From Lachnospiraceae bacterium (lineage in GTDB: Bacteria; Bacillota; Clostridia; Lachnospirales; Lachnospiraceae), in the NCBI GenBank assembly GCA_902363835.1, contig CABJBM010000003.1, positions 186,001 to 250,000 on the forward strand: 64,000 bases of DNA, given 5' to 3'. This document shows, piece after piece, positions 1-64,000 of this stretch (position 1 is its first letter; every line of letters starts with the position of its first letter). The translations under genes and the position numbers were made by a program. A model generated the notes under the pieces. It was given only the letters and a program-made list of their open reading frames with translations. It did no database searches and was not told the DNA's origin.

Positions 1-162
1 TGTGTTAACCCACCTAAAATGAGGATACTTTTTCCCATTGTTGCTATCATAAACGGTCATGTTTTCAGGAACAAAAACACTCTTTAAACTTTCCAATGCT
101 TTTGCAAAATTCTCTTTTCTAATGATAAAATTGCTATCAGTCATTTCTATACAATATCCCAT
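1..162 (-). CDS. Partial small phage protein
   Basis: The first 54 codons are visible (MGYCIEMTDSNFIIRKEN...) and the gene continues past the left edge. The ATG follows an AGAGAGG ribosome binding site by about seven bases. The opening resembles a family of short conserved phage proteins of Clostridia that begin MGY and carry a KKEN-type segment; I know no function for that family. It is the last gene in this window of the minus-strand series. Confidence 0.6.
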   Translation of the reverse strand, partial: MGYCIEMTDSNFIIRKENFAKALESLKSVFVPENMTVYDSNNGKKYPHFRWVNT

Positions 163-210
163 ATTGTTTACCTCTCTTATTTTGTTTATCTGAATAAAAG
201 GTTTGTTTTA

Positions 211-374
211 TTACATTTTTTCAATTGTAACCTTGTACGTATCTCCCACACTCGTACCTACTCCTAATAGTTCATCTAGTGCAGCAACTACATCGGCAGA
301 AAACTATGTTCGTCTGTATTAAAAACCCAATCATTAAAATCATGAACCACCGTACCAATTACTTCTGTTTTCAT
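211..374 (-). pseudogene. Frameshifted small gene
   Basis: A good GGAGG site and ATG open a frame (MKTEVIGTVVHDFN...) that stops after 28 codons at a TAG. A neighbouring frame carries the obvious continuation (DVVAALDELLG...VTIEKM) to position 211. Adding one base in the short A run (T run on the coding strand) near 299-303 would join the two into a roughly 54-residue protein. The ending resembles the small protein at 45650-45799, which also has DDVVLEALDEA followed by a short beta-like tail. It is either a real one-base loss or a homopolymer sequencing error. Confidence 0.6.
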
Positions 375-400
375 TTATTTCCTCCAATCAAACTTAAAGT

Positions 401-610
401 CTAGTCGCAATTAAAATTCCACCAGCAATCACTATCTGAAACTTCCTCGATTCTAAGATTTGTATGACCTTCAATAATTCTTTTATCGTTTTCAGTTGGA
501 TTATTTATCATTCTTTCTAATGCTACATTCGCATCTTCCAACGATTTACCGCATACACAAACCAAACAATCATCAAATCTTTCCGTATCACCTTTTATAA
601 TATATTCTAT
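401..610 (-). CDS. Small protein with ATA start codon
   Basis: A 69-codon open frame (EYIIKGDTERFDDCLVCV...) ends at TAG at 401. No ATG, GTG or TTG lies near its 5' end, but an ATA sits seven bases behind an AGAGGTG Shine-Dalgarno and an in-frame stop lies just upstream, so ATA is the only plausible start. The product is acidic with a CLVCVC cluster and a C-terminal CWW. Function unknown. It may be translated weakly from AUA or be an ATG-to-ATA mutant. Confidence 0.5.
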   Translation of the reverse strand: MEYIIKGDTERFDDCLVCVCGKSLEDANVALERMINNPTENDKRIIEGHTNLRIEEVSDSDCWWNFNCD

Positions 611-648
611 TTTGGTTCACCTCTTTTCATATTAAAAGTATTATTTCA

Positions 649-1950
649 TTAGAACAAGTCACATCCTGATTTTTTAAAATCATCTATATACTTATCCCAT
701 TGTTCATTGTCAATATAATGCATTTTCATTAAACATGTTTTACAATAAAACTTATTTGTATTTCTTCCATGCAGTTTCATATTCATTCCCAATACCTGCT
801 TATCCTTAATTTTCTTTATTTTTCCGGATTGTGTTTTACATTCATTCGCACAATACTTATTGAAATATTTTTCAGCAATGTCATATTTGAGATTGTTATA
901 TTGAGCAAATTCTTCTATAACTTCTTTTGTGGGATCATCTCTATAAACACCGCCATTCCACGCTTGTGTCAGATATTCTTTAAGAGTACAATTCATCACA
1001 ATCCATTTCTCATTTTCAATAAAATCTTTCTCTAATATACTTCTCCATCTATCATACGATTTTGAATACCAATACTTGTCCAGTACCCATGTGGATTTGT
1101 TATAATATGGACAAGCTACATGGCAACCACATCTGCTATATCCCTTTTTATATTTAAGATTGATATCAATATTTCTCCACAACGTATATAGCCAAATATC
1201 TAATTCTGTCCATTTTCTAATAGGAAGAATCCCTTGCCATTTCGTATTTCCCCACTCTGATTCATTTATCCATTCATCTGTATATCCACTTCTAGTAGCA
1301 GACTCTTCGTTTCTCATACCCATCCACATTAAATACGGATGTTCGTGTTCTAACTTCGAAACCATAACTCCTACTTTAAAAATCCTACAACAGAATCTTG
1401 AAAATCTTGTTGGTATCATATGGTCTGATGCAACATATTGATAAAATCCTTTATCTGGATTCATAATTTCACAATTAGGAAAATATTTAACCATCTTATA
1501 CGTATCAGCACAATCAAGAGATGTGTTATTAAAAATTGCCTTAATGTTAGGATATAAAGATCTTACAAGATGAGATACAACCATAGAATCTTTTCCCATT
1601 GATACAGGAATTAGCGAATCATGTCCTTTATATTTCTCCATTTTATCTTTGATTAAATTTAAAGAATCTGATTCTATGTTTTCTAAGTGTTCCTTATTTA
1701 ACTCAATAAGGTCATTCCAACTTGCTAATTCAATATCGTTAATATCCCTATAATCCTTTGCTTTACTTAAATGTAACGTTTCCAAGTCATTACTAATATT
1801 AATCCGGTAAAATTTATGTATATTGCCTTGTTTATCAAAGCCTTTAATTATTTGCCTATCTAACCAAAAATAACCTTCCTTTAGATCTAATAGTTTTTCA
1901 CCAGTGGTATCTCGTAGGAATGTGAGATATTCATTAAATATTGGATTCAC
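649..1950 (-). CDS. PP-loop (PAPS reductase-like) family protein
   Basis: The 433-residue product has a PP-loop nucleotide-binding motif (SMGKDS, residues 117-122) and a downstream GMRNEESATRS segment (about 211-221) typical of phosphoadenosine phosphosulfate reductase/ATP pyrophosphatase-like proteins. A Cys-rich region (CGCHVAC near 274-280) and C-terminal Cys pairs (CANEC, CKTC) suggest a metal site. Members usually adenylate a substrate; related phage proteins are often linked to nucleic-acid sulfur or base modification, but the substrate cannot be read here. The start is GTG, with AGGTG a few bases upstream. A 120-base gap separates it from the next gene upstream. Confidence 0.75.
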   Translation of the reverse strand: MNPIFNEYLTFLRDTTGEKLLDLKEGYFWLDRQIIKGFDKQGNIHKFYRINISNDLETLHLSKAKDYRDINDIELASWNDLIELNKEHLENIESDSLNLIKDKMEKYKGHDSLIPVSMGKDSMVVSHLVRSLYPNIKAIFNNTSLDCADTYKMVKYFPNCEIMNPDKGFYQYVASDHMIPTRFSRFCCRIFKVGVMVSKLEHEHPYLMWMGMRNEESATRSGYTDEWINESEWGNTKWQGILPIRKWTELDIWLYTLWRNIDINLKYKKGYSRCGCHVACPYYNKSTWVLDKYWYSKSYDRWRSILEKDFIENEKWIVMNCTLKEYLTQAWNGGVYRDDPTKEVIEEFAQYNNLKYDIAEKYFNKYCANECKTQSGKIKKIKDKQVLGMNMKLHGRNTNKFYCKTCLMKMHYIDNEQWDKYIDDFKKSGCDLF

Positions 1951-2072
1951 TCAACACCTGAGTGCAATGTACATTACTTTTTAACTAGTATTATCTTTCC
2001 CTTTCTTTGTTTTTGACGTTTGCAACCGTCAGTTTATTTTATAAATTAAGATGAAACGTTACTTTCATTTCA

Positions 2073-2225
2073 TTACTTACACACATAACCATATGTCCTT
2101 GTTCCATCTTTATTATTTATAAATTGTCTAAAGGAATATATTGCTTTGAGTGGAGTCGGGCCTCCGGCCCCTCCACAGTAATACTCATTCGGATATGGTT
2201 CATAATACTTATATCTTCTTCTCAT
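2073..2225 (-). CDS. Small Tyr/Gly-rich protein (50 aa)
   Basis: ATG follows GAGG by six bases and the frame runs MRRRYKYYEPYPNEYYCGGAGG... for 50 codons. It shares a YCGG(A/T)-Gly-rich segment with the next gene upstream (2244-2456), so the pair may be related. A very GC-rich inverted repeat (about 2151-2178) lies inside the codons for the GGAGGP stretch. Function unknown. Confidence 0.55.
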   Translation of the reverse strand: MRRRYKYYEPYPNEYYCGGAGGPTPLKAIYSFRQFINNKDGTRTYGYVCK

Positions 2226-2243
2226 TTTTTATCCTCATTAATA

Positions 2244-2456
2244 TCACCCTAACCCTCCATCACCATGGTATCCATCGGTACCGCCACAATATCCTGGATA
2301 CCACTTAGCTGGTTTTAATGTTTCGTAATTTTGTGTAATGTATGTAGGTGTATAATCACTGTCGTCTTCAGATGTTTCTTCTCTGGTTATTTTTTCAATC
2401 AGATTCCCGTCCTTATCAAACTTTTCTGTAGTTTCTTTAATTGTTGTTTTTACCAT
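2244..2456 (-). CDS. Small acidic Gly-tailed protein
   Basis: The 70-residue protein begins MVKTTIKETTEKFDKDGN, a charged beta-rich start, and ends with a Gly/Tyr-rich tail (YCGGTDGYHGDGG). A similar FDK(D/N)GN element occurs in the small gene at 57517-57732. ATG follows an AGGAG site. No recognised domain; it sits in a run of small phage genes. Confidence 0.6.
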   Translation of the reverse strand: MVKTTIKETTEKFDKDGNLIEKITREETSEDDSDYTPTYITQNYETLKPAKWYPGYCGGTDGYHGDGGLG

Positions 2457-2474
2457 TATCTATTCTCCTTTTCG

Positions 2475-3188
2475 TCAATATTCGCTCCAATCAATCTTCA
2501 CATATTCCTTATAACAAGGATAATATGTAGTGGTTCCTGTCTGCTCTTTACACCAATCATCAAGTGCTTTTTGCAAACTTCCATAATCACAATTTCCGCT
2601 TGCATCTTCGTGTAATTCATCACATGCATTTTCAATTATGTAGTCAGCATCAATACTGATTTCTTGTACAGAACATACCCATAACACTTGTGGTTTAACA
2701 ATATTTTTATCTTTAGAATTATTCCATTCAAACGAATATCCTTCAAAGAAATCATCCGTAGAATCGTAATATTCTTCAAATTCCTCGCAGTAAAGCATCG
2801 TTTTTACATCAGATTCCTGAACTTCTTTCGCTTTAGATATTGTCTCGTTCCACTTGACAATTCTCTCTTCTTCGGCTTTTTTGAAACCCTCACATTCACA
2901 ATGATGGTACGACTGTTGCTTGAATGGCTCACCACAATATTTACACAACCTCTGAACACCGTTATAACAGCTTGGACAGAAAGATAATGCTTGGTGTCTG
3001 TATGGAAAACGTTCTATCTTGGACGTTTCAGATATATCTCCGTGTACTCCATAAACATTATTCTCTAATCTCATGCCTAAACCGAGACAAGCAGGACAGA
3101 TACGTTCATCTTCTTGTAAGTCTTTAATTAGGTCTTTGGGAAATATTTTTTTAATTGTTTCTTCTATATTAATTATTACTTGGTTTAT
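2475..3188 (-). CDS. Zinc-ribbon protein with ATA start codon
   Basis: The obvious ATG at 3074 would cut a zinc ribbon in half: the upstream in-frame codons encode ERICPACLGLG, which pairs with CPSC, CKYC and HHCEC further on. The frame stays open to an ATA at 3188, eight bases behind a perfect AAGGAGG. From there the protein is 237 residues, with a Cys-rich N-terminal half and an acidic C-terminal half. Function unknown; it is probably a metal-binding phage accessory protein. Translation from AUA is inferred from reading-frame conservation and ribosome-site spacing. Confidence 0.65.
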   Translation of the reverse strand: MNQVIINIEETIKKIFPKDLIKDLQEDERICPACLGLGMRLENNVYGVHGDISETSKIERFPYRHQALSFCPSCYNGVQRLCKYCGEPFKQQSYHHCECEGFKKAEEERIVKWNETISKAKEVQESDVKTMLYCEEFEEYYDSTDDFFEGYSFEWNNSKDKNIVKPQVLWVCSVQEISIDADYIIENACDELHEDASGNCDYGSLQKALDDWCKEQTGTTTYYPCYKEYVKIDWSEY

Positions 3189-3203
3189 TTTACTTACCTC
3201 CTT

Positions 3204-3581
3204 TTAGCTAATTGTGCAATACCATAACCATAAAATTTGAATCATATGCAATAATTGATCTGTGATAAGATTTATTGTTTTATTGTTTGCTTTTTCGTTA
3301 TCTATGAACATATGTAAAAGTATGTTTCCAACAAACAATACTGGCAGTATTGAACCGCCAAATACAATTGTATAAATTGTTGGTGGTAATGAAATCATAA
3401 AAGTCCAACTAAAACTATGCATAAATAGTGCGGCTATATAATCATGTGAATACATCTTGTCTGGAGCATTTGATTTCCACCACGACTTCTGCTTTGCAGA
3501 TGCTAACCAGCCTTGTAAATAGTAGTCATCTACAATGTGGCAAAATATCATAGTTATAAGTAAAATTATTTTTATTGTCAT
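3204..3581 (-). CDS. DUF3307-like membrane protein
   Basis: The 125-residue protein is hydrophobic with about four membrane segments. It carries the early CHIVDDYYLQGWLASAKQ segment and a later HDYIAALFMHSFSW, the His/Asp pattern of the DUF3307 family of phage and plasmid inner-membrane proteins. ATG follows an AGGAG site. The family's biochemical role is unknown to me. Confidence 0.6.
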   Translation of the reverse strand: MTIKIILLITMIFCHIVDDYYLQGWLASAKQKSWWKSNAPDKMYSHDYIAALFMHSFSWTFMISLPPTIYTIVFGGSILPVLFVGNILLHMFIDNEKANNKTINLITDQLLHMIQILWLWYCTIS

Positions 3582-3620
3582 TAATTATTCTCCTTTAAAA
3601 TCGTCATTTAATAGGTTATT

Positions 3621-4655
3621 TTACACGGATTCACAAAATATTTTTGCCTTGATTTCTTGTGACAGTGTTGCTACTTTCAAGAATTCAATTTTGTCTTCAA
3701 CTCTACTCAATGACTTTGCATATTTAATTTGATATTTCTCTGGTAGCCTAGCGGCTTCTTTGTACGATCTCCACATGTTGCCCAATATACTAAGAATAAT
3801 TTCTAAAATCTCATCACTCTTTACATATTCAACGTGTCTGATAAGAAATTGACCAACATCACCCTTCATATTTTTCTTATCTATAGATGTGTTCTCTACA
3901 AGAATTTTAATTACTTCACCACTTAGTTCCTGATATTCATCAATCTTTGAAAATTTGTATCCATTATTAAAGCCGCTGCCAGAACTCATCTCTTTAGCCA
4001 TTTTTAACGCATATTCTTTAGAATTTAAAAGTGGATTTCTTAACACAAACTGCCATGGGATCTCACTATAACTGGTATAGTTGAATGGATTTTGTGCGTG
4101 TCTATAAGTCCAAAACCTTAAATTTCCCTTGTAATTAGAACCATTACAATTAACATGACTCCCCATTCTTTCAAAGAATTTGTCCAATGTTACTTTATCC
4201 CATTCGTGAGGAAGTATTACAGATGAATCATAAGGAACTTCTACACCCGCATAATTCAGTATCTTCAATATCTGTTCTCTGTCTTTATAATAATTTACAT
4301 ACAAACTCCAATGGAGAGGGCAGTCGTGGGTATCTTCATGAAATGTCTTTTCAAATAAATCAGAGATTAAACTTTCAACATTTTCTTTTGTAATTCTTGG
4401 TAAGATAATTTCCGCAACATCATTTGCTCTATGTAATTTTGTGTTCTCCAACTCCAAAGACTTGATTTTTAACTTCAATTCTAATAATTCTTTTTCTTTC
4501 TTTTCGGCGCTATTTTTGTAATACTCTAAATCTGATTTTATATCTTTCCTGACGCTATCCATTAAATAAGATTTTAGTTCTTCCATTTTCTCATCAAATT
4601 CACTTGGTTCATTATAAAAATCGCCTTCATAATAATCTGGTGGATAATTGTGCAT
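3621..4655 (-). CDS. Coiled-coil hypothetical protein
   Basis: The 344-residue protein has an acidic Tyr-rich start, a long coiled coil at about residues 25-75 (EKKEKELLELKLKIKSLELEN), and a globular C-terminal part with helical repeats and several aromatic/His positions (HDCPLHWSLYVNYY). I do not recognise the family. ATG is preceded by AAGGAG. Residues resembling helical solenoid repeats suggest a protein-protein interaction role, but that is a guess. Confidence 0.6.
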   Translation of the reverse strand: MHNYPPDYYEGDFYNEPSEFDEKMEELKSYLMDSVRKDIKSDLEYYKNSAEKKEKELLELKLKIKSLELENTKLHRANDVAEIILPRITKENVESLISDLFEKTFHEDTHDCPLHWSLYVNYYKDREQILKILNYAGVEVPYDSSVILPHEWDKVTLDKFFERMGSHVNCNGSNYKGNLRFWTYRHAQNPFNYTSYSEIPWQFVLRNPLLNSKEYALKMAKEMSSGSGFNNGYKFSKIDEYQELSGEVIKILVENTSIDKKNMKGDVGQFLIRHVEYVKSDEILEIILSILGNMWRSYKEAARLPEKYQIKYAKSLSRVEDKIEFLKVATLSQEIKAKIFCESV

Positions 4656-4673
4656 ATCTATTCTCCTTCTTAA

Positions 4674-4994
4674 TTATTTTGTAATTCCAACACTGCTTAA
4701 TTCAACACTTGTAATCTTGTCTCTGGTAAACTTAACTGATTCGGAGGTTCCGCCATGCCATAGTACACCAACTGTCTTTATGTATGGATTTTCTCCATCA
4801 TCAACTAATTCAACCTCCTGTGTAATACCGACAACCGTAGAACTGCCGTCATCATTAATAATTTCAATGGGTAGTCCTATTCCTCTTTTCACAGCTTCTT
4901 CCCATGATTCTCTTGTGTAGATATTGCCGTTGAGGTCTGGCTTATCGAAATGACAAGGGATTTCAAATGTTACTTTTACATTCTCTTTTCTCAA
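4674..4994 (-). CDS. Hypothetical protein, possible protease-family fragment
   Basis: The 106-residue protein starts at TTG, one base after the previous gene's TAA, behind GGGAG. The segment FDKPDLNGNIYTRESWEEA resembles the start of phage prohead-protease-like proteins, but the His/Ser catalytic region is absent and length is well below that family. It is probably a small beta-barrel protein. Translationally coupled to the gene at 4995-5201. Confidence 0.5.
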   Translation of the reverse strand: MRKENVKVTFEIPCHFDKPDLNGNIYTRESWEEAVKRGIGLPIEIINDDGSSTVVGITQEVELVDDGENPYIKTVGVLWHGGTSESVKFTRDKITSVELSSVGITK

Positions 4995-5201
4995 TTATGT
5001 ATTCTCCCTCTCAAACTTGTCACATGAGTAATCCATTTCACAACATGTACATTTTTTTAATTTACAATCTATCAACCCATTAACCATATAGTCACCTTTT
5101 CCGCTGTCATTGCCTCCCCACTCAACAAATTCAGTAGCAAAACGTTGATTTTCTGCAAATATACATTCTCCACAAACGCCTTCTGGGTAATAATCATCCA
5201 T
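4995..5201 (-). CDS. Cys-rich small protein
   Basis: The 68-residue protein has two Cys pairs in the first third and four more near the end (CGEC, CKLKKCTCCEMDYSC), which suggests one or two zinc sites. It directly precedes and nearly overlaps the gene at 4674-4994. Function unknown. Confidence 0.55.
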   Translation of the reverse strand: MDDYYPEGVCGECIFAENQRFATEFVEWGGNDSGKGDYMVNGLIDCKLKKCTCCEMDYSCDKFERENT

Positions 5202-5220
5202 TCCTATACCTCCAATAAAA

Positions 5221-5958
5221 TCATTCTTTCAACTGTTTATATGTAAATAACTTTTCTGTTCTAACATTTTGGTCATCATTTTTATTTTTATTACTATTTA
5301 ATAATGTTTTTACTTCTTTTTGCCAAATACATTCAAATTCATCTGGCATTGAATATTCACTAATTAAAACGGTATTATATATGCTTGCAACTTTTACCCA
5401 ACTATAGAATTCCTCATATGGAAACTGTTCAGTTTTATATTTTGTAGTACCTTTATACGGTATGTCACAGTAAATAACATACCCTTTGATTTTATCTAGT
5501 GGTAAATCTTGAAAACTGATATTTTTAAAGTTTACGTCTAATATATTTGGAATCTGCTTTTTTAAGTTATTAATAGCCCCACACGACCATTTTCCACTAT
5601 TATCATCTTTTGAGTCTCTGGCATATCCACCAAAATATTTAGCTCCGAAACTTGCACAAAATCCGACCAACCCCTGATACCAATCAGGATATTTTTCTTT
5701 GTTCTGTTGAACCATTTTATATTCATCTTCTAAAATTCTTTCAGGTAAATCGGCACTATGCCCTTGTGAATACTGAAGCAGTGCTATTAATTGCTTATGA
5801 ACATCACAGCCAATTCTTTTATTGCATTTAATTTTATCAATCATGTTGGCGCCTCCAACAAATGGCTCTAAATACCCATTTGTGTCGTTTGTAATATAGG
5901 ATTGAATAATTGGTGCCAACTCTTTACTTAATTTGTTTTTACTTCCAACGTATCTCAA
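5221..5958 (-). CDS. DNA N6-adenine methyltransferase (Dam/D12 class)
   Basis: The product (245 aa) begins MRYVGSKNKL, has the SAM-binding EPFVGG motif (residues 31-36) and a catalytic DIPY (about 165-168), a variant of the DPPY motif. This is the D12 class of adenine-N6 DNA methylases, which transfer a methyl group from SAM to adenine in short sites. As a phage orphan methylase it likely protects the genome from host restriction or marks regulatory sites. The start is TTG with only a weak upstream site, so translation may be poor. A 540-base intergenic region lies upstream. Confidence 0.85.
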   Translation of the reverse strand: MRYVGSKNKLSKELAPIIQSYITNDTNGYLEPFVGGANMIDKIKCNKRIGCDVHKQLIALLQYSQGHSADLPERILEDEYKMVQQNKEKYPDWYQGLVGFCASFGAKYFGGYARDSKDDNSGKWSCGAINNLKKQIPNILDVNFKNISFQDLPLDKIKGYVIYCDIPYKGTTKYKTEQFPYEEFYSWVKVASIYNTVLISEYSMPDEFECIWQKEVKTLLNSNKNKNDDQNVRTEKLFTYKQLKE

Positions 5959-6226
5959 ATATTATTACCAGAAAGGTAGAATTCTTTTGGTCGCGACACC
6001 TTTATTCCTTTCTGTTTTCTTTTACCTTGAAATTTTCATTTCATGTATTCTTATTTTCTTAATAAATCTTTAATTTTAATAACATATTTACATTATTAAT
6101 AATTATTGATACAATAGATTTAATTCTTGATTTAGGCAGTCCTAAAAAAAGACTTATGTCTAGGTTTTGTGATCGTGTGCTAAACGTGTGCGGTAACAAA
6201 ATTACGGTCAAGAAGGGAGGTGCCAT
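5959..6226. other. A+T-rich intergenic region
   Basis: This stretch separates the minus-strand methylase from the plus-strand peptide gene. It contains only A/T-rich sequence and a small imperfect repeat around GGTCGCGACACC (about 5989-6000). I see no long frame and no clear consensus promoter; a TTGATT near 6128 with loose -10 candidates could serve the plus-strand peptide. Confidence 0.4.
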
Positions 6227-6289
6227 ATGAAAGAGGATATAATGTTCCTGGCGCTTCTAATAGTTTACGAAATAGTTTGTAAACTGTAG
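6227..6289 (+). CDS. Type I toxin-like membrane peptide (20 aa)
   Basis: On the plus strand, against its neighbours, an ATG sits seven bases behind a strong AAGGGAGG. It encodes a 20-residue peptide with a charged start (MKED), a hydrophobic core (IMFLALLIVYEIV) and a basic end (CKL). It is followed within six bases by a strong GC-rich hairpin. Short single-pass peptides with strong ribosome sites and adjacent terminators are the form of type I toxins and holin-like toxins. The matching antisense RNA is not identified. An inverted repeat AGTTTAC/GTAAACT lies inside the frame. Confidence 0.5.
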   Translation: MKEDIMFLALLIVYEIVCKL

Positions 6290-6294
6290 GATTT

Positions 6295-6312
6295 GGGCGG
6301 GTTAAACCCGCC
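6295..6312 (+). terminator. Hairpin after the toxin-like peptide
   Basis: GGCGGGTT/AACCCGCC forms a GC-rich stem with a short loop directly after the peptide stop codon. The following TTATCC is only a weak U tract, so termination could be partial. Confidence 0.5.
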
Positions 6313-6500
6313 TTATCCTATACCAATGAAAGCGGAGTTTCAATGCTAAATCGTTACCATATATAGTGTTTTATCGTATTACCAACTACTATATACAGTG
6401 TTCATATTTTTATTTCTTTAACTATTTTTGAGATTTTAATGAATTTTTGATTGAATTTATGTAAAACTTCTTGTCAGAATAATAACCTCCAAATTATTAT

Positions 6501-6707
6501 TTACCGACTTAAATCTACGCCATAACAATTATCATAATTCTCTAATTCCCAGGGATCTAATGGCGTGGTATACAGACCATCACGAATCAAGAAGAGAATG
6601 TCCATAGAATCCTTATACTGGCTGTCACTCCCTTTGTTGATTTCGTTTTGTGCAAGCTGCTTTATAATAGCACTCGCTTTTTTGTTTGCATCTGATAATT
6701 TAATCAT
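6501..6707 (-). CDS. Small helical protein
   Basis: The 68-residue protein (MIKLSDANKKASAIIKQLAQ...) has an amphipathic helical first half and a C-terminal PWELENYDNC segment. An AAGGA site precedes the ATG. The approximately 200 bases downstream (to 6289) are A/T-rich and hold nothing I can identify on this strand. Function unknown. Confidence 0.55.
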   Translation of the reverse strand: MIKLSDANKKASAIIKQLAQNEINKGSDSQYKDSMDILFLIRDGLYTTPLDPWELENYDNCYGVDLSR

Positions 6708-6755
6708 TTATTGCAGTCCTTTCTATGGTAAACTCTGGCTTTAATTTTCTCAGAA

Positions 6756-6932
6756 TCATACTTTTCGCTTCTCCTCACTGTTGTAAATTTCAATTACGTA
6801 TCCGATAAAATATATACTACTAGATATCATCAACATGATAGACGCCTCTTTAAAATTTGAACATAGTAATTTACTTAAACCAGCTCCAAATATACAGCCT
6901 CCTAATATAGAAATTGCTGTCCTCGTTTTCTT
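6756..6932 (-). CDS. Small membrane protein with AAG in start position
   Basis: A 58-codon frame encodes KTRTAISILGGCIFGAGLSK and two hydrophobic segments, then a charged tail (YNSEEKRKV), a typical small membrane protein. A perfect GAGGAGG is followed after four bases by AAG AAA ACG, where ATG AAA ACG would be expected. No alternative start fits. A T-to-A change of the start codon would silence the gene, or initiation occurs at an unusual codon. Confidence 0.45.
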   Translation of the reverse strand, partial: KKTRTAISILGGCIFGAGLSKLLCSNFKEASIMLMISSSIYFIGYVIEIYNSEEKRKV

Positions 6933-6959
6933 AAAACCTCCTCTCTTGAAACACAGATT

Positions 6960-7871
6960 TTAACCAAAAATTTCTGGCTTTACATTTTTAATCTTGTTAA
7001 TGGTGAGGCTGTTAAGTGTTTTAAAATCCAATTTTGGATTGCGAAACTTTTTTACAATATTCCACATTTCCTCACAAATCAACTCATGATAAATTGTATT
7101 TAATAATTGCGGAATCATTTTAGAGTTCCATTCGCCTTTTACATTTACAATCTTAGAATATTCTTTCTCCACAAATGCACCCGTGACAAATTCATCAACA
7201 ACTTCTTGCTCTACCATTTTATTTTCAACGGTAGGAGCCCCCATCGTCTTATGATGTTTTTCTTTGAATTCTGATGAAACGATCTTTGCCCAGGTCTGTC
7301 TTCCGTATCTGTTATAAAAATCGTAATTTTTAATGACAATACCCTCGCCGGTTCCGGTTCCATCTTTGATAAGGAATGTATTGTTTTCTAACTCTTTAAT
7401 AAAATTGTCATAGGTTCCATTTTTGATGATTTTTAATGGAGCCAAATACTCTAAGTTGAACTCTTCCAACAATGGTTTATAGATGTCATATGGAATATAT
7501 TCCAGACCCGTTTCTTTCTCATCGCTATCTACACAAACATCGAATATGTAAAATTTTCGCCATGCATCATCTCTATATGTTTTTAGCGAATGAGGAACTA
7601 ACCACTCTCCAAATAATCTATGAGTAGGATGCTTCTTTAAATATGAAGCAATTGCATCATTTTTTGAGATTGAATTGTAAAAACCAGCGTTATCATTTTC
7701 TAACGTCAATTCTCTGTTTCGGCTACCTGCTTTTAGTTCGCCATTTTCATTCAACCACACACTTGAATTTGTCCCGTCAATTTTGGGAAATATATAGCAC
7801 ACCCCCATCTCAATATCATTTACCTCTGAATTACCAAATCTTTCTACATGCTGATATCTTTTAAACTCCAT
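6960..7871 (-). CDS. RNA ligase, T4 Rnl2-like
   Basis: The 303-residue protein contains the nucleotidyltransferase series of Rnl2-type RNA ligases: KIDGTN with the nucleophile Lys at about 30, FGEWLVPH (87-94), FYIFDV (107-112), GEGIVIKNY (175-183) and QTWAKIV (192-198). These enzymes use ATP to seal nicks in RNA, often repairing tRNAs cut by host anticodon nucleases during phage exclusion. A degraded tRNA-like sequence lies directly upstream on the same strand. ATG follows a GGAGAAAG site. All key motifs look intact. Confidence 0.9.
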   Translation of the reverse strand: MEFKRYQHVERFGNSEVNDIEMGVCYIFPKIDGTNSSVWLNENGELKAGSRNRELTLENDNAGFYNSISKNDAIASYLKKHPTHRLFGEWLVPHSLKTYRDDAWRKFYIFDVCVDSDEKETGLEYIPYDIYKPLLEEFNLEYLAPLKIIKNGTYDNFIKELENNTFLIKDGTGTGEGIVIKNYDFYNRYGRQTWAKIVSSEFKEKHHKTMGAPTVENKMVEQEVVDEFVTGAFVEKEYSKIVNVKGEWNSKMIPQLLNTIYHELICEEMWNIVKKFRNPKLDFKTLNSLTINKIKNVKPEIFG

Positions 7872-7899
7872 TTACTTTCTCCTTTTCAATTTTTAGAAA

Positions 7900-7970
7900 T
7901 GTAGACGATAGGACTCGAACCTACCGCCACATGAAACTCGTATTTCCTTGCTCAATTACTAATTCTCTAT
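7900..7970 (-). pseudogene. Degraded tRNA remnant
   Basis: On the minus strand a convincing T-arm (GTAGG, TTCGAGT loop, CCTAT) is followed by an acceptor-like CGTCTAC-A. No matching 5' acceptor (GTAGACG) is found upstream; only a four-base match (TAGA) and a poor D-arm are present. It looks like the 3' half of a former phage tRNA gene lying between the GIY-YIG endonuclease and the RNA ligase. Confidence 0.4.
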
Positions 7971-7978
7971 TTATTCGA

Positions 7979-8902
7979 TTAATTGTAACCATACTCTGTC
8001 TTGTCAAATCTTTTTGAACAAAAAACATATCCTTTATAAGGAACAAACGTATCCTTATATTTTTTAATTGAATATTTATTAACTCCTGTTTCATTAACAC
8101 ACTTATCTTGAGTATAGTACTCTTTTACAAAATCAAGGTTTTCATTATAAACAAATATATGTATTCCATTATTGTACATTGGATTATTTTTCCCTGATAA
8201 ATCAACCTTTTTACGTATCTTACCATTGATTAAGACTAGGTTTGATAATATCAAGTCTAGTTTATAAGTAGAAAACTCTAACTCATAAAATGCAATATAT
8301 CCATGAGAACATCCATTGTTGGCAATTTTGTCATTATTAAAATATGTACCTAACATTGTATTTGCATCTATAATTTTTTCAAATCTTCCAATATAGTTTT
8401 TATGGATATCATATACAACGAAGGGAGCGGTACCAGCAGAAGTTGCCATTTTAACCCTAGTGCTATATGGAACACTAACATTTTTCCTTCCTCCAAACTC
8501 CAAATTATATAAGTCACGTCCATCTTTGAGATATTTATCTATCCAATATCTTTCTTTGTCATCTAAGTCTTCTGATGTTGTAACGCAACATAACTCTTGA
8601 TAAACAAAGTAATCTCTTCCATATCTTCTGATATCATCATACAGAGGTTGTTTTCTCCCGTTCTTTGCGTCTGAAAAATGCTTAGACATCCTATCGTTTA
8701 AAGGTTTTATGGTTTGTCCTATGTAATATTTATTTGTTTTAGTACAATAGATTTCGTAAATAATGTTTTTGTATCTTTTTAATTTGACCATTTTCATACA
8801 GTCTTTACATTTTGATTCTAATCCATCGCGAAATCTTTTATTTCTATTAAAGAAAGTATTTGTATTTGGTAATTCTTTTTTACATCCGGTACATATTTTT
8901 AT
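7979..8902 (-). CDS. GIY-YIG homing-type endonuclease, ATA start
   Basis: The catalytic domain begins near residue 46 with IIYEIYCTKTNKYYIGQT, the GIY-YIG signature, followed by the conserved Arg and Glu regions (DRMSKHF, DKERYWIDKYL). Upstream of the first ATG (8797) the frame continues through a zinc finger, CTGCKKELPNTN...ESKCKDC, typical of phage GIY-YIG endonucleases, so the gene must start earlier. An ATA overlaps the stop codon of the DNA ligase gene and follows its GAGGTGA, giving 307 residues. Such enzymes cut DNA and spread themselves. The C-terminal part is a likely DNA-binding region. Confidence 0.8.
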   Translation of the reverse strand: MKICTGCKKELPNTNTFFNRNKRFRDGLESKCKDCMKMVKLKRYKNIIYEIYCTKTNKYYIGQTIKPLNDRMSKHFSDAKNGRKQPLYDDIRRYGRDYFVYQELCCVTTSEDLDDKERYWIDKYLKDGRDLYNLEFGGRKNVSVPYSTRVKMATSAGTAPFVVYDIHKNYIGRFEKIIDANTMLGTYFNNDKIANNGCSHGYIAFYELEFSTYKLDLILSNLVLINGKIRKKVDLSGKNNPMYNNGIHIFVYNENLDFVKEYYTQDKCVNETGVNKYSIKKYKDTFVPYKGYVFCSKRFDKTEYGYN

Positions 8903-10206
8903 TATGAATTCACCTCATCATCTGCAAATTTTTTATCGCAATCATCTCGGCAACTAATAAAAATTGGAAACTGTAATGATCTACCTCCATTTTTATTTTT
9001 GGTTTCTTCTTTGTACTTAATAGAGATAATATGATTTAAAATTTCATTCTGATGACTGGAATAATACGATCTCATATCATCGCTAAAACCAGATCCAATA
9101 TCAATCACCGATTCTCCGTATTTACACGTAATAGACCCCATAATTCCCTTATATTTACCAGAAGTTGCAACGTTTACATGGATACAACGCAAATCTATTT
9201 CTTTGAATTTCTTCACCTTAATTAAATTCTTTGTGCGCTTACACTCATAGGGAGTATCAAGATTAATCATGATTCCCTCCCAGTCTTCTTTCTCCGCAAT
9301 ATCCAACCATTTCCATATTTCATTATGGTCTGTTCCAGAGTAGACTCTTGGTACAATCTCAATATTTTTACTTCCGTAATCGTCTATGTATAATGACAAC
9401 AGACTTAATCCATTACTTCTTTTACCGTAAGTTTCAGCGGATTTACCTGTCCAAAATTCTTCCAATGGAAAAATATCAAACACAACAAGTTTGAGCTGTG
9501 ATTTATCCTTGTCCTTACTCATCGCAATTCCAGTTCCCTTCTGAAAAGCTTCTGAATCAGATAATCCCTCTTCATTCTTATATAGAAGTTCTCCGTCAAT
9601 GAACATATCAGAAAGCCCCATAGCTTTTAAATCATTAATAATGTGATCTAAACCGATATACTCTTTTCCCTGACGAGTCATGATTCTATCACCAATAAAT
9701 GCAGCTCTTGTACCATTGAGTTTTCTGGACAAGAATATCTTCTCATTACCTTTCAACTTAACTTTATCAATAGGAGCTCCCAACATTAAATCGAAAGTAG
9801 GAATCAGCCCTGGAATCACAGAATTTACAACTTTAGCATCACAACCGAGTCTGAATTTCTTGGTAATCATCTGCTCATAGAATTCTCTATCCTCTTCGTG
9901 TCCACTTAAAAATGCTTGAATCTCATAAATATCAGAATCCTTACCAGTATTATTCAGTTTTAAGTAATCAATCACTTGGGGAAATTCGCTGAATTTGCAA
10001 AGATATAAAGGACTCAACTCTGTTTCTGGTTCAACATGTTTATGTATTTTTGCATCACTGATTCCTGTAACAATGTTGGAATCCAAAAGAAACTTGAGAC
10101 ACTTTTTAAATAATTCATTGTTACTATTTGCTTTAATAATTTCCTTCTTCTTGTTCAGGCTGCTTGTGTCCTGAATCTGCTTAAAATTTTTAATTACTTC
10201 GTTCAA
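8902..10206 (-). CDS. ATP-dependent DNA ligase
   Basis: The 434-residue protein has ligase motif I as RKLNGTR with nucleophile Lys at about 162, DGELLY (204-209), EGIMINL (310-316) and KVKKFKEIDL (330-339) before a C-terminal OB-fold region. It seals DNA nicks using ATP, as phage ligases do during replication and repair. The first 150 residues form the extra N-terminal domain seen in larger ATP-dependent ligases. The start is TTG behind AAGGAGG. Its last codons hold the ribosome site of the endonuclease gene, so the two are coupled. Confidence 0.88.
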   Translation of the reverse strand: MNEVIKNFKQIQDTSSLNKKKEIIKANSNNELFKKCLKFLLDSNIVTGISDAKIHKHVEPETELSPLYLCKFSEFPQVIDYLKLNNTGKDSDIYEIQAFLSGHEEDREFYEQMITKKFRLGCDAKVVNSVIPGLIPTFDLMLGAPIDKVKLKGNEKIFLSRKLNGTRAAFIGDRIMTRQGKEYIGLDHIINDLKAMGLSDMFIDGELLYKNEEGLSDSEAFQKGTGIAMSKDKDKSQLKLVVFDIFPLEEFWTGKSAETYGKRSNGLSLLSLYIDDYGSKNIEIVPRVYSGTDHNEIWKWLDIAEKEDWEGIMINLDTPYECKRTKNLIKVKKFKEIDLRCIHVNVATSGKYKGIMGSITCKYGESVIDIGSGFSDDMRSYYSSHQNEILNHIISIKYKEETKNKNGGRSLQFPIFISCRDDCDKKFADDEVNS

Positions 10207-10217
10207 TCAAATCCTCC

Positions 10218-10475
10218 TTATTGAGAAACGAATAAACTTCCATTTGCATTATATCTTGGTGTAATTCCACCCTTGTACGGTGCAGCGTAAACCATGTAAT
10301 TAACGCCTGTATCTGGATCAACATAGACATAAAATCTTGAACTTCCATTGTTTTCATATTGCTCAATTGATCCAGAATAGGTGGAACTTGCAATCACTGT
10401 ATCAGCACAAGCACCAAGCAAAAACACAGTAAATATGATAGCTGATATAGCTATTAATTTTTTAGTTCTTTTCAT
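10218..10475 (-). CDS. Lipoprotein
   Basis: The 85-residue protein has a basic start (MKRTKK), a hydrophobic segment and a lipobox (LLGAC) for lipid attachment, so it should be anchored outside the cell membrane. The mature part is Ser/Tyr-rich with a beta pattern ending TPRYNANGSLFVSQ. The ATG used follows GGAGG by six bases; an ATG seven codons earlier lacks a good site. Phage-encoded lipoproteins often act in superinfection exclusion, but nothing here proves that. Confidence 0.65.
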   Translation of the reverse strand: MKRTKKLIAISAIIFTVFLLGACADTVIASSTYSGSIEQYENNGSSRFYVYVDPDTGVNYMVYAAPYKGGITPRYNANGSLFVSQ

Positions 10476-10510
10476 ATATACCTCCAATCCTCCCATGAAA
10501 TACCCTTTTT

Positions 10511-10804
10511 TTAATCTGTAATCTGTACCAATGTTCCTGGCCTAACATACCAAATCGCCAATTTTTCCTCGTCTAAAACTCCTTGAAACTCACCATTCTC
10601 AGCAAATACTCTCCACCCAACCTTTGATATGGTTGGTGATTTGTCTAAATTAGCTGACCATAAAGAATTATAATCAATAAAATATCCATGTTCCTTCGTA
10701 AATTCGAATAGACATTCGCAGCCAACAATTTTATCTTTACAAAAACCTTCTACACAAGAACAAAGACAATTATTATACACATCACATTTTCTAAATTTAT
10801 CCAA
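10511..10804 (-). CDS. Cys-rich hypothetical protein
   Basis: The 97-residue protein has a cluster of Cys in the first 35 residues (CDVYNNCLCSCVEGFCKD, then CEC), suggesting metal binding, then a beta-like second half ending YVRPGTLVQITD. I place the start at TTG, six bases behind AAAGGAGGA; the longer ATG version would put the ribosome site inside the gene. Function unknown. Confidence 0.5.
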   Translation of the reverse strand: MDKFRKCDVYNNCLCSCVEGFCKDKIVGCECLFEFTKEHGYFIDYNSLWSANLDKSPTISKVGWRVFAENGEFQGVLDEEKLAIWYVRPGTLVQITD

Positions 10805-10817
10805 CAACTCTCCTCCT

Positions 10818-11024
10818 TTATCTGTAGCACCAATCTTCACATTTACTGTGTATGTATTTGATCGGGTACAATATGTAATATCCGATCATACACACCGTTG
10901 CAAGAACAAGGAAACACATAACCGAAGCAATTGTTATAAGTTTTCCTCTGCTCCATGCTACTTTCACATGGTCTTTATTTATCCAATAGAAATCGCCCGG
11001 ATAGCAAAAATCATCGTCATGCAT
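10818..11024 (-). CDS. Small single-pass membrane protein
   Basis: The 68-residue protein has one hydrophobic segment at about residues 29-53 (LITIASVMCFLVLATVCMI) flanked by charged ends and a C-terminal Cys pair. An AAAGG site precedes the ATG. Role unknown. Confidence 0.55.
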   Translation of the reverse strand: MHDDDFCYPGDFYWINKDHVKVAWSRGKLITIASVMCFLVLATVCMIGYYILYPIKYIHSKCEDWCYR

Positions 11025-11056
11025 TATACCTTTCTCCTTTTCCCCGAATAATTAAA

Positions 11057-11422
11057 TCAATTCTTAGAGACAATCTTAATCTTATATCCAAGTTCTTCTT
11101 CGATTTCTTCAATAGACATTGGTTTTTCATAATCCACATCTTCTTCAGGATCTAAATCTTGCCATGTGTCTCCTTCAAAGATTTCATTAACAATACTAAA
11201 TCCCTTAGTGATCCAAGGTTCCCCTTCGCAGTCGTGAAAACCATACTTTTTGTTATATCTCATATCATAGTCATAATAAGTCTTTCCGTCTGTTTCTGCT
11301 TTATTTAACATCTCTAATGTTGTCATTTTCTTATTCTTCCTCCACTCTTCAAAATCAGCAACAATCCAACCTCTTGCTCTTGCTTGCGACTCAAAGTCTT
11401 CGTCAAAATTATATCTTGGCAT
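11057..11422 (-). CDS. Hypothetical acidic protein
   Basis: The 121-residue protein begins MPRYNFDEDFESQARARGWIV and is acidic throughout, with a long Asp/Glu-rich stretch near the end and a Lys-rich tail. The ATG chosen follows AAGGGG by eight bases; a TTG eleven codons earlier would bury that site. No recognised domain. Confidence 0.55.
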   Translation of the reverse strand: MPRYNFDEDFESQARARGWIVADFEEWRKNKKMTTLEMLNKAETDGKTYYDYDMRYNKKYGFHDCEGEPWITKGFSIVNEIFEGDTWQDLDPEEDVDYEKPMSIEEIEEELGYKIKIVSKN

Positions 11423-11451
11423 GGGAATTACCCCTTTTTGAAACCACTGTT

Positions 11452-11658
11452 TCAAGTCTTTCTATACTTTTCAGGCAGCTCCATCCAAGCAATAGGTTTC
11501 ATGCCGGTCACAGTAGAATTCCTAACTGTTATACACTTAATCCCTCCGTAGGCTGTAACGTATCCGATATACATATGTCCGTCACGTTCTGCTTGGAACA
11601 ATACTGATTCACCGGCTTTTGGTTTTTCATCTTTGATTAAAGTCCAATTATTCATCAT
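11452..11658 (-). CDS. DUF551-like protein
   Basis: The 68-residue protein has the pattern W..IKDEKPKAGESVLF near the start and a closing W-M-E-LPE (IAWMELPEKY), matching short DUF551 phage proteins. Its start overlaps the end of the gene at 11648-11854 by eleven bases, which suggests translational coupling. The family's function is not established. A similar element appears in the C-terminal half of the protein at 32633-33064. Confidence 0.6.
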   Translation of the reverse strand: MMNNWTLIKDEKPKAGESVLFQAERDGHMYIGYVTAYGGIKCITVRNSTVTGMKPIAWMELPEKYRKT

Positions 11659-11854
11659 CTTTCACCTCATAACACTGGCAGAAACATCTTGGCACCTGCG
11701 TCATATCCGGAAAGTAATCTCCGATGATTTTATCTTTTGCCACACAGCAATAATAATCACCACCTGTATTATCTCGAATGATAACTAATCTAAGATGCTT
11801 ACAGTATTTACACCTCTTATGTTTCGTTCTGTATTTTTTAATTTTCTCTGTCAT
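11648..11854 (-). CDS. Small zinc-binding protein
   Basis: The 68-residue protein starts very basic (MTEKIKKYRTKHKRCKYCKH) and carries CKYC, CC and CFCQC groups, a likely zinc ribbon that could bind nucleic acid. It overlaps the DUF551-like gene downstream and follows the zinc-ribbon gene at 11857 by two bases, within one operon. Confidence 0.55.
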   Translation of the reverse strand: MTEKIKKYRTKHKRCKYCKHLRLVIIRDNTGGDYYCCVAKDKIIGDYFPDMTQVPRCFCQCYEVKDDE

Positions 11855-11856
11855 AA

Positions 11857-12231
11857 TTAAGCACCAACGTAATTAAAATCTTTCCCATCCAGAATATTTA
11901 AAATAGCATTTTTGTCTCTTTCTAATGCTAAACAATAAGATGATCTTCTAATTGCATCTTCTGGTGATAATGGCATATTTTCATATTCTTTATCAATAAC
12001 TTTGTCAAGATATTCTGCAAATTCTTTAAGTCTCGTAATCATATCTTTACTATCTGGTTCAATTCTATTTATACCATTCTCTTTTTTACTATGCTCAAAT
12101 GCCCTTAGTTCATCTTTGGATACCCACTTTATCCAGGCTCCGCAATCATCACAATACAATCCAGTGTTATTGCCCTTTATTTCAGTGTGGAGAGATGTGC
12201 TACCACACTTTTTACAACAGTTCTGATACAT
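11857..12231 (-). CDS. Zinc-ribbon protein
   Basis: The 124-residue protein has an N-terminal zinc ribbon (CCKKCGS...LYCDDCGAW, about residues 5-32) followed by a helical C-terminal domain. The ribbon form is that of small DNA- or RNA-binding adaptors. Tight spacing puts it in the same operon as its neighbours. Specific role unknown. Confidence 0.6.
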   Translation of the reverse strand: MYQNCCKKCGSTSLHTEIKGNNTGLYCDDCGAWIKWVSKDELRAFEHSKKENGINRIEPDSKDMITRLKEFAEYLDKVIDKEYENMPLSPEDAIRRSSYCLALERDKNAILNILDGKDFNYVGA

Positions 12232-12233
12232 GT

Positions 12234-12416
12234 TTAATCACCTACCTTTCTCTTCAACCACTCTCGTAAAACGTCTTCTCCACAATGATGTTTACAACCA
12301 AAAGCACATCCTGACTTAGCATCTTCGCAAATATCGTTGCAATTTGGTCTACCTATATTGATGAAGAAAGCAAGCTGCTCATCGTTCATACCTCTAACCC
12401 AATCTCCGTTTGTCAT
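12234..12416 (-). CDS. Small phage protein, MTNGDW family
   Basis: The 60-residue protein starts MTNGDWVRGMNDEQLAFFI and contains four or five Cys plus His (CNDICEDAKSGCAFGCKHHC), a probable zinc site. Short proteins beginning MTNGDWIR and followed by a Cys-rich segment recur in Clostridia phages; their role is unknown. The ATG chosen follows GAAAGGA; an earlier ATG lies eight codons upstream. Confidence 0.6.
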   Translation of the reverse strand: MTNGDWVRGMNDEQLAFFINIGRPNCNDICEDAKSGCAFGCKHHCGEDVLREWLKRKVGD

Positions 12417-12432
12417 AAATCTTCCTTTCAGA

Positions 12433-13194
12433 CTAAGCACATTTATAATTTTTATCGTTCTTCATATCAACGACATATGAATACATAGCATTGTAAACAT
12501 TTCTGGGTATCACATCTACATATTCATCTGCTACCTGCTTAATAGTTCTCTCTTTATTTTCTGAATATACTTCATACGCTTCTTCCAAAGTTACATAGGT
12601 TCCCAAACTCTTGCCAACCCAAGTTGCGGAATATCTTCCTTTTCTCGTAATTGATATTCCTGATGGTAAACCGTCTTTATTTGGCTTATAATGAAATAAT
12701 TCGTTAATTCTTTGTGGAACAAGAAGGCATTTATCTGGTTGATATACTGTGTTAGATGGATCTATAATGTCTTTATCGACGTGCAATCTTCCATCGACTT
12801 CATATTTGTTTCGATTGTACCATTTGGCAAAATTTTGAAAATTATGCCACTCAGAACATACAGTTATTAATCCGTAATAAGCAGGATATTTACTTTTATA
12901 TTTTGGATCGTAGCATCTTGTCATCATGTTTATCCAAACTATATACTCCTGTGAGCTATTAGTCTTTCCACCCTTTGTTCTTGAAGAATACTCACCATCT
13001 CCCATATACCCAACACCAACTAATGTTCTATCATATGGATTTTTTACTTCGCCCTTAGAAAAATTTGTGTATTGTACATGCCTTTTTATGTAGCGGTTCT
13101 CGTCTAAAAACTCTATATCAATATCCGATTTGTTTCTATATCCGATGATCCGCATCGGTGTTCCACATTTGTTATTTCTGGTTTCTCCTAATAT
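12433..13194 (-). CDS. AP2/HNH-type DNA-binding protein, ATA start
   Basis: The 253-residue protein has an N-terminal module (LGETRNNKCGTPMRIIGYRNKSDIDIEF...), a central HNH-like region (MMTRCYDPKYKSKYPAYYG...VCSEWHNFQNFAKWY...VDKDII) and a C-terminal AP2-like module (LPSGISITRKGRYSATW). This is the form of selfish phage endonucleases. It is a clear paralogue of 56715-57497. The module's first residues (LGETRNNKCG) lie upstream of the first ATG, and the frame opens at an ATA behind AAAGGA, directly after a stop codon. The likely Cys/His metal and catalytic residues remain. Confidence 0.65.
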   Translation of the reverse strand: MLGETRNNKCGTPMRIIGYRNKSDIDIEFLDENRYIKRHVQYTNFSKGEVKNPYDRTLVGVGYMGDGEYSSRTKGGKTNSSQEYIVWINMMTRCYDPKYKSKYPAYYGLITVCSEWHNFQNFAKWYNRNKYEVDGRLHVDKDIIDPSNTVYQPDKCLLVPQRINELFHYKPNKDGLPSGISITRKGRYSATWVGKSLGTYVTLEEAYEVYSENKERTIKQVADEYVDVIPRNVYNAMYSYVVDMKNDKNYKCA

Positions 13195-13249
13195 TTATTT
13201 TTCATCCTTTCTGTCAAAATGCCAATCAATAATATGTTTCAATGCTAAA

Positions 13250-13795
13250 TTACCTATTCCAATCCGTTCCGTATTTCTCTCGTATCTCGTCAAGCAAATC
13301 CCAGTATTTCCGATAGTATTCTTTATACATACGTTTCTCATAATTTATCTGCCGTTGTAATCCTTCTACAATACTTGGCTCTTCACTCTTTAAAATTTTC
13401 TCCGTTTCCCGATATAAAGAACGAATCATACTATCCTTTAAAATTTGTTCATCTACACCCAAAGTTTGTTTCTTTGCTCTTTTGACCAAATCGCCACCAA
13501 CGTAAACCCCTATGTGATTTGGAATCTCATCTTTTACTTCTCCATATAGTTCGTTGGTCAGAACAAAATAATTATAATGCCCAACGAATGTTTTCTTTGC
13601 TTTAGAATGAAAATCAGATTTTGATACTTTTATTTCATAACATCGCCATATCCCTTTAGTGTCATATGAAATATAGTCAACACGTTCTTTCCCAAACCAA
13701 CCTATAGTACATTCAAAAACTCCAAAATTTCCCTGTTTCCTAGTTGCCTTCCATATTGATGATTCTAAATTCTTAGTTTCTTCTGTCTTTGCTAT
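13250..13795 (-). CDS. MmcB-like PD-(D/E)XK nuclease, ATA start
   Basis: Read from an ATA placed just behind GGGAGATG, the 181-residue product begins IAKTEETKNLESSIWKATRKQ and contains ERVDYI (Asp about 40) then WRCYEIKVSKSDF (Glu 54, Lys 56), the PD-(D/E)XK nuclease pattern, and FVGHYNYFVL. This matches a phage family related to the DNA-repair nuclease MmcB. The first ATG lies 102 codons in, beyond the catalytic core, so initiation must occur earlier. The C-terminal 60 residues are a coiled-coil-like basic tail. Confidence 0.7.
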   Translation of the reverse strand: MAKTEETKNLESSIWKATRKQGNFGVFECTIGWFGKERVDYISYDTKGIWRCYEIKVSKSDFHSKAKKTFVGHYNYFVLTNELYGEVKDEIPNHIGVYVGGDLVKRAKKQTLGVDEQILKDSMIRSLYRETEKILKSEEPSIVEGLQRQINYEKRMYKEYYRKYWDLLDEIREKYGTDWNR

Positions 13796-13807
13796 TTTTA
13801 CATCTCC

Positions 13808-14329
13808 CTATCTAATCCTTAAGCTTTCACCCTGTGGATCTAAATGAGCAAATTCACAGTTAAGGGAACCGTCCTGTCCTTCAAGTCCATTCTCTTTTAA
13901 ATATTCTCTAATAGAATCTCCGTCAATAGCATCAGGCTGCTCAATCCTATACTCTTTGGGAACTTTTTCTACATCTACATCAATGACTAATTTTCTTTTA
14001 CCACCATTCTTCTGAATGTTGAATGAGAACAAATCAGTTGTAAATTTCTTCTTTCCAGTAACTCTCATGCACATTTCAAGATTTTGTTTCAACCATTTAA
14101 TTCTATTTTCTAATACCTTTTTTCTATTAATTAAACGTTCTGATTCTGTATCCAACCCCTTAATATTTGACTCTAAAGATTTAATAATTTTGGCATATCC
14201 ATCGGCTTTTTCCTCAATTTCAAAATCAATTCCTTCAATAGTGTCCATTATCATCTGTTCATCACAATCTGCGTCTTCCAACATATCCATTAATTCTAAA
14301 AACTGACCCGTTAATTCATATAATTTCAA
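13808..14329 (-). CDS. Gp157-family phage protein
   Basis: The product (173 aa) starts MKLYELTGQFLELMDMLED and has the long helical middle and C-terminal KKKFTTDLFSFNIQKNGG segment of the siphovirus Gp157 family. Members sit in phage replication/recombination clusters and have been linked to phage resistance in streptococci; the biochemical role is open. I take the third candidate codon, TTG, eight bases after GGAGG, because it matches the usual MKLYEL start. It follows the RecD gene closely. Confidence 0.75.
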   Translation of the reverse strand: MKLYELTGQFLELMDMLEDADCDEQMIMDTIEGIDFEIEEKADGYAKIIKSLESNIKGLDTESERLINRKKVLENRIKWLKQNLEMCMRVTGKKKFTTDLFSFNIQKNGGKRKLVIDVDVEKVPKEYRIEQPDAIDGDSIREYLKENGLEGQDGSLNCEFAHLDPQGESLRIR

Positions 14330-14341
14330 TATCAAATCCTC

Positions 14342-16717
14342 CTATGCTATTTTCTCTTCTTTTTCTTTTAATCTGAATTTATTTTCAAGTAACATATCTC
14401 GTAAAAATGTTTGTTTGGTTTTCACCTCTTTTGTTTGAATAGCTTTTGAAACAGCAAAGTTATTTCCAACAAGAATGCAATATTTCTTTGCTCTGGTTAA
14501 AGCAGTATATAATAATTCCGAGTTATTCATTATAAAGCTGCTACTGTCCATTCCTACAATTGTAGAAGTGAATCCGCTACCTTGCATTTTATGTACTGTA
14601 CAGGCATATGCTAATTCTAAATTTTTTGAATCACTTTTACTAAATACAACCTCCCCAATTCCTACGAAATCAATAATGCAATATCCATCATCTCCTATTT
14701 CTTTAATGATCCCAATATTTCCGTTGAAAACAGGGGTGTTATCACCATTAGAGTTAACGCATTTGTAGTTATTCTTAGTATTTAAGACTTTATCTCCCAC
14801 CCGTATTAAATATTTTTTTACATTTTCCTTCTTCTTTTCTAAAAGAATTTCAATCTCATTACCATCATTGAACTTTGGATTATAGATATCTTGAATTTTT
14901 GTATTAATACTATAACAAGACAATTCTCCCTTTAATCTCATAGGAACACAAACTTGAACTTCCATTATATCTTTATATTTCTCCATCTCAGACTGAAAAT
15001 GTCTTATGATGTTATTTGAAAGAGATTCCTTATTTCCTGTAATATCAAGTTCCATATCCTTCAACTCACCCAGAACCGTATTTCCATCGAAACTATTTGA
15101 GAAAATCTGCTCTTGTGATGCTACTTTAATTGAAGTAGGAATAATTCCACTCATAAGAGCCTGTCTATGTGGTTTAGTTAATTTTACAATGGGTAATACA
15201 TTACTATCCAAAATATCAGCAAATACTTGGCAATTTCCGATAGGTGTCAACTGCTGAACATCTCCCATGATGATAACTTTCGCTCCTGACGGAATTGCTT
15301 CTAATAAAGATAGAAATAATGTTCCGTTAATCATAGTAGCTTCATCTATAAGTACAATATCCACAGCTAATTTATTTAGCTTATTAAACATAAATTGACC
15401 GTTCTGATAACCCAATGCTCTATGAATTGTACTTGCTGGAAGTCCAGTAGCTTCAGTAATACGGACACTCGCCTTTCCTGATAATGCACAAGCCAAGATA
15501 TTATAATTATCATATAGTGAACAAATTCCATTAGCAGTACTCGTTTTACCCGCACCGGCCAATCCAGTAAGTGCCATTACATGATTATCAAGACTTAATT
15601 TAATAGCAGCTCTTTGTTCGTTTGTAAATGTAAAGCCCTGTTCATCTTCTACTTTACTTACTATACTTTCCCAATTTCCAATATTGAATGACTTCGGAAC
15701 ATAATCCATATGCAATTCTGACTCTGTAACAATTGAGTCATAGGTATCATCTTCTGTTTCAGTTTCAATAATTTCGATATTACCTATCTGTAATCTGATT
15801 AGTTCTGACATAATTCTATTCTCTAAATCATAGAATTTTTTTAAGGCAATTTTAGTACCGTTATCCAAAACAACCACATCATTATTTTCAATCATCAACT
15901 TTGCAGTTGAGTTCACTACTTCTTCCGGAACAAAGCCGAGAGTATCGTACAAAGATTTCATTAATTCTTGGTAATTAAGATAACTTTTTCCCAACTCACC
16001 CTGTTCATTAAGGTGATGTAATAAAAATCCTTTAATTCTACGAATATCAAACTGACCAACACCAACTTTACAAGCGACTTCATCAGCTTTTTTGAACCCG
16101 ACACCTTCCACCCTAACGAGGTCATATGGATTATTTCTCACAATATCAATCACCGTATCTGGTGAATGATAAAAATCAACAAGTTTCTTGATAAATGTAT
16201 GAGTCAAACCTAACTGTCCCAATTCCATATAAATTGAACTATAGTCTTTGGACTCCTCAAATTCATCAATCATTTTCAGAGCTACTTGATTTCCTATCCC
16301 TTTAATTTTCATCAGGGATTTAACATCTCTCTCCTCTAAAAGTTTGATTACATCATCATATTCGTCAAATAGCTTATCCACCAAATTCTCGTTCAGTACA
16401 TTTTTCAAGAATTCTTTCTGTTTGTCTTTACTTGATATATCAATACATTTGCTGATATATACTATTTCATATGTATTCCCATACTGTTCATGTACGTCTG
16501 CTAATTTACAAAATACCTTATAGGTTGTTCCAAACTCCAAACTACATGTATTTCCTTTTAATTTTATTTGATCCATATCCTCATTACAATTTTCTAATGA
16601 TTTTGTGATATTAGCTCTAAATATTGCAAATTCATTTGATTCCACTTTTTTCACATACTTTGGAAATATAATCCAATCCAAAGTACATTCAAATTTCAAG
16701 ATTTTCTCTTCGTCCAT
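14342..16717 (-). CDS. RecD2-like DNA helicase
   Basis: The 791-residue protein has N-terminal helix-hairpin-helix repeats (LMKIKGIGNQVALKMI at about 135-150, VEGVGFKKADEVACKVG near 205-220), Walker A GLAGAGKT (about 385-392), Walker B IDEATM (457-462), GDVQQLTPIG (485-494) and a C-terminal UvrD-type YACTVHKMQGSG...LYTALTRAK. This is the 5'-3' RecD2 superfamily 1B helicase type, active in recombination and fork processing. The ATG overlaps the polymerase stop codon (TAATG), so the two are translated together. Confidence 0.88.
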   Translation of the reverse strand: MDEEKILKFECTLDWIIFPKYVKKVESNEFAIFRANITKSLENCNEDMDQIKLKGNTCSLEFGTTYKVFCKLADVHEQYGNTYEIVYISKCIDISSKDKQKEFLKNVLNENLVDKLFDEYDDVIKLLEERDVKSLMKIKGIGNQVALKMIDEFEESKDYSSIYMELGQLGLTHTFIKKLVDFYHSPDTVIDIVRNNPYDLVRVEGVGFKKADEVACKVGVGQFDIRRIKGFLLHHLNEQGELGKSYLNYQELMKSLYDTLGFVPEEVVNSTAKLMIENNDVVVLDNGTKIALKKFYDLENRIMSELIRLQIGNIEIIETETEDDTYDSIVTESELHMDYVPKSFNIGNWESIVSKVEDEQGFTFTNEQRAAIKLSLDNHVMALTGLAGAGKTSTANGICSLYDNYNILACALSGKASVRITEATGLPASTIHRALGYQNGQFMFNKLNKLAVDIVLIDEATMINGTLFLSLLEAIPSGAKVIIMGDVQQLTPIGNCQVFADILDSNVLPIVKLTKPHRQALMSGIIPTSIKVASQEQIFSNSFDGNTVLGELKDMELDITGNKESLSNNIIRHFQSEMEKYKDIMEVQVCVPMRLKGELSCYSINTKIQDIYNPKFNDGNEIEILLEKKKENVKKYLIRVGDKVLNTKNNYKCVNSNGDNTPVFNGNIGIIKEIGDDGYCIIDFVGIGEVVFSKSDSKNLELAYACTVHKMQGSGFTSTIVGMDSSSFIMNNSELLYTALTRAKKYCILVGNNFAVSKAIQTKEVKTKQTFLRDMLLENKFRLKEKEEKIA

Positions 16718-19299
16718 TAACAAACCTCACTTTCTGGTATAAGAGATTTTCCATTTCCATAATTTCTAAAAACAAGATCGTATTGTGTTATCACCTCATT
16801 TTCTCTAGTAATATCTGCTACTATTATGTTTAATCCCTCATCATCTTTTCCAATAATTTTTTTACAAAATTCTTTTTCTGTCTTGATTACATCAATGATA
16901 TCTCCATCTTGTAGAGGTAGAATTTTATATACATCTTTTCTAACCTTCTGATACTTTATTTCTCCGTTGTTCATGTTATAAATAATAATATTTGGAGAAA
17001 CTACATTTCTTGTATTTAGAACAAACCATCTATTAATTGGCAAAGTTTCATCTCTGTATCTAACTTCATTAAATTTGGCTACCTGAGTGACCATAATTTC
17101 ATATGGATTAATATGAGTATCTTCTAATGTGTCAAATATTAATAGCAATGCTTTTTTGTAGTCTAAATTGTTATAAGACTTACCTGATTTAGATAATTCT
17201 GAGCATTGAATAATTATTTGCTTTACCACATCATCTGTAATCTTCTTATCAAGTGTTGTGACAGTTATTTTTTCTTTCCCATACAGCACAGTAAAATAAT
17301 CTCTAAATGATAACAACTTCTGAGTCTTTCCATATACAGAACAACAATCAGCTATCAAATAACCTTCTAAAACTTTTTTGGTGATTCCATGAGCATTACA
17401 CTTTTCCAAAAATTCATAGAAGTTTTGGCTATTACACATAAAATCAAATAGAACATTTGGCGTTTCGTCTATTTTAATTTCTTCTTTCGTTAGGAATTGC
17501 TTTATTCTGTCATTAGCGGCATCTATATAATATTGAAGATCTAAGTAATCAGGAACAGTTACCCCTTGAATATCTTCATTGTTGATGAAACATTTATCTG
17601 GCGTGTACGAAACTTTCTCATAACTCTTCTTACCCTTTTCAATCTTAACTTTATAAATTCCTTTATCATCTGGTCTTATAGAAGCAAAAACTCGATGCAC
17701 CTTTTCTTTTAAAGGTATTCCATTTTCCACCATGATTTTATCTTTACCATCAACTTTTACTTTTTTGCCTTCACCATATACAACACCCTTATATAAATTA
17801 GTCAGTTTAATAACTTTCTGAAATTCTATTAACTCAGTAGCAGTTCTAATAGTTTGTTCAACCGGTATATCGTGAACAAAATAATTAACTACCGCTTTAT
17901 TTAAAATTGGCAAATCATTATCAATAGAAGATAATTTCTTGACGTAGGCTCCCTTACACTTATAATGTCCGTCATCTAAGTCAATCAACAAATAATTATT
18001 TACGTCCTTCTGCACTAATCTACCATGTTTGTAAACATCAAATTCCAAATCGAGTTTAGTTCTTATTTCCCATTCTTTAGCAATGGATTTTACTTTGTCT
18101 ACATCAGCCAATGTATTTACTCTTACATAGATTCCGTCTGTGTTGATCTGCAAGATTTCACAAGAGTCCTCTAATCTAGCAGCCAATTCAGTAAGATAGA
18201 GTTGTCCAGCAATACAAACATTATTACTTTGAACTGGGTCGTAACAGGCAGAATTTATATCTTTTAATATCCCATACGCACTGTTAATAACAATTTTTAA
18301 CGGCTTCTGGCGACTATCTTTTGCTTTTTTAAGTTCTAATCTCCTATCCCTCATATTTTCAAAGTCTTTAGGATTTTTAAGTTTCCTACTAGCAAACCCC
18401 TCATTTATCATTAATGAAGGATACAAACTTGCTACGTCCATTGTTACTAAGATACCTTCAAATATTTCATTATCTTTACTTCCATGCAATCCACCATATC
18501 CGTATACACAAGGAACTCCTTCAACGACAGTGACTAACTGTCTGGTACTGTTACTCACAACTTCTGTTTTTAGAGGTAATTTATAACTTTTATTTTCTGG
18601 CTTGTTGTACCAATCAATAATATATTGATATTTACTTGGCATTTTTAGATTTTGGGGTATGGTGATATCAAATTCATCATCGAGTGTATGTTGATCCACT
18701 GCTCCTAGAATGGAAGCAGCTAATTGTGCCTTTGTTTTATTAAACATTTCCATGTCTAACTCAAACATAGAAATCATATCTAACTGAGCTTCAAAGTCAT
18801 CCATCGTGGCATCTAAAACACGTAACGTTTCCTTCACATCGTGGATATTATAAGCAATTATTTGTTCGATCTCTTCTTCAGTCAGTAATCGGTCAATATC
18901 AAAAGGTACATCTGTTTCCTTAATCATATCTCCCATATAAGCTTCTAACTGTTTAAGAGAGCGATCTTTCAAAATTACATCGTAGTTATTAAGATGATAT
19001 TTTTTTGCATTTCGGACAATCTGGTAGCCTTTTTTACCAAACTCTACTAGTTGGTCATTTATGTATGATGGATTCATACCATCTAAGATACCTTTAAATA
19101 GAAATTGATCATATTGTCGGCTGTTATATCCAACATATATAGCATCACTATGTTGATTGAAAAATTCAATTAATTTCTGTCGATCATTTATAATCGTTAT
19201 CGGTTTATCCCGTTGATCTTTATTAATTAGTGTCAAGCACCACCAATTAATCTTTGAATAACACTCAAAATCGTAGCCAAATATCTCTCTGTTTAACAA
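16717..19299 (-). CDS. Family B DNA polymerase
   Basis: The 860-residue protein shows exonuclease motifs DFE (10-12), YNSRQYD (58-64) and YNIHD (150-154), then polymerase motifs DVASLYPS (288-295), KIVINSAYG (335-343) and NTDG (386-389). It is a proofreading family B polymerase in which motif C reads NTDG in place of the usual DTD. Motif A begins early, so the N-terminal domain is short, and a long C-terminal region of about 450 residues follows. The TTG start lies behind GAGGAGG. It sits between RecJ and RecD genes, in the replisome operon. Confidence 0.85.
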   Translation of the reverse strand: MLNREIFGYDFECYSKINWWCLTLINKDQRDKPITIINDRQKLIEFFNQHSDAIYVGYNSRQYDQFLFKGILDGMNPSYINDQLVEFGKKGYQIVRNAKKYHLNNYDVILKDRSLKQLEAYMGDMIKETDVPFDIDRLLTEEEIEQIIAYNIHDVKETLRVLDATMDDFEAQLDMISMFELDMEMFNKTKAQLAASILGAVDQHTLDDEFDITIPQNLKMPSKYQYIIDWYNKPENKSYKLPLKTEVVSNSTRQLVTVVEGVPCVYGYGGLHGSKDNEIFEGILVTMDVASLYPSLMINEGFASRKLKNPKDFENMRDRRLELKKAKDSRQKPLKIVINSAYGILKDINSACYDPVQSNNVCIAGQLYLTELAARLEDSCEILQINTDGIYVRVNTLADVDKVKSIAKEWEIRTKLDLEFDVYKHGRLVQKDVNNYLLIDLDDGHYKCKGAYVKKLSSIDNDLPILNKAVVNYFVHDIPVEQTIRTATELIEFQKVIKLTNLYKGVVYGEGKKVKVDGKDKIMVENGIPLKEKVHRVFASIRPDDKGIYKVKIEKGKKSYEKVSYTPDKCFINNEDIQGVTVPDYLDLQYYIDAANDRIKQFLTKEEIKIDETPNVLFDFMCNSQNFYEFLEKCNAHGITKKVLEGYLIADCCSVYGKTQKLLSFRDYFTVLYGKEKITVTTLDKKITDDVVKQIIIQCSELSKSGKSYNNLDYKKALLLIFDTLEDTHINPYEIMVTQVAKFNEVRYRDETLPINRWFVLNTRNVVSPNIIIYNMNNGEIKYQKVRKDVYKILPLQDGDIIDVIKTEKEFCKKIIGKDDEGLNIIVADITRENEVITQYDLVFRNYGNGKSLIPESEVC

Positions 19300-19313
19300 A
19301 TAACTCCTCCTCT

Positions 19314-21095
19314 TTAACCGAATCCAAAGCCTTGTACCTTGTTACTTTTTCTAAACGACCAATCATCTACTAAAACCTGTGCCATTTTTCCATTTTTATT
19401 ATCTATTGAAAATCTACCGATGATATCAAATTCAATGTTTTCTCCAACAGCCAGGAGTTCCTTATAATCTGCACTCAGGGAACTTCCTTTTGTTTGCTTC
19501 GTAAATTTTATGTTGTGATACTCAAACTCAATTTTATTCTGTTTACTACCAAGTAAGTTTAAGTAGTATATATTACACGGTACATTCTTAATTAGGAAAA
19601 TAGGTTCACTGACTGAATTTCCCCATATGTCATCATGTTTTGCTACATTTTTAATTATTTGATCGTGTATGATATCAGCTTCATAGATTCCGTAAATATG
19701 ATATGTAGGTTCATCTATTCTTTTCATATTAGAAAGAACCTCAAATAACTTATTTGTATTTTCAAAAGTAATTTGACAGCCGAATGCTCCTGGGTGGCCA
19801 TCAACCTTACTAAATAACTTTGTTTCTTTGCACCACTTGTTAAAGTCTAATATTTCACATTTGTCATACCCCCTACCACTACCTTTGCAAACATCACCTT
19901 TTCTTCGCATTAGTAAACACGGTCTTTGATATTGATCTGCTAATTTATTTGCAATTAAACCAGTGGAATTGCTATCCACTTTATCTTCAGCGTTGCATAT
20001 TAGAATAGGTAGCTTATCTAATCCATATAAACTGATACTTTCAGATAAAACTGCAGCGCTTTCTTCTGTAAGTTTTTTTTGCTTTCTGTTAGTAGACTGA
20101 CAAGCCTTCAACATATATTCTTGAATGCTCATTAGTACCATTCCTTTTCCCGGTACTTTTCTTTCAAGGCATTTATCAGAATTACACATTGCTTCAAATA
20201 GAAAACATTTATCCTCATAAGTTCCTAATCTGATCATTGAATTTATTAAAGGACATATATAAAATCCAACACTATTTAATGTCACTTTGTTGTTCATAGC
20301 ATACATTTGAGCTTCTACTAATGTTCTTATTAGCTTATTCTTTCCGGTCATATTTCTCATGAGTTTCAGACCTTCATTAATCAAATATCTGGTCTGTAAA
20401 TTTAAAACATCGGCGCGATCTCCTACCATACCAAGTGCTACTAAATCCAGATAATCATCTGCGTAATTTACTTTAAAATATTTATCAAGTAATTTAGTGA
20501 ATTTATAGGTTATCCCTACTCCTGTCATTGCCTTGTCCGATACTCTAGGTGATAATTGATTATTTACAACTATTGCGGGGTTATTTCTCCCTTCTTTAAT
20601 TGAATGATGATCCAAAATTATTACATCTTTTCCTGAATTAATTAAGGCTTGACATTCCTTCAAATCACCACTTCCAGCGTCAGGTACGATGACAAGTTTA
20701 CTGTTGGTTGTTGAAATTACGTCAATTTTGTCTTGTAATCCATGAATTTTACCCTCATGAATAAAGCAATTGATTTTTATTTCTGGCTTTATTCTTTTTG
20801 TATATAAATATATATCAGCTGCCGAAGTATAACCATCTACATCGCAATCCACAAGTAGGTCTATCTCATCATTATTTACAATATGTCGTACATAAACATC
20901 TCTAGCCAACTCTATATTATCAAGCAATAATTCACTCTCAGTATTTTCTAAGGTAGGATTAAGAAAGGAAGGTATGTCTTTTATTCCTTTCAGTTTTAAT
21001 ATATCTTCCAATTCACTTCCAAAACGTATATTCCCTAATAACTCATATCTAAAGCTCAATGACTCATCTCCTCTCTTAATCATTCGTTCCAACAT
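19314..21095 (-). CDS. RecJ-like single-strand exonuclease (DHH family)
   Basis: The 593-residue protein carries the DHH phosphoesterase motifs: DCDVDG (83-88), DAGSGD (139-144), DHH (162-164) and GMVGDRAD (222-229), all with their metal-binding Asp/His residues. RecJ removes 5' single strands during recombination and repair. The C-terminal region contains the DHHA1-like GSGRGYDKCE segment. Its ATG lies 20 bases inside the end of the primase gene, so the genes are coupled. Confidence 0.85.
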   Translation of the reverse strand: MLERMIKRGDESLSFRYELLGNIRFGSELEDILKLKGIKDIPSFLNPTLENTESELLLDNIELARDVYVRHIVNNDEIDLLVDCDVDGYTSAADIYLYTKRIKPEIKINCFIHEGKIHGLQDKIDVISTTNSKLVIVPDAGSGDLKECQALINSGKDVIILDHHSIKEGRNNPAIVVNNQLSPRVSDKAMTGVGITYKFTKLLDKYFKVNYADDYLDLVALGMVGDRADVLNLQTRYLINEGLKLMRNMTGKNKLIRTLVEAQMYAMNNKVTLNSVGFYICPLINSMIRLGTYEDKCFLFEAMCNSDKCLERKVPGKGMVLMSIQEYMLKACQSTNRKQKKLTEESAAVLSESISLYGLDKLPILICNAEDKVDSNSTGLIANKLADQYQRPCLLMRRKGDVCKGSGRGYDKCEILDFNKWCKETKLFSKVDGHPGAFGCQITFENTNKLFEVLSNMKRIDEPTYHIYGIYEADIIHDQIIKNVAKHDDIWGNSVSEPIFLIKNVPCNIYYLNLLGSKQNKIEFEYHNIKFTKQTKGSSLSADYKELLAVGENIEFDIIGRFSIDNKNGKMAQVLVDDWSFRKSNKVQGFGFG

Positions 21096-22155
21096 AAATC
21101 TTATTCTCCATAAGTTTCAGTAAAACATCTTTTCCTTTGTCAGTAGGAGAATCCTTATAACCCAATATGTCAGAGGTGTCCCAAATTACGGAAACTAAAA
21201 AATATGAACTTAATTTATTTATTATTTTGTCCTTTATGTGTTTAGCCCATTTTTTACATTCGTCTGAATCCAGAGTTTGATATTGCTTATCTAAAGCAAC
21301 AATTACTTCTCTAACACCAAGCATTAACAACATACTTTTTTGATAATCGGTCAAATTACTTCCACACAACGCTACAGTAAAATTATCATCTCCAAACATC
21401 GTATCTGTTTGAAAAACTGATTTCTCAGCTTCTACTAACATAATTTTTCTTTTTCGCTGAATCGTCTTCATATTATGATTTAGTCCAAAAAGATTTTGTC
21501 CAAGCGAATGATTATAAAACCTCCTGCCTACTTTAAATGGAGTATATTTTCCAAACAACTCAATATCTTCATCAACCAGTGATCTACCTCTAACTCCTAT
21601 AAGTTGATTATTAATATCAAAATGAGGGATGATTATCTTTTGCTGCCATGTCGAATACAACACATTGTACTTCTCCATAGTTTCAATAGATATTCCTTCT
21701 GTAACCCAATCCTCGGAATACATTTTTTGAAATATATTCAATATGTTTTTGTCATATGGGACAAGGGATTTTGTCTCTGATTCTTTCCTGATGTTCTTTT
21801 TATACTTTCTGATAAACTCCCAATCAGAAATTTGTTCTTGCTTTCCGAATCCATATTCACAATTATCAATATTTAATTTAATGCAGATCCAATTTATTGC
21901 TTTTTGAAATTCTTCTTGTTCGTACCCCTTGTATCCCATAACAACGTCAAAAATATCCATTTGTCCGCATTCCGTATAGCAATGAAACAATTTTGAATCT
22001 TTATGATAATAGAGTTTGGGTTTTGTACCATGATGACATATGGTGTTAGTTATCCACATGTCATCATCTTCATAATAGAAAGTGGCTCCCATTTCTAAGA
22101 GTAATTTTCTTACATCTTCATCTGATAGCTTTTCTTTAATCTCTTGGGTGGTCAT
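21076..22155 (-). CDS. DnaG-type primase with CHC2 zinc finger and Toprim
   Basis: The 359-residue protein has an N-terminal zinc finger (ICHHGTKPKLYY...FHCYTECGQMDIFD, residues 39-70) and a Toprim domain around residue 240 (IMLVEAEKSVFQ, then VIVALDKQY). It should synthesise RNA primers, working with the DnaB-like helicase encoded immediately upstream. It is shorter than cellular DnaG because the C-terminal helicase-binding domain is lacking, as in many phage primases. A GGGAGG site precedes the ATG. Confidence 0.82.
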   Translation of the reverse strand: MTTQEIKEKLSDEDVRKLLLEMGATFYYEDDDMWITNTICHHGTKPKLYYHKDSKLFHCYTECGQMDIFDVVMGYKGYEQEEFQKAINWICIKLNIDNCEYGFGKQEQISDWEFIRKYKKNIRKESETKSLVPYDKNILNIFQKMYSEDWVTEGISIETMEKYNVLYSTWQQKIIIPHFDINNQLIGVRGRSLVDEDIELFGKYTPFKVGRRFYNHSLGQNLFGLNHNMKTIQRKRKIMLVEAEKSVFQTDTMFGDDNFTVALCGSNLTDYQKSMLLMLGVREVIVALDKQYQTLDSDECKKWAKHIKDKIINKLSSYFLVSVIWDTSDILGYKDSPTDKGKDVLLKLMENKIYVGTND

Positions 22156-22165
22156 TCATACCTCC

Positions 22166-23776
22166 CTATTTCGATAACTTTGTTGCTAAGTCAGTACCTG
22201 ACACATCTGAATTATCAGTCTCTATAATTCCTACATTTCCTACATCGTCTAATTCAAAATCAATTACGGTTCTTTCTATATCAGTAATAATTTCAAAATT
22301 GTAATCAGTTACAAAACAATCCACCTCTCGCATAGTACCTAAATTTATCTTTGTCCACACAATTACGGTCTTCCATTTACCACCACGATTTTTAAATATG
22401 TAATATGACATATTAGGTATCAACGTTCCAAATCTTCCTTCTGATTCTAAGATTGGTTTTAACTTTTTTATGTCCTTATGTGTCACTGGTAATGCTAAAA
22501 TTCCACCATCTGCCTTTTCTATAATAGCTTTCGAACCTTTTAATGCACCGGCATCTTTATTTGCATCATCTTTATAGGAATCGTTCAACTGAGTAGATGA
22601 ACCAAGATATATGTTATATTTATTACATACGAGCTTTAGTGAATTGCTAAATAGAAATAATATTTGATCTGTTCTTAATCTTGACTTAGTCTTTTCATAA
22701 TAATAAGCATACAAAGATGGTGAATCATTGATATAATCGAAAAAGCAAGCGATAATGTTGAAATTTATTACATACTTTTCAATAGTTTCACTTATAGTAT
22801 CAATTGTAAAATCTGGCATATACTCGCCATATAGTAATGATTCGGCTACATATTCTGCGGCAAGACGTAATACATATTCTTCCTCTTCACCAATATCTCT
22901 CCATTCTTCAATCCTATCTTGTTCTATTCCGCTTATATGAGCCAGTAAACAATCTTGAATTTCTTCTTTTGTCAACTCGGTAGAAATAAATAGAACTGGC
23001 TGCTTCTGTCCCGTTGGTTTCCATTCATGTTTATTCCAGTCGTAAATTCTATCACAAGCCATATTACATGCATCTGCCATTGCATTTCTACTTTTAGATC
23101 CACCTGAAATGGAACTTCTTATAATAAATTTCTTCTCTCGCATTCCTTTAAAAATTGTAGTGAGATAGCCTGATTGAAACGGATAACCATAAACATTTTC
23201 TTGTCGCTTATGCTCTTCTAATCTGTTTTTTATACCATCACCAACATGAAAAGAAAAATTATCACCAAAAGCATTTTTCCATAATGATTTGAAATCCAAG
23301 AATCTATTATTGATTGCATTAAGTACATCACTGCTCGTAAGGTTATTGAATTCCTCCATCTTGATATCATCAGTTTCATCATAAATAAAACCAACATCTA
23401 ATTTTAATGATTCAGATGCATTTCTGACTATAGAGTATTTTCTTACATCATCATAATATCTTCCGACATTCATTAATTTGTCAGATGCCATATTAATGGC
23501 TTCCTCTATATATTCCCAACCATTATTATTTTTCCATAACAAAGAAGCTGATTCAAAAATTGACACTTCATTTTCTATATCAAGAGATGTTATTTTCTCT
23601 ACGTTTCCTTTTTTCGCAATATTAGCTATTGCTCCCCAAATCATTTTATGAAAATTTTCCGGGTAATCATTTTCATTAGTAGATAGCTTTTCGTCTAATA
23701 TCAATCTAGGATTTATACAATAACAACCGAATAATAAGAAAATTGCTTTTTTGTCTACTTGTTGATTGAAAACTAT
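22166..23776 (-). CDS. DnaB-like replicative helicase, ATA start
   Basis: Read from ATA (eight bases after a perfect GGAGG), the protein is 536 residues. The extra N-terminal 24 residues (VFNQQVDKKAIFLLFGCYC...) resemble the start of DnaB N-terminal domains, and no ATG/GTG/TTG serves them; the first TTG is at 23704. The P-loop reads SISGGSKSR (about 221-229), retaining Lys-Ser but with Ser in place of the usual second Gly. Later come VLFISTELTKEE, an IIACFFDYINDS Walker-B-like strand, and LGSSTQLN. This pattern fits a divergent phage DnaB helicase that unwinds the fork. Confidence 0.75.
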   Translation of the reverse strand: MVFNQQVDKKAIFLLFGCYCINPRLILDEKLSTNENDYPENFHKMIWGAIANIAKKGNVEKITSLDIENEVSIFESASLLWKNNNGWEYIEEAINMASDKLMNVGRYYDDVRKYSIVRNASESLKLDVGFIYDETDDIKMEEFNNLTSSDVLNAINNRFLDFKSLWKNAFGDNFSFHVGDGIKNRLEEHKRQENVYGYPFQSGYLTTIFKGMREKKFIIRSSISGGSKSRNAMADACNMACDRIYDWNKHEWKPTGQKQPVLFISTELTKEEIQDCLLAHISGIEQDRIEEWRDIGEEEEYVLRLAAEYVAESLLYGEYMPDFTIDTISETIEKYVINFNIIACFFDYINDSPSLYAYYYEKTKSRLRTDQILFLFSNSLKLVCNKYNIYLGSSTQLNDSYKDDANKDAGALKGSKAIIEKADGGILALPVTHKDIKKLKPILESEGRFGTLIPNMSYYIFKNRGGKWKTVIVWTKINLGTMREVDCFVTDYNFEIITDIERTVIDFELDDVGNVGIIETDNSDVSGTDLATKLSK

Positions 23777-23791
23777 TTATCTCACCTCCAT

Positions 23792-24265
23792 TCAATATTT
23801 TTCTAAATTTATTAATGAAACGCTATTGTTCTTTTTAGAATTTGACTGCTTTATTCTTCTAGTAATAACCGTTGTATTTTCTAATTTAGCAACTTGATTT
23901 TTTAAACGTTCTTGCTGTTCGTAATATTCTCTAGCTTCATCGTAGTAATATTTTATTAGTGCCATACCGTATTTCTTATCAAGAGTTTTATTTAAAATCT
24001 CTTTGCAATACCACAATGTATAAGTCATAGCAGCATAGGAATAATTAAATTCATCCTTTAATTCTTTAATTTGCTTAAACATTATTCCAGTAGGCTTATC
24101 CAACTCAAAATTCACACATATAAATTCTATTAAACTTTTATATTCTTCTGAATACCTTTTTATGGACGAATAACAATCAGAACAGTATGATTTTGAATTA
24201 TGCATATGTTTTTCATCAGGTTGAAGTGATTTACCACACCCTTTACATGTTGCTAGTCTAGCCAT
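23792..24265 (-). CDS. Zinc-finger phage protein
   Basis: The 157-residue protein has an N-terminal double Cys-pair finger (CKGCGKSLQ...YCSDCYSS, about residues 8-33), a helical core (AAMTYTLWYCKEIL) and a C-terminal coiled-coil and Lys/Ser/Asn-rich tail. Located between the ATPase and the helicase, it is likely a replication accessory factor, possibly a helicase loader-like adaptor; this is inferred from context only. Confidence 0.6.
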   Translation of the reverse strand: MARLATCKGCGKSLQPDEKHMHNSKSYCSDCYSSIKRYSEEYKSLIEFICVNFELDKPTGIMFKQIKELKDEFNYSYAAMTYTLWYCKEILNKTLDKKYGMALIKYYYDEAREYYEQQERLKNQVAKLENTTVITRRIKQSNSKKNNSVSLINLEKY

Positions 24266-24291
24266 TATTCACCACCCTATTTAATAAGCGA

Positions 24292-24307
24292 GGAGGATTA
24301 ATCCTCC
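24292..24307. terminator. Perfect palindrome between replication genes
   Basis: GGAGGATTAATCCTCC is a 16-base perfect palindrome between the stop of the zinc-finger gene's upstream neighbour and its start. It lacks a U run, so it may be a processing or attenuation hairpin and not a full terminator. Confidence 0.4.
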
Positions 24308-24313
24308 CCATCA

Positions 24314-25297
24314 TTATTTGACTGCGAATTTTTCTACTAATTCCTGAAGCTCCATTACAATGACTTTTGTAAGATCAAGCTGACTGTCTCTTAATGAGTC
24401 AAACATTTTTACGTTACCATTGTCATCTAACCCAAGATTCTTTTGTAAAACAGCAGTAGCTTCAGCAGCGTGTCCATTTGAGAATAACAAGCTACCTAAT
24501 TCAACTCCTTTAGCTTTGACCTTTTCAAAGTTTTCCACCACTGGTTTCTTGTCAATAGTCTTTTCTTTCGTCGTAAAATCGCCACCAAGATCTTCTACAG
24601 CCTTTGTCCATACAGTTTTTAATTCTTTTACATTAATCTTTTCAGGTAATCCAAATGTATCTTTTAAATCAGGATATTTGTCATTTTTCTTAAATGTAAT
24701 ATATCTTTCACCTTTATTGTCAGCAAACATATATCCCACTAAATAAGCCGATTCTCTGCAATAGGAAAAGGTATTTTTATTAAGTTTCAGCGAATCACTT
24801 TCTTTTTTAGTATCAAAATCTTTACTGTGCGAAGATTGAGCAATTGAATGAACCGTGTAACCCAGACTCTGAATGACTCCAATATTTCTTAAAGCACTTT
24901 TAAAACGGAGTGAACCTTCACCAAATCCACCTACGTCTTTAAGAATTTCAGCATCTCTATTTTCAAGAACATATCTCTCACAAAATTCTTCATATTTGTC
25001 GAGCGTATCAACGATAATACATGAAAATTTTTCTCTGAATGCTGGATTTCTAAGCTGACCAATGACTGACTTAAAATCTGACATGGTATCTATCTTAACA
25101 GCCATAATTCCAGGGATATTTTGATATCTATCTTCAAACTCTAAGAAAAAAGGTTCTTTTTCAGGTGCTAATTCCTTCAAGAAATTCATCATTGTAGTTG
25201 TTTTTCCAATTCCAGTATCTCCCATCCAAATCATTGAATACTGATTCAAATTAATAGAAACTTTATTTGGAGTTAAATCATTTAAATTAATATACAT
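24314..25297 (-). CDS. Sak4-like RecA-family ATPase
   Basis: The 327-residue protein has Walker A MGDTGIGKT (residues 25-33), Walker B SCIIVDTLDKYEEF near 90-103 and a downstream VHSIAQSSHSKDF segment. The single RecA-type core and its position beside an ssDNA-binding protein gene match phage Sak4 recombinases (AAA_24 family), which anneal or pair single strands. Start ATG follows AAGGAGAA. The C-terminal third is helical and probably contacts partners. Confidence 0.75.
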   Translation of the reverse strand: MYINLNDLTPNKVSINLNQYSMIWMGDTGIGKTTTMMNFLKELAPEKEPFFLEFEDRYQNIPGIMAVKIDTMSDFKSVIGQLRNPAFREKFSCIIVDTLDKYEEFCERYVLENRDAEILKDVGGFGEGSLRFKSALRNIGVIQSLGYTVHSIAQSSHSKDFDTKKESDSLKLNKNTFSYCRESAYLVGYMFADNKGERYITFKKNDKYPDLKDTFGLPEKINVKELKTVWTKAVEDLGGDFTTKEKTIDKKPVVENFEKVKAKGVELGSLLFSNGHAAEATAVLQKNLGLDDNGNVKMFDSLRDSQLDLTKVIVMELQELVEKFAVK

Positions 25298-25341
25298 ATA
25301 GAATAAATTCTCCTTTATCTTCTCATTATGTTTTATTAGGT

Positions 25342-25370
25342 AATCCCTATCTGGATTTTCAGATAGGGTT
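25342..25370. terminator. Hairpin between ATPase and SSB genes
   Basis: AATCCCTATCTG/CAGATAGGGTT forms an 11-12 bp stem with a five-base loop. There is no clear U tract on the coding strand, so it may tune expression between the two genes and not end transcription. Confidence 0.5.
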
Positions 25371-25390
25371 AAAATGTGTTAATCCTTGTA

Positions 25391-26344
25391 TTAATGCTGA
25401 GCAAATGGATTGTATGTAGTCTGAGGAGCTGGTGTAGATGTATCTGGCTTGAAAGGTAATTCTTCCTGCTTTGACTGACCACTAGCAATTTCAGCAATAG
25501 TAGCTTTTCTCTTTGCTCTCAAAGCATCTACAATTTCTTGTGTAAGTTCATGTTCAAAAATTGTGCTCGGCATTGTTCCAGACTTAATTTCGTTCTTTCG
25601 TACATAGGTTTTTACTAAGTGCTTAATATCATCACCGAAAGCAACCTTTTCAATCTGTTCTTCTGTTTCAACTGAATTAATCACAGTTCCAACAAACTTG
25701 GTATAACAACCATCATAATAACCAGCACTTCTGAACGGAGCAGCCATAGCTTTGTCAACCGTCATTTTAATTGGGATTAAATGATCGGCTGTATAAACCG
25801 CATCTTTACCAAAACTGTCAGCGGTCTGACCGATCCCCATCATGTTTACAACTAAATTACCAGTTGGGACATCTTTAATAATCTCATCTTTAATTGACTC
25901 AACCACTCCTTCAACCTCAAACTTTGATTCTAATACTGTTGAATCATAGTCTTTGGGTTCAATTTTATTAATAAATCGCGCTGAAATCCTGTTAGTTGAT
26001 ACTACTCTTCCATCGTTTCCTTTAAAGTCATTTACTCTAAATGAACCATCTGTAATGGATACAATTGCCGGTTTCTCTCCCTCTGAACAGTGTTCAATGT
26101 CTTTGAGATTTTCTCTTGCGTCACTATACTGCTTATAAAAATAGCTTTCCTCTGATGTGAAATTTTTGTTCTCATCTTTCTTGAACTTATAAGCGAAGAA
26201 GTTAATCTCATGCTCACTGCCATCAGAAGTTCTCAACACAAGACTTCCCCCAATTGCATCTTCCCCCTTTTTAGTCTGAAATTCTTCAATGTTGTTTTTT
26301 ACTAATTCACCTGTTACTGTTACTACATTTTTTAATTCTTTCAT
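25391..26344 (-). CDS. Probable ssDNA-binding protein
   Basis: The 317-residue protein starts with an OB-fold-like strand pattern (NVVTVTGELVKNNIEEFQTKKG...GSLVLRT) and has a second beta domain (KFEVEGVVESI...TGNLVVNMMGIG). It ends in a flexible Pro/Thr-rich tail, TSTPAPQTTYNPFAQH. A mobile C-terminal tail and position next to Sak4 are features of phage SSBs. I found no diagnostic motif, so the assignment is from domain pattern and context. Confidence 0.55.
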   Translation of the reverse strand: MKELKNVVTVTGELVKNNIEEFQTKKGEDAIGGSLVLRTSDGSEHEINFFAYKFKKDENKNFTSEESYFYKQYSDARENLKDIEHCSEGEKPAIVSITDGSFRVNDFKGNDGRVVSTNRISARFINKIEPKDYDSTVLESKFEVEGVVESIKDEIIKDVPTGNLVVNMMGIGQTADSFGKDAVYTADHLIPIKMTVDKAMAAPFRSAGYYDGCYTKFVGTVINSVETEEQIEKVAFGDDIKHLVKTYVRKNEIKSGTMPSTIFEHELTQEIVDALRAKRKATIAEIASGQSKQEELPFKPDTSTPAPQTTYNPFAQH

Positions 26345-26642
26345 TAAATAAACTACCTCCGTTAATTAAAATTTTTGTATGTTTAATATGTAAAATATAA
26401 AAACATCTATAACATAAACACCTGTCTCCAAGTGGAACATAGAAGATCACTCTATAATGAAAAATCTATGTCAAAATAGCTGTTTATGGCGTACTCTACC
26501 AAGGGTGAGCTATTTTAACACCCGTACAGATTAATTCTCTGTTCAGTTTTTAAATATTGGGAATTTATAATTGATTTGAATTTATGTAAGTATTAAAACT
26601 TTGCTGACATCTTATTAGCCGCCAAACCAATTTTGATGGGTG
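26345..26642 (-). promoter_or_regulatory. Structured leader of the replication operon
   Basis: This 298-base gap precedes the SSB and replisome genes. It holds two adjacent hairpins: ACATAGA/TCTATGT (26437-26471) and AAAATAGCT/AGCTATTTT (26473-26516), the second enclosing a D-arm-like segment. A TTGACA on the coding strand (about 26467-26472) lies between them, with no ideal -10. The rest is A/T-rich. I infer a promoter plus regul atory RNA structure for the replication genes. Confidence 0.4.
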
Positions 26643-27047
26643 TTACTTATCTACGAACTCATGAATCTTCTTGTTTAATATATCTGCACACTCTTTACAA
26701 AGTGTCATTCCGCAACCATACTCATCACAAAAACTAAATGATGTCTCTATCCACTCACTAACGTCTTTACCACAAGACGAGCAACGTTCAGTGGCTTCCA
26801 ATGGATACTTTTCTTTTACTTCATCAAAGGATTTACACATTTTATAATAGACATGCTCTATAGGGGAATCTGGACTTAACATTTTCTCTCTAGTGCACTT
26901 CCTGAACCAATAACTGTTAAACCAGTTTTCAAAGGTATCTTTACATCTTTGAATTTCTCTTCGTAATTTCTCATCACCGGTTGTAATCTTCCATTCTAAT
27001 ATTTCACTCACCTCCTCGAATTTTCCTGATGAAACAGGAATTTTCAC
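26643..27047 (-). CDS. Cys-rich hypothetical protein
   Basis: The 134-residue protein ends with a zinc-finger-like domain (CSSCGKDVSEW...FCDEYGCGMTLCKECAD), likely a treble-clef or RING-like metal site. The N-terminal half is helical and basic. It overlaps the previous gene's end by four bases. Function unknown. Confidence 0.55.
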   Translation of the reverse strand: MKIPVSSGKFEEVSEILEWKITTGDEKLRREIQRCKDTFENWFNSYWFRKCTREKMLSPDSPIEHVYYKMCKSFDEVKEKYPLEATERCSSCGKDVSEWIETSFSFCDEYGCGMTLCKECADILNKKIHEFVDK

Positions 27048-27601
27048 GGTATATCCTCCACCCAGACATCTCTTGTATAAGTAATTACCTTTTTTTCAAG
27101 ATGTTCTTCCTCACCGCACCAGTTACATTTTCTATGCTCTGGATCAATGTATGTAAATCTTTCTTCGTCATCACTAATCCAGAGTCCATGCCCATAAATG
27201 CAGCGACCAATCTCGATGTATTTCTCGAAAAAATCTCTCGTTACATCAACGAAATATGAATTAGCATTACACATATAACAAAATGTCGTTTGTGAGTCCT
27301 GTCCTCCCACAATTAAGCTATTAATGCACTTTCCAGTGATACACTTGGAACCTAATCCATCTGGTTCACCGAAGTACAGATTTCTTAAATCCATATCGTT
27401 TACATCGAATTTTACTCTGACATACTTTTCGGAATCACTATCATATTTCGATTCGTCAAAATAAACCTTTCTGTAATATGGATTATTTTTGAGATACTTG
27501 TAAATTGCTTTACTGTACTTATCTGACTTTTTAATATTCTTCGGTTTTATAGACGCCAGATTAATTACATAATTGTCTTTTGCTCTTTTAGCATTTTCCA
27601 C
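27044..27601 (-). CDS. Cys-rich hypothetical protein
   Basis: The 185-residue protein has CITGKC, CYMCN, and a C-terminal CNWCGEEEH, suggesting one or two zinc sites, with a long basic N-terminal region. The start is GTG behind GGAGGTG. It overlaps the next gene by four bases (coupled). Not recognised. Confidence 0.55.
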   Translation of the reverse strand: MENAKRAKDNYVINLASIKPKNIKKSDKYSKAIYKYLKNNPYYRKVYFDESKYDSDSEKYVRVKFDVNDMDLRNLYFGEPDGLGSKCITGKCINSLIVGGQDSQTTFCYMCNANSYFVDVTRDFFEKYIEIGRCIYGHGLWISDDEERFTYIDPEHRKCNWCGEEEHLEKKVITYTRDVWVEDIP

Positions 27602-27657
27602 TTTTAATCACCTCCACTTTAATATTCTCCGTTGAAATCGAAGTTTCCTCGCCTTAT

Positions 27658-28200
27658 TTAAAGAAGCTCAATTTTACACACGGTATACCCAGTGTACTTT
27701 AAATATTGAGCAAAATCCGAATCTGAACGTGCTAATCTTTTAATGAGTGAATCAAGCGACTCCCTTTGAGTATCGTCGTTGATTGTACAGTTATCAGTTT
27801 TTACAGACGAACCCACTAAGTTATTCTTACCAATCTCCAAAAGTCCTTTAATTTCTTCATTCCTCTTATCACATTCCTTTTGTGCTTCACTCTTTGTAAA
27901 ATGCAAATACATATCAGCTTCATTATAAAAGTCATAATAACTTGTCCAATACCTTAACCCGTTCTTATAAGAAGTCTGGGCACCTTTGTAAAAGTTATCG
28001 CTAGAACTCCTATTAATCTTCTCCACTGTCACTGTTTTAGGAGCAACCTTCCATACCTTAATTGTTTTGCTATGTACCCCCTTACCTCCACACTTAGAAC
28101 ATGTGCAATCAATAATTCCTTTCTCCAAACACCTTTCACAAGGAACTTTGATTTTTGTTTCTTCCTCTCGAATCTTATACATTTCAATTGGAAATTCCAC
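27658..28200 (-). CDS. DnaJ-type zinc-finger protein
   Basis: The 180-residue protein has CERCLEKGIIDCTCSKCGGKG (about residues 20-40), close to the CxxCxGxG repeats of DnaJ zinc centres, followed by a basic, Tyr-rich domain (NFYKGAQTSYKNG...YYDFYNEADMYLHF) and a helical tail. It may be an adaptor binding unfolded proteins or nucleic acid. A separate J-domain protein is encoded at 53985-55238. Confidence 0.55.
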   Translation of the reverse strand: MEFPIEMYKIREEETKIKVPCERCLEKGIIDCTCSKCGGKGVHSKTIKVWKVAPKTVTVEKINRSSSDNFYKGAQTSYKNGLRYWTSYYDFYNEADMYLHFTKSEAQKECDKRNEEIKGLLEIGKNNLVGSSVKTDNCTINDDTQRESLDSLIKRLARSDSDFAQYLKYTGYTVCKIELL

Positions 28201-28255
28201 TAATACATTCTCCCTTCTTATTCATGATTTTAAAATAAATGACGTGATTCATCGC

Positions 28256-28444
28256 TTAGTGCATAATCAGGTAAACTAATCCAAGAACAGGCAGTCCCAA
28301 AACAACGGTTAATATAAAACTACCCATTAGACTTGCAATGGCTCTCTTTATAATGTTAAGATCTGAACTGTCATTCCAAGTTATTTTTGCAAACAAAAAC
28401 ATCAATAAAAACATGGAATAAAACATAATTCCTAAAATTCGCAT
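28256..28444 (-). CDS. Small two-pass membrane protein
   Basis: The 62-residue protein has two hydrophobic segments (GIMFYSMFLLMFLFA and LMGSFILTVVLGLPVLGLVYLIM) separated by a charged loop. The start chosen is the ATG eight bases behind AAAGGAG; an ATG 21 codons earlier lies inside the preceding gene. Role unknown. Confidence 0.5.
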   Translation of the reverse strand: MRILGIMFYSMFLLMFLFAKITWNDSSDLNIIKRAIASLMGSFILTVVLGLPVLGLVYLIMH

Positions 28445-28445
28445 A

Positions 28446-28862
28446 TTACTCCTTTCCCTCCCACATCTCATATTCTTCTTCCTGATCATGATTTGTACAA
28501 ATATCACACGTATGTGGTGGTGGATACTCCACGTTATTCTTACAGGTAGAACAGTACTTAACCACTTCCTTATTCTCCTTCAAATATCCCAGAATATCAC
28601 CCAAACCTCTACCTCTTACAATCTGCTTTGCCATCGATACAGGAATGTAATTCTCGCAATTGTCACCATCACATTTTAAAATACCTTTGTATTTGCCATA
28701 ATCTTCAAGCTGATCAAGCACAATATCTATATCAAAAGCAGTTAATTCATTATCTATAATTTTATCTACGTATTCATATGTATTACCTACCTCTATGAAA
28801 GGCTTGCAGTGAAAGATTTTTATTATATCCCTCATCAGCTTTTCAGCACAAATCAGTCTCAA
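28446..28862 (-). CDS. Cys-rich hypothetical protein
   Basis: The 138-residue protein starts at TTG behind AAAGGAG and has a C-terminal zinc-ribbon-like element (KYCSTCKNNV...PHTCDICTNHD). The middle has a conserved-looking ISVSMAKQIVRG-type helix (PVSMAKQIVRGRG). No assigned function; the stop abuts the membrane-protein gene. Confidence 0.5.
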   Translation of the reverse strand: MRLICAEKLMRDIIKIFHCKPFIEVGNTYEYVDKIIDNELTAFDIDIVLDQLEDYGKYKGILKCDGDNCENYIPVSMAKQIVRGRGLGDILGYLKENKEVVKYCSTCKNNVEYPPPHTCDICTNHDQEEEYEMWEGKE

Positions 28863-28891
28863 AAATCTACTCCTTTCCGATATAATATCGT

Positions 28892-29086
28892 CTACTTAGT
28901 TTTGAAAATCGTAACCATATACTCGTCATCATACAGATCTTCTTCTACATCAATAGTTTCTCCGTCTAAATCTGTAATGAATACAAACATTCCTCCATCT
29001 TGGATTGCTTTTACAAACCGCTCTAAATCTTTTGTCTTAACCTCACATACAGTTACTTTTTGCATTGCTAATTCAACTTTAAACAT
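28892..29086 (-). CDS. Small hypothetical protein
   Basis: The 64-residue protein alternates beta-like and acidic segments (FVFITDLDGETIDVEEDLYDDEYMVTIF). ATG follows GGAGGAAGAG; a second ATG at codon 8 is possible. No recognised domain. Confidence 0.5.
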   Translation of the reverse strand: MFKVELAMQKVTVCEVKTKDLERFVKAIQDGGMFVFITDLDGETIDVEEDLYDDEYMVTIFKTK

Positions 29087-29108
29087 CTCTCTCTCTTCCT
29101 CCTATATA

Positions 29109-29858
29109 TTAACTAAAACTTACCTCTGGCTCCGCTTTAGGAGTCACTTCTTCATCAAAATACTCATCATCAATAACCAACTTCACAAACGATCTCTTTA
29201 ATCTAAGTAAGCAAATCTCAAACTGACTCATATATCTAAGTGATTGAATATCTGGATTTGCTGAATAATCAATATCCCACTTATCTCCATCAAACTTTTC
29301 CCATCTGCTAATTGGAATTATAAAATTCATATCTTCGTCATGCTCACACTCAAAGATAATATTTGCTTTTTTAATATCAGACCAGCTTCTACCTTCGATG
29401 TGCTCAACCTCCATTCTACAATTTACAGACTCATATGTAGGCTCCCCATCGCAAGCATCTACTTCTAACCCATCAGTTTCAACTTCTTTTGCTACAAAAT
29501 CGCACCACTTTTCAAAAAGATCAGATGTTTTTATTACTTTCTTATCTTCCTCAATCATTAGTTCTCTAAAATTTTCAAGAAGTTTTTGATTCTCAACCAG
29601 ATTAGTTTTGTTTACGATATCTGTGAGAACTGTATCTAACTTAACAATGTGATCTGCAAAATCATGTCTCTCTATAGCGGGTATCATTACTTCTTTAACT
29701 TTATCCTTAATTACCTTACCTACATCTCCATAGCTTCTGAATAAATCTTCCATTGCTTCATTAATGCCTTTTTCTAACTTTGCAGTAATGATGTTCTCAA
29801 TGGTTCCATCAGATAATTTTTGTTGAATTACTCCGCTAATACTATCTTCTAAATTCAT
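29109..29858 (-). CDS. Hypothetical phage protein
   Basis: The 249-residue protein has an alpha-helical N-terminal half with heptad-like spacing (GTIENIITAKLEKGINEAMEDLF) and an acidic beta-rich C-terminal half. ATG follows AAGGAG. I do not recognise the family. The helical first half suggests oligomerisation. Confidence 0.55.
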   Translation of the reverse strand: MNLEDSISGVIQQKLSDGTIENIITAKLEKGINEAMEDLFRSYGDVGKVIKDKVKEVMIPAIERHDFADHIVKLDTVLTDIVNKTNLVENQKLLENFRELMIEEDKKVIKTSDLFEKWCDFVAKEVETDGLEVDACDGEPTYESVNCRMEVEHIEGRSWSDIKKANIIFECEHDEDMNFIIPISRWEKFDGDKWDIDYSANPDIQSLRYMSQFEICLLRLKRSFVKLVIDDEYFDEEVTPKAEPEVSFS

Positions 29859-29889
29859 AATTCTCCTTTACTCTTTTAAAATTCACGTA

Positions 29890-30102
29890 TTATCGTGCAT
29901 ATTTTTTAACCAGGTTTTTCAAATCATCAATGAAACTTTCTCTGTCAGATGGTTCAATTGCTAATCTTACATCAATATTAGCGGTAAGCATTTCCATACC
30001 CAATCTGTTTTCATAATCCTCGTAAGTTACCTCACCATGATTAAATTCTTCATCTGCATATTCTGTAATTATCTCATCATAGTTTATTGTTTTTGTTTTC
30101 AT
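29890..30102 (-). CDS. Small acidic protein
   Basis: The 70-residue protein is acidic and helical (YADEEFNHGEVTYEDYENRLGMEML...SFIDDLKNLVKKYAR). It sits between similarly small genes in one operon. No known domain. Confidence 0.5.
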   Translation of the reverse strand: MKTKTINYDEIITEYADEEFNHGEVTYEDYENRLGMEMLTANIDVRLAIEPSDRESFIDDLKNLVKKYAR

Positions 30103-30124
30103 GTTCTCCTCTCAAATCTCTAAA

Positions 30125-30325
30125 TTAATCTTTCATAAAATTTTCTCTTTTTATGATAAAAGTTGATACCCCCATAGTAAAATGTACCTCTGTTAATTCT
30201 GGATATGTTTCAAATGCTTCCATTAACAAAGTATTAAATTTATCTCTAAATGGACGAAAAACCTCATCTGTTTTCTTCATCCAATTTTCAAACTTCTTTG
30301 CACTTTTAGATATCTCATCTGTCAT
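30125..30325 (-). CDS. Small helical protein
   Basis: The 66-residue protein has a charged helix (KSAKKFENWMKKTDEVFRPFRDKFNTLL) followed by a short beta segment (VHFTMGVSTFIIKR). An AAGGAG site precedes its ATG. Function unknown. Confidence 0.5.
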   Translation of the reverse strand: MTDEISKSAKKFENWMKKTDEVFRPFRDKFNTLLMEAFETYPELTEVHFTMGVSTFIIKRENFMKD

Positions 30326-30375
30326 CTTATCTCCTTCTAATCTCCATTAAGACGATAGTTTTAAAACTCTTTATT

Positions 30376-30429
30376 CTATAACATGTATAGCAATAAGAAT
30401 AAAAAAATAATGCCTGTTACTTTAGTCAT
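30376..30429 (-). CDS. Possible 17-aa hydrophobic peptide
   Basis: Overlapping the lipoprotein stop codon (TAATG), an ATG opens a frame encoding MTKVTGIIFLFLLLYML and stop. The peptide is almost wholly hydrophobic, like a membrane peptide. There is no separate ribosome site, so expression would depend on coupling to the lipoprotein gene. Confidence 0.3.
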   Translation of the reverse strand: MTKVTGIIFLFLLLYML

Positions 30430-30710
30430 TAGTTTTCTTCATTTACCACGATTCCACCATGAAGAATCACCCGTTTACCATTCTGATCATCAAAATACAC
30501 TTCATTTTCACTCTCTGAAACATCAAATTTACCTGACCAGGACTTAATTTCACCACCATTATAGTCATAAAGTGTAACGGTACGATTCAAACCGCCACCC
30601 ATATCACTACTGATTGACTTTCCAATTCTACTACAAGAAGAGCAGCCACCAAGTAGACCTGAAATACAGATTACTGAAATTAATACTATTCTCTTAACAT
30701 TTTTTCTCAT
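30429..30710 (-). CDS. Lipoprotein (DUF5052-like)
   Basis: The 93-residue protein has a signal peptide with lipobox LLGGC at about residues 19-23, then SSCSR and a globular part: NRTVTLYDYNGGEIKSWSGKFDVSESENEVYFDDQNGKRVILHGGIVVNEE. The TLYDYNGG...GKFDV...GKRVI pattern resembles short DUF5052-type lipoproteins common in Firmicutes mobile elements. Membrane-anchored; possible role in exclusion is only inferred. Confidence 0.65.
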   Translation of the reverse strand: MRKNVKRIVLISVICISGLLGGCSSCSRIGKSISSDMGGGLNRTVTLYDYNGGEIKSWSGKFDVSESENEVYFDDQNGKRVILHGGIVVNEEN

Positions 30711-30761
30711 TCCATTCCTCCAATAATTATATTATTTAAATTAAAACAACCTTTCAAAGAC

Positions 30762-31652
30762 TTATTCTTCAATAACAACCTTAAACATATCATCAACCGT
30801 ATCCAGTAATTCATATCTCTTATCAAATGGAGCCGTAGAACTTCTTGCAAATTTTCTTTCTACCATATCAATATAATAAGTTGACGTACCATCGTCTCCC
30901 ATATAAAATTCTTCCCAATCCTTATCACTCATAAGTCTTTTTACATCAAGCTGCTCAATAGCAAGATTATCAAAACTTGCCACCTCGAATCCTTTTATGA
31001 TGTCTGCCAGATTTTCTTTTAACCAACTCTGCTCTGGAAGAATGTTTTCATATTCTTCTGAAAACCAATCTTTACCACGTCTCAAGTTCTTATATCCTAG
31101 AATGAGCATTTTAAGATTATTATTGGATAACCGTTCTACATCAGAAGGCTTGAGAATACCGTTAATTACATGAATAACTGCATTATCGTACTGTTTAATC
31201 ATAGAAATAAAATTATCAGTAGGATTGACAAGTGATACCCCTAATCCGTAAATTAGTTTCTCGTCAATCAGCATTTTAATTAAACTCTGTTTTTTCTCGA
31301 AATGTATTTGATTAACCGTCATATTAGCAATTACTTTTTTATCTTTTAATTTCTGCAAGAATGGAATTAAATCCGGATGGCTAGTGGCATCTCCACCACC
31401 AATAGCAACTTCCTGATACGGATGGAACGTATTAGTAAATTTCTCATTTAAAATATCTCCAAACTTACCACTCGTAGTACTTCCTTCATGACAAAATGAG
31501 CAGTTCATGTCGCAGTAATTGCAGATTTTAATGTCCATATTTTCAGCAAAACCAGCTTTAAAGTTGTCATCTTTTGTTTCTCTAATCTTCGTACCATCGC
31601 TAAAAAGCCTTGTAGTGAAGTTACCATTCAAATATGTACCTAATAATTCCAT
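30762..31652 (-). CDS. Radical SAM enzyme
   Basis: The 296-residue protein has the iron-sulfur motif CNYCDMNCSFC (C47, C51, C54 forming CxxxCxxC, preceded by C44) and the glycine-rich AIGGGDATSHPD that binds SAM. The rest follows the partial TIM-barrel pattern (VIANMTVNQ, GLGVSLVNP, HVINGI). Radical SAM enzymes cut SAM to a 5'-deoxyadenosyl radical; the substrate is not evident. It lies beside two tandem paralogues of the RRGxFETNSSSTHS family. Confidence 0.8.
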   Translation of the reverse strand: MELLGTYLNGNFTTRLFSDGTKIRETKDDNFKAGFAENMDIKICNYCDMNCSFCHEGSTTSGKFGDILNEKFTNTFHPYQEVAIGGGDATSHPDLIPFLQKLKDKKVIANMTVNQIHFEKKQSLIKMLIDEKLIYGLGVSLVNPTDNFISMIKQYDNAVIHVINGILKPSDVERLSNNNLKMLILGYKNLRRGKDWFSEEYENILPEQSWLKENLADIIKGFEVASFDNLAIEQLDVKRLMSDKDWEEFYMGDDGTSTYYIDMVERKFARSSTAPFDKRYELLDTVDDMFKVVIEE

Positions 31653-31671
31653 TCTTACATTCCCCCTTTAT

Positions 31672-32064
31672 TTAACCCTCATATCCATATTCACCAAAGG
31701 CAACAACAGCTTCACCAGATGGCGTAGTGAATTCGTCTTCAAACCACTCTAATTCATCGTTTGTATATTCTCCGTCATAAAACTCATTTTCTCTGAAATA
31801 TTCAATGACGGATCTTTCATCATCCCAATTCATATCATCCGATGGTGGATACTTAGATGATTTTAAAAAGTTGATACATTCCTCTTTCGTGTAAAAATGA
31901 TTCTTTTGCGGCTTATTACTATCGTCGTAACACCAATCAGATCCTTTAAATAACAAGACCTCTCCTTTAGTCCATTTATCATAGTCGGATTTCAAGCACA
32001 TTGTTAATGAGTGAGTGCTACTACTATTTGTCTCAAATACTCCACGCCTAACTTGTCTCTTCAT
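31672..32064 (-). CDS. RRGxFETNSSSTHS-family protein
   Basis: The 130-residue protein begins MKRQVRRGVFETNSSSTHSL, nearly identical to the start of the next gene upstream, while the rest is acidic and unrelated. The same N-terminal box is found on many phage and plasmid proteins of Firmicutes, where it may be a maturation or recognition signal. It lies directly upstream of the radical SAM gene, which could act on it, but that is a hypothesis. Confidence 0.65.
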   Translation of the reverse strand: MKRQVRRGVFETNSSSTHSLTMCLKSDYDKWTKGEVLLFKGSDWCYDDSNKPQKNHFYTKEECINFLKSSKYPPSDDMNWDDERSVIEYFRENEFYDGEYTNDELEWFEDEFTTPSGEAVVAFGEYGYEG

Positions 32065-32067
32065 GTT

Positions 32068-32592
32068 TTAATTTCCCTTCTCTATAATTTCATAATCATT
32101 AAATTTAGGTAACAGAGGAGAATTCCAATCACTATCTTCGCCTCTCATATAATTATCGAATGCATCGCCATTATCATTTCCAGTAACGATAAAACTGTCT
32201 CCAAATAAATATCTGACAAGTTTTTCTCCGTCTCTAAGTAATTCAGCAATTAATTCATCCGTCTCATTTGAGTGGTCAATGTATCCATCATCGTATTTGT
32301 TTTGATCAGGAGTAAATTCACAGCTAACTCCATATGCGCCAAGCAGGTTTTTAATCTTATCTAACTTCTCTTGCTTCTCAATTCCGTCGCTTGTATCACA
32401 AATTGCTTGGTACAAATACGACGCCTTAGTCCAGGAATCTTCATGAACATCAAATTCCCAACCAAATTCTCCATGAGTAAATGTAATGTGTTTTGGTAAG
32501 ATATTTTTATCTATATCGCTTTTTGTAATACAGATTGCGTGTGTACTGCTTGAATTTGTTTCAAAAGTTCCTCTTCTAATTTGTCTTTTCAT
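32068..32592 (-). CDS. RRGxFETNSSSTHS-family protein
   Basis: The 174-residue protein opens MKRQIRRGTFETNSSSTHAI and then diverges into an acidic domain (FTHGEFGWEFDVHEDSWTKASYLYQAICD...). It is the tandem paralogue of 31672-32064, three bases apart. The conserved Ser/Thr-rich N-terminal box with a preceding RRG suggests a shared partner. Confidence 0.65.
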   Translation of the reverse strand: MKRQIRRGTFETNSSSTHAICITKSDIDKNILPKHITFTHGEFGWEFDVHEDSWTKASYLYQAICDTSDGIEKQEKLDKIKNLLGAYGVSCEFTPDQNKYDDGYIDHSNETDELIAELLRDGEKLVRYLFGDSFIVTGNDNGDAFDNYMRGEDSDWNSPLLPKFNDYEIIEKGN

Positions 32593-32632
32593 TTCTCTCC
32601 TCTTATTCTCTCATTGAAATTTTGAATTCATC

Positions 32633-33064
32633 TTAATAAATTTCTGTCCACTTAATAACTTCAATTTTGTGATTTGGATAACCGCTTAAATACCAGTCAC
32701 CATTTTTATATACGACTTTCCACATAGAATTTGATTCATCTTTCTTTCCGTAATATAAACCTTCACATTCTGGAATTTCTTTTGATACCTCTCTCCATAT
32801 GGGTGCTTCATTATTCTTGTTCAACTCATCTACAGCCTTTGCGAGATTAGTCACCGCCTTTTCAAAGTATTTATTTTGACTCTCTAATACATTACTGAAA
32901 TAGTCCTTCTGAATCGAATTCATTGACTTAAAATAATTTTCAAAAGTATCGTTAATTCCTAATGTGTATTCTTTTGAAATCTGACTTGACATAATTAACC
33001 CGATTATTCCTCCGACGCAAATACCCAACAAAAATACTAAAATAATAATTATTGCTTCCATCAT
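32633..33064 (-). CDS. Membrane-anchored protein with DUF551-like end
   Basis: The 143-residue protein has one N-terminal membrane segment (MMEAIIIILVFLLGICVGGIIGLI), a helical stalk (FENYFKSMNSIQKDYFSN) and a C-terminal soluble part (WREVSKEIPECEGLYYGK...VIKWTEIY) similar in layout to DUF551 proteins. The ATG lies behind GAAGGAG. Role unknown. Confidence 0.55.
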   Translation of the reverse strand: MMEAIIIILVFLLGICVGGIIGLIMSSQISKEYTLGINDTFENYFKSMNSIQKDYFSNVLESQNKYFEKAVTNLAKAVDELNKNNEAPIWREVSKEIPECEGLYYGKKDESNSMWKVVYKNGDWYLSGYPNHKIEVIKWTEIY

Positions 33065-33609
33065 TTATTCTCCTTCTTTGAAATCCCTCTTTCATATGTA
33101 AATTCGGAGAGCTGTGTTGCTAAATCTTTTAATTCATTCTCAACATATTCTCTGCTCCGAACAATTCCTCCTGTTGGGTACATGTTCTCAATTTGCTTTA
33201 TACTTAATATTCTCTGTGATAATTCTGGGAAATACTCCAATGCAAGATCCAGTTCTTTACCGTCATCGTAATGGGCGCAGTCAAATCCGAACCACCAAAG
33301 ATCAGATGCGACTGGATATTTTGATCCTACTCCACCGCCTGCATACGTAATTCCACCGTGGCAATTGAAAAATGCATCAATTCTAAATCTTTCATCTTCG
33401 TCAAGAAGTGCTCCAAGTAATGGAAATACGCCACTTATTTTCTTATCTTCAATATCTTCCTTTTTTACTTCTAAATAATCGTTGTAGTCTCTTCCATATA
33501 AAATGTGCGTTTTTGGAATTCCGACATATCCACACCTATACCCCATATCTCCAAACGTTACCATACAACGCAAGCCATTACATTCAAAATCACTTTCTAC
33601 CTTATACAC
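33061..33609 (-). CDS. Conserved phage hypothetical protein
   Basis: The 182-residue protein starts at GTG and has a CGYVGIPKTHILYG segment and a WWFGFDCAHYDDGKEL segment typical of a small phage protein family without known function. The C-terminal third is helical. It overlaps the start of the membrane-anchored gene downstream by four bases. Confidence 0.6.
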   Translation of the reverse strand: MYKVESDFECNGLRCMVTFGDMGYRCGYVGIPKTHILYGRDYNDYLEVKKEDIEDKKISGVFPLLGALLDEDERFRIDAFFNCHGGITYAGGGVGSKYPVASDLWWFGFDCAHYDDGKELDLALEYFPELSQRILSIKQIENMYPTGGIVRSREYVENELKDLATQLSEFTYERGISKKENK

Positions 33610-33639
33610 AATATTCTTCTCCTTTTCTAAATGAAAAAT

Positions 33640-34656
33640 TTATTTCATGTCTTTAATTATCTCGTATTCGCATTCTGGAAGTGTCCCGCTCAATATAGCA
33701 TTACCACAAGTAATTCTTCCTTCATCTTCATCGCTACTTGGAATGAATATCAACACATCAAAACCTTCGTTAATTAATTCTCTTTCTACTTTCTTATACG
33801 GTACAAAACTTTTATACCCACCGGTAGTCTTGATGTTGTTTTCTTCGCAGGAATGCGTCATATGTAGAGGTGTGATTTTTACCATACATTTTCGTGGGTC
33901 AAATAACTCTCTTAATTTTTTAGCATCCACTTCATATGAATCCGCAAGAGCAAAATTCAAAGCATATTTACGCCCAATTGGTTCTGGTAAATCTTTTACA
34001 ATATCAGAAATTTCTTTTAGTGATTTGGCACTTCCACCAAACATATCATCTCTTTGACAATCTGATGTACTATTAATGCTTAACTGTAATCCAGCGTCTC
34101 CTCTATATAAATCATTTTTGATATCCACAGTCCATTCGTTTAATATTTTAAACAAACTGCTGTTTTTAGCTGGACACATGGTTGTAAATATCGGGTGAAT
34201 CAAGCTATTACCAATATGCGGTCTGACGATTTTATGTAAGTCCCTTGTTGCTGCCAATACATTTGGATTCCATGACGGTTCGCCCATTCTAGCATAGTGA
34301 ATGTTCAATCTTTTAGTGCCGCCGACTTCCGGATGTAACAATAATGAGGTTTCTATTTGATTGCGAATATCGTCATACGTTGCATTTATTCCTTTTCCCA
34401 CCTTTGGCACGTCGCAAAATTTACAACCGCTACTGCAACCATATTGAGTAGAAATTGTAACAACCCACTTTTCCTCCAAGGACATACATTCACCGTTTGC
34501 CACTCCGTTGACATCTTTATTTAGTCCAAGGAATTGAGCCTTTACGTTTTCATTTCTACCATAATCTCCAATAGATAAGCACTCCAAATTGCCCTTGTCT
34601 CCTTCTACAATTAAGATGTTACCAGTCGGGACTTTAATGTTCTTAATAATGTTCAT
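33640..34656 (-). CDS. Radical SAM enzyme, RlmN/Cfr-like
   Basis: The 338-residue protein contains QYGCSSGCKFCD with C74, C78 and C81 as the CxxxCxxC iron-sulfur ligands and a later RMGEPSWN segment near 140, as in RlmN (MGMGEP). A Cys before the C-terminus (HMTHSCEENN) sits where RlmN/Cfr have their methyl-carrying Cys. This fits a phage RNA methylase-like enzyme acting on adenines of rRNA or tRNA. It is more divergent than cellular RlmN, so the target is uncertain. Confidence 0.75.
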   Translation of the reverse strand: MNIIKNIKVPTGNILIVEGDKGNLECLSIGDYGRNENVKAQFLGLNKDVNGVANGECMSLEEKWVVTISTQYGCSSGCKFCDVPKVGKGINATYDDIRNQIETSLLLHPEVGGTKRLNIHYARMGEPSWNPNVLAATRDLHKIVRPHIGNSLIHPIFTTMCPAKNSSLFKILNEWTVDIKNDLYRGDAGLQLSINSTSDCQRDDMFGGSAKSLKEISDIVKDLPEPIGRKYALNFALADSYEVDAKKLRELFDPRKCMVKITPLHMTHSCEENNIKTTGGYKSFVPYKKVERELINEGFDVLIFIPSSDEDEGRITCGNAILSGTLPECEYEIIKDMK

Positions 34657-34699
34657 ACTTTCTCCTTTTCTACTTTTCTAAATGAAAGGTTCAATTTAT

Positions 34700-34924
34700 C
34701 TAAATTCCAAATTTCTCTTTGATCTTAAATTTCAGTGCAACACCTGCCCATGCCGATAATACTGTCAACACTATTATCAATATTATTTGTAACACACTAG
34801 CTGTTCTATTAAGAGTTCCTTTTATGTAGGCATAATAAGTTATCGTACCTAAAGTCGAATATATAAAAATATATGGAATCATCTCATTCATAATAGCAAC
34901 CAAAAACAATAATATTTCTTTCAT
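34700..34924 (-). CDS. Small membrane protein
   Basis: The 74-residue protein has two to three hydrophobic segments (EILLFLVAIMNEMIPYIFIY and SVLQIILIIVLTVLSAWAGV) and a basic C-terminus. It could be a holin-like or accessory membrane protein; nothing distinguishes these. Confidence 0.5.
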   Translation of the reverse strand: MKEILLFLVAIMNEMIPYIFIYSTLGTITYYAYIKGTLNRTASVLQIILIIVLTVLSAWAGVALKFKIKEKFGI

Positions 34925-34959
34925 TACTTTACATTCTCCTCTCCATTGAAATTCCGTTT

Positions 34960-35130
34960 TTATTTAGCAGCCATCAAAAGAATATCTCTAAAACTCAGAT
35001 CATTGTTATTTGTTCTTTTACCATCAATCCTTACATGACATTTTGTACATTCCGTATATCTGTTGTGTTGCCCATTTTCGAAATGGGTTCCAGTAATCAT
35101 AATATGTCCGCATCTATCGCAATTCTTCAT
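34960..35130 (-). CDS. Small zinc-ribbon protein
   Basis: The 56-residue protein begins MKNCDRCGHIMITGTHFENG and has a second Cys pair (CTKC), so it forms a compact zinc ribbon. The start chosen follows AAAGGAGG by six bases; an earlier ATG nine codons upstream has no site. Probably a small nucleic-acid or protein adaptor. Confidence 0.6.
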   Translation of the reverse strand: MKNCDRCGHIMITGTHFENGQHNRYTECTKCHVRIDGKRTNNNDLSFRDILLMAAK

Positions 35131-35158
35131 GAGTAACCTCCTTTGATCACTCGGCAAT

Positions 35159-35187
35159 TTGACAGTGTTTTTTCAACATGCTATAAT
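35159..35187 (+). promoter_or_regulatory. Consensus promoter for small RNA A
   Basis: On the plus strand TTGACA (35159-35164) and TATAAT (35182-35187) are separated by exactly 17 bases, a perfect vegetative sigma-factor promoter. No open frame follows, so it serves the small RNA at 35194-35325. Confidence 0.8.
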
Positions 35188-35193
35188 GCAATC

Positions 35194-35325
35194 GTGGCTA
35201 ATGCCACTTCTACTTCACTTTTCCCCTCTGTGGGATCTTGCTCATTCGAGCAATGTGTAGTAGGTCTGTAAATTGGGACGAATCGAGGTACTGCCAATAC
35301 CGTTTGAGATTCGTCCCTTTTATAT
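35194..35325 (+). ncRNA. Small RNA A, nested-hairpin 3' domain
   Basis: Transcription should begin near 35194 and end at the T run at 35318-35321. Two short hairpins (GTGGC/GCCAC, TTGCTC/GAGCAA) lead to a perfect 10-bp stem (GGGACGAATC 35275-35284 with GATTCGTCCC 35308-35317). Its loop contains a four-base hairpin, GGTA-CTGCCAA-TACC. The same layout appears in small RNA B, with the closing pair A-T in A replaced by G-C in B. It is antisense in direction to the methyltransferase gene whose 3' end it abuts. Not matched to a known RNA family by me. Confidence 0.65.
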
Positions 35326-36120
35326 TTATGAGAGATATTTCATCACACCGGACTTTCTCTTGAGTAATAATTTTACATGCGTACTATCATGCAATTGAAT
35401 TCCAAAATCCTCATCTATCTTATTTGCTGTAAATGGGAGCACGTAATCCTCGAAATATATAATTTCGTATTTATCCGTCGGAACTTTGCTTAGCAATTTT
35501 TCCATAGTAATAGGAAAATAATTCTCTCTTACTTCGCGCTCCCAGTTTGAAACATATCGATATTTCATGAGGAAATGTACTAAATTTCTATTCTCAGTTA
35601 TACTTCCCCATATACTTTCGTAGTCTAATACTTGATTTGCATCTGCTTTTTGTATCACCTTTACCCAATCATTCACATCCGCCTTACGATTTACAGAAGA
35701 GCTAACACAAAAGTCTCGGATTGCGATGTATTGGAAGCCCGGATTAAATACACTATTCCAAAATTCACTAATGGCATACGGCATAGAGTATGAATAAACT
35801 TCGTGAATCACGCTAGATAAATTTAGGAGTGATTTATTAGCATTAACAATACTTAAAGCTTCATTAAAATCGCTAGTAAACAATCCACTCGTTTTATCCT
35901 TACCTTTTGCTAATTTAATCATTTCTTGACTAATGTCATATCCTATAAGACTTACGCCAGGTAGCCCTTTTGACATATGCTCAATTAACGTTCCGTCTGC
36001 GCAGCCAAAATCAACCAACTCTGTAATGTCATCAATCTTGTCCATAAAGAACAACTTGTCCTGAAAAGATTTCCCCATTCCTTCTATGTAAGTGTCATAA
36101 TTTTTAATAGATTCACCCAT
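35326..36120 (-). CDS. SAM-dependent methyltransferase
   Basis: The 264-residue protein has VDFGCADGTLIEHM (about residues 36-49), the glycine-rich SAM-binding motif I of class I methyltransferases, followed by GYDISQEMIKLAK (acidic loop binding SAM) and FTSDFNEAL. The C-terminal half carries FEDYVLPF. The substrate is not evident. It starts two bases after the sigma-DUF262 gene stop codon, so it belongs to that operon. Confidence 0.75.
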   Translation of the reverse strand: MGESIKNYDTYIEGMGKSFQDKLFFMDKIDDITELVDFGCADGTLIEHMSKGLPGVSLIGYDISQEMIKLAKGKDKTSGLFTSDFNEALSIVNANKSLLNLSSVIHEVYSYSMPYAISEFWNSVFNPGFQYIAIRDFCVSSSVNRKADVNDWVKVIQKADANQVLDYESIWGSITENRNLVHFLMKYRYVSNWEREVRENYFPITMEKLLSKVPTDKYEIIYFEDYVLPFTANKIDEDFGIQLHDSTHVKLLLKRKSGVMKYLS

Positions 36121-36121
36121 A

Positions 36122-38278
36122 TTACACCGCCCTCTTCTTTAGCAGCTGAGCAAAGCCATCTAAATCATCTCTCATATGTAAATAATTCTCTTTTTGATTC
36201 ACTATGTATGTACTATTTTTCTTTGCAAACTCCGCAAACCAGCTCTGCGCAATGTCATCACATTCATGATCACATGCATATCCCACAATACCAAGTAGCG
36301 AAGAGAGGTTGTCCAAGTTAATTAGCTTAGAGTCATAGTCTATATCCAATGTCCACTCATCAAGCATAGATAGATATAACTCTACATCTTCCTCTGTCTT
36401 TTCGGAGCCAGAATTTTCACGTACAAAATCTAACGTCTGAATCGCTGCCTTGCAAATATCATCGTTTGTACTACCTACACATGCTTTTACATAGTCTGAT
36501 TTTGAAAAGTTGTCCACATAATCGGCAGATGTGGTTTTAATCTCTTTCTTTGATACTTTTGCTTTTTCAATATGTAAATAATCATTCATCAAATGCTCTA
36601 AATGATTTATCTTGCTGACAACCACGGCTTTATCTTTAGTTGATTTTCCATTTAAGTTATCAAATGAAACGCCGTCGATCTCTTTGCTATGTAATGACTG
36701 ATTAAATTCAGCCATAAATTCGATGAACTTCTTGTCATCTAATCCGGTATCCATAAACCTGGCGTATAATCCAAAGTAAATAAAGGAATCCTTAGAATCA
36801 AACATATTGAAGACCTCTTCTGTTCCAACATTTGTGATTCTTCCAACCATATCCTCAAAATTGTCAAAACATTCAGTAGTGGCATTTTCTTTCATGTATT
36901 CGCATATATCCTCTTGCTTCTTTTTCCAATCATTTAAGAAGTTGACAGCCATTACGGATTCAACGACTACTCGATTCACAGTGCCATTATTTCCTTCTGA
37001 CACTTTATACCCACCAAGATCTTTGAAGAATGGCATACCAGATATACTCTTGACCATTGAAGCAAACTCCTCTCCAAGCCTAGTAATACCCTTCTGAGAA
37101 GCCGTCATAGGCTTTCCCTCATTGTATCGTGCGATGTGGTAAGCAATATCCTCACTAGAGCAGTTTAAATACTGTACGATTTCAAAGTTATACTCATTAA
37201 ACTTGTCCTGCAATTCCTCTGGTAAATCTGAGAACTTTTTCCCACGTATATCAAATTCTCTTCTTTCGCTGATAGGGAATCTTTTATCGTCAAGTTTTGG
37301 GCTTCCATCTTCGTTTTTAATTTGAGCCTGATACTCGATATTCCATCTTCTAATATTTTTTGAAATCTTATATCCGCCCTTAACGAATGAATGTGCATTT
37401 GTGCAGCGTTGCTTTCCATCTAAGTCCCATATAATAGCAAGTCCATTCATTATCTGTTCTGCAAATACAAGGGCAGGAATTGGATTCCCCTGTAAAATGT
37501 CAGAAATCAGATTCCCCTTCATGCCAGGACTCCATTGCTCTGATTCCCTCTGGAGTGGATGATCAAACCTGATAGTATAATTATCAATCTTTTTAATAAT
37601 GGCCGCGATACTAAGCCTATCAGGCTTGCTTTTTTCCAGTGTCTGTGTAAATGTTTGCCCCATTTTCTTCTCCTCAATTTTTGAACATGCCGTTCTATCT
37701 CTAAATAATATTTGCGTGTTACGAAAAGACTTTATTTGCCTACAATGATCTTCATATTGACCATCTGTTAAGTTTAGGTTGCATTTAATCTCCGAAATAG
37801 TAACATCATTCATCTTCATCTCAACTATTTGCCGTTGAACCGATGATAAACCATTGAGATATTTTTCTACTTTTTCATCGTTTGAAACACCAATTTTATC
37901 CAGTGTTTCTTTTTCAATGTCATAGTCAGATGCCAACAGGTCGCCAATAGTGGCATTTTCATCTACACCAATGGGCGCATCAATAGAAACTGATAACCTG
38001 TCCGCCTTACGTTTTTCTCTATTAAGTCCGGTCATCTCCGTTTTGAATTTTCTAGCTAGGCAACCCTTTAAATAAACTTCAAACAGAATCCCCTTTGATT
38101 CATCAAAAGTTTCTGTTGCCTTCCATAATTCTTCATTGGCTTTACTGTAAAAATCATCATGATCTTTTTCTGAAATTCCGCCAAACTTTATGAATAACGG
38201 ATATGATATTTTTCTGAGTTTAGCCATGTTGTTTGATGCATACTCGTCCAATAATTGCTGTTTTTGCATAGAATCCAT
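36122..38278 (-). CDS. Sigma-factor/DUF262 fusion protein
   Basis: The 718-residue protein joins two modules. Residues 30-100 resemble sigma-70 region 2 (DDFYSKANEELWKATETFDESKGILFEVYLKG), and residues 136-186 resemble region 4 (GLSSVQRQIVEMKMNDVTISEIKCNLNL), an extracytoplasmic-type sigma arrangement. Residues 210-560 form a DUF262 domain with FDHPLQRESEQWS near 238 and DGKQR at about 287-291, the ParB-like nucleotide-binding signature of GmrS-type proteins. A C-terminal helical region follows. DUF262 proteins serve in phage defence and restriction; the sigma fusion suggests control of transcription by the nucleotide-dependent domain. It lies behind a LexA-box promoter. Confidence 0.75.
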   Translation of the reverse strand: MDSMQKQQLLDEYASNNMAKLRKISYPLFIKFGGISEKDHDDFYSKANEELWKATETFDESKGILFEVYLKGCLARKFKTEMTGLNREKRKADRLSVSIDAPIGVDENATIGDLLASDYDIEKETLDKIGVSNDEKVEKYLNGLSSVQRQIVEMKMNDVTISEIKCNLNLTDGQYEDHCRQIKSFRNTQILFRDRTACSKIEEKKMGQTFTQTLEKSKPDRLSIAAIIKKIDNYTIRFDHPLQRESEQWSPGMKGNLISDILQGNPIPALVFAEQIMNGLAIIWDLDGKQRCTNAHSFVKGGYKISKNIRRWNIEYQAQIKNEDGSPKLDDKRFPISERREFDIRGKKFSDLPEELQDKFNEYNFEIVQYLNCSSEDIAYHIARYNEGKPMTASQKGITRLGEEFASMVKSISGMPFFKDLGGYKVSEGNNGTVNRVVVESVMAVNFLNDWKKKQEDICEYMKENATTECFDNFEDMVGRITNVGTEEVFNMFDSKDSFIYFGLYARFMDTGLDDKKFIEFMAEFNQSLHSKEIDGVSFDNLNGKSTKDKAVVVSKINHLEHLMNDYLHIEKAKVSKKEIKTTSADYVDNFSKSDYVKACVGSTNDDICKAAIQTLDFVRENSGSEKTEEDVELYLSMLDEWTLDIDYDSKLINLDNLSSLLGIVGYACDHECDDIAQSWFAEFAKKNSTYIVNQKENYLHMRDDLDGFAQLLKKRAV

Positions 38279-38321
38279 TTTGCCACCGCCTTATTTATAC
38301 TAATGAGTCAACAGTGTTAAA

Positions 38322-38391
38322 CAACCGATGTGCGACTTGAACACACCCCAAGATAATCAAAATACCCTGTGCTACCTTACACCAATCAGTT
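38322..38391 (-). tRNA. tRNA-Gln (anticodon TTG)
   Basis: The minus-strand sequence folds as a complete tRNA: acceptor AACTGAT/ATCGGTT (one G-T pair), short D-arm GTG/CAC with GG in the loop, anticodon arm GGGTA-TTTTGAT-TATCT with anticodon TTG and U33/A37 in place, and T-arm GTGTG-TTCAAGT-CGCAC. The discriminator base is G, and CCA is not encoded. The reduced D-stem and G-T pairs suggest a divergent phage tRNA. It lies in the leader of the sigma-DUF262 gene and might supply Gln (CAA) decoding. Confidence 0.75.
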
Positions 38392-38455
38392 ACAATATTT
38401 AATTCTCCATTCATTTATGGGAGACTATAGCAGAAACGCCGATACATGAAATTGC

Positions 38456-38484
38456 TTGACTAATAAAAAGAAATTATGTAAAAT
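38456..38484 (+). promoter_or_regulatory. Promoter for small RNA B
   Basis: TTGACT (38456-38461) and TAAAAT (38479-38484) are 17 bases apart on the plus strand, directly upstream of a structured non-coding stretch with a terminator. Confidence 0.7.
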
Positions 38485-38490
38485 ACAATC

Positions 38491-38617
38491 AAGCATAGTA
38501 ATCTGCTATGTTTCATAAGTCCGGCCGTTTCTGGCTTTGATTTATGTTATGTGTAGAATCACAGTCTGTTTGCGGAGGTGCGCCAACACCGATGAAGCTA
38601 AACAGACTGTGATTTTT
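38491..38617 (+). ncRNA. Small RNA B, nested-hairpin 3' domain
   Basis: From its promoter the RNA holds two small hairpins (CATAG/CTATG; CCGG/CTGG) and then a perfect 15-bp stem (AATCACAGTCTGTTT 38557-38571 with AAACAGACTGTGATT 38600-38614) ending in T5. In the loop, GGTG-CGCCAA-CACC forms a four-base hairpin preceded by GA and followed by CG, as in small RNA A. The outer stems of A and B have no sequence in common but are both perfectly paired. It is antisense to the leader of the sigma-DUF262 operon. Confidence 0.65.
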
Positions 38618-38647
38618 ATTTAATCAATAGCACCGTGACTGGTTATG

Positions 38648-38698
38648 ATTATAAATCGAACATACGTTCTTTGTCAAGGTCTTTCGAATATATGTTCG
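38648..38698 (-). promoter_or_regulatory. SOS-type promoter with two LexA boxes
   Basis: On the minus strand TTGACA and TATAAT are 18 bases apart (38677-38648). Between them lies CGAACATACGTTCT (38657-38670), matching the Gram-positive LexA consensus CGAACRNRYGTTYC at 13 of 14 positions. A second site, CGAATATATGTTCG (38685-38698), lies just upstream of the -35 with two mismatches. This promoter reads into tRNA-Gln, the sigma-DUF262 fusion and the methyltransferase, so the operon should respond to DNA damage. Confidence 0.7.
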
Positions 38699-38710
38699 AT
38701 TATTGTCGTT

Positions 38711-38992
38711 TTATTCCCTTAACAATATAGTACTTAATTTACCTCGCGGAATTATATTCCTTATATCTGGTTGCTTTTCAGTAAACACCCTCAATTGATT
38801 CACAAAATCATCATACACTCTTGCAATCGTTTCGGCTTCCATAATTATGTTTTCGCATTCATGTTTGCCTTTCTTTACAAACTCAGGAATCTCATCGCTT
38901 TCCAGGTCTTGAACTGCAACAAGAACTGTTTTAGATTTGTTGCCACGATTATATTTAAGTGCTTCTTCGATAGTCATTTCGATATATTGCAT
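38711..38992 (-). CDS. Possible MazE-like antitoxin partner
   Basis: The 93-residue protein starts at an ATG behind GGAGAGGTGG, one base after the stop codon of the MazF-like gene. It is helical and acidic (MTIEEALKYN...KKGKHECENIIMEAETIARVYDDFVNQLRVF). Its small size and coupling to MazF suggest the antitoxin, although the gene order toxin-first is the reverse of the usual one and I do not see a classic AbrB DNA-binding fold. Confidence 0.5.
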   Translation of the reverse strand: MQYIEMTIEEALKYNRGNKSKTVLVAVQDLESDEIPEFVKKGKHECENIIMEAETIARVYDDFVNQLRVFTEKQPDIRNIIPRGKLSTILLRE

Positions 38993-38993
38993 A

Positions 38994-39356
38994 TTAGGCC
39001 ACCTCTCCGAAATTAGCGTCATATACACGCCTTATTTCTTTTTTCTCTTTTACATCGGAAATATAACCGAGGTATTTAATGATTCTCTTTTCTGATATTT
39101 GTCTCATGCATTCTCCTAACACCATTGAATCCTCAACCAGCCCCTTTTCGTTTCCTTTCTCAATGAGAGTATGCGTTGGCTGATTGAGATTCTTAACTTG
39201 ACTTGTTAACGGCATTACAATGGTTGTACTGCTATAGAAATTTCCCACGTCATTTTGTATAATTACTGCCGGTCTTATACCGCCCTGCTCTGAGTCAATT
39301 ACATTTAATCCGAAATCTACAAGTACAATATCATATCTTTTTAAATCCTGTGTCAT
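38994..39356 (-). CDS. MazF/PemK-family toxin
   Basis: The 120-residue protein has the MazF/PemK features KRYDIVLVDFGLN, GGIRPAVIIQND (GxRPxvVvs-type) and TIVMPLTSQVK, followed by GECMRQISEKRI, the SH3-like endoribonuclease pattern. Such toxins cut mRNA at short sites. The preferred start follows AAAGGAGG; an upstream TTG/ATG would add 18 residues of low quality. Located upstream of its likely antitoxin and divergent from a repressor gene. Confidence 0.75.
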   Translation of the reverse strand: MTQDLKRYDIVLVDFGLNVIDSEQGGIRPAVIIQNDVGNFYSSTTIVMPLTSQVKNLNQPTHTLIEKGNEKGLVEDSMVLGECMRQISEKRIIKYLGYISDVKEKKEIRRVYDANFGEVA

Positions 39357-39408
39357 AATTTTACGCATCCTCCTTTCTTCAACACTTGCCAATCTCTTTA
39401 TACTCAAC

Positions 39409-39437
39409 ATTATATACTACGCTTTATATAAAGTCAA
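39409..39437 (-). promoter_or_regulatory. MazF promoter with palindromic operator
   Basis: Minus strand TTGACT (39437-39432) and TATAAT (39414-39409) with 17-base spacing. The 12-base perfect palindrome CTTTATATAAAG (39422-39433) lies in the spacer, and a near copy (CTATATATAAAG) lies about 60 bases away, before the divergent repressor gene. It fits operator sites for the MazE-like protein or the adjacent HTH repressor. Confidence 0.6.
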
Positions 39438-39514
39438 GTATATATAGCAAATATATTTTATATTTATATTTCTTTCTATATATGCTATACTATATATAAA
39501 GTGAGGTGTATATA

Positions 39515-39781
39515 ATGCGATTAAATATCAAAGACAAGCTAGCCGAAAAGAAAATTACCAGGTACGAACTTGCCAAACGCATCGGTGTCTCATATCCAAC
39601 AATTACCGCTATTTTCAATGGAGATTCCACAAGCATTAAATTAGAGATATTAGAGGCATTGTGCAAAGAGTTAGAATGTACCCCAAACGACTTAATCGTT
39701 TCTGATGATCCCACAGTCAGTCGGTTACTCTTATATGTAGATAAGATGCAACAAGATGCAAAGAAAGACGATAGAAATTAA
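39515..39781 (+). CDS. Cro/CI-type HTH regulator
   Basis: The 88-residue protein has an XRE helix-turn-helix (DKLAEKKITRYELAKRIGVSYPTITAIFNGDST, about residues 7-40) and a short Lys/Asp tail. ATG follows GTGAGGTG. It is one of the few plus-strand genes and is divergent from MazF, from which it is separated by operator-like palindromes. Probably a repressor of that promoter and perhaps of itself. Confidence 0.75.
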   Translation: MRLNIKDKLAEKKITRYELAKRIGVSYPTITAIFNGDSTSIKLEILEALCKELECTPNDLIVSDDPTVSRLLLYVDKMQQDAKKDDRN

Positions 39782-39794
39782 ATCTATCGTCTTT
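39764..39794 (+). terminator. Terminator after the HTH gene
   Basis: AAAGACGATAGA/TCTATCGTCTTT (39764-39775 with 39783-39794) forms a 12-bp perfect stem overlapping the stop codon of the HTH gene. The T-rich CTTTCTCTTC follows. Likely bidirectional. Confidence 0.6.
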
Positions 39795-39858
39795 CTCTTC
39801 TATTGATGAAACAGTTCTATTATTTTGTCTTTTTACGGCCGGCCCAACAAGGACTCAA

Positions 39859-40215
39859 TTATATCTTTTTTCTCCACATTGCATATGATAAATTAAAATC
39901 GGCTTTTTTATTCTCTTCATATAATTTCAAAACTCCTGGTAAAGCTTTTTCTATATACTCATCTTTAATATTTAAGGTAGCCATGATCTTATCTATATTT
40001 TGAATTTTTACAAGTTCACTTATGTATTTCTCACGAGTAAACCATTTTAATTTATGATGAGCGTAGAGCGTCGACAAGCTTGACTGATGTATTCCGCAAT
40101 TATTTATAGTTTCCCATAGCGATTTGACACTCTTTTAATTATCAAGATATTCAATCCACTGCTGTGTATAGTTTCTATTAAAATATACAATAATATCTTC
40201 TTCACTAGTAGACAT
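39859..40215 (-). pseudogene. Small gene interrupted by one stop codon
   Basis: An ATG behind AGGAGAG opens MSTSEEDIIVYFNRNYTQQWIEYLDN, then a TAA, after which the same frame continues without break through KSVKSLWETINNCG...LSTLYAHHKLKWF to 39859. The 118-codon frame is therefore interrupted only by one TAA at codon 27. Either a nonsense mutation or sequence error. The C-terminal part looks helical and basic; function unknown. Confidence 0.6.
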
Positions 40216-40242
40216 TTCTCTTCTCTCCTAATCTATTTTTAA

Positions 40243-41445
40243 TCAATCTTTCATATTTGTTTTCTTTTTTGCTGCTTTATAACTATTACGATATTCATCA
40301 CGCAGTAGAGCATATGAGATTAAATTTTCTATAAGTGTGACAATTTCTTGGTCGTCCAAATGCCAAAGCCTATCATGTTCAAGCTTTCCGAGAAAAAATC
40401 TTTTCCCATCTACAATTTGTGGATATCTTGCGTAGACGAGTTTTCGAAGCTCGCTAACTTTACCACTCCCTAAATTACCAATTCCGATACGACCATGATG
40501 ATAGAAGTAACATGAGTTACCGATTACCGTTAAGTTATCATCTAGAATAAGTTGCAAAGAATGATGTGTATCTTTTTCATTGTCAATTGCAACATTAAGT
40601 GATGTCTTTTGAATCTCTTGTTTCGCTTCTGTAACATATGTAGATATGTTTATAGAAACAAATTCTGTACTTCCATTTACATCAATTAAAAATGAACGAT
40701 ATGGCCCTGAAAATATTCCTCCGCCGGCATTGCCATAAGATAAAAATCTTAAGCCATAATCTTCAAGCAAATTAAAAAGCTTATATTTATTCTTTGGGAA
40801 TTTATAGCTTACATCCAGCAAGCATTCCCAAAGGTTCATTATGGGGATTGCTTTAGATAAGGTAGTATTCGTCCCAATTTCATAGTCTTGATAATCACAT
40901 AAGTTTTTCTCCAAGTCCTCAAATGGAATTCTAATTGGTGTTTCATCCTCTTCAATTTTAGAATAAATCCCTTTAATCATATCTTGATAATTCGGAAGTG
41001 CTTTTATATCAATATACTGATTCGATTCTGAGTCGAATTTACAACAAATAGTGTCTTCTCCATCTGTTAGCATAGCATATTCACATTCTAGAAAATCCGC
41101 ATAATCTAAAACTTGATTTACTGCTTTTTCTCCTAGTAAAACACCTTTGGCTTTACATTCCACCACGGCTATTGGCGACGAAGTATTATCTATATCATTA
41201 AGTTTATGGATAACAATATCAGCTCGTCTTTTAGAGTTAGCTACATAGTGAGAAATGTGTTCTTCTACTGTAATCATGCTGCGTGGCGTCTGTAGCTCGT
41301 CAATTAGATATGAAATAGTCTTTTGTCTTATAGTTTCTTCTGGCGTGATAAATATTAACTTTTCTCTAATAGAATCCAAATAGCATTCTTTACCACAACG
41401 TTTATATATCTTCGGTAGGGGTTGATTCTCCAAATTTATTTTCAT
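40243..41445 (-). CDS. Restriction-type PD-(D/E)XK nuclease (HSDR_N-like)
   Basis: The product (399-400 aa) has RRADIVIHK (Asp about 76) and PIAVVECKAKG (Glu 96, Lys 98), the PD-(D/E)XK nuclease core of type I restriction HsdR N-terminal regions, with a preceding YLIDEL and a QVLDYADFL helix. No helicase domain follows. A C-terminal domain rich in beta strands may bind a partner or nucleic acid. It may be a stand-alone anti-phage or anti-plasmid nuclease. ATG follows TAGAGGTGAG. Confidence 0.7.
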   Translation of the reverse strand: MKINLENQPLPKIYKRCGKECYLDSIREKLIFITPEETIRQKTISYLIDELQTPRSMITVEEHISHYVANSKRRADIVIHKLNDIDNTSSPIAVVECKAKGVLLGEKAVNQVLDYADFLECEYAMLTDGEDTICCKFDSESNQYIDIKALPNYQDMIKGIYSKIEEDETPIRIPFEDLEKNLCDYQDYEIGTNTTLSKAIPIMNLWECLLDVSYKFPKNKYKLFNLLEDYGLRFLSYGNAGGGIFSGPYRSFLIDVNGSTEFVSINISTYVTEAKQEIQKTSLNVAIDNEKDTHHSLQLILDDNLTVIGNSCYFYHHGRIGIGNLGSGKVSELRKLVYARYPQIVDGKRFFLGKLEHDRLWHLDDQEIVTLIENLISYALLRDEYRNSYKAAKKKTNMKD

Positions 41446-41560
41446 AATCTCACCTCTAAAAGCCATGGCAATTTTTATCTTTATAGTTTATGCAAGCAAT
41501 CTAATAATCAGACGATAGAATTATTTACTTGCACTGAATATATAGAACTATTCTACCACA

Positions 41561-42364
41561 TTATTTATCGTATATAAACGACATTCTCTGCTTTCCAGCC
41601 TCAATATTTTTCTTCTCTAAACAGGCGTATCTTTCTGTGATACGTAAATCACTATGGCCAAGCTGACTTGATACTTCTAATAATGCCTGGCTTTTATCTG
41701 GGGCGTTCTTAATATACTGGTGAGCCATGGTTTTTCTTAGTCCGTGAGTTCCGATTTTTTGCTTAATCCCAGCTTCCTTTCTCGTATCCTCCACTATCTT
41801 CCACCATCTCTTTGAACCGAGATAACTACTCTTTTGGCTTTTGAATATATAATCATCAAGTTCTTGTTTAGCATCGTAGCTATTGAGCCAGATAAGCCAC
41901 TCAGATAGCGCAATTTCAAAATCGTCGTTCCATGATAATTCAATGTGCTTTGCTTTGGTTATATTTCCATCTTCATCTCTCTTATTTGTTTTTTCTGGCA
42001 CGTAATCAGCCGATGTTTTATAATCCCAGTTCCTATCAAAGATATCTGACCACTTTAGTGAGCAAAAATCCCCCCCTCGTAAACCGACATTGATAGCGCA
42101 AACAAGCATTGTAAGGTTACGCCTTGCAATCATCTCCTTGGCCAAAGAGGTAGCGTTTTCAATTCTGTCTTGGAATATATTATATATTGCAATGATTTCA
42201 TCACGTTCGTATAAACACTCCATTTTTGTAGATTCTCTTGTACCTACCTTTTGCTTAGAACCATAACGCAGGTCTGGCGTTCCATCCGCTTTAATATGAG
42301 GATACTGGATCACGTCTGCACTCTTATTTTCCATTATACTACGGCTTTCCTGTGTAGCTGACAT
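41561..42364 (-). CDS. Tyrosine recombinase (integrase)
   Basis: The 267-residue protein has the tyrosine recombinase catalytic pattern: R96 in GLRGGDF, H207-R210 in THGLRK, H237 in LGHSDL and Y246 in ITERYACLE. It is short, with only a small N-terminal region, compared with about 350-400 residues for full phage integrases. It may catalyse site-specific resolution or integration. I could not recognise attachment sites nearby. Confidence 0.8.
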   Translation of the reverse strand: MSATQESRSIMENKSADVIQYPHIKADGTPDLRYGSKQKVGTRESTKMECLYERDEIIAIYNIFQDRIENATSLAKEMIARRNLTMLVCAINVGLRGGDFCSLKWSDIFDRNWDYKTSADYVPEKTNKRDEDGNITKAKHIELSWNDDFEIALSEWLIWLNSYDAKQELDDYIFKSQKSSYLGSKRWWKIVEDTRKEAGIKQKIGTHGLRKTMAHQYIKNAPDKSQALLEVSSQLGHSDLRITERYACLEKKNIEAGKQRMSFIYDK

Positions 42365-42404
42365 ATTGACTACCTCCTATAATTCATTGCCTTATAAGCA
42401 CTAT

Positions 42405-42435
42405 AAAAGGCACTGGATTATCATTCTCCAATGCC
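42405..42435 (-). terminator. Intrinsic terminator
   Basis: Minus strand: GGCATTGGA/TCCAGTGCC (one T-G pair, nine base pairs) with a ten-base loop, followed by TTTT. It separates the small-gene operon to the right from the recombinase gene. Confidence 0.75.
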
Positions 42436-42463
42436 CTATGTAGTACTTACAAATTAATTCTAA

Positions 42464-42757
42464 TTAATATTTGTACAGTTCTAATCTTTCTTTGCACTTA
42501 ATTATTTCTTCTTCACTGAATAATGGCTGATATTTCGACATGACCACATAATATTCAACAGTCAGATTTAATTTGCAGATTGCAGCCAATTTTAGAAATG
42601 TATCGGTTGGTTCATTCATAATCAGCCTTTTAACTACTTCAACAGAATCACCATCAGTCAACATTTGTATGAACCTCGATGGATTATGGCTGGCATTTTT
42701 TATTTCTATACAAAGCCGTCTCATATCTTCAGTAAACTGCTTTTTTAGTTCCTCCAT
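42464..42757 (-). CDS. Small helical protein
   Basis: The 97-residue protein (MEELKKQFTEDMRRLCIEIKNASHNPSRFIQMLTDGD...) has a helical pattern typical of a small family found in Lachnospiraceae elements, with a closing LFSEEEIIKCKERLELY. I know no function. ATG behind AAGGGAGG; an earlier ATG is less well placed. Confidence 0.6.
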   Translation of the reverse strand: MEELKKQFTEDMRRLCIEIKNASHNPSRFIQMLTDGDSVEVVKRLIMNEPTDTFLKLAAICKLNLTVEYYVVMSKYQPLFSEEEIIKCKERLELYKY

Positions 42758-42786
42758 CAAATCCCCCTCCCTTTGAAAACCTAGTT

Positions 42787-43131
42787 TCATTCATGTAATA
42801 TTGAATCCAACTCATCAATAATCTGCTCGTAGATTAAATATGCTCCATTTGAATCATAGGTATCTTTTGATTTCTGTTCATATTGCTTTATTAATTCTTC
42901 TATCTGCCGACGATACCATACAGGATTATCCCTATTCATCTTCTTAATGAATTTCTCGTCACACAATATTTTTTCGTAGTTACCTTTAACTATCATTTTT
43001 AAAGATCTTATCGTCTTATTTGCATCAGTCTCATTAAGTGATTTTGCAGAAAACATATTCCCATTAAAAACTGGGGTACTACCGATCCAGTTCACAAAAT
43101 ACCTCTCATTACTATCTTTAATTATGTACAT
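42787..43131 (-). CDS. Hypothetical protein
   Basis: The 114-residue protein begins MYIIKDSNERYFVNWIGSTP and turns helical (RRQIEELIKQYEQKSKDTY). It precedes 42464-42757 in the operon. No recognised domain. Confidence 0.5.
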   Translation of the reverse strand: MYIIKDSNERYFVNWIGSTPVFNGNMFSAKSLNETDANKTIRSLKMIVKGNYEKILCDEKFIKKMNRDNPVWYRRQIEELIKQYEQKSKDTYDSNGAYLIYEQIIDELDSILHE

Positions 43132-43163
43132 ATTATGCCCCTTCTACATATAAATCTTAGAAT

Positions 43164-43352
43164 TCAATACCATCCATGTTTACTAAATTCACCATTTGAA
43201 TATGCATCAATGTAAGCATTCATCTGTTCTTTAGTCATATCTCTTACAAAATTAACCGTTCTTAGAAACTGTTCAAAACTCATCTTATTTGCTCTAAGAT
43301 GATCGTGTAGTGGTTTCATTTCTTCTTCGTGTTTATCATATATTAAAGCCAT
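43164..43352 (-). CDS. Small helical protein
   Basis: The 62-residue protein is amphipathic and charged (HEEEMKPLHDHLRANKMSFEQFLRTVNFVRDM). An AAGGAG site precedes its ATG. Function unknown. Confidence 0.5.
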   Translation of the reverse strand: MALIYDKHEEEMKPLHDHLRANKMSFEQFLRTVNFVRDMTKEQMNAYIDAYSNGEFSKHGWY

Positions 43353-43373
43353 TTTTTATTTTCTCCTTTTAAT

Positions 43374-43658
43374 TTAAATTTTCTTGTCTTTAATATGGTA
43401 TCCGTAACACCACTTCGGGAAACCGTCACATTGAAGGTTTAATCCAACTGTAAATCTATGCAAGACACCTTGCTTGTATAACTCAGAAATATATCTTCCA
43501 AGTTCAGGGACTTTATATGCTCCCCATAATGTTTCTTCATATTTGCCGGGCTTACACTCTTCCACATATGAATTAACGAAATCTTCCATAAAAATATCTT
43601 GCCAATCATGTTTCGCTATGTAATTGACAATCCAATCGCATTTTTCTTTTTTATTAAT
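43374..43658 (-). CDS. Phage protein with ATT start codon
   Basis: The ATG at 43589 would remove an upstream in-frame segment (NKKEKCDWIVNYIAKHDWQDIF) that matches the usual opening of a widespread small phage protein family (INY.A.HDW.DIF..F...Y). An ATT sits four bases behind GAGGTGAT and starts NKKEKCDWI, giving 94 residues with the closing FPKWCYGYHIK. Translation from AUU is inferred. Confidence 0.6.
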   Translation of the reverse strand: MNKKEKCDWIVNYIAKHDWQDIFMEDFVNSYVEECKPGKYEETLWGAYKVPELGRYISELYKQGVLHRFTVGLNLQCDGFPKWCYGYHIKDKKI

Positions 43659-43691
43659 GATATCACCTCACATAAATCTCAAACTTCAAAG

Positions 43692-43820
43692 TTACTTTCT
43701 TTCCCAGAGTTTTTTATTCAAATCGTCAATATAATTTTGTCTATAATTTTCTGTTATTGATGATTTTTCTTTTTTATTTTCTACATAAACAAATTGTACT
43801 GGTATCATGTTATCTATCAT
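43692..43820 (-). CDS. Possible 42-aa protein
   Basis: The frame MIDNMIPVQFVYVENKKEKSS... runs 42 codons and ends KLWERK. The upstream site is only weak (GAGAATGTG). It lies between clear genes and is mostly hydrophilic. Could be real, since no other feature explains it. Confidence 0.35.
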   Translation of the reverse strand: MIDNMIPVQFVYVENKKEKSSITENYRQNYIDDLNKKLWERK

Positions 43821-43850
43821 ATAATCACATTCTCATATAAATCTATTATT

Positions 43851-44069
43851 TTAAAGCAATAATACTTTATGCTTATTTACATAATCCCAAGTATAACTTT
43901 CTAATTTATCTCTCACCTCAAATGGAATTAGCTGTCCACAACCATCTTCAATTAATCGTTGTAACGTCTCTTGACACTCATTCAACGAAGTTCCAGCTTC
44001 TTCGATATAAGGCTCAGTATCTGAAAATGTTCTACCGTTTGAACCGCAATATGCTATACCATAATTCAT
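43851..44069 (-). CDS. Small hypothetical protein
   Basis: The 72-residue protein begins MNYGIAYCGSNGRTFSDTEPY, a polar start, and ends with an LLL stretch. ATG follows GGAGG. No recognised domain. Confidence 0.5.
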   Translation of the reverse strand: MNYGIAYCGSNGRTFSDTEPYIEEAGTSLNECQETLQRLIEDGCGQLIPFEVRDKLESYTWDYVNKHKVLLL

Positions 44070-44093
44070 AATAGTTATCCTCCAATCAAATAA

Positions 44094-44438
44094 TCATTCT
44101 ATAGCATATTCGGTTAATACAAACTCAAATGGCTCTACACAAACATTGCATTTCCATACACGATTGCATATCGAAATAATAATATCACTATGCCCATCTA
44201 AAATTTGTTCTTTTGCCTGTTTCGCAAACATCGTATCAGGATGTATAACTTCATTATTTCCGTCTAAAAATACGCACCTAATTTCTTTTCTGTCATCGGG
44301 TATTTCTTTTGCCTCTTCATAGTAATCCAAAGCCATAATCCCACCGACACCAATATGAGCCGCTTCTCCGACATCTTTCCCCTTATTGTATGTCGTCTTC
44401 CCGTCTAACCAATGGAATGCAAACCATTTATCTTTCAC
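44094..44438 (-). CDS. Hypothetical phage protein
   Basis: The 114-residue protein begins MKDKWFAFHWLDGKTTYNKGKDVGEAAHIGVGG and has a Cys pair near the end (CNRVWKCNVC). GGAGG precedes the ATG. The WF.FHWLDG opening resembles small uncharacterised phage proteins. Function unknown. Confidence 0.5.
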   Translation of the reverse strand: MKDKWFAFHWLDGKTTYNKGKDVGEAAHIGVGGIMALDYYEEAKEIPDDRKEIRCVFLDGNNEVIHPDTMFAKQAKEQILDGHSDIIISICNRVWKCNVCVEPFEFVLTEYAIE

Positions 44439-44469
44439 ATCTACCTCCTATGAAACAATCCTTTTATCC

Positions 44470-44661
44470 CTATGCCACATTATTCTCTTTTTTAAAATAT
44501 CTCACCCCGGTAGGAGTCTGTCTATATCCAAATCTTCTCACAATCTGATCCCACTCCTCCATCGTCATTACATGAGTCCCATGTTCTGCCTTGATTGTCA
44601 CCATGAATTCATTTCCACACAGGAATGTTCCTATTTTCTCATATCTTTCTAACCCACTCAT
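44470..44661 (-). CDS. Small protein
   Basis: The 63-residue protein begins MSGLERYEKIGTFLCGNEFMV, with a mixed beta/alpha pattern and basic end. ATG behind GGAGG. No known function. Confidence 0.5.
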   Translation of the reverse strand: MSGLERYEKIGTFLCGNEFMVTIKAEHGTHVMTMEEWDQIVRRFGYRQTPTGVRYFKKENNVA

Positions 44662-44694
44662 AAACTTTCCTCCATTATACTATTTTGGCAATAC

Positions 44695-44725
44695 AAAAGC
44701 CACCAGATTTTTATTGTCCAGTGGC
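44695..44725 (-). terminator. Intrinsic terminator
   Basis: Minus strand GCCACTGG/CTGGTGGC pairs over eight bases (two G-T pairs) with an eleven-base A-rich loop and a TTTT tail. It ends the operon containing 44750-44926. Confidence 0.7.
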
Positions 44726-44749
44726 CTTCAACGATATTTTTCACTCATA

Positions 44750-44926
44750 TTATTTGTAGTGTCCGTTTCGTATTCTATTTTGCATTTCCTTTTTTGAATA
44801 TTTACTGGAATCCCTCATAATCCCATCCAGGTCTCTTGTGTTCTCAGCCGGCGTGTTGGGCGTCATACTCTCTTTTGCCCATAAAAATAAGCCCACAAGT
44901 AATCCTATAAATGCTAAAGCTCCCAT
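44750..44926 (-). CDS. Small membrane protein (58 aa)
   Basis: ATG follows AAGGAGATGACATT. The frame starts with a hydrophobic segment (MGALAFIGLLVGLFLWA) then a charged tail (ESMTPNTPAENTRDLDG...KKEMQNRIRNGHYK). A single-pass protein, probably facing the cytoplasm with the tail. Function unknown. Confidence 0.55.
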   Translation of the reverse strand: MGALAFIGLLVGLFLWAKESMTPNTPAENTRDLDGIMRDSSKYSKKEMQNRIRNGHYK

Positions 44927-45031
44927 AATGTCATCTCCTTCTCACTTTTATAAATATGATTTTATTTCCCACGATACAGCGCGGCCATTTTTCACTCAAA
45001 GAATTTGTTCGTTTATCTGTAAAATCTTCGT

Positions 45032-45253
45032 TTAGCTGATTAATTCATTGTAATAATCATCAGATATAGTCATATGTTTACCGTTTTCATCCACGTAAAT
45101 GTTTATTGTTTTACCTCTGGGTAACACGGCTTTTATTAGTAAAACTTTATTGTTATGTAGGCTTTCTGTTTCATGCTGTTGAATTATTTCTCCTTTACCT
45201 TCATGGCATCTGTCAATTAAACCATTTAAGTATTGTTCTTGTTCATTCGTCAT
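45032..45253 (-). CDS. Small hypothetical protein
   Basis: The 73-residue protein is acidic with a KTINIYVDENGKHMTISDDYYNEL end. A GAGGT site precedes the ATG. No domain recognised. Confidence 0.5.
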   Translation of the reverse strand: MTNEQEQYLNGLIDRCHEGKGEIIQQHETESLHNNKVLLIKAVLPRGKTINIYVDENGKHMTISDDYYNELIS

Positions 45254-45262
45254 ACATTTACC

Positions 45263-45445
45263 TCATTTTGACTTAGGATTTATTACTCTCTGGACTTCCC
45301 TATCGGTTTCTTTAACCACTCTTCCGCTTGCACATTTTACACACTTAATTCTCCAACCTCCCTTGTATCGCTCAAAATGTCCAAAACCTGGAGAAACGTA
45401 AGTATTACAGCAGTAGCAAGTTCCTGCGTATTTATTTCTAGCCAT
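45263..45445 (-). CDS. Small zinc-ribbon protein
   Basis: The 60-residue protein MARNKYAGTCYCCNTYVSPGFGHFERYKGGWRIKCVKCASG has two Cys pairs (CYCC, CVKC), a zinc ribbon of the kind found on phage DNA-binding helpers. ATG follows GGAGG. Confidence 0.6.
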   Translation of the reverse strand: MARNKYAGTCYCCNTYVSPGFGHFERYKGGWRIKCVKCASGRVVKETDREVQRVINPKSK

Positions 45446-45474
45446 ATAATTTCCTCCGTCAAGTCTCAGCTTAC

Positions 45475-45618
45475 TTAATTATCGAATGGTGGTTCTGGGA
45501 AGTCTACATAAAGACAACAGATATCACATTCCGCACTCCCATTGCCGATACACAAGGGATAAGGATTTTCTTCTTCTGGTTCATAACATTTCGGATGGTC
45601 GTATTTTATTTCTTCCAC
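45475..45618 (-). CDS. Small Cys-rich protein, GTG start (47 aa)
   Basis: GTG lies six bases behind AAAGGAGAG and starts MEEIKYDHPKCYEPEEENPY. The product has CLCIG-type and CDICC groups, so may bind metal. Too short for the larger ORF filters but well placed in the operon. Confidence 0.5.
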   Translation of the reverse strand: MEEIKYDHPKCYEPEEENPYPLCIGNGSAECDICCLYVDFPEPPFDN

Positions 45619-45649
45619 TTCGTACTCTCCTTTATGTGACAATTTTAAA

Positions 45650-45799
45650 CTATATCTTCACTACGGTAATCATATTCACTTGGAATGGCGCTTCATCTAG
45701 TGCTTCCAAAACCACATCATCAATTACATCATGTCCATATAACTTAAGCATTTCATCATCAACAGTAATTTCAATTTCTACTTTATATTTTTGATCCAT
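45650..45799 (-). CDS. Small acidic protein (49 aa)
   Basis: ATG follows GGAGGAGAG and opens MDQKYKVEIEITVDDEMLKLYGHDVIDDVVLEALDEAPFQ. A beta strand then a helix and a beta tail. The middle resembles the broken gene at 211-374, so both may come from one family. Confidence 0.55.
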   Translation of the reverse strand: MDQKYKVEIEITVDDEMLKLYGHDVIDDVVLEALDEAPFQVNMITVVKI

Positions 45800-45862
45800 G
45801 TTCTCTCCTCCTCCAAATTCATATTCTTCGGCCTATACTTGCAGCTCCAGCCAATGTCAGTT

Positions 45863-46252
45863 TTACTCAATATTAACACTGTAGACATTGGTGACAGTAT
45901 ACCATGTTGATTTCACCTCGGCTCGTTTGTGAAATTCATGGACAATTTTGCTCATTTCTTCTTCAAGCCAGCTTAAATCCTCTTTCTTTACTTCCGAATA
46001 AAGATCATCATCATATTCCCCGCCTGCGTCTTCCGCGTACTGCTCATTAAGTCGCTCCAGAATATCATCGGGATCGACATAGGACGGAAGTGGCAAAAGC
46101 GCACACATTCCTACTTGTATATCCGTGTATCCCTGTTCTTTTCCATACTCAACGGCTGCTTTTTCTGCCTCCTCTTTTGTATCAAATGTATCTTTGTTCC
46201 AAAATTCATCATCAGTTTCGTTGAAAGACCATTTACCTTCCTGCATTTTCAT
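45863..46252 (-). CDS. Hypothetical phage protein
   Basis: The 129-residue protein begins MKMQEGKWSFNETDDEFWNKDTFDTKEEAEKAAVEYGKEQGYT, a small alpha/beta start, and has an acidic stretch (YVDPDDILERLNEQYAEDAGGEYDDDLY). ATG after a GGAG-like site. Function unknown. Confidence 0.55.
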   Translation of the reverse strand: MKMQEGKWSFNETDDEFWNKDTFDTKEEAEKAAVEYGKEQGYTDIQVGMCALLPLPSYVDPDDILERLNEQYAEDAGGEYDDDLYSEVKKEDLSWLEEEMSKIVHEFHKRAEVKSTWYTVTNVYSVNIE

Positions 46253-46315
46253 AAACTCTCCTTTCTTATTCCGGGAAATCCTAATTTTCTTATTGAAATT
46301 GTGGCCTCAAAGCAA

Positions 46316-46339
46316 AAAACACCGGGATATCGGTGTTTT
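46316..46339. terminator. Bidirectional terminator
   Basis: AAAACACCG/CGGTGTTTT forms a nine-bp stem with a six-base loop and A/T runs on both sides. It lies between two minus-strand genes. Confidence 0.7.
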
Positions 46340-46344
46340 TACTT

Positions 46345-46938
46345 TTAGTTACCAACCAATTTTTTATTAATCTCATTTATTAGTACTTTTTTACTTTTTA
46401 AAAACATAGTTTCTTTGATACTAATTTCAGCTAACATATCGTTCAAATTATATTTTTCTAAACTGAACGCCGCAAGATCATCATCAGGGTAAGCTTCTAT
46501 GCTATTATAATAATCTTTTTTATCCTTTTCTGTAAACTCCCTGTCATGATCATAAAGTCTTATATTTCTTAAGTAATCATAATCAAAATTAGACAAACTT
46601 AAAATATAATTATATTCCATCAAATAACTATCAGATTTTCTGTATTCAGAGCCAGTCTTGATTGCATTAATTAAAAGTTTATATATTCTTCTTCCAAAAT
46701 ATAATCTCGTTTCTCTTAAAATACATTCTTGGTCTGATATAAAAATATCTTTTGTTTTGTCAAGATCAAATAAAGTATTATATCCATTACAATTATCATA
46801 ATCATTTACTAACCCTACAATTTTTCGCCTTACTTCTTCTCTATTGGGATACAAGGAATATTTGTTAGTTATGAAGTAACCAATAATTGATATTACCAAT
46901 GCTATGACCGATACTATAATAGCTACCCAATCTACCAC
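46345..46938 (-). CDS. Single-pass membrane protein
   Basis: The 197-residue protein has an N-terminal membrane segment (DWVAIIVSVIALVISIIGYFIT) and a helical soluble domain rich in Tyr and charged residues. A GGAGG site precedes the ATG. May be a membrane-associated sensor or exclusion protein; not recognised. Confidence 0.5.
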   Translation of the reverse strand: MVDWVAIIVSVIALVISIIGYFITNKYSLYPNREEVRRKIVGLVNDYDNCNGYNTLFDLDKTKDIFISDQECILRETRLYFGRRIYKLLINAIKTGSEYRKSDSYLMEYNYILSLSNFDYDYLRNIRLYDHDREFTEKDKKDYYNSIEAYPDDDLAAFSLEKYNLNDMLAEISIKETMFLKSKKVLINEINKKLVGN

Positions 46939-46966
46939 AATGATATCCTCCCTATCTTTTTAATAA

Positions 46967-47179
46967 TTATAACATATGTATCTTAATAATACCATATGAA
47001 ATCTTGTTCTCATCAAAAGTAGATAACTCGCTCCAATTTATTTCTAATTCATTCCCTATTTCTACGAATTGAACCATTTTTAATGCCTCATCAAAGTCAA
47101 AGAACTGTAACGTCTAATATGTTTCTCTTCCATAATGTACTGTCCTAACGGTCGCATATTGAAAATCTAATATTTCCAT
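46967..47179 (-). pseudogene. Small gene interrupted by an amber codon
   Basis: ATG behind AGGAGAAT starts MEILDFQYATVRTVHYGRETY then TAG at 47114-47116, and the same frame continues TLQFFDFDEALKMVQFVEIGNELEINWSE... to a TAA at 46967. A single in-frame stop breaks an otherwise 70-codon protein. Either a nonsense mutation or sequence error. Confidence 0.6.
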
Positions 47180-47210
47180 GCATTCTCCTATTCTATTTGA
47201 AATATCTCTT

Positions 47211-47411
47211 CTATTGAACACTTATCTGTCTCAACCATCTATCGGCGGCCTCCCTATATGCGTCAATAGTAAGACACATAAGCCTTTCAAGTCCTACAGA
47301 ATTTGTATACCATGTATCAGCGTATCTCCAAATCAACTCGCTTGCTGTGGTGCCTACTCTTTCAAAATCATCAATTTCCCTAACTAGTTCTTTTAAGTCA
47401 CGATCAGACAT
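47211..47411 (-). CDS. Small helical protein
   Basis: The 66-residue protein is acidic to neutral and helical (MSDRDLKELVREIDDFERVGTTASELIWRYADTWY). The pattern of charged helices is like small phage anti-repressor or adaptor proteins. Function unknown. Confidence 0.5.
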   Translation of the reverse strand: MSDRDLKELVREIDDFERVGTTASELIWRYADTWYTNSVGLERLMCLTIDAYREAADRWLRQISVQ

Positions 47412-47477
47412 TTTTCTAAAAACAATTTACTTTTACTCATACCTCTTTCTCCTTTCAAATCACGCATTCATATGCTG

Positions 47478-47708
47478 TTACACCCAATAGTAATCTGTTT
47501 CTTCAAATTTAAGCTCCTTAAGATCCAAGAGTTCTTTTTTGAATATTTCAAAATACTTATCAACAAGAACTCCTCTCCTTCCGATTAACCACCCAGGCTG
47601 CGAAGTGTAAATTGTAAGAATTCCGCGTTTATACTGAAATTGAATGACTTTCGTTGTTTTACTCTCTTTCTTCCATTCCCTTATAATTCTTTGTATTTCT
47701 CTACCCAT
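47478..47708 (-). CDS. KH-domain RNA-binding protein
   Basis: The 76-residue protein has GILTIYTSQPGWLIGRRGVLVDKYFEIF (about residues 29-56), the GxxG loop and flanking strand-helix of a type II KH domain, as in ribosomal protein S3. Too short to be S3; it is a stand-alone KH module that should bind single-stranded RNA. A phage-encoded KH protein could regulate RNA. Confidence 0.65.
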   Translation of the reverse strand: MGREIQRIIREWKKESKTTKVIQFQYKRGILTIYTSQPGWLIGRRGVLVDKYFEIFKKELLDLKELKFEETDYYWV

Positions 47709-47733
47709 GATTTTCTCCTCTCAAATCAGCATT

Positions 47734-48081
47734 TTATCCACATATCATTTCAATAAAGTCTTCCGCTTCCCCGTCTCCATAGAAGTCAACTGTTGTCACT
47801 AAAGTACCGTTACGTTCTATGGTTAAAACATCAACGAATGCAAATCCTCTATCCTCAAACTCATTACAAAATGAAAGTTCTTTATGATGATCTTTTAGCC
47901 ATTGAATTTCAGCATCGTCAACTTCCTTCTCCATTTCACTTAGCAAAATAAGATATTCCCTATCCATACTTAGCTTAACTTCTTTTATTTCTTTTGCCCA
48001 ATTAATTACTGCTTCATATTTTTCTCCGTTAATAATATACCCGTACTTACTTGCTTTTTGTAATATGCTATCAACTCTCAT
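47734..48081 (-). CDS. Hypothetical protein
   Basis: The 115-residue protein is acidic and helical (EYLILLSEMEKEVDDAEIQWLKDHHKEL), with a beta C-terminus (LVTTVDFYGDGEAEDF). AAGGGG precedes the ATG. Not recognised. Confidence 0.5.
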   Translation of the reverse strand: MRVDSILQKASKYGYIINGEKYEAVINWAKEIKEVKLSMDREYLILLSEMEKEVDDAEIQWLKDHHKELSFCNEFEDRGFAFVDVLTIERNGTLVTTVDFYGDGEAEDFIEMICG

Positions 48082-48142
48082 ATTCTGCCTTACCCCTTTT
48101 CTTTAATATACAAATTATTTTTCAAACAATGAAAGCACACAT

Positions 48143-48331
48143 TCATGTGCATTGCTCTATAAACTCCTCTGTACTCATCGTACCTGACCACCAACATACT
48201 ACCGCTGGCCTATCTTCTAATCCATTCAAAAAGCATTCTAGCTGCCTCTCAAAGTATCCAAGCATATCACTATCAAATACTGCCTTCAGCTTGTCAAAGT
48301 CCTTACACTGTTCTAATTCTCCATATCCCAT
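48143..48331 (-). CDS. Small acidic protein
   Basis: The 62-residue protein begins MGYGELEQCKDFDKLKAVFDSDMLGYF with a WWSG near the end. ATG is eight bases behind GGAGG; the upstream structured gap at 48357-48495 precedes it. Function unknown. Confidence 0.5.
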   Translation of the reverse strand: MGYGELEQCKDFDKLKAVFDSDMLGYFERQLECFLNGLEDRPAVVCWWSGTMSTEEFIEQCT

Positions 48332-48356
48332 ACGAAACACCTCCTATATTAAATCT

Positions 48357-48495
48357 ACCGCCAACTATGTGCGGTTAGTGACCTAAGCCAGATCAACCAC
48401 TAATTCTCCGTGGGAAGCAGCAATCACTTTCAGATTGCCGGGAATGCCCTGTTTACTTTTGCAGCACGGTCTATCCTTCCGAATCACCGACAAGG
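48357..48495 (-). ncRNA. Highly structured intergenic RNA element
   Basis: The 160-base gap between two genes can fold into a series of hairpins, clear on either strand: ACCGC/GCGGT (48357-48375), TTAGTG/CACTAA (48375-48403), and CCGTG/CACGG (48408-48469) enclosing GCAATC/GATTGC (48420-48438) and GGG/CCC (48440-48449). A final CCTT/AAGG pairs around 48475-48495. It resembles group I intron or riboswitch-like density of structure, but I do not match it to a known family. Strand assignment follows neighbouring genes. Confidence 0.45.
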
Positions 48496-48502
48496 CTATG
48501 TA

Positions 48503-48631
48503 TTAAGATATAAGACTATGTAAGGCGAAAATCTCCGTAAAGTTATCAAATGTTTGTATGTATACACCATTTGCATACATTTCAATTTTTCCTTCCTTAT
48601 TCTTTTGATAGTGAAATTTTACATTGCTCAT
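48503..48631 (-). CDS. Small protein (42 aa)
   Basis: ATG after AAAGGAG starts MSNVKFHYQKNKEGKIEMYANGV... and the frame runs 42 codons to the edge of the structured gap. Mostly charged and beta-like. An earlier in-frame ATG lies within the preceding gene. Confidence 0.45.
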   Translation of the reverse strand: MSNVKFHYQKNKEGKIEMYANGVYIQTFDNFTEIFALHSLIS

Positions 48632-48633
48632 TC

Positions 48634-48864
48634 TTAATATTCTCCTTTTGTTTGCATAAATAAAGCCATGCTTATAATTATCAGTAAAGCTGCCAATGTC
48701 CAATTTCCACACCGATCAGACAGCATGAAGAGCGAAAAAATAGAAAGCATCGGTAAAATGCTTCCTATAATTCGGCTCAATATTATGAAATTTCTACGCT
48801 GTTTTCGCTTGTGCATGCGTTGATAACTGTATGAGTTGTTATAATCTTTGACAGTGTTTATCAT
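48634..48864 (-). CDS. Small membrane protein
   Basis: The 76-residue protein has two hydrophobic segments (IGSILPMLSIFSLFML, ALLIIISMALFM) and a Lys/Arg-rich N-terminus. The ATG follows GAGAGGGAG. Function unknown. Confidence 0.5.
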   Translation of the reverse strand: MINTVKDYNNSYSYQRMHKRKQRRNFIILSRIIGSILPMLSIFSLFMLSDRCGNWTLAALLIIISMALFMQTKGEY

Positions 48865-49103
48865 GACTCCCTCTCTTTCCATGACTTAGTCATTTCATAA
48901 ATATCAATAGATCCTTTATTAAAAATCGCTAATGCAACGACAATTAAGTGTATAATTGGGGTAAATGATATTACTGCTAGCGTAGCATAGTGCGCATCCT
49001 TAAGTACTGTCTTTAGCCTGGCACTGTCTTTTTTAATGTTTAATAATAGTATATTTAGTGCTATGATGCTAATGATCAAATAAATTGTAAGTATATTTTT
49101 CAT
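48861..49103 (-). CDS. Small membrane protein
   Basis: The 80-residue protein has two membrane segments (ILTIYLIISIIALNILLL, LAVISFTPIIHLIVVALAIF). It overlaps the next gene by four bases. Probably a two-pass inner-membrane protein; role unknown. Confidence 0.5.
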   Translation of the reverse strand: MKNILTIYLIISIIALNILLLNIKKDSARLKTVLKDAHYATLAVISFTPIIHLIVVALAIFNKGSIDIYEMTKSWKERES

Positions 49104-49139
49104 TATATTTCTATCTCCTCTGCATATAAAATGTGCTTT

Positions 49140-49493
49140 TTATCTGGTTTCGTATTCAAACATAGTTAAACCATTTTCGTCTATTTGTCCAGTTATTCCT
49201 CCATGTTTTGTTAAAACCTCATCAACAATGGTAAGTGGAACCCAACCATAAACCGTACAGGTTGGATTTTCTGGATTTTCTGCATAATTCATAATTAAAG
49301 GTTCTTCAATACTTGGAAATCCGATTTCAACTTCTTCATAATTGCAATCAAAAAGATTTGTTCTTGGCTCACAATAATGATACGCCGATGCCTGAACCGA
49401 CATTTGAAAACCATCAGCACAATAAATAGCCGGTCTTATTCTCAGTGGATTCGTTTCATCATGCGTAGATTTTAAAAATTCTAAAATATTCAT
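49140..49493 (-). CDS. Conserved phage hypothetical protein
   Basis: The 117-residue protein begins MNILEFLKSTHDETNPLRIRPAIYCADGFQMSVQAS, resembling a common family of phage proteins, with several Asn/Cys residues and an acidic tail. No function assigned. Confidence 0.55.
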   Translation of the reverse strand: MNILEFLKSTHDETNPLRIRPAIYCADGFQMSVQASAYHYCEPRTNLFDCNYEEVEIGFPSIEEPLIMNYAENPENPTCTVYGWVPLTIVDEVLTKHGGITGQIDENGLTMFEYETR

Positions 49494-49529
49494 TATAATC
49501 CCTTTCTAACGGTTTTAGTTTACCGATAA

Positions 49530-49718
49530 CTATTCAACTTCTCGTCTTGCTGCAAAAAATCCAGCATTTCCACCCTTACAGAAAACAATTAAATCAAATG
49601 TACTTTTGCTTTCGTCAAATACTGAAAACCCGTTTTTCTTTGCATACATTCTCACTTGGCAAGGAAATCTATAAACGGGCTCTTTCCCGTGTTCGTTGTG
49701 TACAGTCCACACATACAT
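49530..49718 (-). CDS. Small hypothetical protein
   Basis: The 62-residue protein MYVWTVHNEHGKEPVYRFPCQVRMYAKKNGFSVFDES is beta-like. A GGAGG site precedes the ATG. Not recognised. Confidence 0.5.
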   Translation of the reverse strand: MYVWTVHNEHGKEPVYRFPCQVRMYAKKNGFSVFDESKSTFDLIVFCKGGNAGFFAARREVE

Positions 49719-49744
49719 CTTAATCCCTCCTTGAATCCTGTCTT

Positions 49745-49953
49745 TTATTCATTTTCACTTACTGTAATTGTTATTACTTTATCATTAATATCTCGACTAG
49801 TTCCAAATACAATATCTCGACATACTGCGATGTGATTTCCACAATCCAAAATACTTTCTTCTGTTTTTATTCCATCACGTTCAATAACGGTCCCTGATAT
49901 TATATTATTTTTACGTCTTGCATGAATAACTTAACTCTAATTGTATGTGTCAT
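49745..49953 (-). pseudogene. Frameshifted small gene
   Basis: ATG behind AGAGGAT opens MTHTIRVKLFM and then runs out at a TAA, while the adjacent frame supplies RRKNNIISGTVIERDGIKTEESILDCGNHIAVCRDIVFGTSRD...VSENE. A one-base change near 49915 would join them into about 69 residues. Likely a frameshift mutation or error. Confidence 0.6.
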
Positions 49954-50004
49954 ATTTATCCTCTTTCTGCTCGAAAAGAGCCATAAAATCTATTTTTTAT
50001 ACTG

Positions 50005-50166
50005 TTATTTTACATGTACTAGAATATCTTTTTGATTCTGATAAACTTCTTTAATTTGATTATAAATAATTTGTGCTAGACCTTTACTTTTAACACGTGC
50101 TACCATTTCTGTTTTTGAATCTTTCGTATCTATCAACTCTATTTCATACCATACTTTTCTAGCCAT
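50005..50166 (-). CDS. Small protein (53 aa)
   Basis: ATG after GAGGTATAAA starts MARKVWYEIELIDTKDSKTEMVARVKSKGLAQIIYNQIKEVYQNQ. Basic, alpha/beta pattern. It matches no family I know; well supported by ribosome site and frame. Confidence 0.5.
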   Translation of the reverse strand: MARKVWYEIELIDTKDSKTEMVARVKSKGLAQIIYNQIKEVYQNQKDILVHVK

Positions 50167-50256
50167 TTTATACCTCTGCTTTCTACCATGAAATTACAAT
50201 TTTATTTGCTTAATATTTCTATAAAACTTCATTTTAAATCTAAAGATTCGTATAAA

Positions 50257-50287
50257 AAACCTTCCAATCACTATCATTGGAAGGTTT
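50257..50287. terminator. Bidirectional terminator
   Basis: AAACCTTCCAAT/ATTGGAAGGTTT forms a perfect 12-bp stem with a seven-base loop and an A/T run on either side. It separates the PDF operon from the small-gene operon to the left. Confidence 0.75.
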
Positions 50288-50346
50288 AACTACATTTAAA
50301 GACCCTATGTTAAAAGGCAGTTACATGCTACAATTCAATTCGAGAA

Positions 50347-50805
50347 CTATTTGATGTCTAAATACTCGATTGCTTTATCTGTAAATAATACTCCATCTAA
50401 ATGATCAGTTTCATGACATAGACACTTTGCAAGTTCATCAAAAGCCTCAATTGTAATGGCTTCTCCATTTTCATTAAGTGCCTTAACCAATACTCTTTTG
50501 GGTCTCCGCACTCTACCCCATATACCAGGACAACTTAAGCATCCCTCAATAACCAGTTGTTCTCCTTCAGATTCAACAATTTGGGGATTAACTAACTTTA
50601 ATAAGCCTTGACCCATATCAATTACAACTAAACGGCGTAATATTCCGACTTGACATGCGGCTAATCCACCTCCATTTTCTGTGCTATACATTGTTTCTGC
50701 CATATCGCCAAGAATTTCTCTGATACGATCATCAACCATATCAACAGGTTTGCTTACTTTACGTAAAACATGATCATCAAACAGTCGAATTTCTCTTAGT
50801 GCCAT
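50347..50805 (-). CDS. def: Peptide deformylase
   Basis: The 152-residue protein has all three PDF motifs: GGGLAACQVG (45-54), EGCLS (87-91) and HETDH (131-135), the metal-binding set. It removes the formyl group from new polypeptides. Phage-encoded PDFs process phage or host proteins during infection. Its ATG is 26 codons inside an ORF that overlaps the repressor gene by 29 bases, so the genes share a transcript. A GGAGG site precedes it. Confidence 0.85.
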   Translation of the reverse strand: MALREIRLFDDHVLRKVSKPVDMVDDRIREILGDMAETMYSTENGGGLAACQVGILRRLVVIDMGQGLLKLVNPQIVESEGEQLVIEGCLSCPGIWGRVRRPKRVLVKALNENGEAITIEAFDELAKCLCHETDHLDGVLFTDKAIEYLDIK

Positions 50806-51040
50806 CTGTAAACCTCCTACTGATATCCGCACGGGATTTTCGTTCACTTTCTTCAAATAAGAATACACTTTCAATCGGCACATTGAATACTTGTGCTATA
50901 TCATACGCAAGCCATATTGAAGGCTCATTTTTTTCTGTTTCAATTGCATTTATAGCCTGTCTTGAAGTTCCGACTTTTTCACCCAATTGCTCTTGAGTCA
51001 TACCCAATGCCTCTCGTAATTGACGAACCTTATTTTTCAT
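50777..51040 (-). CDS. Cro/CI-type HTH repressor
   Basis: The 87-residue protein has a classic XRE helix-turn-helix (RQLREALGMTQEQLGEKVGTSRQAINAIETEKNEPSIWLAY, about residues 7-46). It lies upstream of peptide deformylase and overlaps its frame. A promoter with flanking direct repeats of TTAACCTTACAT (51071-51128) lies just upstream, an obvious self-repression site. Confidence 0.8.
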   Translation of the reverse strand: MKNKVRQLREALGMTQEQLGEKVGTSRQAINAIETEKNEPSIWLAYDIAQVFNVPIESVFLFEESERKSRADISRRFTDGTKRNSTV

Positions 51041-51070
51041 TAAGTTTATTCCACCTTCTTATATGTAATG

Positions 51071-51128
51071 TTAACCTTACATTCAGATTTTATCACAATA
51101 AAATAGCCCTGTCAACTTAACCTTACAT
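51071..51128 (-). promoter_or_regulatory. Promoter and operator repeats of the HTH gene
   Basis: Minus strand: TTGACA (51115-51110) and TAAAAT (51092-51087) with 17-base spacing. TTAACCTTACAT occurs exactly twice on the plus strand, at 51071-51082 and 51117-51128, one on each side of the promoter. A repressor dimer pair binding there would shut off its own gene and the deformylase. Confidence 0.7.
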
Positions 51129-51150
51129 ATTTTGAAAAATATAATTTGAT

Positions 51151-51237
51151 CTATAAATCTAACTCCACCTCGTTTGGATTGTCTTCACAGTCCGACGGCA
51201 AATAACTAACTCCACCAACATAATTTTTACTGTTCAT
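51151..51237 (-). CDS. Possible 28-aa peptide
   Basis: An ATG overlapping the end of the next gene upstream opens MNSKNYVGGVSYLPSDCEDNPNEVELDL, in a frame that fits translational coupling. No separate ribosome site. The sequence is acidic and soluble. Low support. Confidence 0.3.
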   Translation of the reverse strand: MNSKNYVGGVSYLPSDCEDNPNEVELDL

Positions 51238-51352
51238 TTTCGCCTAGTGAAACCGTATCAGTTACAAGCCCCTTTGCCTTCGCAGCATTCACGATAAGGC
51301 TTATTAAACCATTACTGATAATTTTCAGTTCTTTATTTGTAAACTTCTCCAT
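51227..51352 (-). CDS. Small helical peptide (41 aa)
   Basis: ATG behind AAGGAGATTG starts MEKFTNKELKIISNGLISLIVNAAKAKGLVTD. A helical amphipathic peptide of unknown function. An ATG 45 codons upstream exists but with weaker context. Confidence 0.45.
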   Translation of the reverse strand: MEKFTNKELKIISNGLISLIVNAAKAKGLVTDTVSLGENEQ

Positions 51353-51384
51353 TACAATCTCCTTCCTGATTTTGAGCATAATAA

Positions 51385-51414
51385 AAGCAACCGGGTATAT
51401 ATTCTCCGATTGCT
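51385..51414 (-). terminator. Intrinsic terminator
   Basis: Minus strand AGCAATCGGAG/CCCGGTTGCT pairs over about eight bases with a TTTT tail. It ends the transcription of the gene at 51438-51674. Confidence 0.65.
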
Positions 51415-51437
51415 CACCATTAAACGTGCATTTTATC

Positions 51438-51674
51438 TTAATATCCAACAGGATAACTTTTCCTTCCCCCTTGAAATAAGTATCCATACTTCCGTTGATC
51501 CTCTAACCATTCCTCTTTTGTTGCCATCTTGTCAATCATAAATTCAACATCTCTCCCATTTGGCAAGTCATCAAAGAATCTTACAGCAAGTTCCAACGCT
51601 TCTTTTTCGTCATACCCCTTTTTCTGTATTAACTTTCCTGCTTTTAAAACACTATTATAGGTTTTTCGTTTCAT
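51438..51674 (-). CDS. Small helical protein
   Basis: The 78-residue protein (MKRKTYNSVLKAGKLIQKKGYDEKEALELAVRFFDDL) is charged and helical, with a basic start and C-terminal GYLFQGGRKSYPVGY. A GGAGG site precedes the chosen ATG. Function unknown. Confidence 0.5.
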   Translation of the reverse strand: MKRKTYNSVLKAGKLIQKKGYDEKEALELAVRFFDDLPNGRDVEFMIDKMATKEEWLEDQRKYGYLFQGGRKSYPVGY

Positions 51675-51709
51675 ACTCCCTCCATTCCTTACCAAAAGAA
51701 AGGCACAAT

Positions 51710-51973
51710 TTATTCTATAATTTCAAAGTTGCTTTCTTTAATTTTATTGCTACATACCATTATTCTGCCTTTTTTATTAACCAACCAATCAGTAGGTGAT
51801 ATTACCGTTTTTTCTTCAGGAAACCTTAATCCATACACATGTATATTGGGTATAATATGTCTTATACTTAAATTCCGATATTTTCTAATGATATTTATTA
51901 TCTTAGAATAATTATCACCAGTATATTGCATCATTTCACATTCGTAATCTGCAATAATATTTCTTGCTTTCAC
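51710..51973 (-). CDS. Hypothetical protein, GTG start
   Basis: The 87-residue protein starts at GTG behind GAGGTCG. It is mixed beta/alpha with GLRFPEEKTVISPTDWLVNKKGRIMVC. A strand-helix arrangement without a recognised motif. Confidence 0.5.
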   Translation of the reverse strand: MKARNIIADYECEMMQYTGDNYSKIINIIRKYRNLSIRHIIPNIHVYGLRFPEEKTVISPTDWLVNKKGRIMVCSNKIKESNFEIIE

Positions 51974-52017
51974 AACAGTCGACCTCTTCTTTCTCTTGAA
52001 ATGTGAATTGCCACTGG

Positions 52018-52290
52018 TTATTTAAACACTGGAAAACTATCTTCATTTTCCATTGCAAAGTAATTATGGGCCTCATAATCATCAATTTCTATTACAGAGC
52101 ACACACATTCATATCCAAGTTCTTGCATATCCTCCTTACAAAACTCTTCAGCTTCTTTAATAGAAGGCTCTCTAATTCCAATAATGCAAATAGAATAAGT
52201 ATCGCATGGCGTATCAGGGTATTTATCGAAATGTTCCTGATTGGCCTTTTCTTCATGACCAAATTCAATTTCAAAATATCTCGTTTCCAT
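52018..52290 (-). CDS. Hypothetical phage protein
   Basis: The 90-residue protein begins METRYFEIEFGHEEKANQEHF and ends CVCSVIEIDDYEAHNYFAMENEDSF. It is acidic and alpha/beta, with ICIIGIREPSIKEAEEF in the middle. ATG follows GGAGG. Similar short proteins occur in clostridial phages; no function known. Confidence 0.55.
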   Translation of the reverse strand: METRYFEIEFGHEEKANQEHFDKYPDTPCDTYSICIIGIREPSIKEAEEFCKEDMQELGYECVCSVIEIDDYEAHNYFAMENEDSFPVFK

Positions 52291-52325
52291 ATTTCGCACC
52301 TCCATTTCCAAAGGAAACTTACTTT

Positions 52326-53972
52326 TTATGCTGACTTATCTTCCAACAAGTTCATACTATTGTTTCCATCGAATAAATAATACTTAGTATCACTCATGAC
52401 CTTTGAATACTCCTTCTCACCCTCAAATTCGTTTACTACAGCTTTTTCTTCTGCCGTCATATCTTTATATTGCTTTTTGCCATAAGAAGGTGGAAGCCAG
52501 CCTTTTTTCTGTGATCCGAATATGTTGAACTTCTTCAGTAGCTCTGGATTAGTAAATGTAATATGACAGGTTCCTTTCTTATAAAAGGTAATATTAAAAT
52601 ATTTTAAAACGATGTTCTTCGTCTCTCCGTACTCTTCTGCAAATTTTAAGGTTTCCTCTAAATCAATTGCATCCGTCAAGCCTCCGTCAAGATAGTTAAA
52701 ACATTTCTCAATGTCTTGTAGTTTCCCTTTAACCTTATAATCTGTAGGGTAATATCTATTCCAAAAAGAATCATACCCAGCTAATGGTATAATTACTTTT
52801 TCATTTATAAACCAACTTTTATTGGTCTTCCACCCATTATAATAATGGATATTGCTTGATGTGTCTTTGTCCCAATAATGTTTATGGCTCAATTCATCAA
52901 ATAAGGATATAATAGTTTCTTCTACTCCAGAAACTACTTTCTTTTGCATCTCAATTTTTAATTCGTAAATATTATATAAAGAAAAATCATAATCTTTTAA
53001 GTTCTCAAGTCTATTATAAAAATCCTGTCTTAAGTTCTCGGTAAGCTGTCCGATAAATTTTTCATTATGAAAGAGTGCGTTCCAATATTTTCCACGCACT
53101 TCTCTTATGAACCCATTCACAGATAATTTATTACTGTATTTATCTTTATTTGTAGATAAATCTAAGCTCAAAATGCAGCCACCCTTCTGAACTGTTTCGC
53201 CTGTCTCTTCATCTTTTCCGAAAGAAGTCATAATCAAAGGATACATGGCATTATATTCCTTGATTAATTTAATTCCCGCTTCTACCTCTAAATTGTATTG
53301 ACTTACGATAGACTTAAACAAATCGTTTTCTACTAGATATGCGCTTTCAGTCTGCCCATATTCCTGCTGTTCTTTTGCTTTTTTGAGCCCATCAAAGATA
53401 AATGATTGTCTTTCAACTTCCGGAAGTTGTACCTTTATTAATGCAATTTCAACATCTGTCTTTCGTTCTGCGTCCGCAAAAGCATTTCTTATATATTCAA
53501 TGTCTGCATGATATTCTTCTAGCAGCCTAACAAGCGTTATTCTGTCATTGCTGCACTGATTTCTAAGCGTTTCGGCATTCAGCAAACAAACAATGGCACC
53601 GCCGTTTCTCTTCTGCATTTCTAAAGCCTTTAATAAGTGTTTACAGCCATTAGAAAAAGGAGGATTCATAATAATAAGGTCGTACTCTTTCATTGTGTCG
53701 TATGTCAAGAAATCATTGTGAACTAGCCGATATCCTTTACCTTTAAGTATGTGTCGCAAATTTTCATCTTGTTCTATGCAATCAATATCAAAAGAAAACT
53801 TTGACCAACGATCAGACATGCGGCCCTCTTTCTCCTTAATTTTTTCTATTATGTCACCCTTCCCGGCCTCTGGCTCTAAAATACTTTTGATCCTGTTAAA
53901 GTCCAAAGAAAAGAGCATCTTTTCAATAAGATGCCCTGGCGTTGGGTAAAAATCTGCATTTGATGTAAACAT
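52326..53972 (-). CDS. DNA N6-adenine methyltransferase (DUF4942-type)
   Basis: The 548-residue protein has EPEAGKGDIIEKI (33-45, SAM motif I-like) and the catalytic NPPF (103-106), typical of N6-adenine methyltransferases, followed by a second half with NGWKTNKSWFINEKVIIPLAGY...KLQDIEKCFNYLDGG that matches the DUF4942 module fused to methylases in phages. It should methylate adenine in DNA for protection or signalling. The start ATG lies behind GGAGAG. The J-domain gene upstream is separated by 13 bases. Confidence 0.8.
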   Translation of the reverse strand: MFTSNADFYPTPGHLIEKMLFSLDFNRIKSILEPEAGKGDIIEKIKEKEGRMSDRWSKFSFDIDCIEQDENLRHILKGKGYRLVHNDFLTYDTMKEYDLIIMNPPFSNGCKHLLKALEMQKRNGGAIVCLLNAETLRNQCSNDRITLVRLLEEYHADIEYIRNAFADAERKTDVEIALIKVQLPEVERQSFIFDGLKKAKEQQEYGQTESAYLVENDLFKSIVSQYNLEVEAGIKLIKEYNAMYPLIMTSFGKDEETGETVQKGGCILSLDLSTNKDKYSNKLSVNGFIREVRGKYWNALFHNEKFIGQLTENLRQDFYNRLENLKDYDFSLYNIYELKIEMQKKVVSGVEETIISLFDELSHKHYWDKDTSSNIHYYNGWKTNKSWFINEKVIIPLAGYDSFWNRYYPTDYKVKGKLQDIEKCFNYLDGGLTDAIDLEETLKFAEEYGETKNIVLKYFNITFYKKGTCHITFTNPELLKKFNIFGSQKKGWLPPSYGKKQYKDMTAEEKAVVNEFEGEKEYSKVMSDTKYYLFDGNNSMNLLEDKSA

Positions 53973-53984
53973 TGTTTTTCTCTC

Positions 53985-55238
53985 CTATACAATTAGTTTT
54001 TCAGTTGGATCATATTTAAAAATGAAACCGTCCTTTAAACTGCTATGATATCCTTGTATTTTTGCAAGTTCTCGTTTGACCTCTGCAAATTCCTGTTTTG
54101 ATAATTCATTTTTTACTTTTACAATATAAATAACTTTTTTGTTATCAAACGGGCTTTTATCCTCCATGATATCATACTCAATAATTGGTTTAACCTTTTC
54201 TTTAGGCTCTTCTGGTGGAGTTTCTGTTCTTATATATTCTTCTGCTTCTGGTTTACTCGATAAATCAGAGTTTAATAATTCTATTGGATTTGATTTGAAT
54301 ATAAAGCCATGTTTGAAGCGAGAATAGTAACCGCCGATTGACTTCATGTACTGATTTACTTTTATATACTCTTCACGGTCTAACTTTTCTACAACTTTTA
54401 CAACCCATATTTTAGAATTGTCTCTTGTGTCGGTGTCTTCCGCAATATCGTAAGTACAGTTATTATCAATGCTTTCTATTTCCTTACAAGCTTCTGTTTT
54501 TGTCTGACTAGATGCATTATTGATTCTTGCCGTTTTTTCCACTACTTTGAAATCACTTGATACTTTACATCCAAAATAATAGAAATCAACGTGAAAATAA
54601 TCGGTCATAGCGTCGCAATCGTTGTAATTGTAGCTATTTACTTCTCTATTTACATCCTCTATGACCGCCGATGTTCCATCATTATACACTTTGTAAAAAT
54701 CAGATTTGTCCCAAGCTTCAAGAATGGCTGTTTTTAATTCATGGTCAAACCATGAATCTTTATTGAATAAATGGTTTGCTCTAAGTTGCCTATGAATATT
54801 GTTAATATCATCTTTTGTCAACTCGTCATAATTCTTATATAATCCGTGAGGTGCTTCTTTTAATTCGATATGAATTTCTGAACACATAGAAGCGTGTGAA
54901 TATCTTATTGAAAATTTATAAGTCGGATATATTTCTTTTACATAAGTTCTAATTAATGAGGCAACTTCTTTTGTAGAACGGCTCCAATCGTGTTTTGAAC
55001 CTTTCCAACCATACGCGGTATAAAATTCGCTTCTAGTGCTGTCTGCTGTTTCTTTAGTGGGTTCCGGTGCTGTTACGTTGTATTTGTACTTCCAGATAGG
55101 AAAAAGCTGATCATATTCGCCGTTAATCGCTTTCATGACTTCTGGATCGCCGCCAGCGTCTGGGTGATTCTTTCTTGCCAATGCCTTAAACTGATTCTTT
55201 AAATCCTCAAATGATTTTATATCTTTAAAATGCTTCAT
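53985..55238 (-). CDS. J-domain protein with LPD29-like region
   Basis: The 417-residue protein starts with a DnaJ J-domain: ARKNHPDAGGD with the HPD at 25-27 and a helix III-like region, followed by a beta-rich middle similar to the large polyvalent protein-associated LPD29 domain (RTYVKEIYPTYKFSIRYSHASMCSEIHIEL). The C-terminus repeats GYYSRFKHGFIFKSNP and GYHSSLKDGFIFKYDP. It probably recruits host DnaK. It is followed by the N6-adenine methyltransferase gene. Confidence 0.75.
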   Translation of the reverse strand: MKHFKDIKSFEDLKNQFKALARKNHPDAGGDPEVMKAINGEYDQLFPIWKYKYNVTAPEPTKETADSTRSEFYTAYGWKGSKHDWSRSTKEVASLIRTYVKEIYPTYKFSIRYSHASMCSEIHIELKEAPHGLYKNYDELTKDDINNIHRQLRANHLFNKDSWFDHELKTAILEAWDKSDFYKVYNDGTSAVIEDVNREVNSYNYNDCDAMTDYFHVDFYYFGCKVSSDFKVVEKTARINNASSQTKTEACKEIESIDNNCTYDIAEDTDTRDNSKIWVVKVVEKLDREEYIKVNQYMKSIGGYYSRFKHGFIFKSNPIELLNSDLSSKPEAEEYIRTETPPEEPKEKVKPIIEYDIMEDKSPFDNKKVIYIVKVKNELSKQEFAEVKRELAKIQGYHSSLKDGFIFKYDPTEKLIV

Positions 55239-55290
55239 AGTTCCACCTTTTACCTTTCATTATGTAAGTTCATTTATTCCCACTATAAAA

Positions 55291-55314
55291 GCCACCGGAA
55301 CGCTGTCCGATGAC
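55291..55314 (-). terminator. Intrinsic terminator
   Basis: Minus strand GTCATCGG/CCGGTGGC pairs over eight bases with an eight-base loop and TTTT tail. It ends the operon at 55333-55551. Confidence 0.65.
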
Positions 55315-55332
55315 TTCTGACTAGAAATAATA

Positions 55333-55551
55333 TTATTTATCCCATACAATAGAATCTATCTCGCACATGTCGTTAGCATAACCCACATATTTATTGCCAG
55401 GATAACCAACGCCCTTTCCCTCAAATATCGGGAAACGTTTAAAATCCGCAGACGCTCCGCATATGAACATATTTCTTTTAGCTAAATACTCAACAAGATT
55501 TTTATGATTTTCATTACATGTTATAATCTTTGTTCTTAGCTCCTCTCTCAT
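55333..55551 (-). CDS. Small hypothetical protein
   Basis: The 72-residue protein begins MREELRTKIITCNENHKNLVEYLAKRNMFICGASADF. AGGAGGTT-type site. Not recognised. Confidence 0.5.
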   Translation of the reverse strand: MREELRTKIITCNENHKNLVEYLAKRNMFICGASADFKRFPIFEGKGVGYPGNKYVGYANDMCEIDSIVWDK

Positions 55552-55579
55552 TTCTCAACCTCCAAATAAAAGAATAGTT

Positions 55580-55840
55580 TCAAAGACTTATCATATATTG
55601 ATCGTCATTCTGTTTTACTGTAAAGCTAAAGCCTTGAAAATAATCTGCAAGTGATTTATCATCAATAGTCACTTTCCCGTCAAAGCGCAAACAATCAATT
55701 AAAAACCCCATGTTCTTATAAGTATCGTAAGACAATTTTCTTTTTTCTAACTCTGAATCGGAATCTATTTTTTGATAATCATGCAACATATTATTAAATA
55801 TCTCCGCTGTTTTGTCTGTATGTTTAAACATTTCTCTCAT
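55580..55840 (-). CDS. Hypothetical protein
   Basis: The 86-residue protein is helical (KTAEIFNNMLHDYQKIDSDSELEKRKLSYDTYKNMGFLIDCLRFDG). Start ambiguous between two ATGs eight codons apart; I use the second. No recognised domain. Confidence 0.45.
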   Translation of the reverse strand: MREMFKHTDKTAEIFNNMLHDYQKIDSDSELEKRKLSYDTYKNMGFLIDCLRFDGKVTIDDKSLADYFQGFSFTVKQNDDQYMISL

Positions 55841-55948
55841 TTTTATCCACTTTCTACCTCGCATTTAACCAAGGATTTATTTGAAATAAGAATTTCAATT
55901 ACTTTAAAGAAATAGGCTTACACCTGTTAAGAAGTGCCAGCCCTTGAA

Positions 55949-56611
55949 TTAGGCTACTCTTTCCGCCTCCATGCCCACTACTATTTTTTCGTTTTCCATC
56001 ACTACCTTTGCACGTACCGGAAGAACACCACATATTCCAAGCGATGTTTTAATGAAAATGATATTTGTCTCTTTTCCTGAATAGTAAACTTCTGCTTCTT
56101 CTCCATCATTGATAATAGAAAAAGCCTGATCCAGAATTCCAACTTTAAAATAAGCATTTTCAAAATACCATGCACAGGAAAAAGCATTGTTCTGCCCTAC
56201 TTCGTCCTTTTTAAATTTATACCCCTTGCTTTTCGCTTCTGCTAAAATGGCATTTACGTCAACCATTTTTCTGTCATATTCTGAATATGAAAGTAACTGC
56301 TCAACCTTAAAATAATCATTATGAGTGTTGTCATATGCCGCAATTTCTCCGGTAGATTCTTTTGTTAATACTATAGAATATCCGTCAATAAATGAATTGT
56401 ATTCCTCTCCTTGGAAAGTCACCTTACAAGGCTTTTGTAAAGTTTCCTTATCATTTTCTTGATACTTAAAGTATTTCTTCATAGCTGCATACCGATGCTT
56501 GGCTCCCGGTACTGTTTTAATTCCGTCCTGAAATATTTCGTCCTGGATCATAGCTTTTAATTCTTCTACCTGACCATTATTAAGTAACTCTAAGATTTTT
56601 GTATTCTGCAT
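55949..56611 (-). CDS. Hypothetical mobile-element protein
   Basis: The 220-residue protein begins MQNTKILELLNNGQVEELKAMIQDEIFQDGIKTVPGAKHRYAAMKKYFKYQE, a helical start, followed by a beta-rich core (KVTFQGEEYNSFIDGYSIVL). Similar proteins are found in conjugative and phage elements of Firmicutes. ATG follows GGAGG. Function unknown. Confidence 0.55.
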   Translation of the reverse strand: MQNTKILELLNNGQVEELKAMIQDEIFQDGIKTVPGAKHRYAAMKKYFKYQENDKETLQKPCKVTFQGEEYNSFIDGYSIVLTKESTGEIAAYDNTHNDYFKVEQLLSYSEYDRKMVDVNAILAEAKSKGYKFKKDEVGQNNAFSCAWYFENAYFKVGILDQAFSIINDGEEAEVYYSGKETNIIFIKTSLGICGVLPVRAKVVMENEKIVVGMEAERVA

Positions 56612-56682
56612 CTTATATCCTCCATTTTTATGTATTAATGCTTGCGGACTTGTGACCGCTTGACTTGCGCCAAGTGCATTAA

Positions 56683-56702
56683 AGCAGCCCTGATAGGCTG
56701 CT
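56683..56702 (-). terminator. Intrinsic terminator
   Basis: AGCAGCC/GGCTGCT forms a seven-bp stem with a six-base loop; the coding-strand tail reads TTTAAT. It separates 56715-57497 from the operon to the left. Confidence 0.65.
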
Positions 56703-56714
56703 CCACTCTGCTAA

Positions 56715-57497
56715 TTAAGTTTTATAAATATTTGATTTTATATAATTTTTATCATTCTCTAAGAGCACCTTATAATTCATCAATGCTTCATATAGCTTTG
56801 TTGGTATTATGCTTTTATACTCTTCTGAAATCTCCTTAATCTTCTTTTCTTTTTCTTTTGCATATTTGGAATATGCTTCCTCTAATGTACTAAAATTACC
56901 CAATTCAATGTGATTATATCTTGCTGAAAATCCATGTTTATCAGCTCTTATTCCGTTGGGCAACCCTCTTTTGTTTGGTTTATTTAGAAATAACATGTTA
57001 ATTCTTTGTGGCACAAGCAAACAGTTTTCAGGTGAATATTCGTGAGAGTTAGGATTTAGTATATCTTTATCTATATGTAATCTTTCGTTTACAATATAAA
57101 CGTTTTCTTCATACCATCTTGCAAACACTTGATAATTATGCCATTCTTCACATACTGTACACTTGTCATAATACGCTGGATATCTTTTATCTGAACCTTC
57201 ATTATAACAACGCCGTATCATTAGCCTCCATGCGTCATATTCTTTCGCGTGTTTTCTTCCTAAACTTTCATATTCTCCAACACCAAAATAACCAACATTA
57301 GAAATTGTTTTGTCATATGGATTCTTTATATTTCCCTTTTTGAAATTTGTATAAATATTATGTTTATAAATGTAACCATAGTCATCAAGAAATTGAACAT
57401 CTATATCACAAGAATTTCTTGCAGATACTATTTTCATTTCTGTTCCCTTTGAATTCTTTCCTATCTCTCCAATTTTCAAATATTTTTCTCCCTTCAA
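56715..57497 (-). CDS. AP2/HNH-type DNA-binding protein
   Basis: The 260-residue paralogue of 12433-13194 has the N-terminal module (KYLKIGEIGKNSKGTEMKIVSARNSCDIDVQFLDD), the HNH-like centre (LMIRRCYNEGSDKRYPAYYDK...VCEEWHNYQVFARWY...IDKDIL) and a C-terminal AP2 module (LPNGIRADKHGFSARY). The modules match phage selfish endonucleases that spread between genomes. This copy has a normal ATG behind GGGAG. Confidence 0.7.
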   Translation of the reverse strand: MKGEKYLKIGEIGKNSKGTEMKIVSARNSCDIDVQFLDDYGYIYKHNIYTNFKKGNIKNPYDKTISNVGYFGVGEYESLGRKHAKEYDAWRLMIRRCYNEGSDKRYPAYYDKCTVCEEWHNYQVFARWYEENVYIVNERLHIDKDILNPNSHEYSPENCLLVPQRINMLFLNKPNKRGLPNGIRADKHGFSARYNHIELGNFSTLEEAYSKYAKEKEKKIKEISEEYKSIIPTKLYEALMNYKVLLENDKNYIKSNIYKT

Positions 57498-57516
57498 ATA
57501 ATCGTTTTATTTATAT

Positions 57517-57732
57517 TTATACTGGATAATGATGTTCTGTCCTGTAAAATCTCCCGTACTTGTCTCTGTTTCTATGTTGAATGACAATAATTTCTTTTCC
57601 GGTATTATACCATTCCCAAAATTTTTCTACCGTACCATCTGGAAATTTCAAAAAACCAATATCCTCGATTTGATTACCGTTCTTATCAAAACGAGTATGA
57701 TAAAATTCTTTTATTTTTTGTCCTTCTATCAT
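57517..57732 (-). CDS. Small beta-rich protein
   Basis: The 71-residue protein has EFYHTRFDKNGNQIEDIGFLKFPDGTVEKFWEW, a beta-rich pattern with FDKNGN repeated in the small gene at 2244-2456. A GGGAGG site precedes the ATG. Function unknown. Confidence 0.55.
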   Translation of the reverse strand: MIEGQKIKEFYHTRFDKNGNQIEDIGFLKFPDGTVEKFWEWYNTGKEIIVIQHRNRDKYGRFYRTEHHYPV

Positions 57733-57757
57733 GTTTCCTCCCTATGAATTGGATATT

Positions 57758-57931
57758 TCAGTCTATAGTTTCTATCTCTATTACCTCGCCTGATTCATCA
57801 TAAGCGGATATCCGATAAGCTTTCCAGTCCTCTTTGTTGTGGTCAATTACAAGGTCATAATCTACGATGTAGGTATTCCCGGCAGAATCCACAAGAAATC
57901 CGTCTCCCATATCGTCAACTTTAATTTTCAT
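57758..57931 (-). CDS. Small beta protein (57 aa)
   Basis: The chosen ATG lies 12 bases behind GGGAGG (with an ATG immediately after it as an alternative). The product (MKIKVDDMGDGFLVDSAGNTYIVDYDLVID) is acidic and beta-like. Function unknown. Confidence 0.45.
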   Translation of the reverse strand: MKIKVDDMGDGFLVDSAGNTYIVDYDLVIDHNKEDWKAYRISAYDESGEVIEIETID

Positions 57932-57969
57932 TGATTGCATACCTCCCTTATTCTCTGTAATGTGATACA

Positions 57970-58000
57970 AAAAGGACTTATAACATTTGACCGTTACAAG
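57970..58000 (-). terminator. Intrinsic terminator
   Basis: Minus strand GGCTTGTAAC/GTTATAAGTCC, with one bulge and one G-T pair, is followed by TTTTT. It ends the transcript of the antirepressor gene. Confidence 0.65.
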
Positions 58001-58010
58001 CCCTATACAA

Positions 58011-58730
58011 CTACCTTACAAATTCCCATGACGGAATAAACTCTTTTACTTCTTTATAATCTTTTGGATTCAAGTCATGATAGCTGCCTGAACAGTCAAA
58101 TTTCCGTTTGACATCGCCCCATAGATTCTGAAAATATAGTTTGTTGTACCGCTTGTATTCCATTGTACTTTTGCCACCAAGAAGGAAGCAAATTCTTTCT
58201 TTTGCTAGATTGTATAATGCATTTTGTTGTGCCTTATTGATGGTGGAATTGTCAATAACAGTTGTTACAAGTTCCTTCAGTTCTTTTACTTCCTGCTTTA
58301 AGTCAAGCATTTCGCCCTGTAAGCCTAACATTTTATTAAATGCTGCCTTCTGATCTTCTGTTTCGTAAAATGCCTTGTGAAGTACGTCAGACGCTTCTAA
58401 CTGATATTTTAGCAGCTTCTGTACGGCTAAAGGGTTCTTTCTCTGCATTGCTGGCGTAAGATTGATCTGAGCCAACCACATTGGAACAAACTTTTCAGCA
58501 ATCACAAGAGTTTCCCTGGCCTGAGTCTCAAATTTAAGACTCAGCTTTTTACAGTTATCTTTAAGCAATAACGATTCCTGCATTTTTAAAACCTCTGCTC
58601 TTGCCTGTGCATCCGTCAATCCAATATCCTGACAAGTCTTTCTTACTGCCAACCATACTAGACCACTTGCGTCCTTCACACCTAACAAGGTGCTTCCATT
58701 AAATGGTATTTCTTTTACTTCCTGTTTCAT
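58011..58730 (-). CDS. Phage antirepressor (P22_AR_N/ORF6C type)
   Basis: The 239-residue protein has an N-terminal P22 antirepressor-like domain (EIPFNGSTLLGVKDASGLVWLAVRKTCQDIGLTDAQARAE...NLTPAMQRKNPLAVQKLLKYQ) and a C-terminal DNA-binding ORF6C-type domain (NKAQQNALYNLAKERICFLLGG). It should antagonise a phage repressor and help induce lytic functions. It has a long, structured leader of about 650 bases upstream. It belongs to the same family as the plus-strand antirepressor at the right edge. Confidence 0.75.
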   Translation of the reverse strand: MKQEVKEIPFNGSTLLGVKDASGLVWLAVRKTCQDIGLTDAQARAEVLKMQESLLLKDNCKKLSLKFETQARETLVIAEKFVPMWLAQINLTPAMQRKNPLAVQKLLKYQLEASDVLHKAFYETEDQKAAFNKMLGLQGEMLDLKQEVKELKELVTTVIDNSTINKAQQNALYNLAKERICFLLGGKSTMEYKRYNKLYFQNLWGDVKRKFDCSGSYHDLNPKDYKEVKEFIPSWEFVR

Positions 58731-58771
58731 CTTATCATTCCTTTCATTAATTTTTATCTTTATCAGATATT

Positions 58772-58899
58772 CATACAGACGAAAATAGAATTTTTCAAGG
58801 GATATGACTAATTATAGAAGTTTGCCGTATGTCCCGTTTGGCGGTGGTTAGGATTCTTCTATAACGTCTCACGTTTGTTTCTTTGTTTTCGCCTGTATG
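58772..58899. promoter_or_regulatory. Large nested inverted repeat in the antirepressor leader
   Basis: CATACAGACGAAAA (58772-58785) pairs with TTTTCGCCTGTATG (58886-58899), 13 of 14 positions, enclosing a second perfect pair TTATAGAAG (58812-58820)/CTTCTATAA (58856-58864). In the loop GCC/GGC can pair. It forms a roughly 128-base hairpin in the 5' leader of the antirepressor mRNA. The rest of the leader to 59283 holds no frame. Confidence 0.5.
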
Positions 58900-59283
58900 G
58901 TATAACTGGTAAAAATGTGTTTCTTCCTATATTAAAGCAAGCCTAACGGCTCTGATTCGTTTCTGCTTTTATTTCGCAAGCAATGCAAATTTATAATTCG
59001 CTGGCTGCTTCTATATATTCTGCCAAGTGTCTACTTTTTCAAAACCGCCGTAACCAGTGACTACAATGTATGCTAGTGTGATTCAACCCTTATGCACCTT
59101 TTAAGATGGAACGGTTTATTTCGCTTCACTTCTTCCCGTATAGAATCGGAAAGTTACAATATGCCTACACTTTGCTAGCTATGTGCTGTTAACGGTCAGA
59201 TGCTTGTTTCATTACTGATCGGTTGTGATACTTTGTAAATATTAATTCTCTTATTCAAAATGGAAATTTGTGTGCGATTGCAC

Positions 59284-59390
59284 TTGAAAAGCGAATAAAA
59301 ATGTATTAGAATGATTATACGCTTGTTTATCAAGTGTTACTTTTGGAAAACCGCTTACTAAGTTGTCGAGGCTTGGAGCGGTTTTCTTAT
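59284..59390 (+). ncRNA. Candidate small RNA with strong terminator
   Basis: Plus-strand promoter TTGAAA/TAGAAT (59284-59289, 59307-59312, spacer 17) is followed, after a CTTG/CAAG hairpin, by the strong stem GAAAACCGCT (59346-59355)/AGCGGTTTTC (59377-59386). A transcript of about 75 bases ends in TTATTTCC. No coding frame. It would be antisense to the leader of the antirepressor. Confidence 0.4.
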
Positions 59391-59407
59391 TTCCTTTTGA
59401 TAATACA

Positions 59408-59436
59408 AGTATATCATATATGGTAATATTTGTCAA
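59408..59436 (-). promoter_or_regulatory. Promoter for the antirepressor leader
   Basis: Minus strand TTGACA (59436-59431) and TATACT (59413-59408), exactly 17 bases apart. It reads directly into the bidirectional terminator at 59346-59386 and then the 58772-58899 structure and the antirepressor, suggesting attenuation. Confidence 0.6.
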
Positions 59437-59450
59437 TCGTTTTCTATAAA

Positions 59451-59663
59451 TTATATATCGTTTTCGCTAGATATGTATTCCAGTATGTCCCCTGGCTGGC
59501 AGTTAAGAACTTCGCAAATTTTATCAATTGTTGTTAATGTTACTGGCTCATTTTTTGATATTTTTGCAATTGTGTTTGGCCCTGCCCCTATAGCAATTCT
59601 AAGTTGCTCCCTGGTCATTCCTCGCCTGTTTAGCATATCTAGTAATTTATAATAGGTTATCAT
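59451..59663 (-). CDS. Small Cro/CI-type HTH protein
   Basis: The 70-residue protein is almost only a helix-turn-helix (MLNRRGMTREQLRIAIGAGPNTIAKISKNEPVTLTTIDKICEVLNCQPGDILEYI). Together with the promoter at 59408-59436 and the palindrome ACCTTT/AAAGGT near 59695, it is the probable lysogeny regulator of this region. Start ATG follows GGAGG. Confidence 0.8.
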   Translation of the reverse strand: MITYYKLLDMLNRRGMTREQLRIAIGAGPNTIAKISKNEPVTLTTIDKICEVLNCQPGDILEYISSENDI

Positions 59664-60009
59664 CGTTTCACCTCCTGTAAATAGTATATCCTAACCTTTG
59701 ATAAAATAAAAGGTGAGTAAGGAAGAAATTTCCAATGATATTGTCTAATACACTTTTATTCACTTTTCAATGTACAATTACATTTTATTTCCGGATTCTA
59801 TCTAAGAATTGTTATAGATGAGCGGTTAACAGCTTGTTGCGTTGTCAATCGGAAATGATGTTGCTGGATTGTAATTCTCTTTTTGTTGGGAAACTCTGTC
59901 GGATTGACAGATCGCAAGAAATGTGATAATCTCAATTTGTGAAGATGAGATACATTTCTGTATTTCCCTTTGGGTCGGCAGGAAGTTGGTAGCTTCCCGC
60001 CTTTGGTGA
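59664..60009. other. Intergenic regulatory stretch
   Basis: Holds an ACCTTT/AAAGGT inverted repeat upstream of the HTH gene, a plus-strand TTGACA/GATAAT-type promoter near 59914-59940 and a hairpin (GGCAGGAAG/CTTCCCGCC, about 59978-60002). No long frame. Possible operators and a leader RNA. Confidence 0.35.
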
Positions 60010-60111
60010 TTAACTTATGTATTCCGGGTACTCGGATTCTGTTGCAAATAGTTGGTAGCTATTATTTACGAAACCCATGTAACCGGAAGGAACATAGTAG
60101 CCTTTTGGCAT
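60010..60111 (-). CDS. Conserved 33-aa peptide (MPKGYYVPSGYMG family)
   Basis: ATG follows GGGAGGTGATGG and opens MPKGYYVPSGYMGFVNNSYQLFATESEYPEYIS. This very short family recurs across Firmicutes genomes. A GC-rich hairpin follows. Function unknown. Confidence 0.6.
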   Translation of the reverse strand: MPKGYYVPSGYMGFVNNSYQLFATESEYPEYIS

Positions 60112-60250
60112 TTCCATCACCTCCCATTATGTAGTTGGTTAGGGCTTGACAGTTAGCGCTGTCAGGCTCTTTTCCGTTCTGAGAGGAAGTAAGTTGCTTC
60201 ACTTACTGATAGCCTAGTCAGGAGTTGCACCCGACTGTAACGCTTGTCGT

Positions 60251-60481
60251 TTAGGCTTTTACCACTACAGTTTCAGAAGACATCTTCCTATTTCTTATGA
60301 TTCCGTCTTGTAATGATTTTAGCTGTAATGTAATGGTCTTGCCGGTCTTACTTGGAATTAAATTTATTACTTCGCTTTTGTATCCATAATTCCAGAGTAA
60401 TATATTTCCTGGCCTTAAATCGGATACCTTAATTCCCATTTTATGATTGTATATCCCTTGAAGTTTTACAGTATTTGTCAT
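60251..60481 (-). CDS. Small beta-barrel-like protein
   Basis: The 76-residue protein MTNTVKLQGIYNHKMGIKVSDLRPGNILLWNYGYKSEVINLIPSKTGKTITLQLKSLQDG has the KVSDLRPGNILLWNYGYKSEV... pattern of a small family found in Firmicutes. Beta-rich; function unknown. Confidence 0.6.
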   Translation of the reverse strand: MTNTVKLQGIYNHKMGIKVSDLRPGNILLWNYGYKSEVINLIPSKTGKTITLQLKSLQDGIIRNRKMSSETVVVKA

Positions 60482-60533
60482 GGTTGACTACCTCGCTTTC
60501 ATGATTGACTTGTTTGTATGTTTCGTATTGCTC

Positions 60534-60755
60534 CTAATATTCCAAAAGGCTAATTTCATTTTTATTGTGATTGAAAGAATATAGGCGCTTGTTATTGCCG
60601 ATTCTTATAATGCCATTTTCAATAGTTCTTTTAAGCCCTTGCTGATTGACCAATGTTGTAATACTGCTTTCAATAAATTCTAAGTCTGATAATCCAGTTT
60701 TTTCTTGTAGCTTTCTCATACAAGAAAGTGTATATCCTTTTTGAATTGATCTCAT
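60534..60755 (-). CDS. Small hypothetical protein
   Basis: The 73-residue protein is basic with a helical start (IQKGYTLSCMRKLQEKTGLSDLEF) and a beta end (NGIIRIGNNKRLYSFN). A perfect AAGGAGG precedes the ATG. Divergent from the plus-strand gene at 61122. Confidence 0.5.
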   Translation of the reverse strand: MRSIQKGYTLSCMRKLQEKTGLSDLEFIESSITTLVNQQGLKRTIENGIIRIGNNKRLYSFNHNKNEISLLEY

Positions 60756-60892
60756 ATCTTTAAACCTCCTTATGTAATTGTTATTCTCTTTATATCTTTA
60801 CATATTTACGCAAAGCCAGGAATGGCTATGATGGCGCAAGTGTGGCAAAGAGGAAAAACTGAAATATGTAACTTATTAACTTAAGTACATTA

Positions 60893-60976
60893 TAGCATAG
60901 CCTAGGATATTAAGATACGGTAGAATGCACAAACATAGCATAGTTAATTTGTGAAGATTGTATAGCCTAGGATATT
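60893..60976. repeat. Operator-like direct repeats
   Basis: ATAGCCTAGGATATT occurs exactly at 60897-60911 and 60962-60976, 65 bases apart. TAGCATAG occurs at 60893-60900 and 60936-60943. They lie in the divergent region between two small genes, as would binding sites for a regulator. No other features fill 60756-61121. Confidence 0.55.
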
Positions 60977-61121
60977 CATTGTGGATTATGTATATATGTC
61001 TACTACATTGAAAGACAATTGAATGATTTTATATACAATGTGCCCAAAATAATGATTATATTGCTAAACAAAAGTTTTTATGATAAGATTAAAAGTATTA
61101 CTTGACAGGAGGTTTTTAATA

Positions 61122-61358
61122 TTGTCTGACAATATTTCTAATAATAAAAGAAGTGTATATAACAAAGAAATTCAATACGATTACAAAAAGGATTTACTTC
61201 AGATGTCATTTAGATTTTCAAAAAATGAAAGAGAAATTGAGCTTGCCACTAGACAATATATGAGTGATTATAAATTATCGTCCGGTGGATTGGCTAAAAT
61301 GGCAGTCATAGAAAAGATGATTAGGGAAGGATACCTTAATGATCAGAACAATGATTGA
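61122..61358 (+). CDS. Small regulator-like protein
   Basis: The 78-residue protein starts at TTG behind ACAGGAGG (ATA immediately upstream is an alternative). It is a basic, helical protein with FSKNEREIELATRQYMSDYKLSSGGLAKMAVIEKMIREGYL, similar to ribbon-helix-helix or partition regulators. It lies next to the repeats at 60893-60976, its likely binding sites. Confidence 0.5.
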   Translation: MSDNISNNKRSVYNKEIQYDYKKDLLQMSFRFSKNEREIELATRQYMSDYKLSSGGLAKMAVIEKMIREGYLNDQNND

Positions 61359-61488
61359 TTAATGTTGTCACGGCTGAAAAAGTGAATGAGGATTGACGTT
61401 TCATTTTAGATCAAATTGCAAGTGTGAATTGATTGAATGCGCTGTACTGCGATATCAACATTACTATTACAGATAGAGAAATTATCAT

Positions 61489-61824
61489 ATGGAGAATAAT
61501 ATAATGATGCCTGGAAGCATTTTTATTTACAAGACGATAAACGAATTAATGAAAGATAACAATACTACCATTAATGAACTGGCTGATTATCTAAAATTAT
61601 CACCTGAAACACTAAGCCAAAAGTTAACCCTTGATCCTATCACGAGAGAAAGTAATAAATTTACACTAATACAAATTACTAAGATTGCAGAATTTTTTAA
61701 TTGCAACTTAGATGTTAACTTTATTACATATGATGAAAAGAAAAAATATCATTGTGAAACTGTGTGGGAAGGTATGGCCGAAAATCATGAAAGAATGGGT
61801 TGTTTATATAAGAATAAAGAATGA
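61489..61824 (+). CDS. Cro/CI-type HTH protein
   Basis: The 111-residue protein has an HTH in the first half (TINELMKDNNTTINELADYLKLSPETLSQKLTLDP) with a flexible middle and a C-terminal basic CLYKNKE. It may control the plus-strand genes or copy number of the element. The ATG follows a short weak site. Confidence 0.65.
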   Translation: MENNIMMPGSIFIYKTINELMKDNNTTINELADYLKLSPETLSQKLTLDPITRESNKFTLIQITKIAEFFNCNLDVNFITYDEKKKYHCETVWEGMAENHERMGCLYKNKE

Positions 61825-61855
61825 TTGATGTTATATCAACTGTTTACAGTTCGCA

Positions 61856-61973
61856 GCAACGTATACGTATACCTTTAATAATTATCATAAACATATACGT
61901 ATATGTTTTACATTTATTGTTGCATAAACAACATAAATTCGAACATACCGGCAACAGCTATTGTATATACAAT
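61856..61973. repeat. Cluster of perfect palindromes
   Basis: GTATACGTATAC (61861-61872), CATATACGTATATG (61892-61905) and ATTGTATATACAAT (61960-61973) are perfect palindromes. The first two lie inside a larger GCAAC/GTTGC repeat (61856-61923). Such clusters mark operators or origin sites. No gene lies here. Confidence 0.55.
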
Positions 61974-62295
61974 TCAAACGTACCCGTGTATATTTCGTTG
62001 TAAAAGCAACGGAATCAGCAAGGCTATATGTAGTAACCAAAACTACATGTCATAGCACTGGAATATATAAAAGTGAAGAAATAACAGAAGTTCGTTTTTT
62101 CATTGATTTTCCTAGGCTTTATGGGTCTGAATGGTACCGGAGCGTGGTTTACATCTTAGGAACGGTTACTGTTTTCTTAAAAGCCCACATCTATTCCACT
62201 CACACATAGACTTAAAATTTTCATTACAATTGTATATTTTTCACACACAATTCACAAAATTACTTCGGTAGCACCTTCGACACAAATCCCGATAA

Positions 62296-62597
62296 CCCTT
62301 ATAAATCAAGCCTTATAAATTGTCAGATAATTCATTCCATCAAAAAATCACCATAAATAACACCCTAAAACACCACAAACCCCTTATAAATCAAGCACTT
62401 TCTCGAACAGTCCTCAATTTTACCAAAATCAACACATCTGATTCTATATTTTCCATTCACTCAAATCTCACATGCCCCTTATAAATCAATACATATCTCA
62501 TATTTTGACATCACAAAAATACCCTCTGTCGAAGTAGCCAAAATTTAAGTTCAAACAATTCACATCTAAATAATGTTAAATTGTCAGATAATTCATT
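62296..62597. repeat. Iteron-like repeat array
   Basis: CCCTTATAAATCAA recurs at 62296-62309, 62381-62394 and 62476-62489 (spaced 85 and 95 bases), with a shortened copy at 62311-62320. AAATTGTCAGATAATTCATT occurs exactly at 62317-62336 and 62578-62597. The sequence is very A/T-rich. It is a candidate replication origin or partition site, or a multi-site operator region. Confidence 0.5.
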
Positions 62598-62640
62598 TTT
62601 TATATCAATCAAAATTACAACAAAATAATTCCAACCACTG

Positions 62641-62667
62641 TAGGCATAAATCATCATGCCTATTTTT
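62641..62667 (+). terminator. Plus-strand terminator
   Basis: TAGGCAT (62641-62647)/ATGCCTA (62656-62662) with an eight-base loop and TTTTT. It ends plus-strand transcription arriving through the iteron array, implying an RNA is made there. Confidence 0.65.
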
Positions 62668-62699
62668 ATTATTTTAAAATCCAAACAGAGAATTAACAC

Positions 62700-62945
62700 A
62701 TGTGGCCAATAATCACAATATTATATTTTTTAACGAAAGGAATAATACCAACGTCAAAATCTAATTTATCAATCGTACCACAAAAGTTCTCATTCGAGAA
62801 ACCAACACTCACCAATGGAAAGGGTGAAATCATATCACATGGAATAAACGTATTAATATCAATTGATGCATTCCAAGCTGACAAAATTCAATTAAAAAAG
62901 GACTTGGCTGCTATTTTTGCAGAAGTCCTTGAATACTTTGATTAA
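62700..62945 (+). CDS. Possible small protein, weakly supported
   Basis: An 81-codon frame (MWPIITILYFLTKGIIPTS...) ends KKDLAAIFAEVLEYFD. It lacks a good ribosome site, begins hydrophobic and its 3' part overlaps a terminator hairpin read from the other strand. It might be a gene remnant. Confidence 0.25.
   Translation: MWPIITILYFLTKGIIPTSKSNLSIVPQKFSFEKPTLTNGKGEIISHGINVLISIDAFQADKIQLKKDLAAIFAEVLEYFD
62894..62930 (-). terminator. Minus-strand terminator
   Basis: On the minus strand AAGGACTTCTGC pairs with GCAGCCAAGTCCTT over twelve bases (two-base bulge) and is followed by six Ts. It implies a minus-strand transcript from 62.95 kb or beyond ending here, although no minus-strand gene is visible at that end. 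Confidence 0.6.
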
Positions 62946-62980
62946 TTTTATCTAGTACTTCATACATTTGACTTTAAATT

Positions 62981-63027
62981 GGCATTTCTGGAACTGATTC
63001 TATGTTAATAATTATTCCAGAGATGCC
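62981..63027. repeat. Long inverted repeat
   Basis: GGCATTTCTGGAA (62981-62993) pairs with TTCCAGAGATGCC (63015-63027) over 12 of 13 bases. It lies in the gap between the terminators and the second antirepressor. The rest of 63028-63537 is A/T-rich with no frame. Possibly an operator or RNA. Confidence 0.45.
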
Positions 63028-63537
63028 TTTGTTGTTAAATAATACTCTAATAATTTAAATATCTAAATGCCAAAATATGCCCATACCCTCTACAACGCAC
63101 CAGAATCAATTCTAATACACTTTATCTCCTACATGACAATTATATCATCCAAAGCATTACAAGCCTGTATATGGTTAAATTTGAACGTCATAATCATATA
63201 CCCCTCTCATCATCATTGTGCAAATCTACCGAAAACAGAATTTAATCTTTGTATATAATTACCAAACTCAATATTTATCTTATCCATAATCTCATATTTT
63301 CAATTCTAAATCCCCTATATAAATAAAAATCCCACGTATTACAATCACATATATTACATACCCACATGGGACGTGCTTTTACATCAAAACAGAGAATTAT
63401 ATATCATACCACTACTCCCATCATTATTAATAGCGATATATTTTCGTCTTTTTTCAAAAAAATCACATTACAAACGGAGAAATAAATATCGGAAACTAAA
63501 TTACAACATTTCAATATGTAAAGGAGAAATTTATTTA

Positions 63538-64000
63538 TGAGCAATACAAAAACAGCTTTACAAGTAACAGATTTTGATTTTTATGGAGATTCACTTGTGG
63601 CACTAAAAGATAATTCAACTGGTGAGGTTTATACAGCAATTAATTCGGTGCTCAGAGGATTAGGATTCAAAGATGAGCAAGTAAGATATCAACGTAGTAA
63701 ATGGATCAATGATATTTCAATTTCAAAAGGGGTGTTAAAGTTCAACATACCTACAAATAAGGGTAATCAAAATTCAGAATGTATTAATTCGAGAAAATTA
63801 CCCATTGCGTTAGCAAAGATCAATATTACAAAACGCATGATAAGAGATTATCCCAACATAACACATAGATTAGAACTTTATCAAGATAAATGTGCCGATG
63901 TATTGGCATCTGTCTTTATTGATAAACAAAATATATCAAATATAGATATGAAGCCAATTACAGATTCTTTAAATAAAATAGTTGCCTTATTAGAGAATCA
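63538..64000 (+). CDS. Phage antirepressor (P22_AR_N type), partial
   Basis: ATG follows AAAGGAG and opens MSNTKTALQVTDFDFYGDSLVALKDNSTGEVYTAINSVLRGLGFKDEQ, the P22 antirepressor N-terminal domain. At least 154 residues are visible (ending IVALLEN) and it continues past the right edge. It runs opposite to the antirepressor at 58011-58730 and should belong to a second regulatory circuit. Confidence 0.75.

What the first reader, a model, noticed from the sequence alone, without database searches (positions are those of the whole stretch)
35159..38617. Two related small RNAs bracket the sigma-DUF262/methyltransferase operon
Each RNA has its own near-perfect vegetative promoter (TTGACA or TTGACT, 17 bases, TATAAT or TAAAAT), no open frame, and ends in a long perfect stem with a T run. 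Inside the stem loop both carry a four-pair hairpin closed by GGTR and YACC around CNGCCAA, preceded by GA and followed by CG. The R-Y pair is A-T in RNA A and G-C in RNA B, and the outer stems differ in sequence but are each perfectly paired (10 and 15 bp). That is compensatory variation, which implies selection on structure. Both are transcribed opposite to the operon they flank. A possible unnamed RNA family that controls or is controlled by the operon.
Basis: partly seen in the sequence, partly recalled or inferred. Interest (0 to 1): 0.85.

Follow-up and report, generated by a model that had tools for sequence, protein, structure and literature searches.

The report
Antisense RNA opposite SOS-controlled phage operon
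A phage-like element carries two copies of an undescribed small RNA, and one of them is made from the opposite strand of the start of a gene group that appears to be switched on by DNA damage, so it probably acts as a second lock on those genes.

Summary
RNA A (~35194-35324, +) and RNA B (~38490-38618, +) share a terminator stem capped by GGTR-C(N)GCCAA-YACC. The RNA is a real family: on 22 aligned matches 95.9% of cells pair and 12 of 14 pairs show two-sided changes. No Rfam family covers it in the window or in 12 other loci. Members were found mainly in Lachnospiraceae genomes and in viral contigs of unknown host.

RNA B lies between a convergent, LexA-type promoter and the sigma-DUF262 gene, so the operon transcript would run antisense through all of RNA B, then tRNA-Gln, then sigma-DUF262. 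Of 22 RNA copies, 15 have such a facing promoter with paired SOS boxes and 13 have sigma and/or DUF262 beyond it. Of 43 sigma loci, 14 have the SOS boxes but no RNA found, so the RNA looks like an added layer. The methyltransferase is not a constant partner. RNA A is a stand-alone paralog without SOS boxes.

Best reading: a constitutive antisense RNA locking an SOS-induced operon, working like SymE/SymR or pIP501 RNAIII. Repression is inferred; I had no expression data.

The parts
35159..35187 (+). promoter of RNA A (TTGACA-17-TATAAT, TG before -10)
   Evidence: 12 of 12 consensus positions
35194..35324 (+). RNA A, stand-alone paralog; capped terminator at 35275-35322
   Evidence: fold z -5.96; CM R1 63.3 bits (it is one of the sequences the model was built from); ends inferred from promoter and T run
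35326..36120 (-). class I SAM methyltransferase-like gene, downstream in the operon
   Evidence: Pfam methyltransferase hits, all just under their curated cut-offs
36122..38278 (-). sigma factor (region 2, and a region-4-like HTH by eye) fused to a DUF262/GmrSD_N domain
   Evidence: Pfam GmrSD_N 37 bits above cut-off, Sigma70_r2 21.8 bits below cut-off; PHROG sigma factor 43.3 bits; model matches
38321..38392 (-). tRNA-Gln (TTG) within the leader of the SOS-driven transcript
   Evidence: ARAGORN, Rfam tRNA 42 bits
38426..38434 (+). left half (TATAGCAGA) of the inverted repeat that flanks the RNA B promoter
   Evidence: 8 of 9 match; not significant in this copy alone, 35 of 200 shuffles as good; half-sites recur in other loci
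38456..38484 (+). promoter of RNA B (TTGACT-17-TAAAAT)
   Evidence: 10 of 12
38490..38618 (+). RNA B, antisense to the leader of the sigma-DUF262 operon; capped terminator at 38562-38614
   Evidence: fold z -6.33; CM R1 47.0 bits (also a training sequence); ends inferred
38502..38510 (+). right half (TCTGCTATG) of the inverted repeat, inside the 5' part of RNA B
38648..38677 (-). convergent promoter TTGACA-18-TATAAT of the sigma-DUF262 operon
   Evidence: 12 of 12
38657..38670 (.). LexA/SOS-type box CGAACATACGTTCT in the promoter spacer
   Evidence: 9 of 10 positions
38685..38698 (.). second LexA/SOS-type box CGAATATATGTTCG upstream of -35
   Evidence: 9 of 10 positions

Best explanation
RNA B is a constitutively made, about 130-nt antisense RNA that covers the leader of an SOS-inducible operon. 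Without DNA damage, LexA blocks the facing promoter and RNA B pairs with whatever leader transcript escapes, so sigma-DUF262 stays off. On DNA damage LexA leaves, leader transcripts and convergent polymerases override RNA B, and the sigma factor is made. The conserved GGTR-CGCCAA-YACC cap on the terminator hairpin is the likely first-contact (kissing) loop, since the leader necessarily carries the complementary UUGGCG loop. RNA A is a stand-alone paralog that could act on the same leader in trans. Shown: the RNA family, its structure, the convergent SOS-type promoter and their recurrence. Inferred: transcription, LexA binding, repression, loop contact, and any role of RNA A.
For: RNA family: 22 matches (21 distinct rows), 95.9% of cells paired, 12 of 14 pairs with two-sided changes, 63 such cells against at most 14 when slid by 1-3 columns. 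Strand: 15 G-U cells against 3 A-C cells in paired columns, and the RNA strand folds better than its complement in 22 of 25 copies, in some by under 1 kcal/mol. SOS boxes (8 or more of 10 positions): at least one within 170 nt past the RNA in 16 of 22 copies, 15 as a pair, against 0.096 expected per stretch. A convergent promoter of 11-12/12 with a box in or next to its spacer: the same 15 of 22, plus 4 copies that I found by looking between SOS boxes and sigma genes, hence not independent (19 of 26). Neighbour: sigma and/or DUF262 beyond the RNA, divergent from it, in 13 of 22; in L128 and L216 one further ORF lies between. In a mixed set of 43 sigma loci, 14 of the 15 RNAs found by script lie between an SOS pair and sigma (L314 has no pair found), and of 14 SOS pairs without RNA 13 sit within 145 bp of the sigma ORF or inside its stop-to-stop extension. 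The same cassette precedes an HTH and a tubulin-like gene (named by eye) in L160 and L132, so it looks like a control module. RNA A pairs with the RNA B leader better than 198 of 200 shuffles.
Against: No transcript data. In 13 leaders scanned I found no ordinary intrinsic terminator that an attenuation switch would use. The RNA cap lies 193 to 1264 nt from the sigma ORF in 14 of 15 loci (60 nt in L314), so direct blocking of translation is unlikely in most. Seven of 26 copies lack the convergent SOS promoter within the stretch examined (winA, L230A, L103, L264, L140, L261, L262); L261 has an SOS pair further out. The cap loop is nearly constant across loci, which pure cis-antisense pairing does not require. 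RNA A in L230 carries an A-C mismatch in the outer stem and a wobble in the cap, and its complement folds better. Several copies are close relatives, so independent cases are fewer than the counts.
Confidence: 0.6

Rival explanations
1. The RNA is a protein-binding RNA. The constant cap hairpin and the GA / GUUUGA internal loop (k-turn-like in copies such as B) bind a protein, perhaps the sigma-DUF262 product itself, and hold or guide it.
For: The cap loop and, in most copies, the internal loop are more conserved than antisense pairing needs; the RNA sits near sigma/DUF262 in 13 of 22 copies.
Against: The internal loop changes side or sequence in L121, L235, L305, L231 although the sigma-DUF262 partner is kept; the RNA is also found with no sigma-DUF262 hit in the fetched loci L132, L140, L262, L264.
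Confidence: 0.2
2. The main effect is transcriptional interference: a strong convergent promoter ending just short of the SOS promoter dampens it, and the RNA product itself does little.
For: The two promoters face each other and the SOS promoter begins 9-47 nt past the RNA core in 19 of 26 copies.
Against: Covariation in paired columns and the G-U over A-C bias point to selection on the RNA product, though a terminator alone also needs a paired stem.
Confidence: 0.12
3. The RNAs act on other targets in trans, and the SOS transcript through RNA B is there to switch the RNA off during damage.
For: Stand-alone copies with no convergent SOS promoter found exist (winA, L103, L262, L264; L298, sequence seen, not scanned), and they share the cap.
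Against: No common other target was looked for; most copies are placed in an operon leader.
Confidence: 0.12
4. The conserved element is a DNA site (cruciform or recombination site) and the promoter and terminator likeness is incidental.
For: The cap is short and palindromic; a copy occurs on an Acidobacteria contig with a relaxase-like gene (L140, named by eye).
Against: G-U pairs outnumber A-C mismatches 15 to 3, T runs follow the stem on the RNA strand in the copies printed, L140 apart, and a promoter-like site lies upstream on that strand in 17 of 22 copies.
Confidence: 0.04

Closest known systems
SymE/SymR of Escherichia coli (PMC1891008, passages seen)
   Same: A LexA-controlled gene and an antisense RNA from the opposite strand, complementary to the 5' end of its mRNA; the two repress additively.
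   Different: Here the RNA lies in a long leader instead of having its promoter inside the ORF, has a conserved capped terminator shared between loci, and the gene is a sigma-DUF262 protein, not a MazE-like toxin. No sequence comparison was made.
pIP501 repR leader control by RNAIII (PMC4981023, passages seen)
   Same: A 136-nt antisense RNA convergent with a repressor-controlled promoter that has a 329-bp leader; Gram-positive mobile element.
   Different: The repressor is CopR, not LexA; the target is a replication gene; RNAIII causes attenuation, for which I found no intrinsic terminator here.
Antisense transcription in restriction-modification systems (PMC12707154, passages seen)
   Same: Convergent promoters that act by collision and by antisense pairing on the facing mRNA.
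   Different: No SOS control mentioned in the passages seen, and different genes.
TisB/IstR-1 of Escherichia coli (recalled)
   Same: SOS-induced mRNA held by a constitutive small RNA acting on its leader.
   Different: Divergent genes, toxin peptide product; recalled, not compared here.
UviA, DNA-damage-linked sigma factor of a Clostridium perfringens bacteriocin plasmid (listing; details recalled)
   Same: An alternative sigma factor on a clostridial mobile element tied to DNA damage.
   Different: No DUF262 domain and no antisense RNA that I know of (recalled).
Rfam Spy392987 (RF02592)
   Same: A terminator-like hairpin; 20.6 bits to RNA A.
   Different: Below the gathering score of 47; the printed alignment shows the stem ends and hides the cap region.

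Membership tests
Any Rfam 15 family | score at or above gathering threshold over the RNA | tested here: not met
   Searches (window: one match, twister-P5; 12 loci: tRNAs and one skipping-rope), none over these RNAs
SymR-type antisense lock on an SOS gene | target promoter carries LexA-type boxes | tested here: met
   sequence match only, LexA binding not tested
SymR-type antisense lock on an SOS gene | RNA gene on the opposite strand, inside the target transcript | tested here: met
   transcript extent inferred from promoters
SymR-type antisense lock on an SOS gene | RNA represses the target | not testable with these tools
   needs expression data
pIP501-type leader attenuation | mutually exclusive leader hairpins with a terminator beyond the antisense region | tested here: not met
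   0 of 13 leaders with an intrinsic terminator by a simple scan; complementary half-sites (GCAGAA or GCAGAT, then TTCTGC) in that order in 9 of 13
k-turn RNA | 3-nt bulge plus tandem G-A pairs between two stems | tested here: inconclusive
   by eye only: B-type fits (GAT bulge, GA/GA); most copies have GTTT; absent in L121, L235, L305
type I toxin-antitoxin | small hydrophobic toxin encoded by the target | tested here: not met
   target is a 718-aa sigma-DUF262 protein

The most novel reading that the evidence does not exclude
A trans-acting RNA immunity network between mobile elements: because the cap loop is nearly the same in distant elements, a resident stand-alone RNA such as RNA A silences the SOS-triggered operon of any element whose leader carries the matching loop, and the loop variants seen (CGCCAA, CACCAA, CTGCCAA, TTCCCG, TTCCAG, CGGCAA, CTGGAA) are specificity groups.
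Probability: 0.2. Interest if true: 0.8.

Novelty: new variant of a known kind. Interest (0 to 1): 0.6.

Why it matters
It gives a testable double lock (LexA plus antisense RNA) on an alternative sigma factor fused to a DUF262 domain in mobile elements and chromosomes of Lachnospiraceae, and an RNA family that Rfam 15 does not hold. If confirmed, it would show how such elements couple DNA damage to a private transcription programme, and would add a family for genome annotation.

Tried and rejected
From the sorted lists I kept members by eye (long outer stem, GA/GTTTGA-like flanks, T run); dropped although they have stems of 8-10 bp: L113, L023, L102, L089, L078, L005, L174, L226. L140 was kept with an 8-bp stem and no T run because its 23-nt core is identical. 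Rfam Spy392987 likeness rejected. CM hit L265 rejected by eye as a plain terminator. MTase as a constant partner rejected by eye from ORF lists (no domain search there); phage MT835469 does have a related MTase and sigma-DUF262. Attenuation by an intrinsic terminator looked for and not found. The inverted repeat round the RNA promoter: at most 12 of 200 shuffles as good in L128, L132, L180, L216, L230B, L232, L257, L261; more in winB, L152, L208, L258, L262 and in winA, L103, L230A, L264; five copies had no promoter by the script's rule (the best arms in L261 and L208 were not the GCAGAA half-sites). Kept as a recurrent motif, function open. Overlap with coding: in L103, L264 and L140 an opposite-strand ORF runs into the RNA core, so coding could add constraint there. 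An earlier count said 17 of 22 copies with SOS boxes and the entry says 20 of 26 with the promoter; recounting gives 16 of 22 and 19 of 26, used here. Literature: listings (no paper) show nothing that describes this RNA or a sigma-DUF262 protein with an antisense RNA; I opened passages of three papers only; the library holds open-licence papers only.
Full report
What is there. A: promoter 35159-35187 (12/12), transcript about 35194-35324. B: promoter 38456-38484 (10/12), transcript about 38490-38618 (ends inferred). Both fold far better than shuffles (z -5.96 and -6.33). The capped terminator occurs twice in the window; of 60 shuffles one has one and none has two. Rfam has no match to them at gathering score.

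It is a family. A pattern of the cap plus flanks, scanned in viral contigs (13 stretches) and in one genome per species (79 stretches), and a looser one in viral contigs (19 stretches), gave mostly chance matches. Those kept by eye for a long outer stem are L103, L128, L132, L133 (same contig as L230), L140, L152 (Lachnospiraceae CE91-St56), L160 (Lachnospiraceae MAG), L180 and L208 (Eisenbergiella porci and E. tayi), L216, and the record G001, which is identical to the window over RNA A and the sigma-DUF262 protein. A covariance model (R1, built from 11 of these sequences, window included) found matches in 10 of 397 Lachnospiraceae genomes; one is E. tayi itself and one (L265) I reject by eye, which leaves 8 new. 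A second model (R2) found 2 of 391 Clostridia genomes, one of them E. tayi again, the other a weak match with the exact cap. So, as far as searched, the family is concentrated in Lachnospiraceae; the hosts of the viral contigs are not known to me. L140, on an Acidobacteria contig with a relaxase-like gene (by eye), is the outlier.

Structure is selected. On 22 aligned matches (21 distinct rows) 95.9% of cells pair, 12 of 14 pairs have two-sided changes, and 63 cells do, against at most 14 in slid controls and none of 500 shuffles. That alignment was fitted to the model, which leans towards it; the MAFFT alignment of 11 sequences, with a structure that I named, gives the same picture (95.0%, 10 of 14). 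The cap itself varies with its partner: GGTG/CACC, GGTA/TACC, GCTG/CAGC. G-U cells outnumber A-C cells 15 to 3, and the RNA strand is the more stable one in 22 of 25 copies (L230A, L262 and L264 are the other way; several differ by under 1 kcal/mol), so the transcribed strand is what seems to be selected. The internal loop is not constant: 5' GA with 3' GTTTGA in most, 5' ATAT or ATTAT with nothing opposite in L121, L235, L305, and 3' ATAT in L231. The cap stem is the most constant part.

The facing promoter. Just past the 3' end of RNA B lies TTGACA-18-TATAAT on the other strand (12/12) with a LexA/SOS-type box (CGAACNNNNGTTYG form; consensus recalled) in its spacer and a second box upstream. 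Of the 22 RNA copies first collected, 16 have at least one box (8 or more of 10) within 170 nt, 15 as a pair; 0.096 are expected per stretch. A convergent promoter of 11-12/12 (TTGACA or TTGACT counted as consensus) is present in the same 15; L262 instead has a same-strand one. Four further copies (L121, L235, L231, L305) were found because I looked between SOS boxes and sigma genes; with them it is 19 of 26. Copies without: winA, L230A, L103, L264, L140, L261, L262. Several copies are close relatives (winB/L230B; L128/L216; L152/L180/L208), so the number of independent cases is smaller.

What the promoter drives. In 13 of the 22 copies sigma and/or DUF262, fused or as two adjacent genes, lies beyond the RNA and divergent from it (hmmsearch, RNA positions): winB, L230B, L128, L216, L152, L180, L208, L232, L257, L258, L260, L261, L263 (DUF262 part only in L263, sigma part only in L257, whose contig ends). 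In L128 and L216 a further ORF of 207 aa lies between. L259 would be one more only if its contig is circular. A tRNA lies between in the window, L133/L230, L128, L216, L232, L299 and L257. In L160 and L132 the same cassette precedes an HTH gene and a tubulin-like gene (named by eye). Starting from the protein, 28 of 397 Lachnospiraceae genomes carry sigma and/or DUF262; I fetched 26 further regions, 23 with a sigma part. In a mixed set of 43 sigma loci, an SOS pair was found upstream in 31 and an RNA in 15 by script, plus L121 and L235 by eye and L260 by model, so 18 of 43; L259 and L309 had almost no upstream sequence. Of the 15, 14 have the SOS pair beyond the RNA; L314 has no pair found. 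Where an SOS pair is found without RNA (14 loci), it is within 145 bp of the sigma ORF, or inside its stop-to-stop extension, in 13; L236 is the exception at 854. So SOS-type boxes are common before sigma/DUF262 in this family and the RNA is an added layer in a subset.

How it probably works. RNA B is complementary to the leader from close to its start. Antisense control of this general layout is established for SymE/SymR (PMC1891008, passages), pIP501 RNAIII (PMC4981023, passages) and some restriction-modification systems (PMC12707154, passages). The near-constant cap loop is best explained as the contact loop; its complement UUGGCG fits the YUNR rule (rule recalled). Whether the outcome is RNase cleavage, interference or attenuation is open: no intrinsic terminator was found in 13 leaders. 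RNA A has no SOS boxes; its predicted duplex with the RNA B leader is better than in 198 of 200 shuffles, which is expected from homology and allows, but does not show, action in trans.

The protein. The model of sigma-DUF262 (mean pLDDT 73.5, pTM 0.34) gives one PDB match below E 0.001; most of the 50 listed are chains of RNA polymerase initiation complexes that I take to be sigma subunits (reading recalled), with BrxU at rank 49, E 0.073. TM-scores are low, so this is weak support. Domain scores: GmrSD_N 37 bits above cut-off, Sigma70_r2 21.8 bits below its cut-off of 24; PADLOC NsnA 53 bits over residues 196-492. What the sigma factor transcribes is unknown.

Verdict. A real RNA family that Rfam does not hold, most likely an antisense lock on an SOS-controlled sigma-DUF262 operon. 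It is a new variant of a known kind of control. The decisive evidence, expression with and without DNA damage, could not be obtained here.

Noticed in passing
window 56644-56712 (-): Type-P5 twister ribozyme, 51.9 bits, above Rfam gathering score.
   Followed up: no
window 38994-39410 (-) and 38711-39028 (-): PemK/MazF-like toxin gene followed by a small ORF; by eye, similar PemK-like genes and small ORFs recur upstream of the RNA in L128, L133, L216, L257.
   Followed up: partly
L103 5972-6295 (-), L264 8687-9085 (+), L140 1406-2674 (+): Opposite-strand ORFs read through the RNA core and encode SNGVGAP; either chance or coding constraint on the same bases.
   Followed up: partly
window 33640-34656 (-) and 30762-31652 (-): Two radical SAM-like proteins near the operon, both under the Pfam cut-off; by eye L231 has a similar one near its sigma-DUF262 gene.
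   Followed up: no
L257 8038-8120 (-): Skipping-rope RNA, 72.8 bits, on the same contig as an RNA of this family.
   Followed up: no
L216 7985-8645 (+): The sigma gene is split over two overlapping frames, so it looks broken in this record.
   Followed up: no
L262, 46-75 nt past the RNA core end (-): An SOS-type promoter on the same strand just downstream of a stand-alone RNA copy, unlike the convergent layout elsewhere.
   Followed up: no
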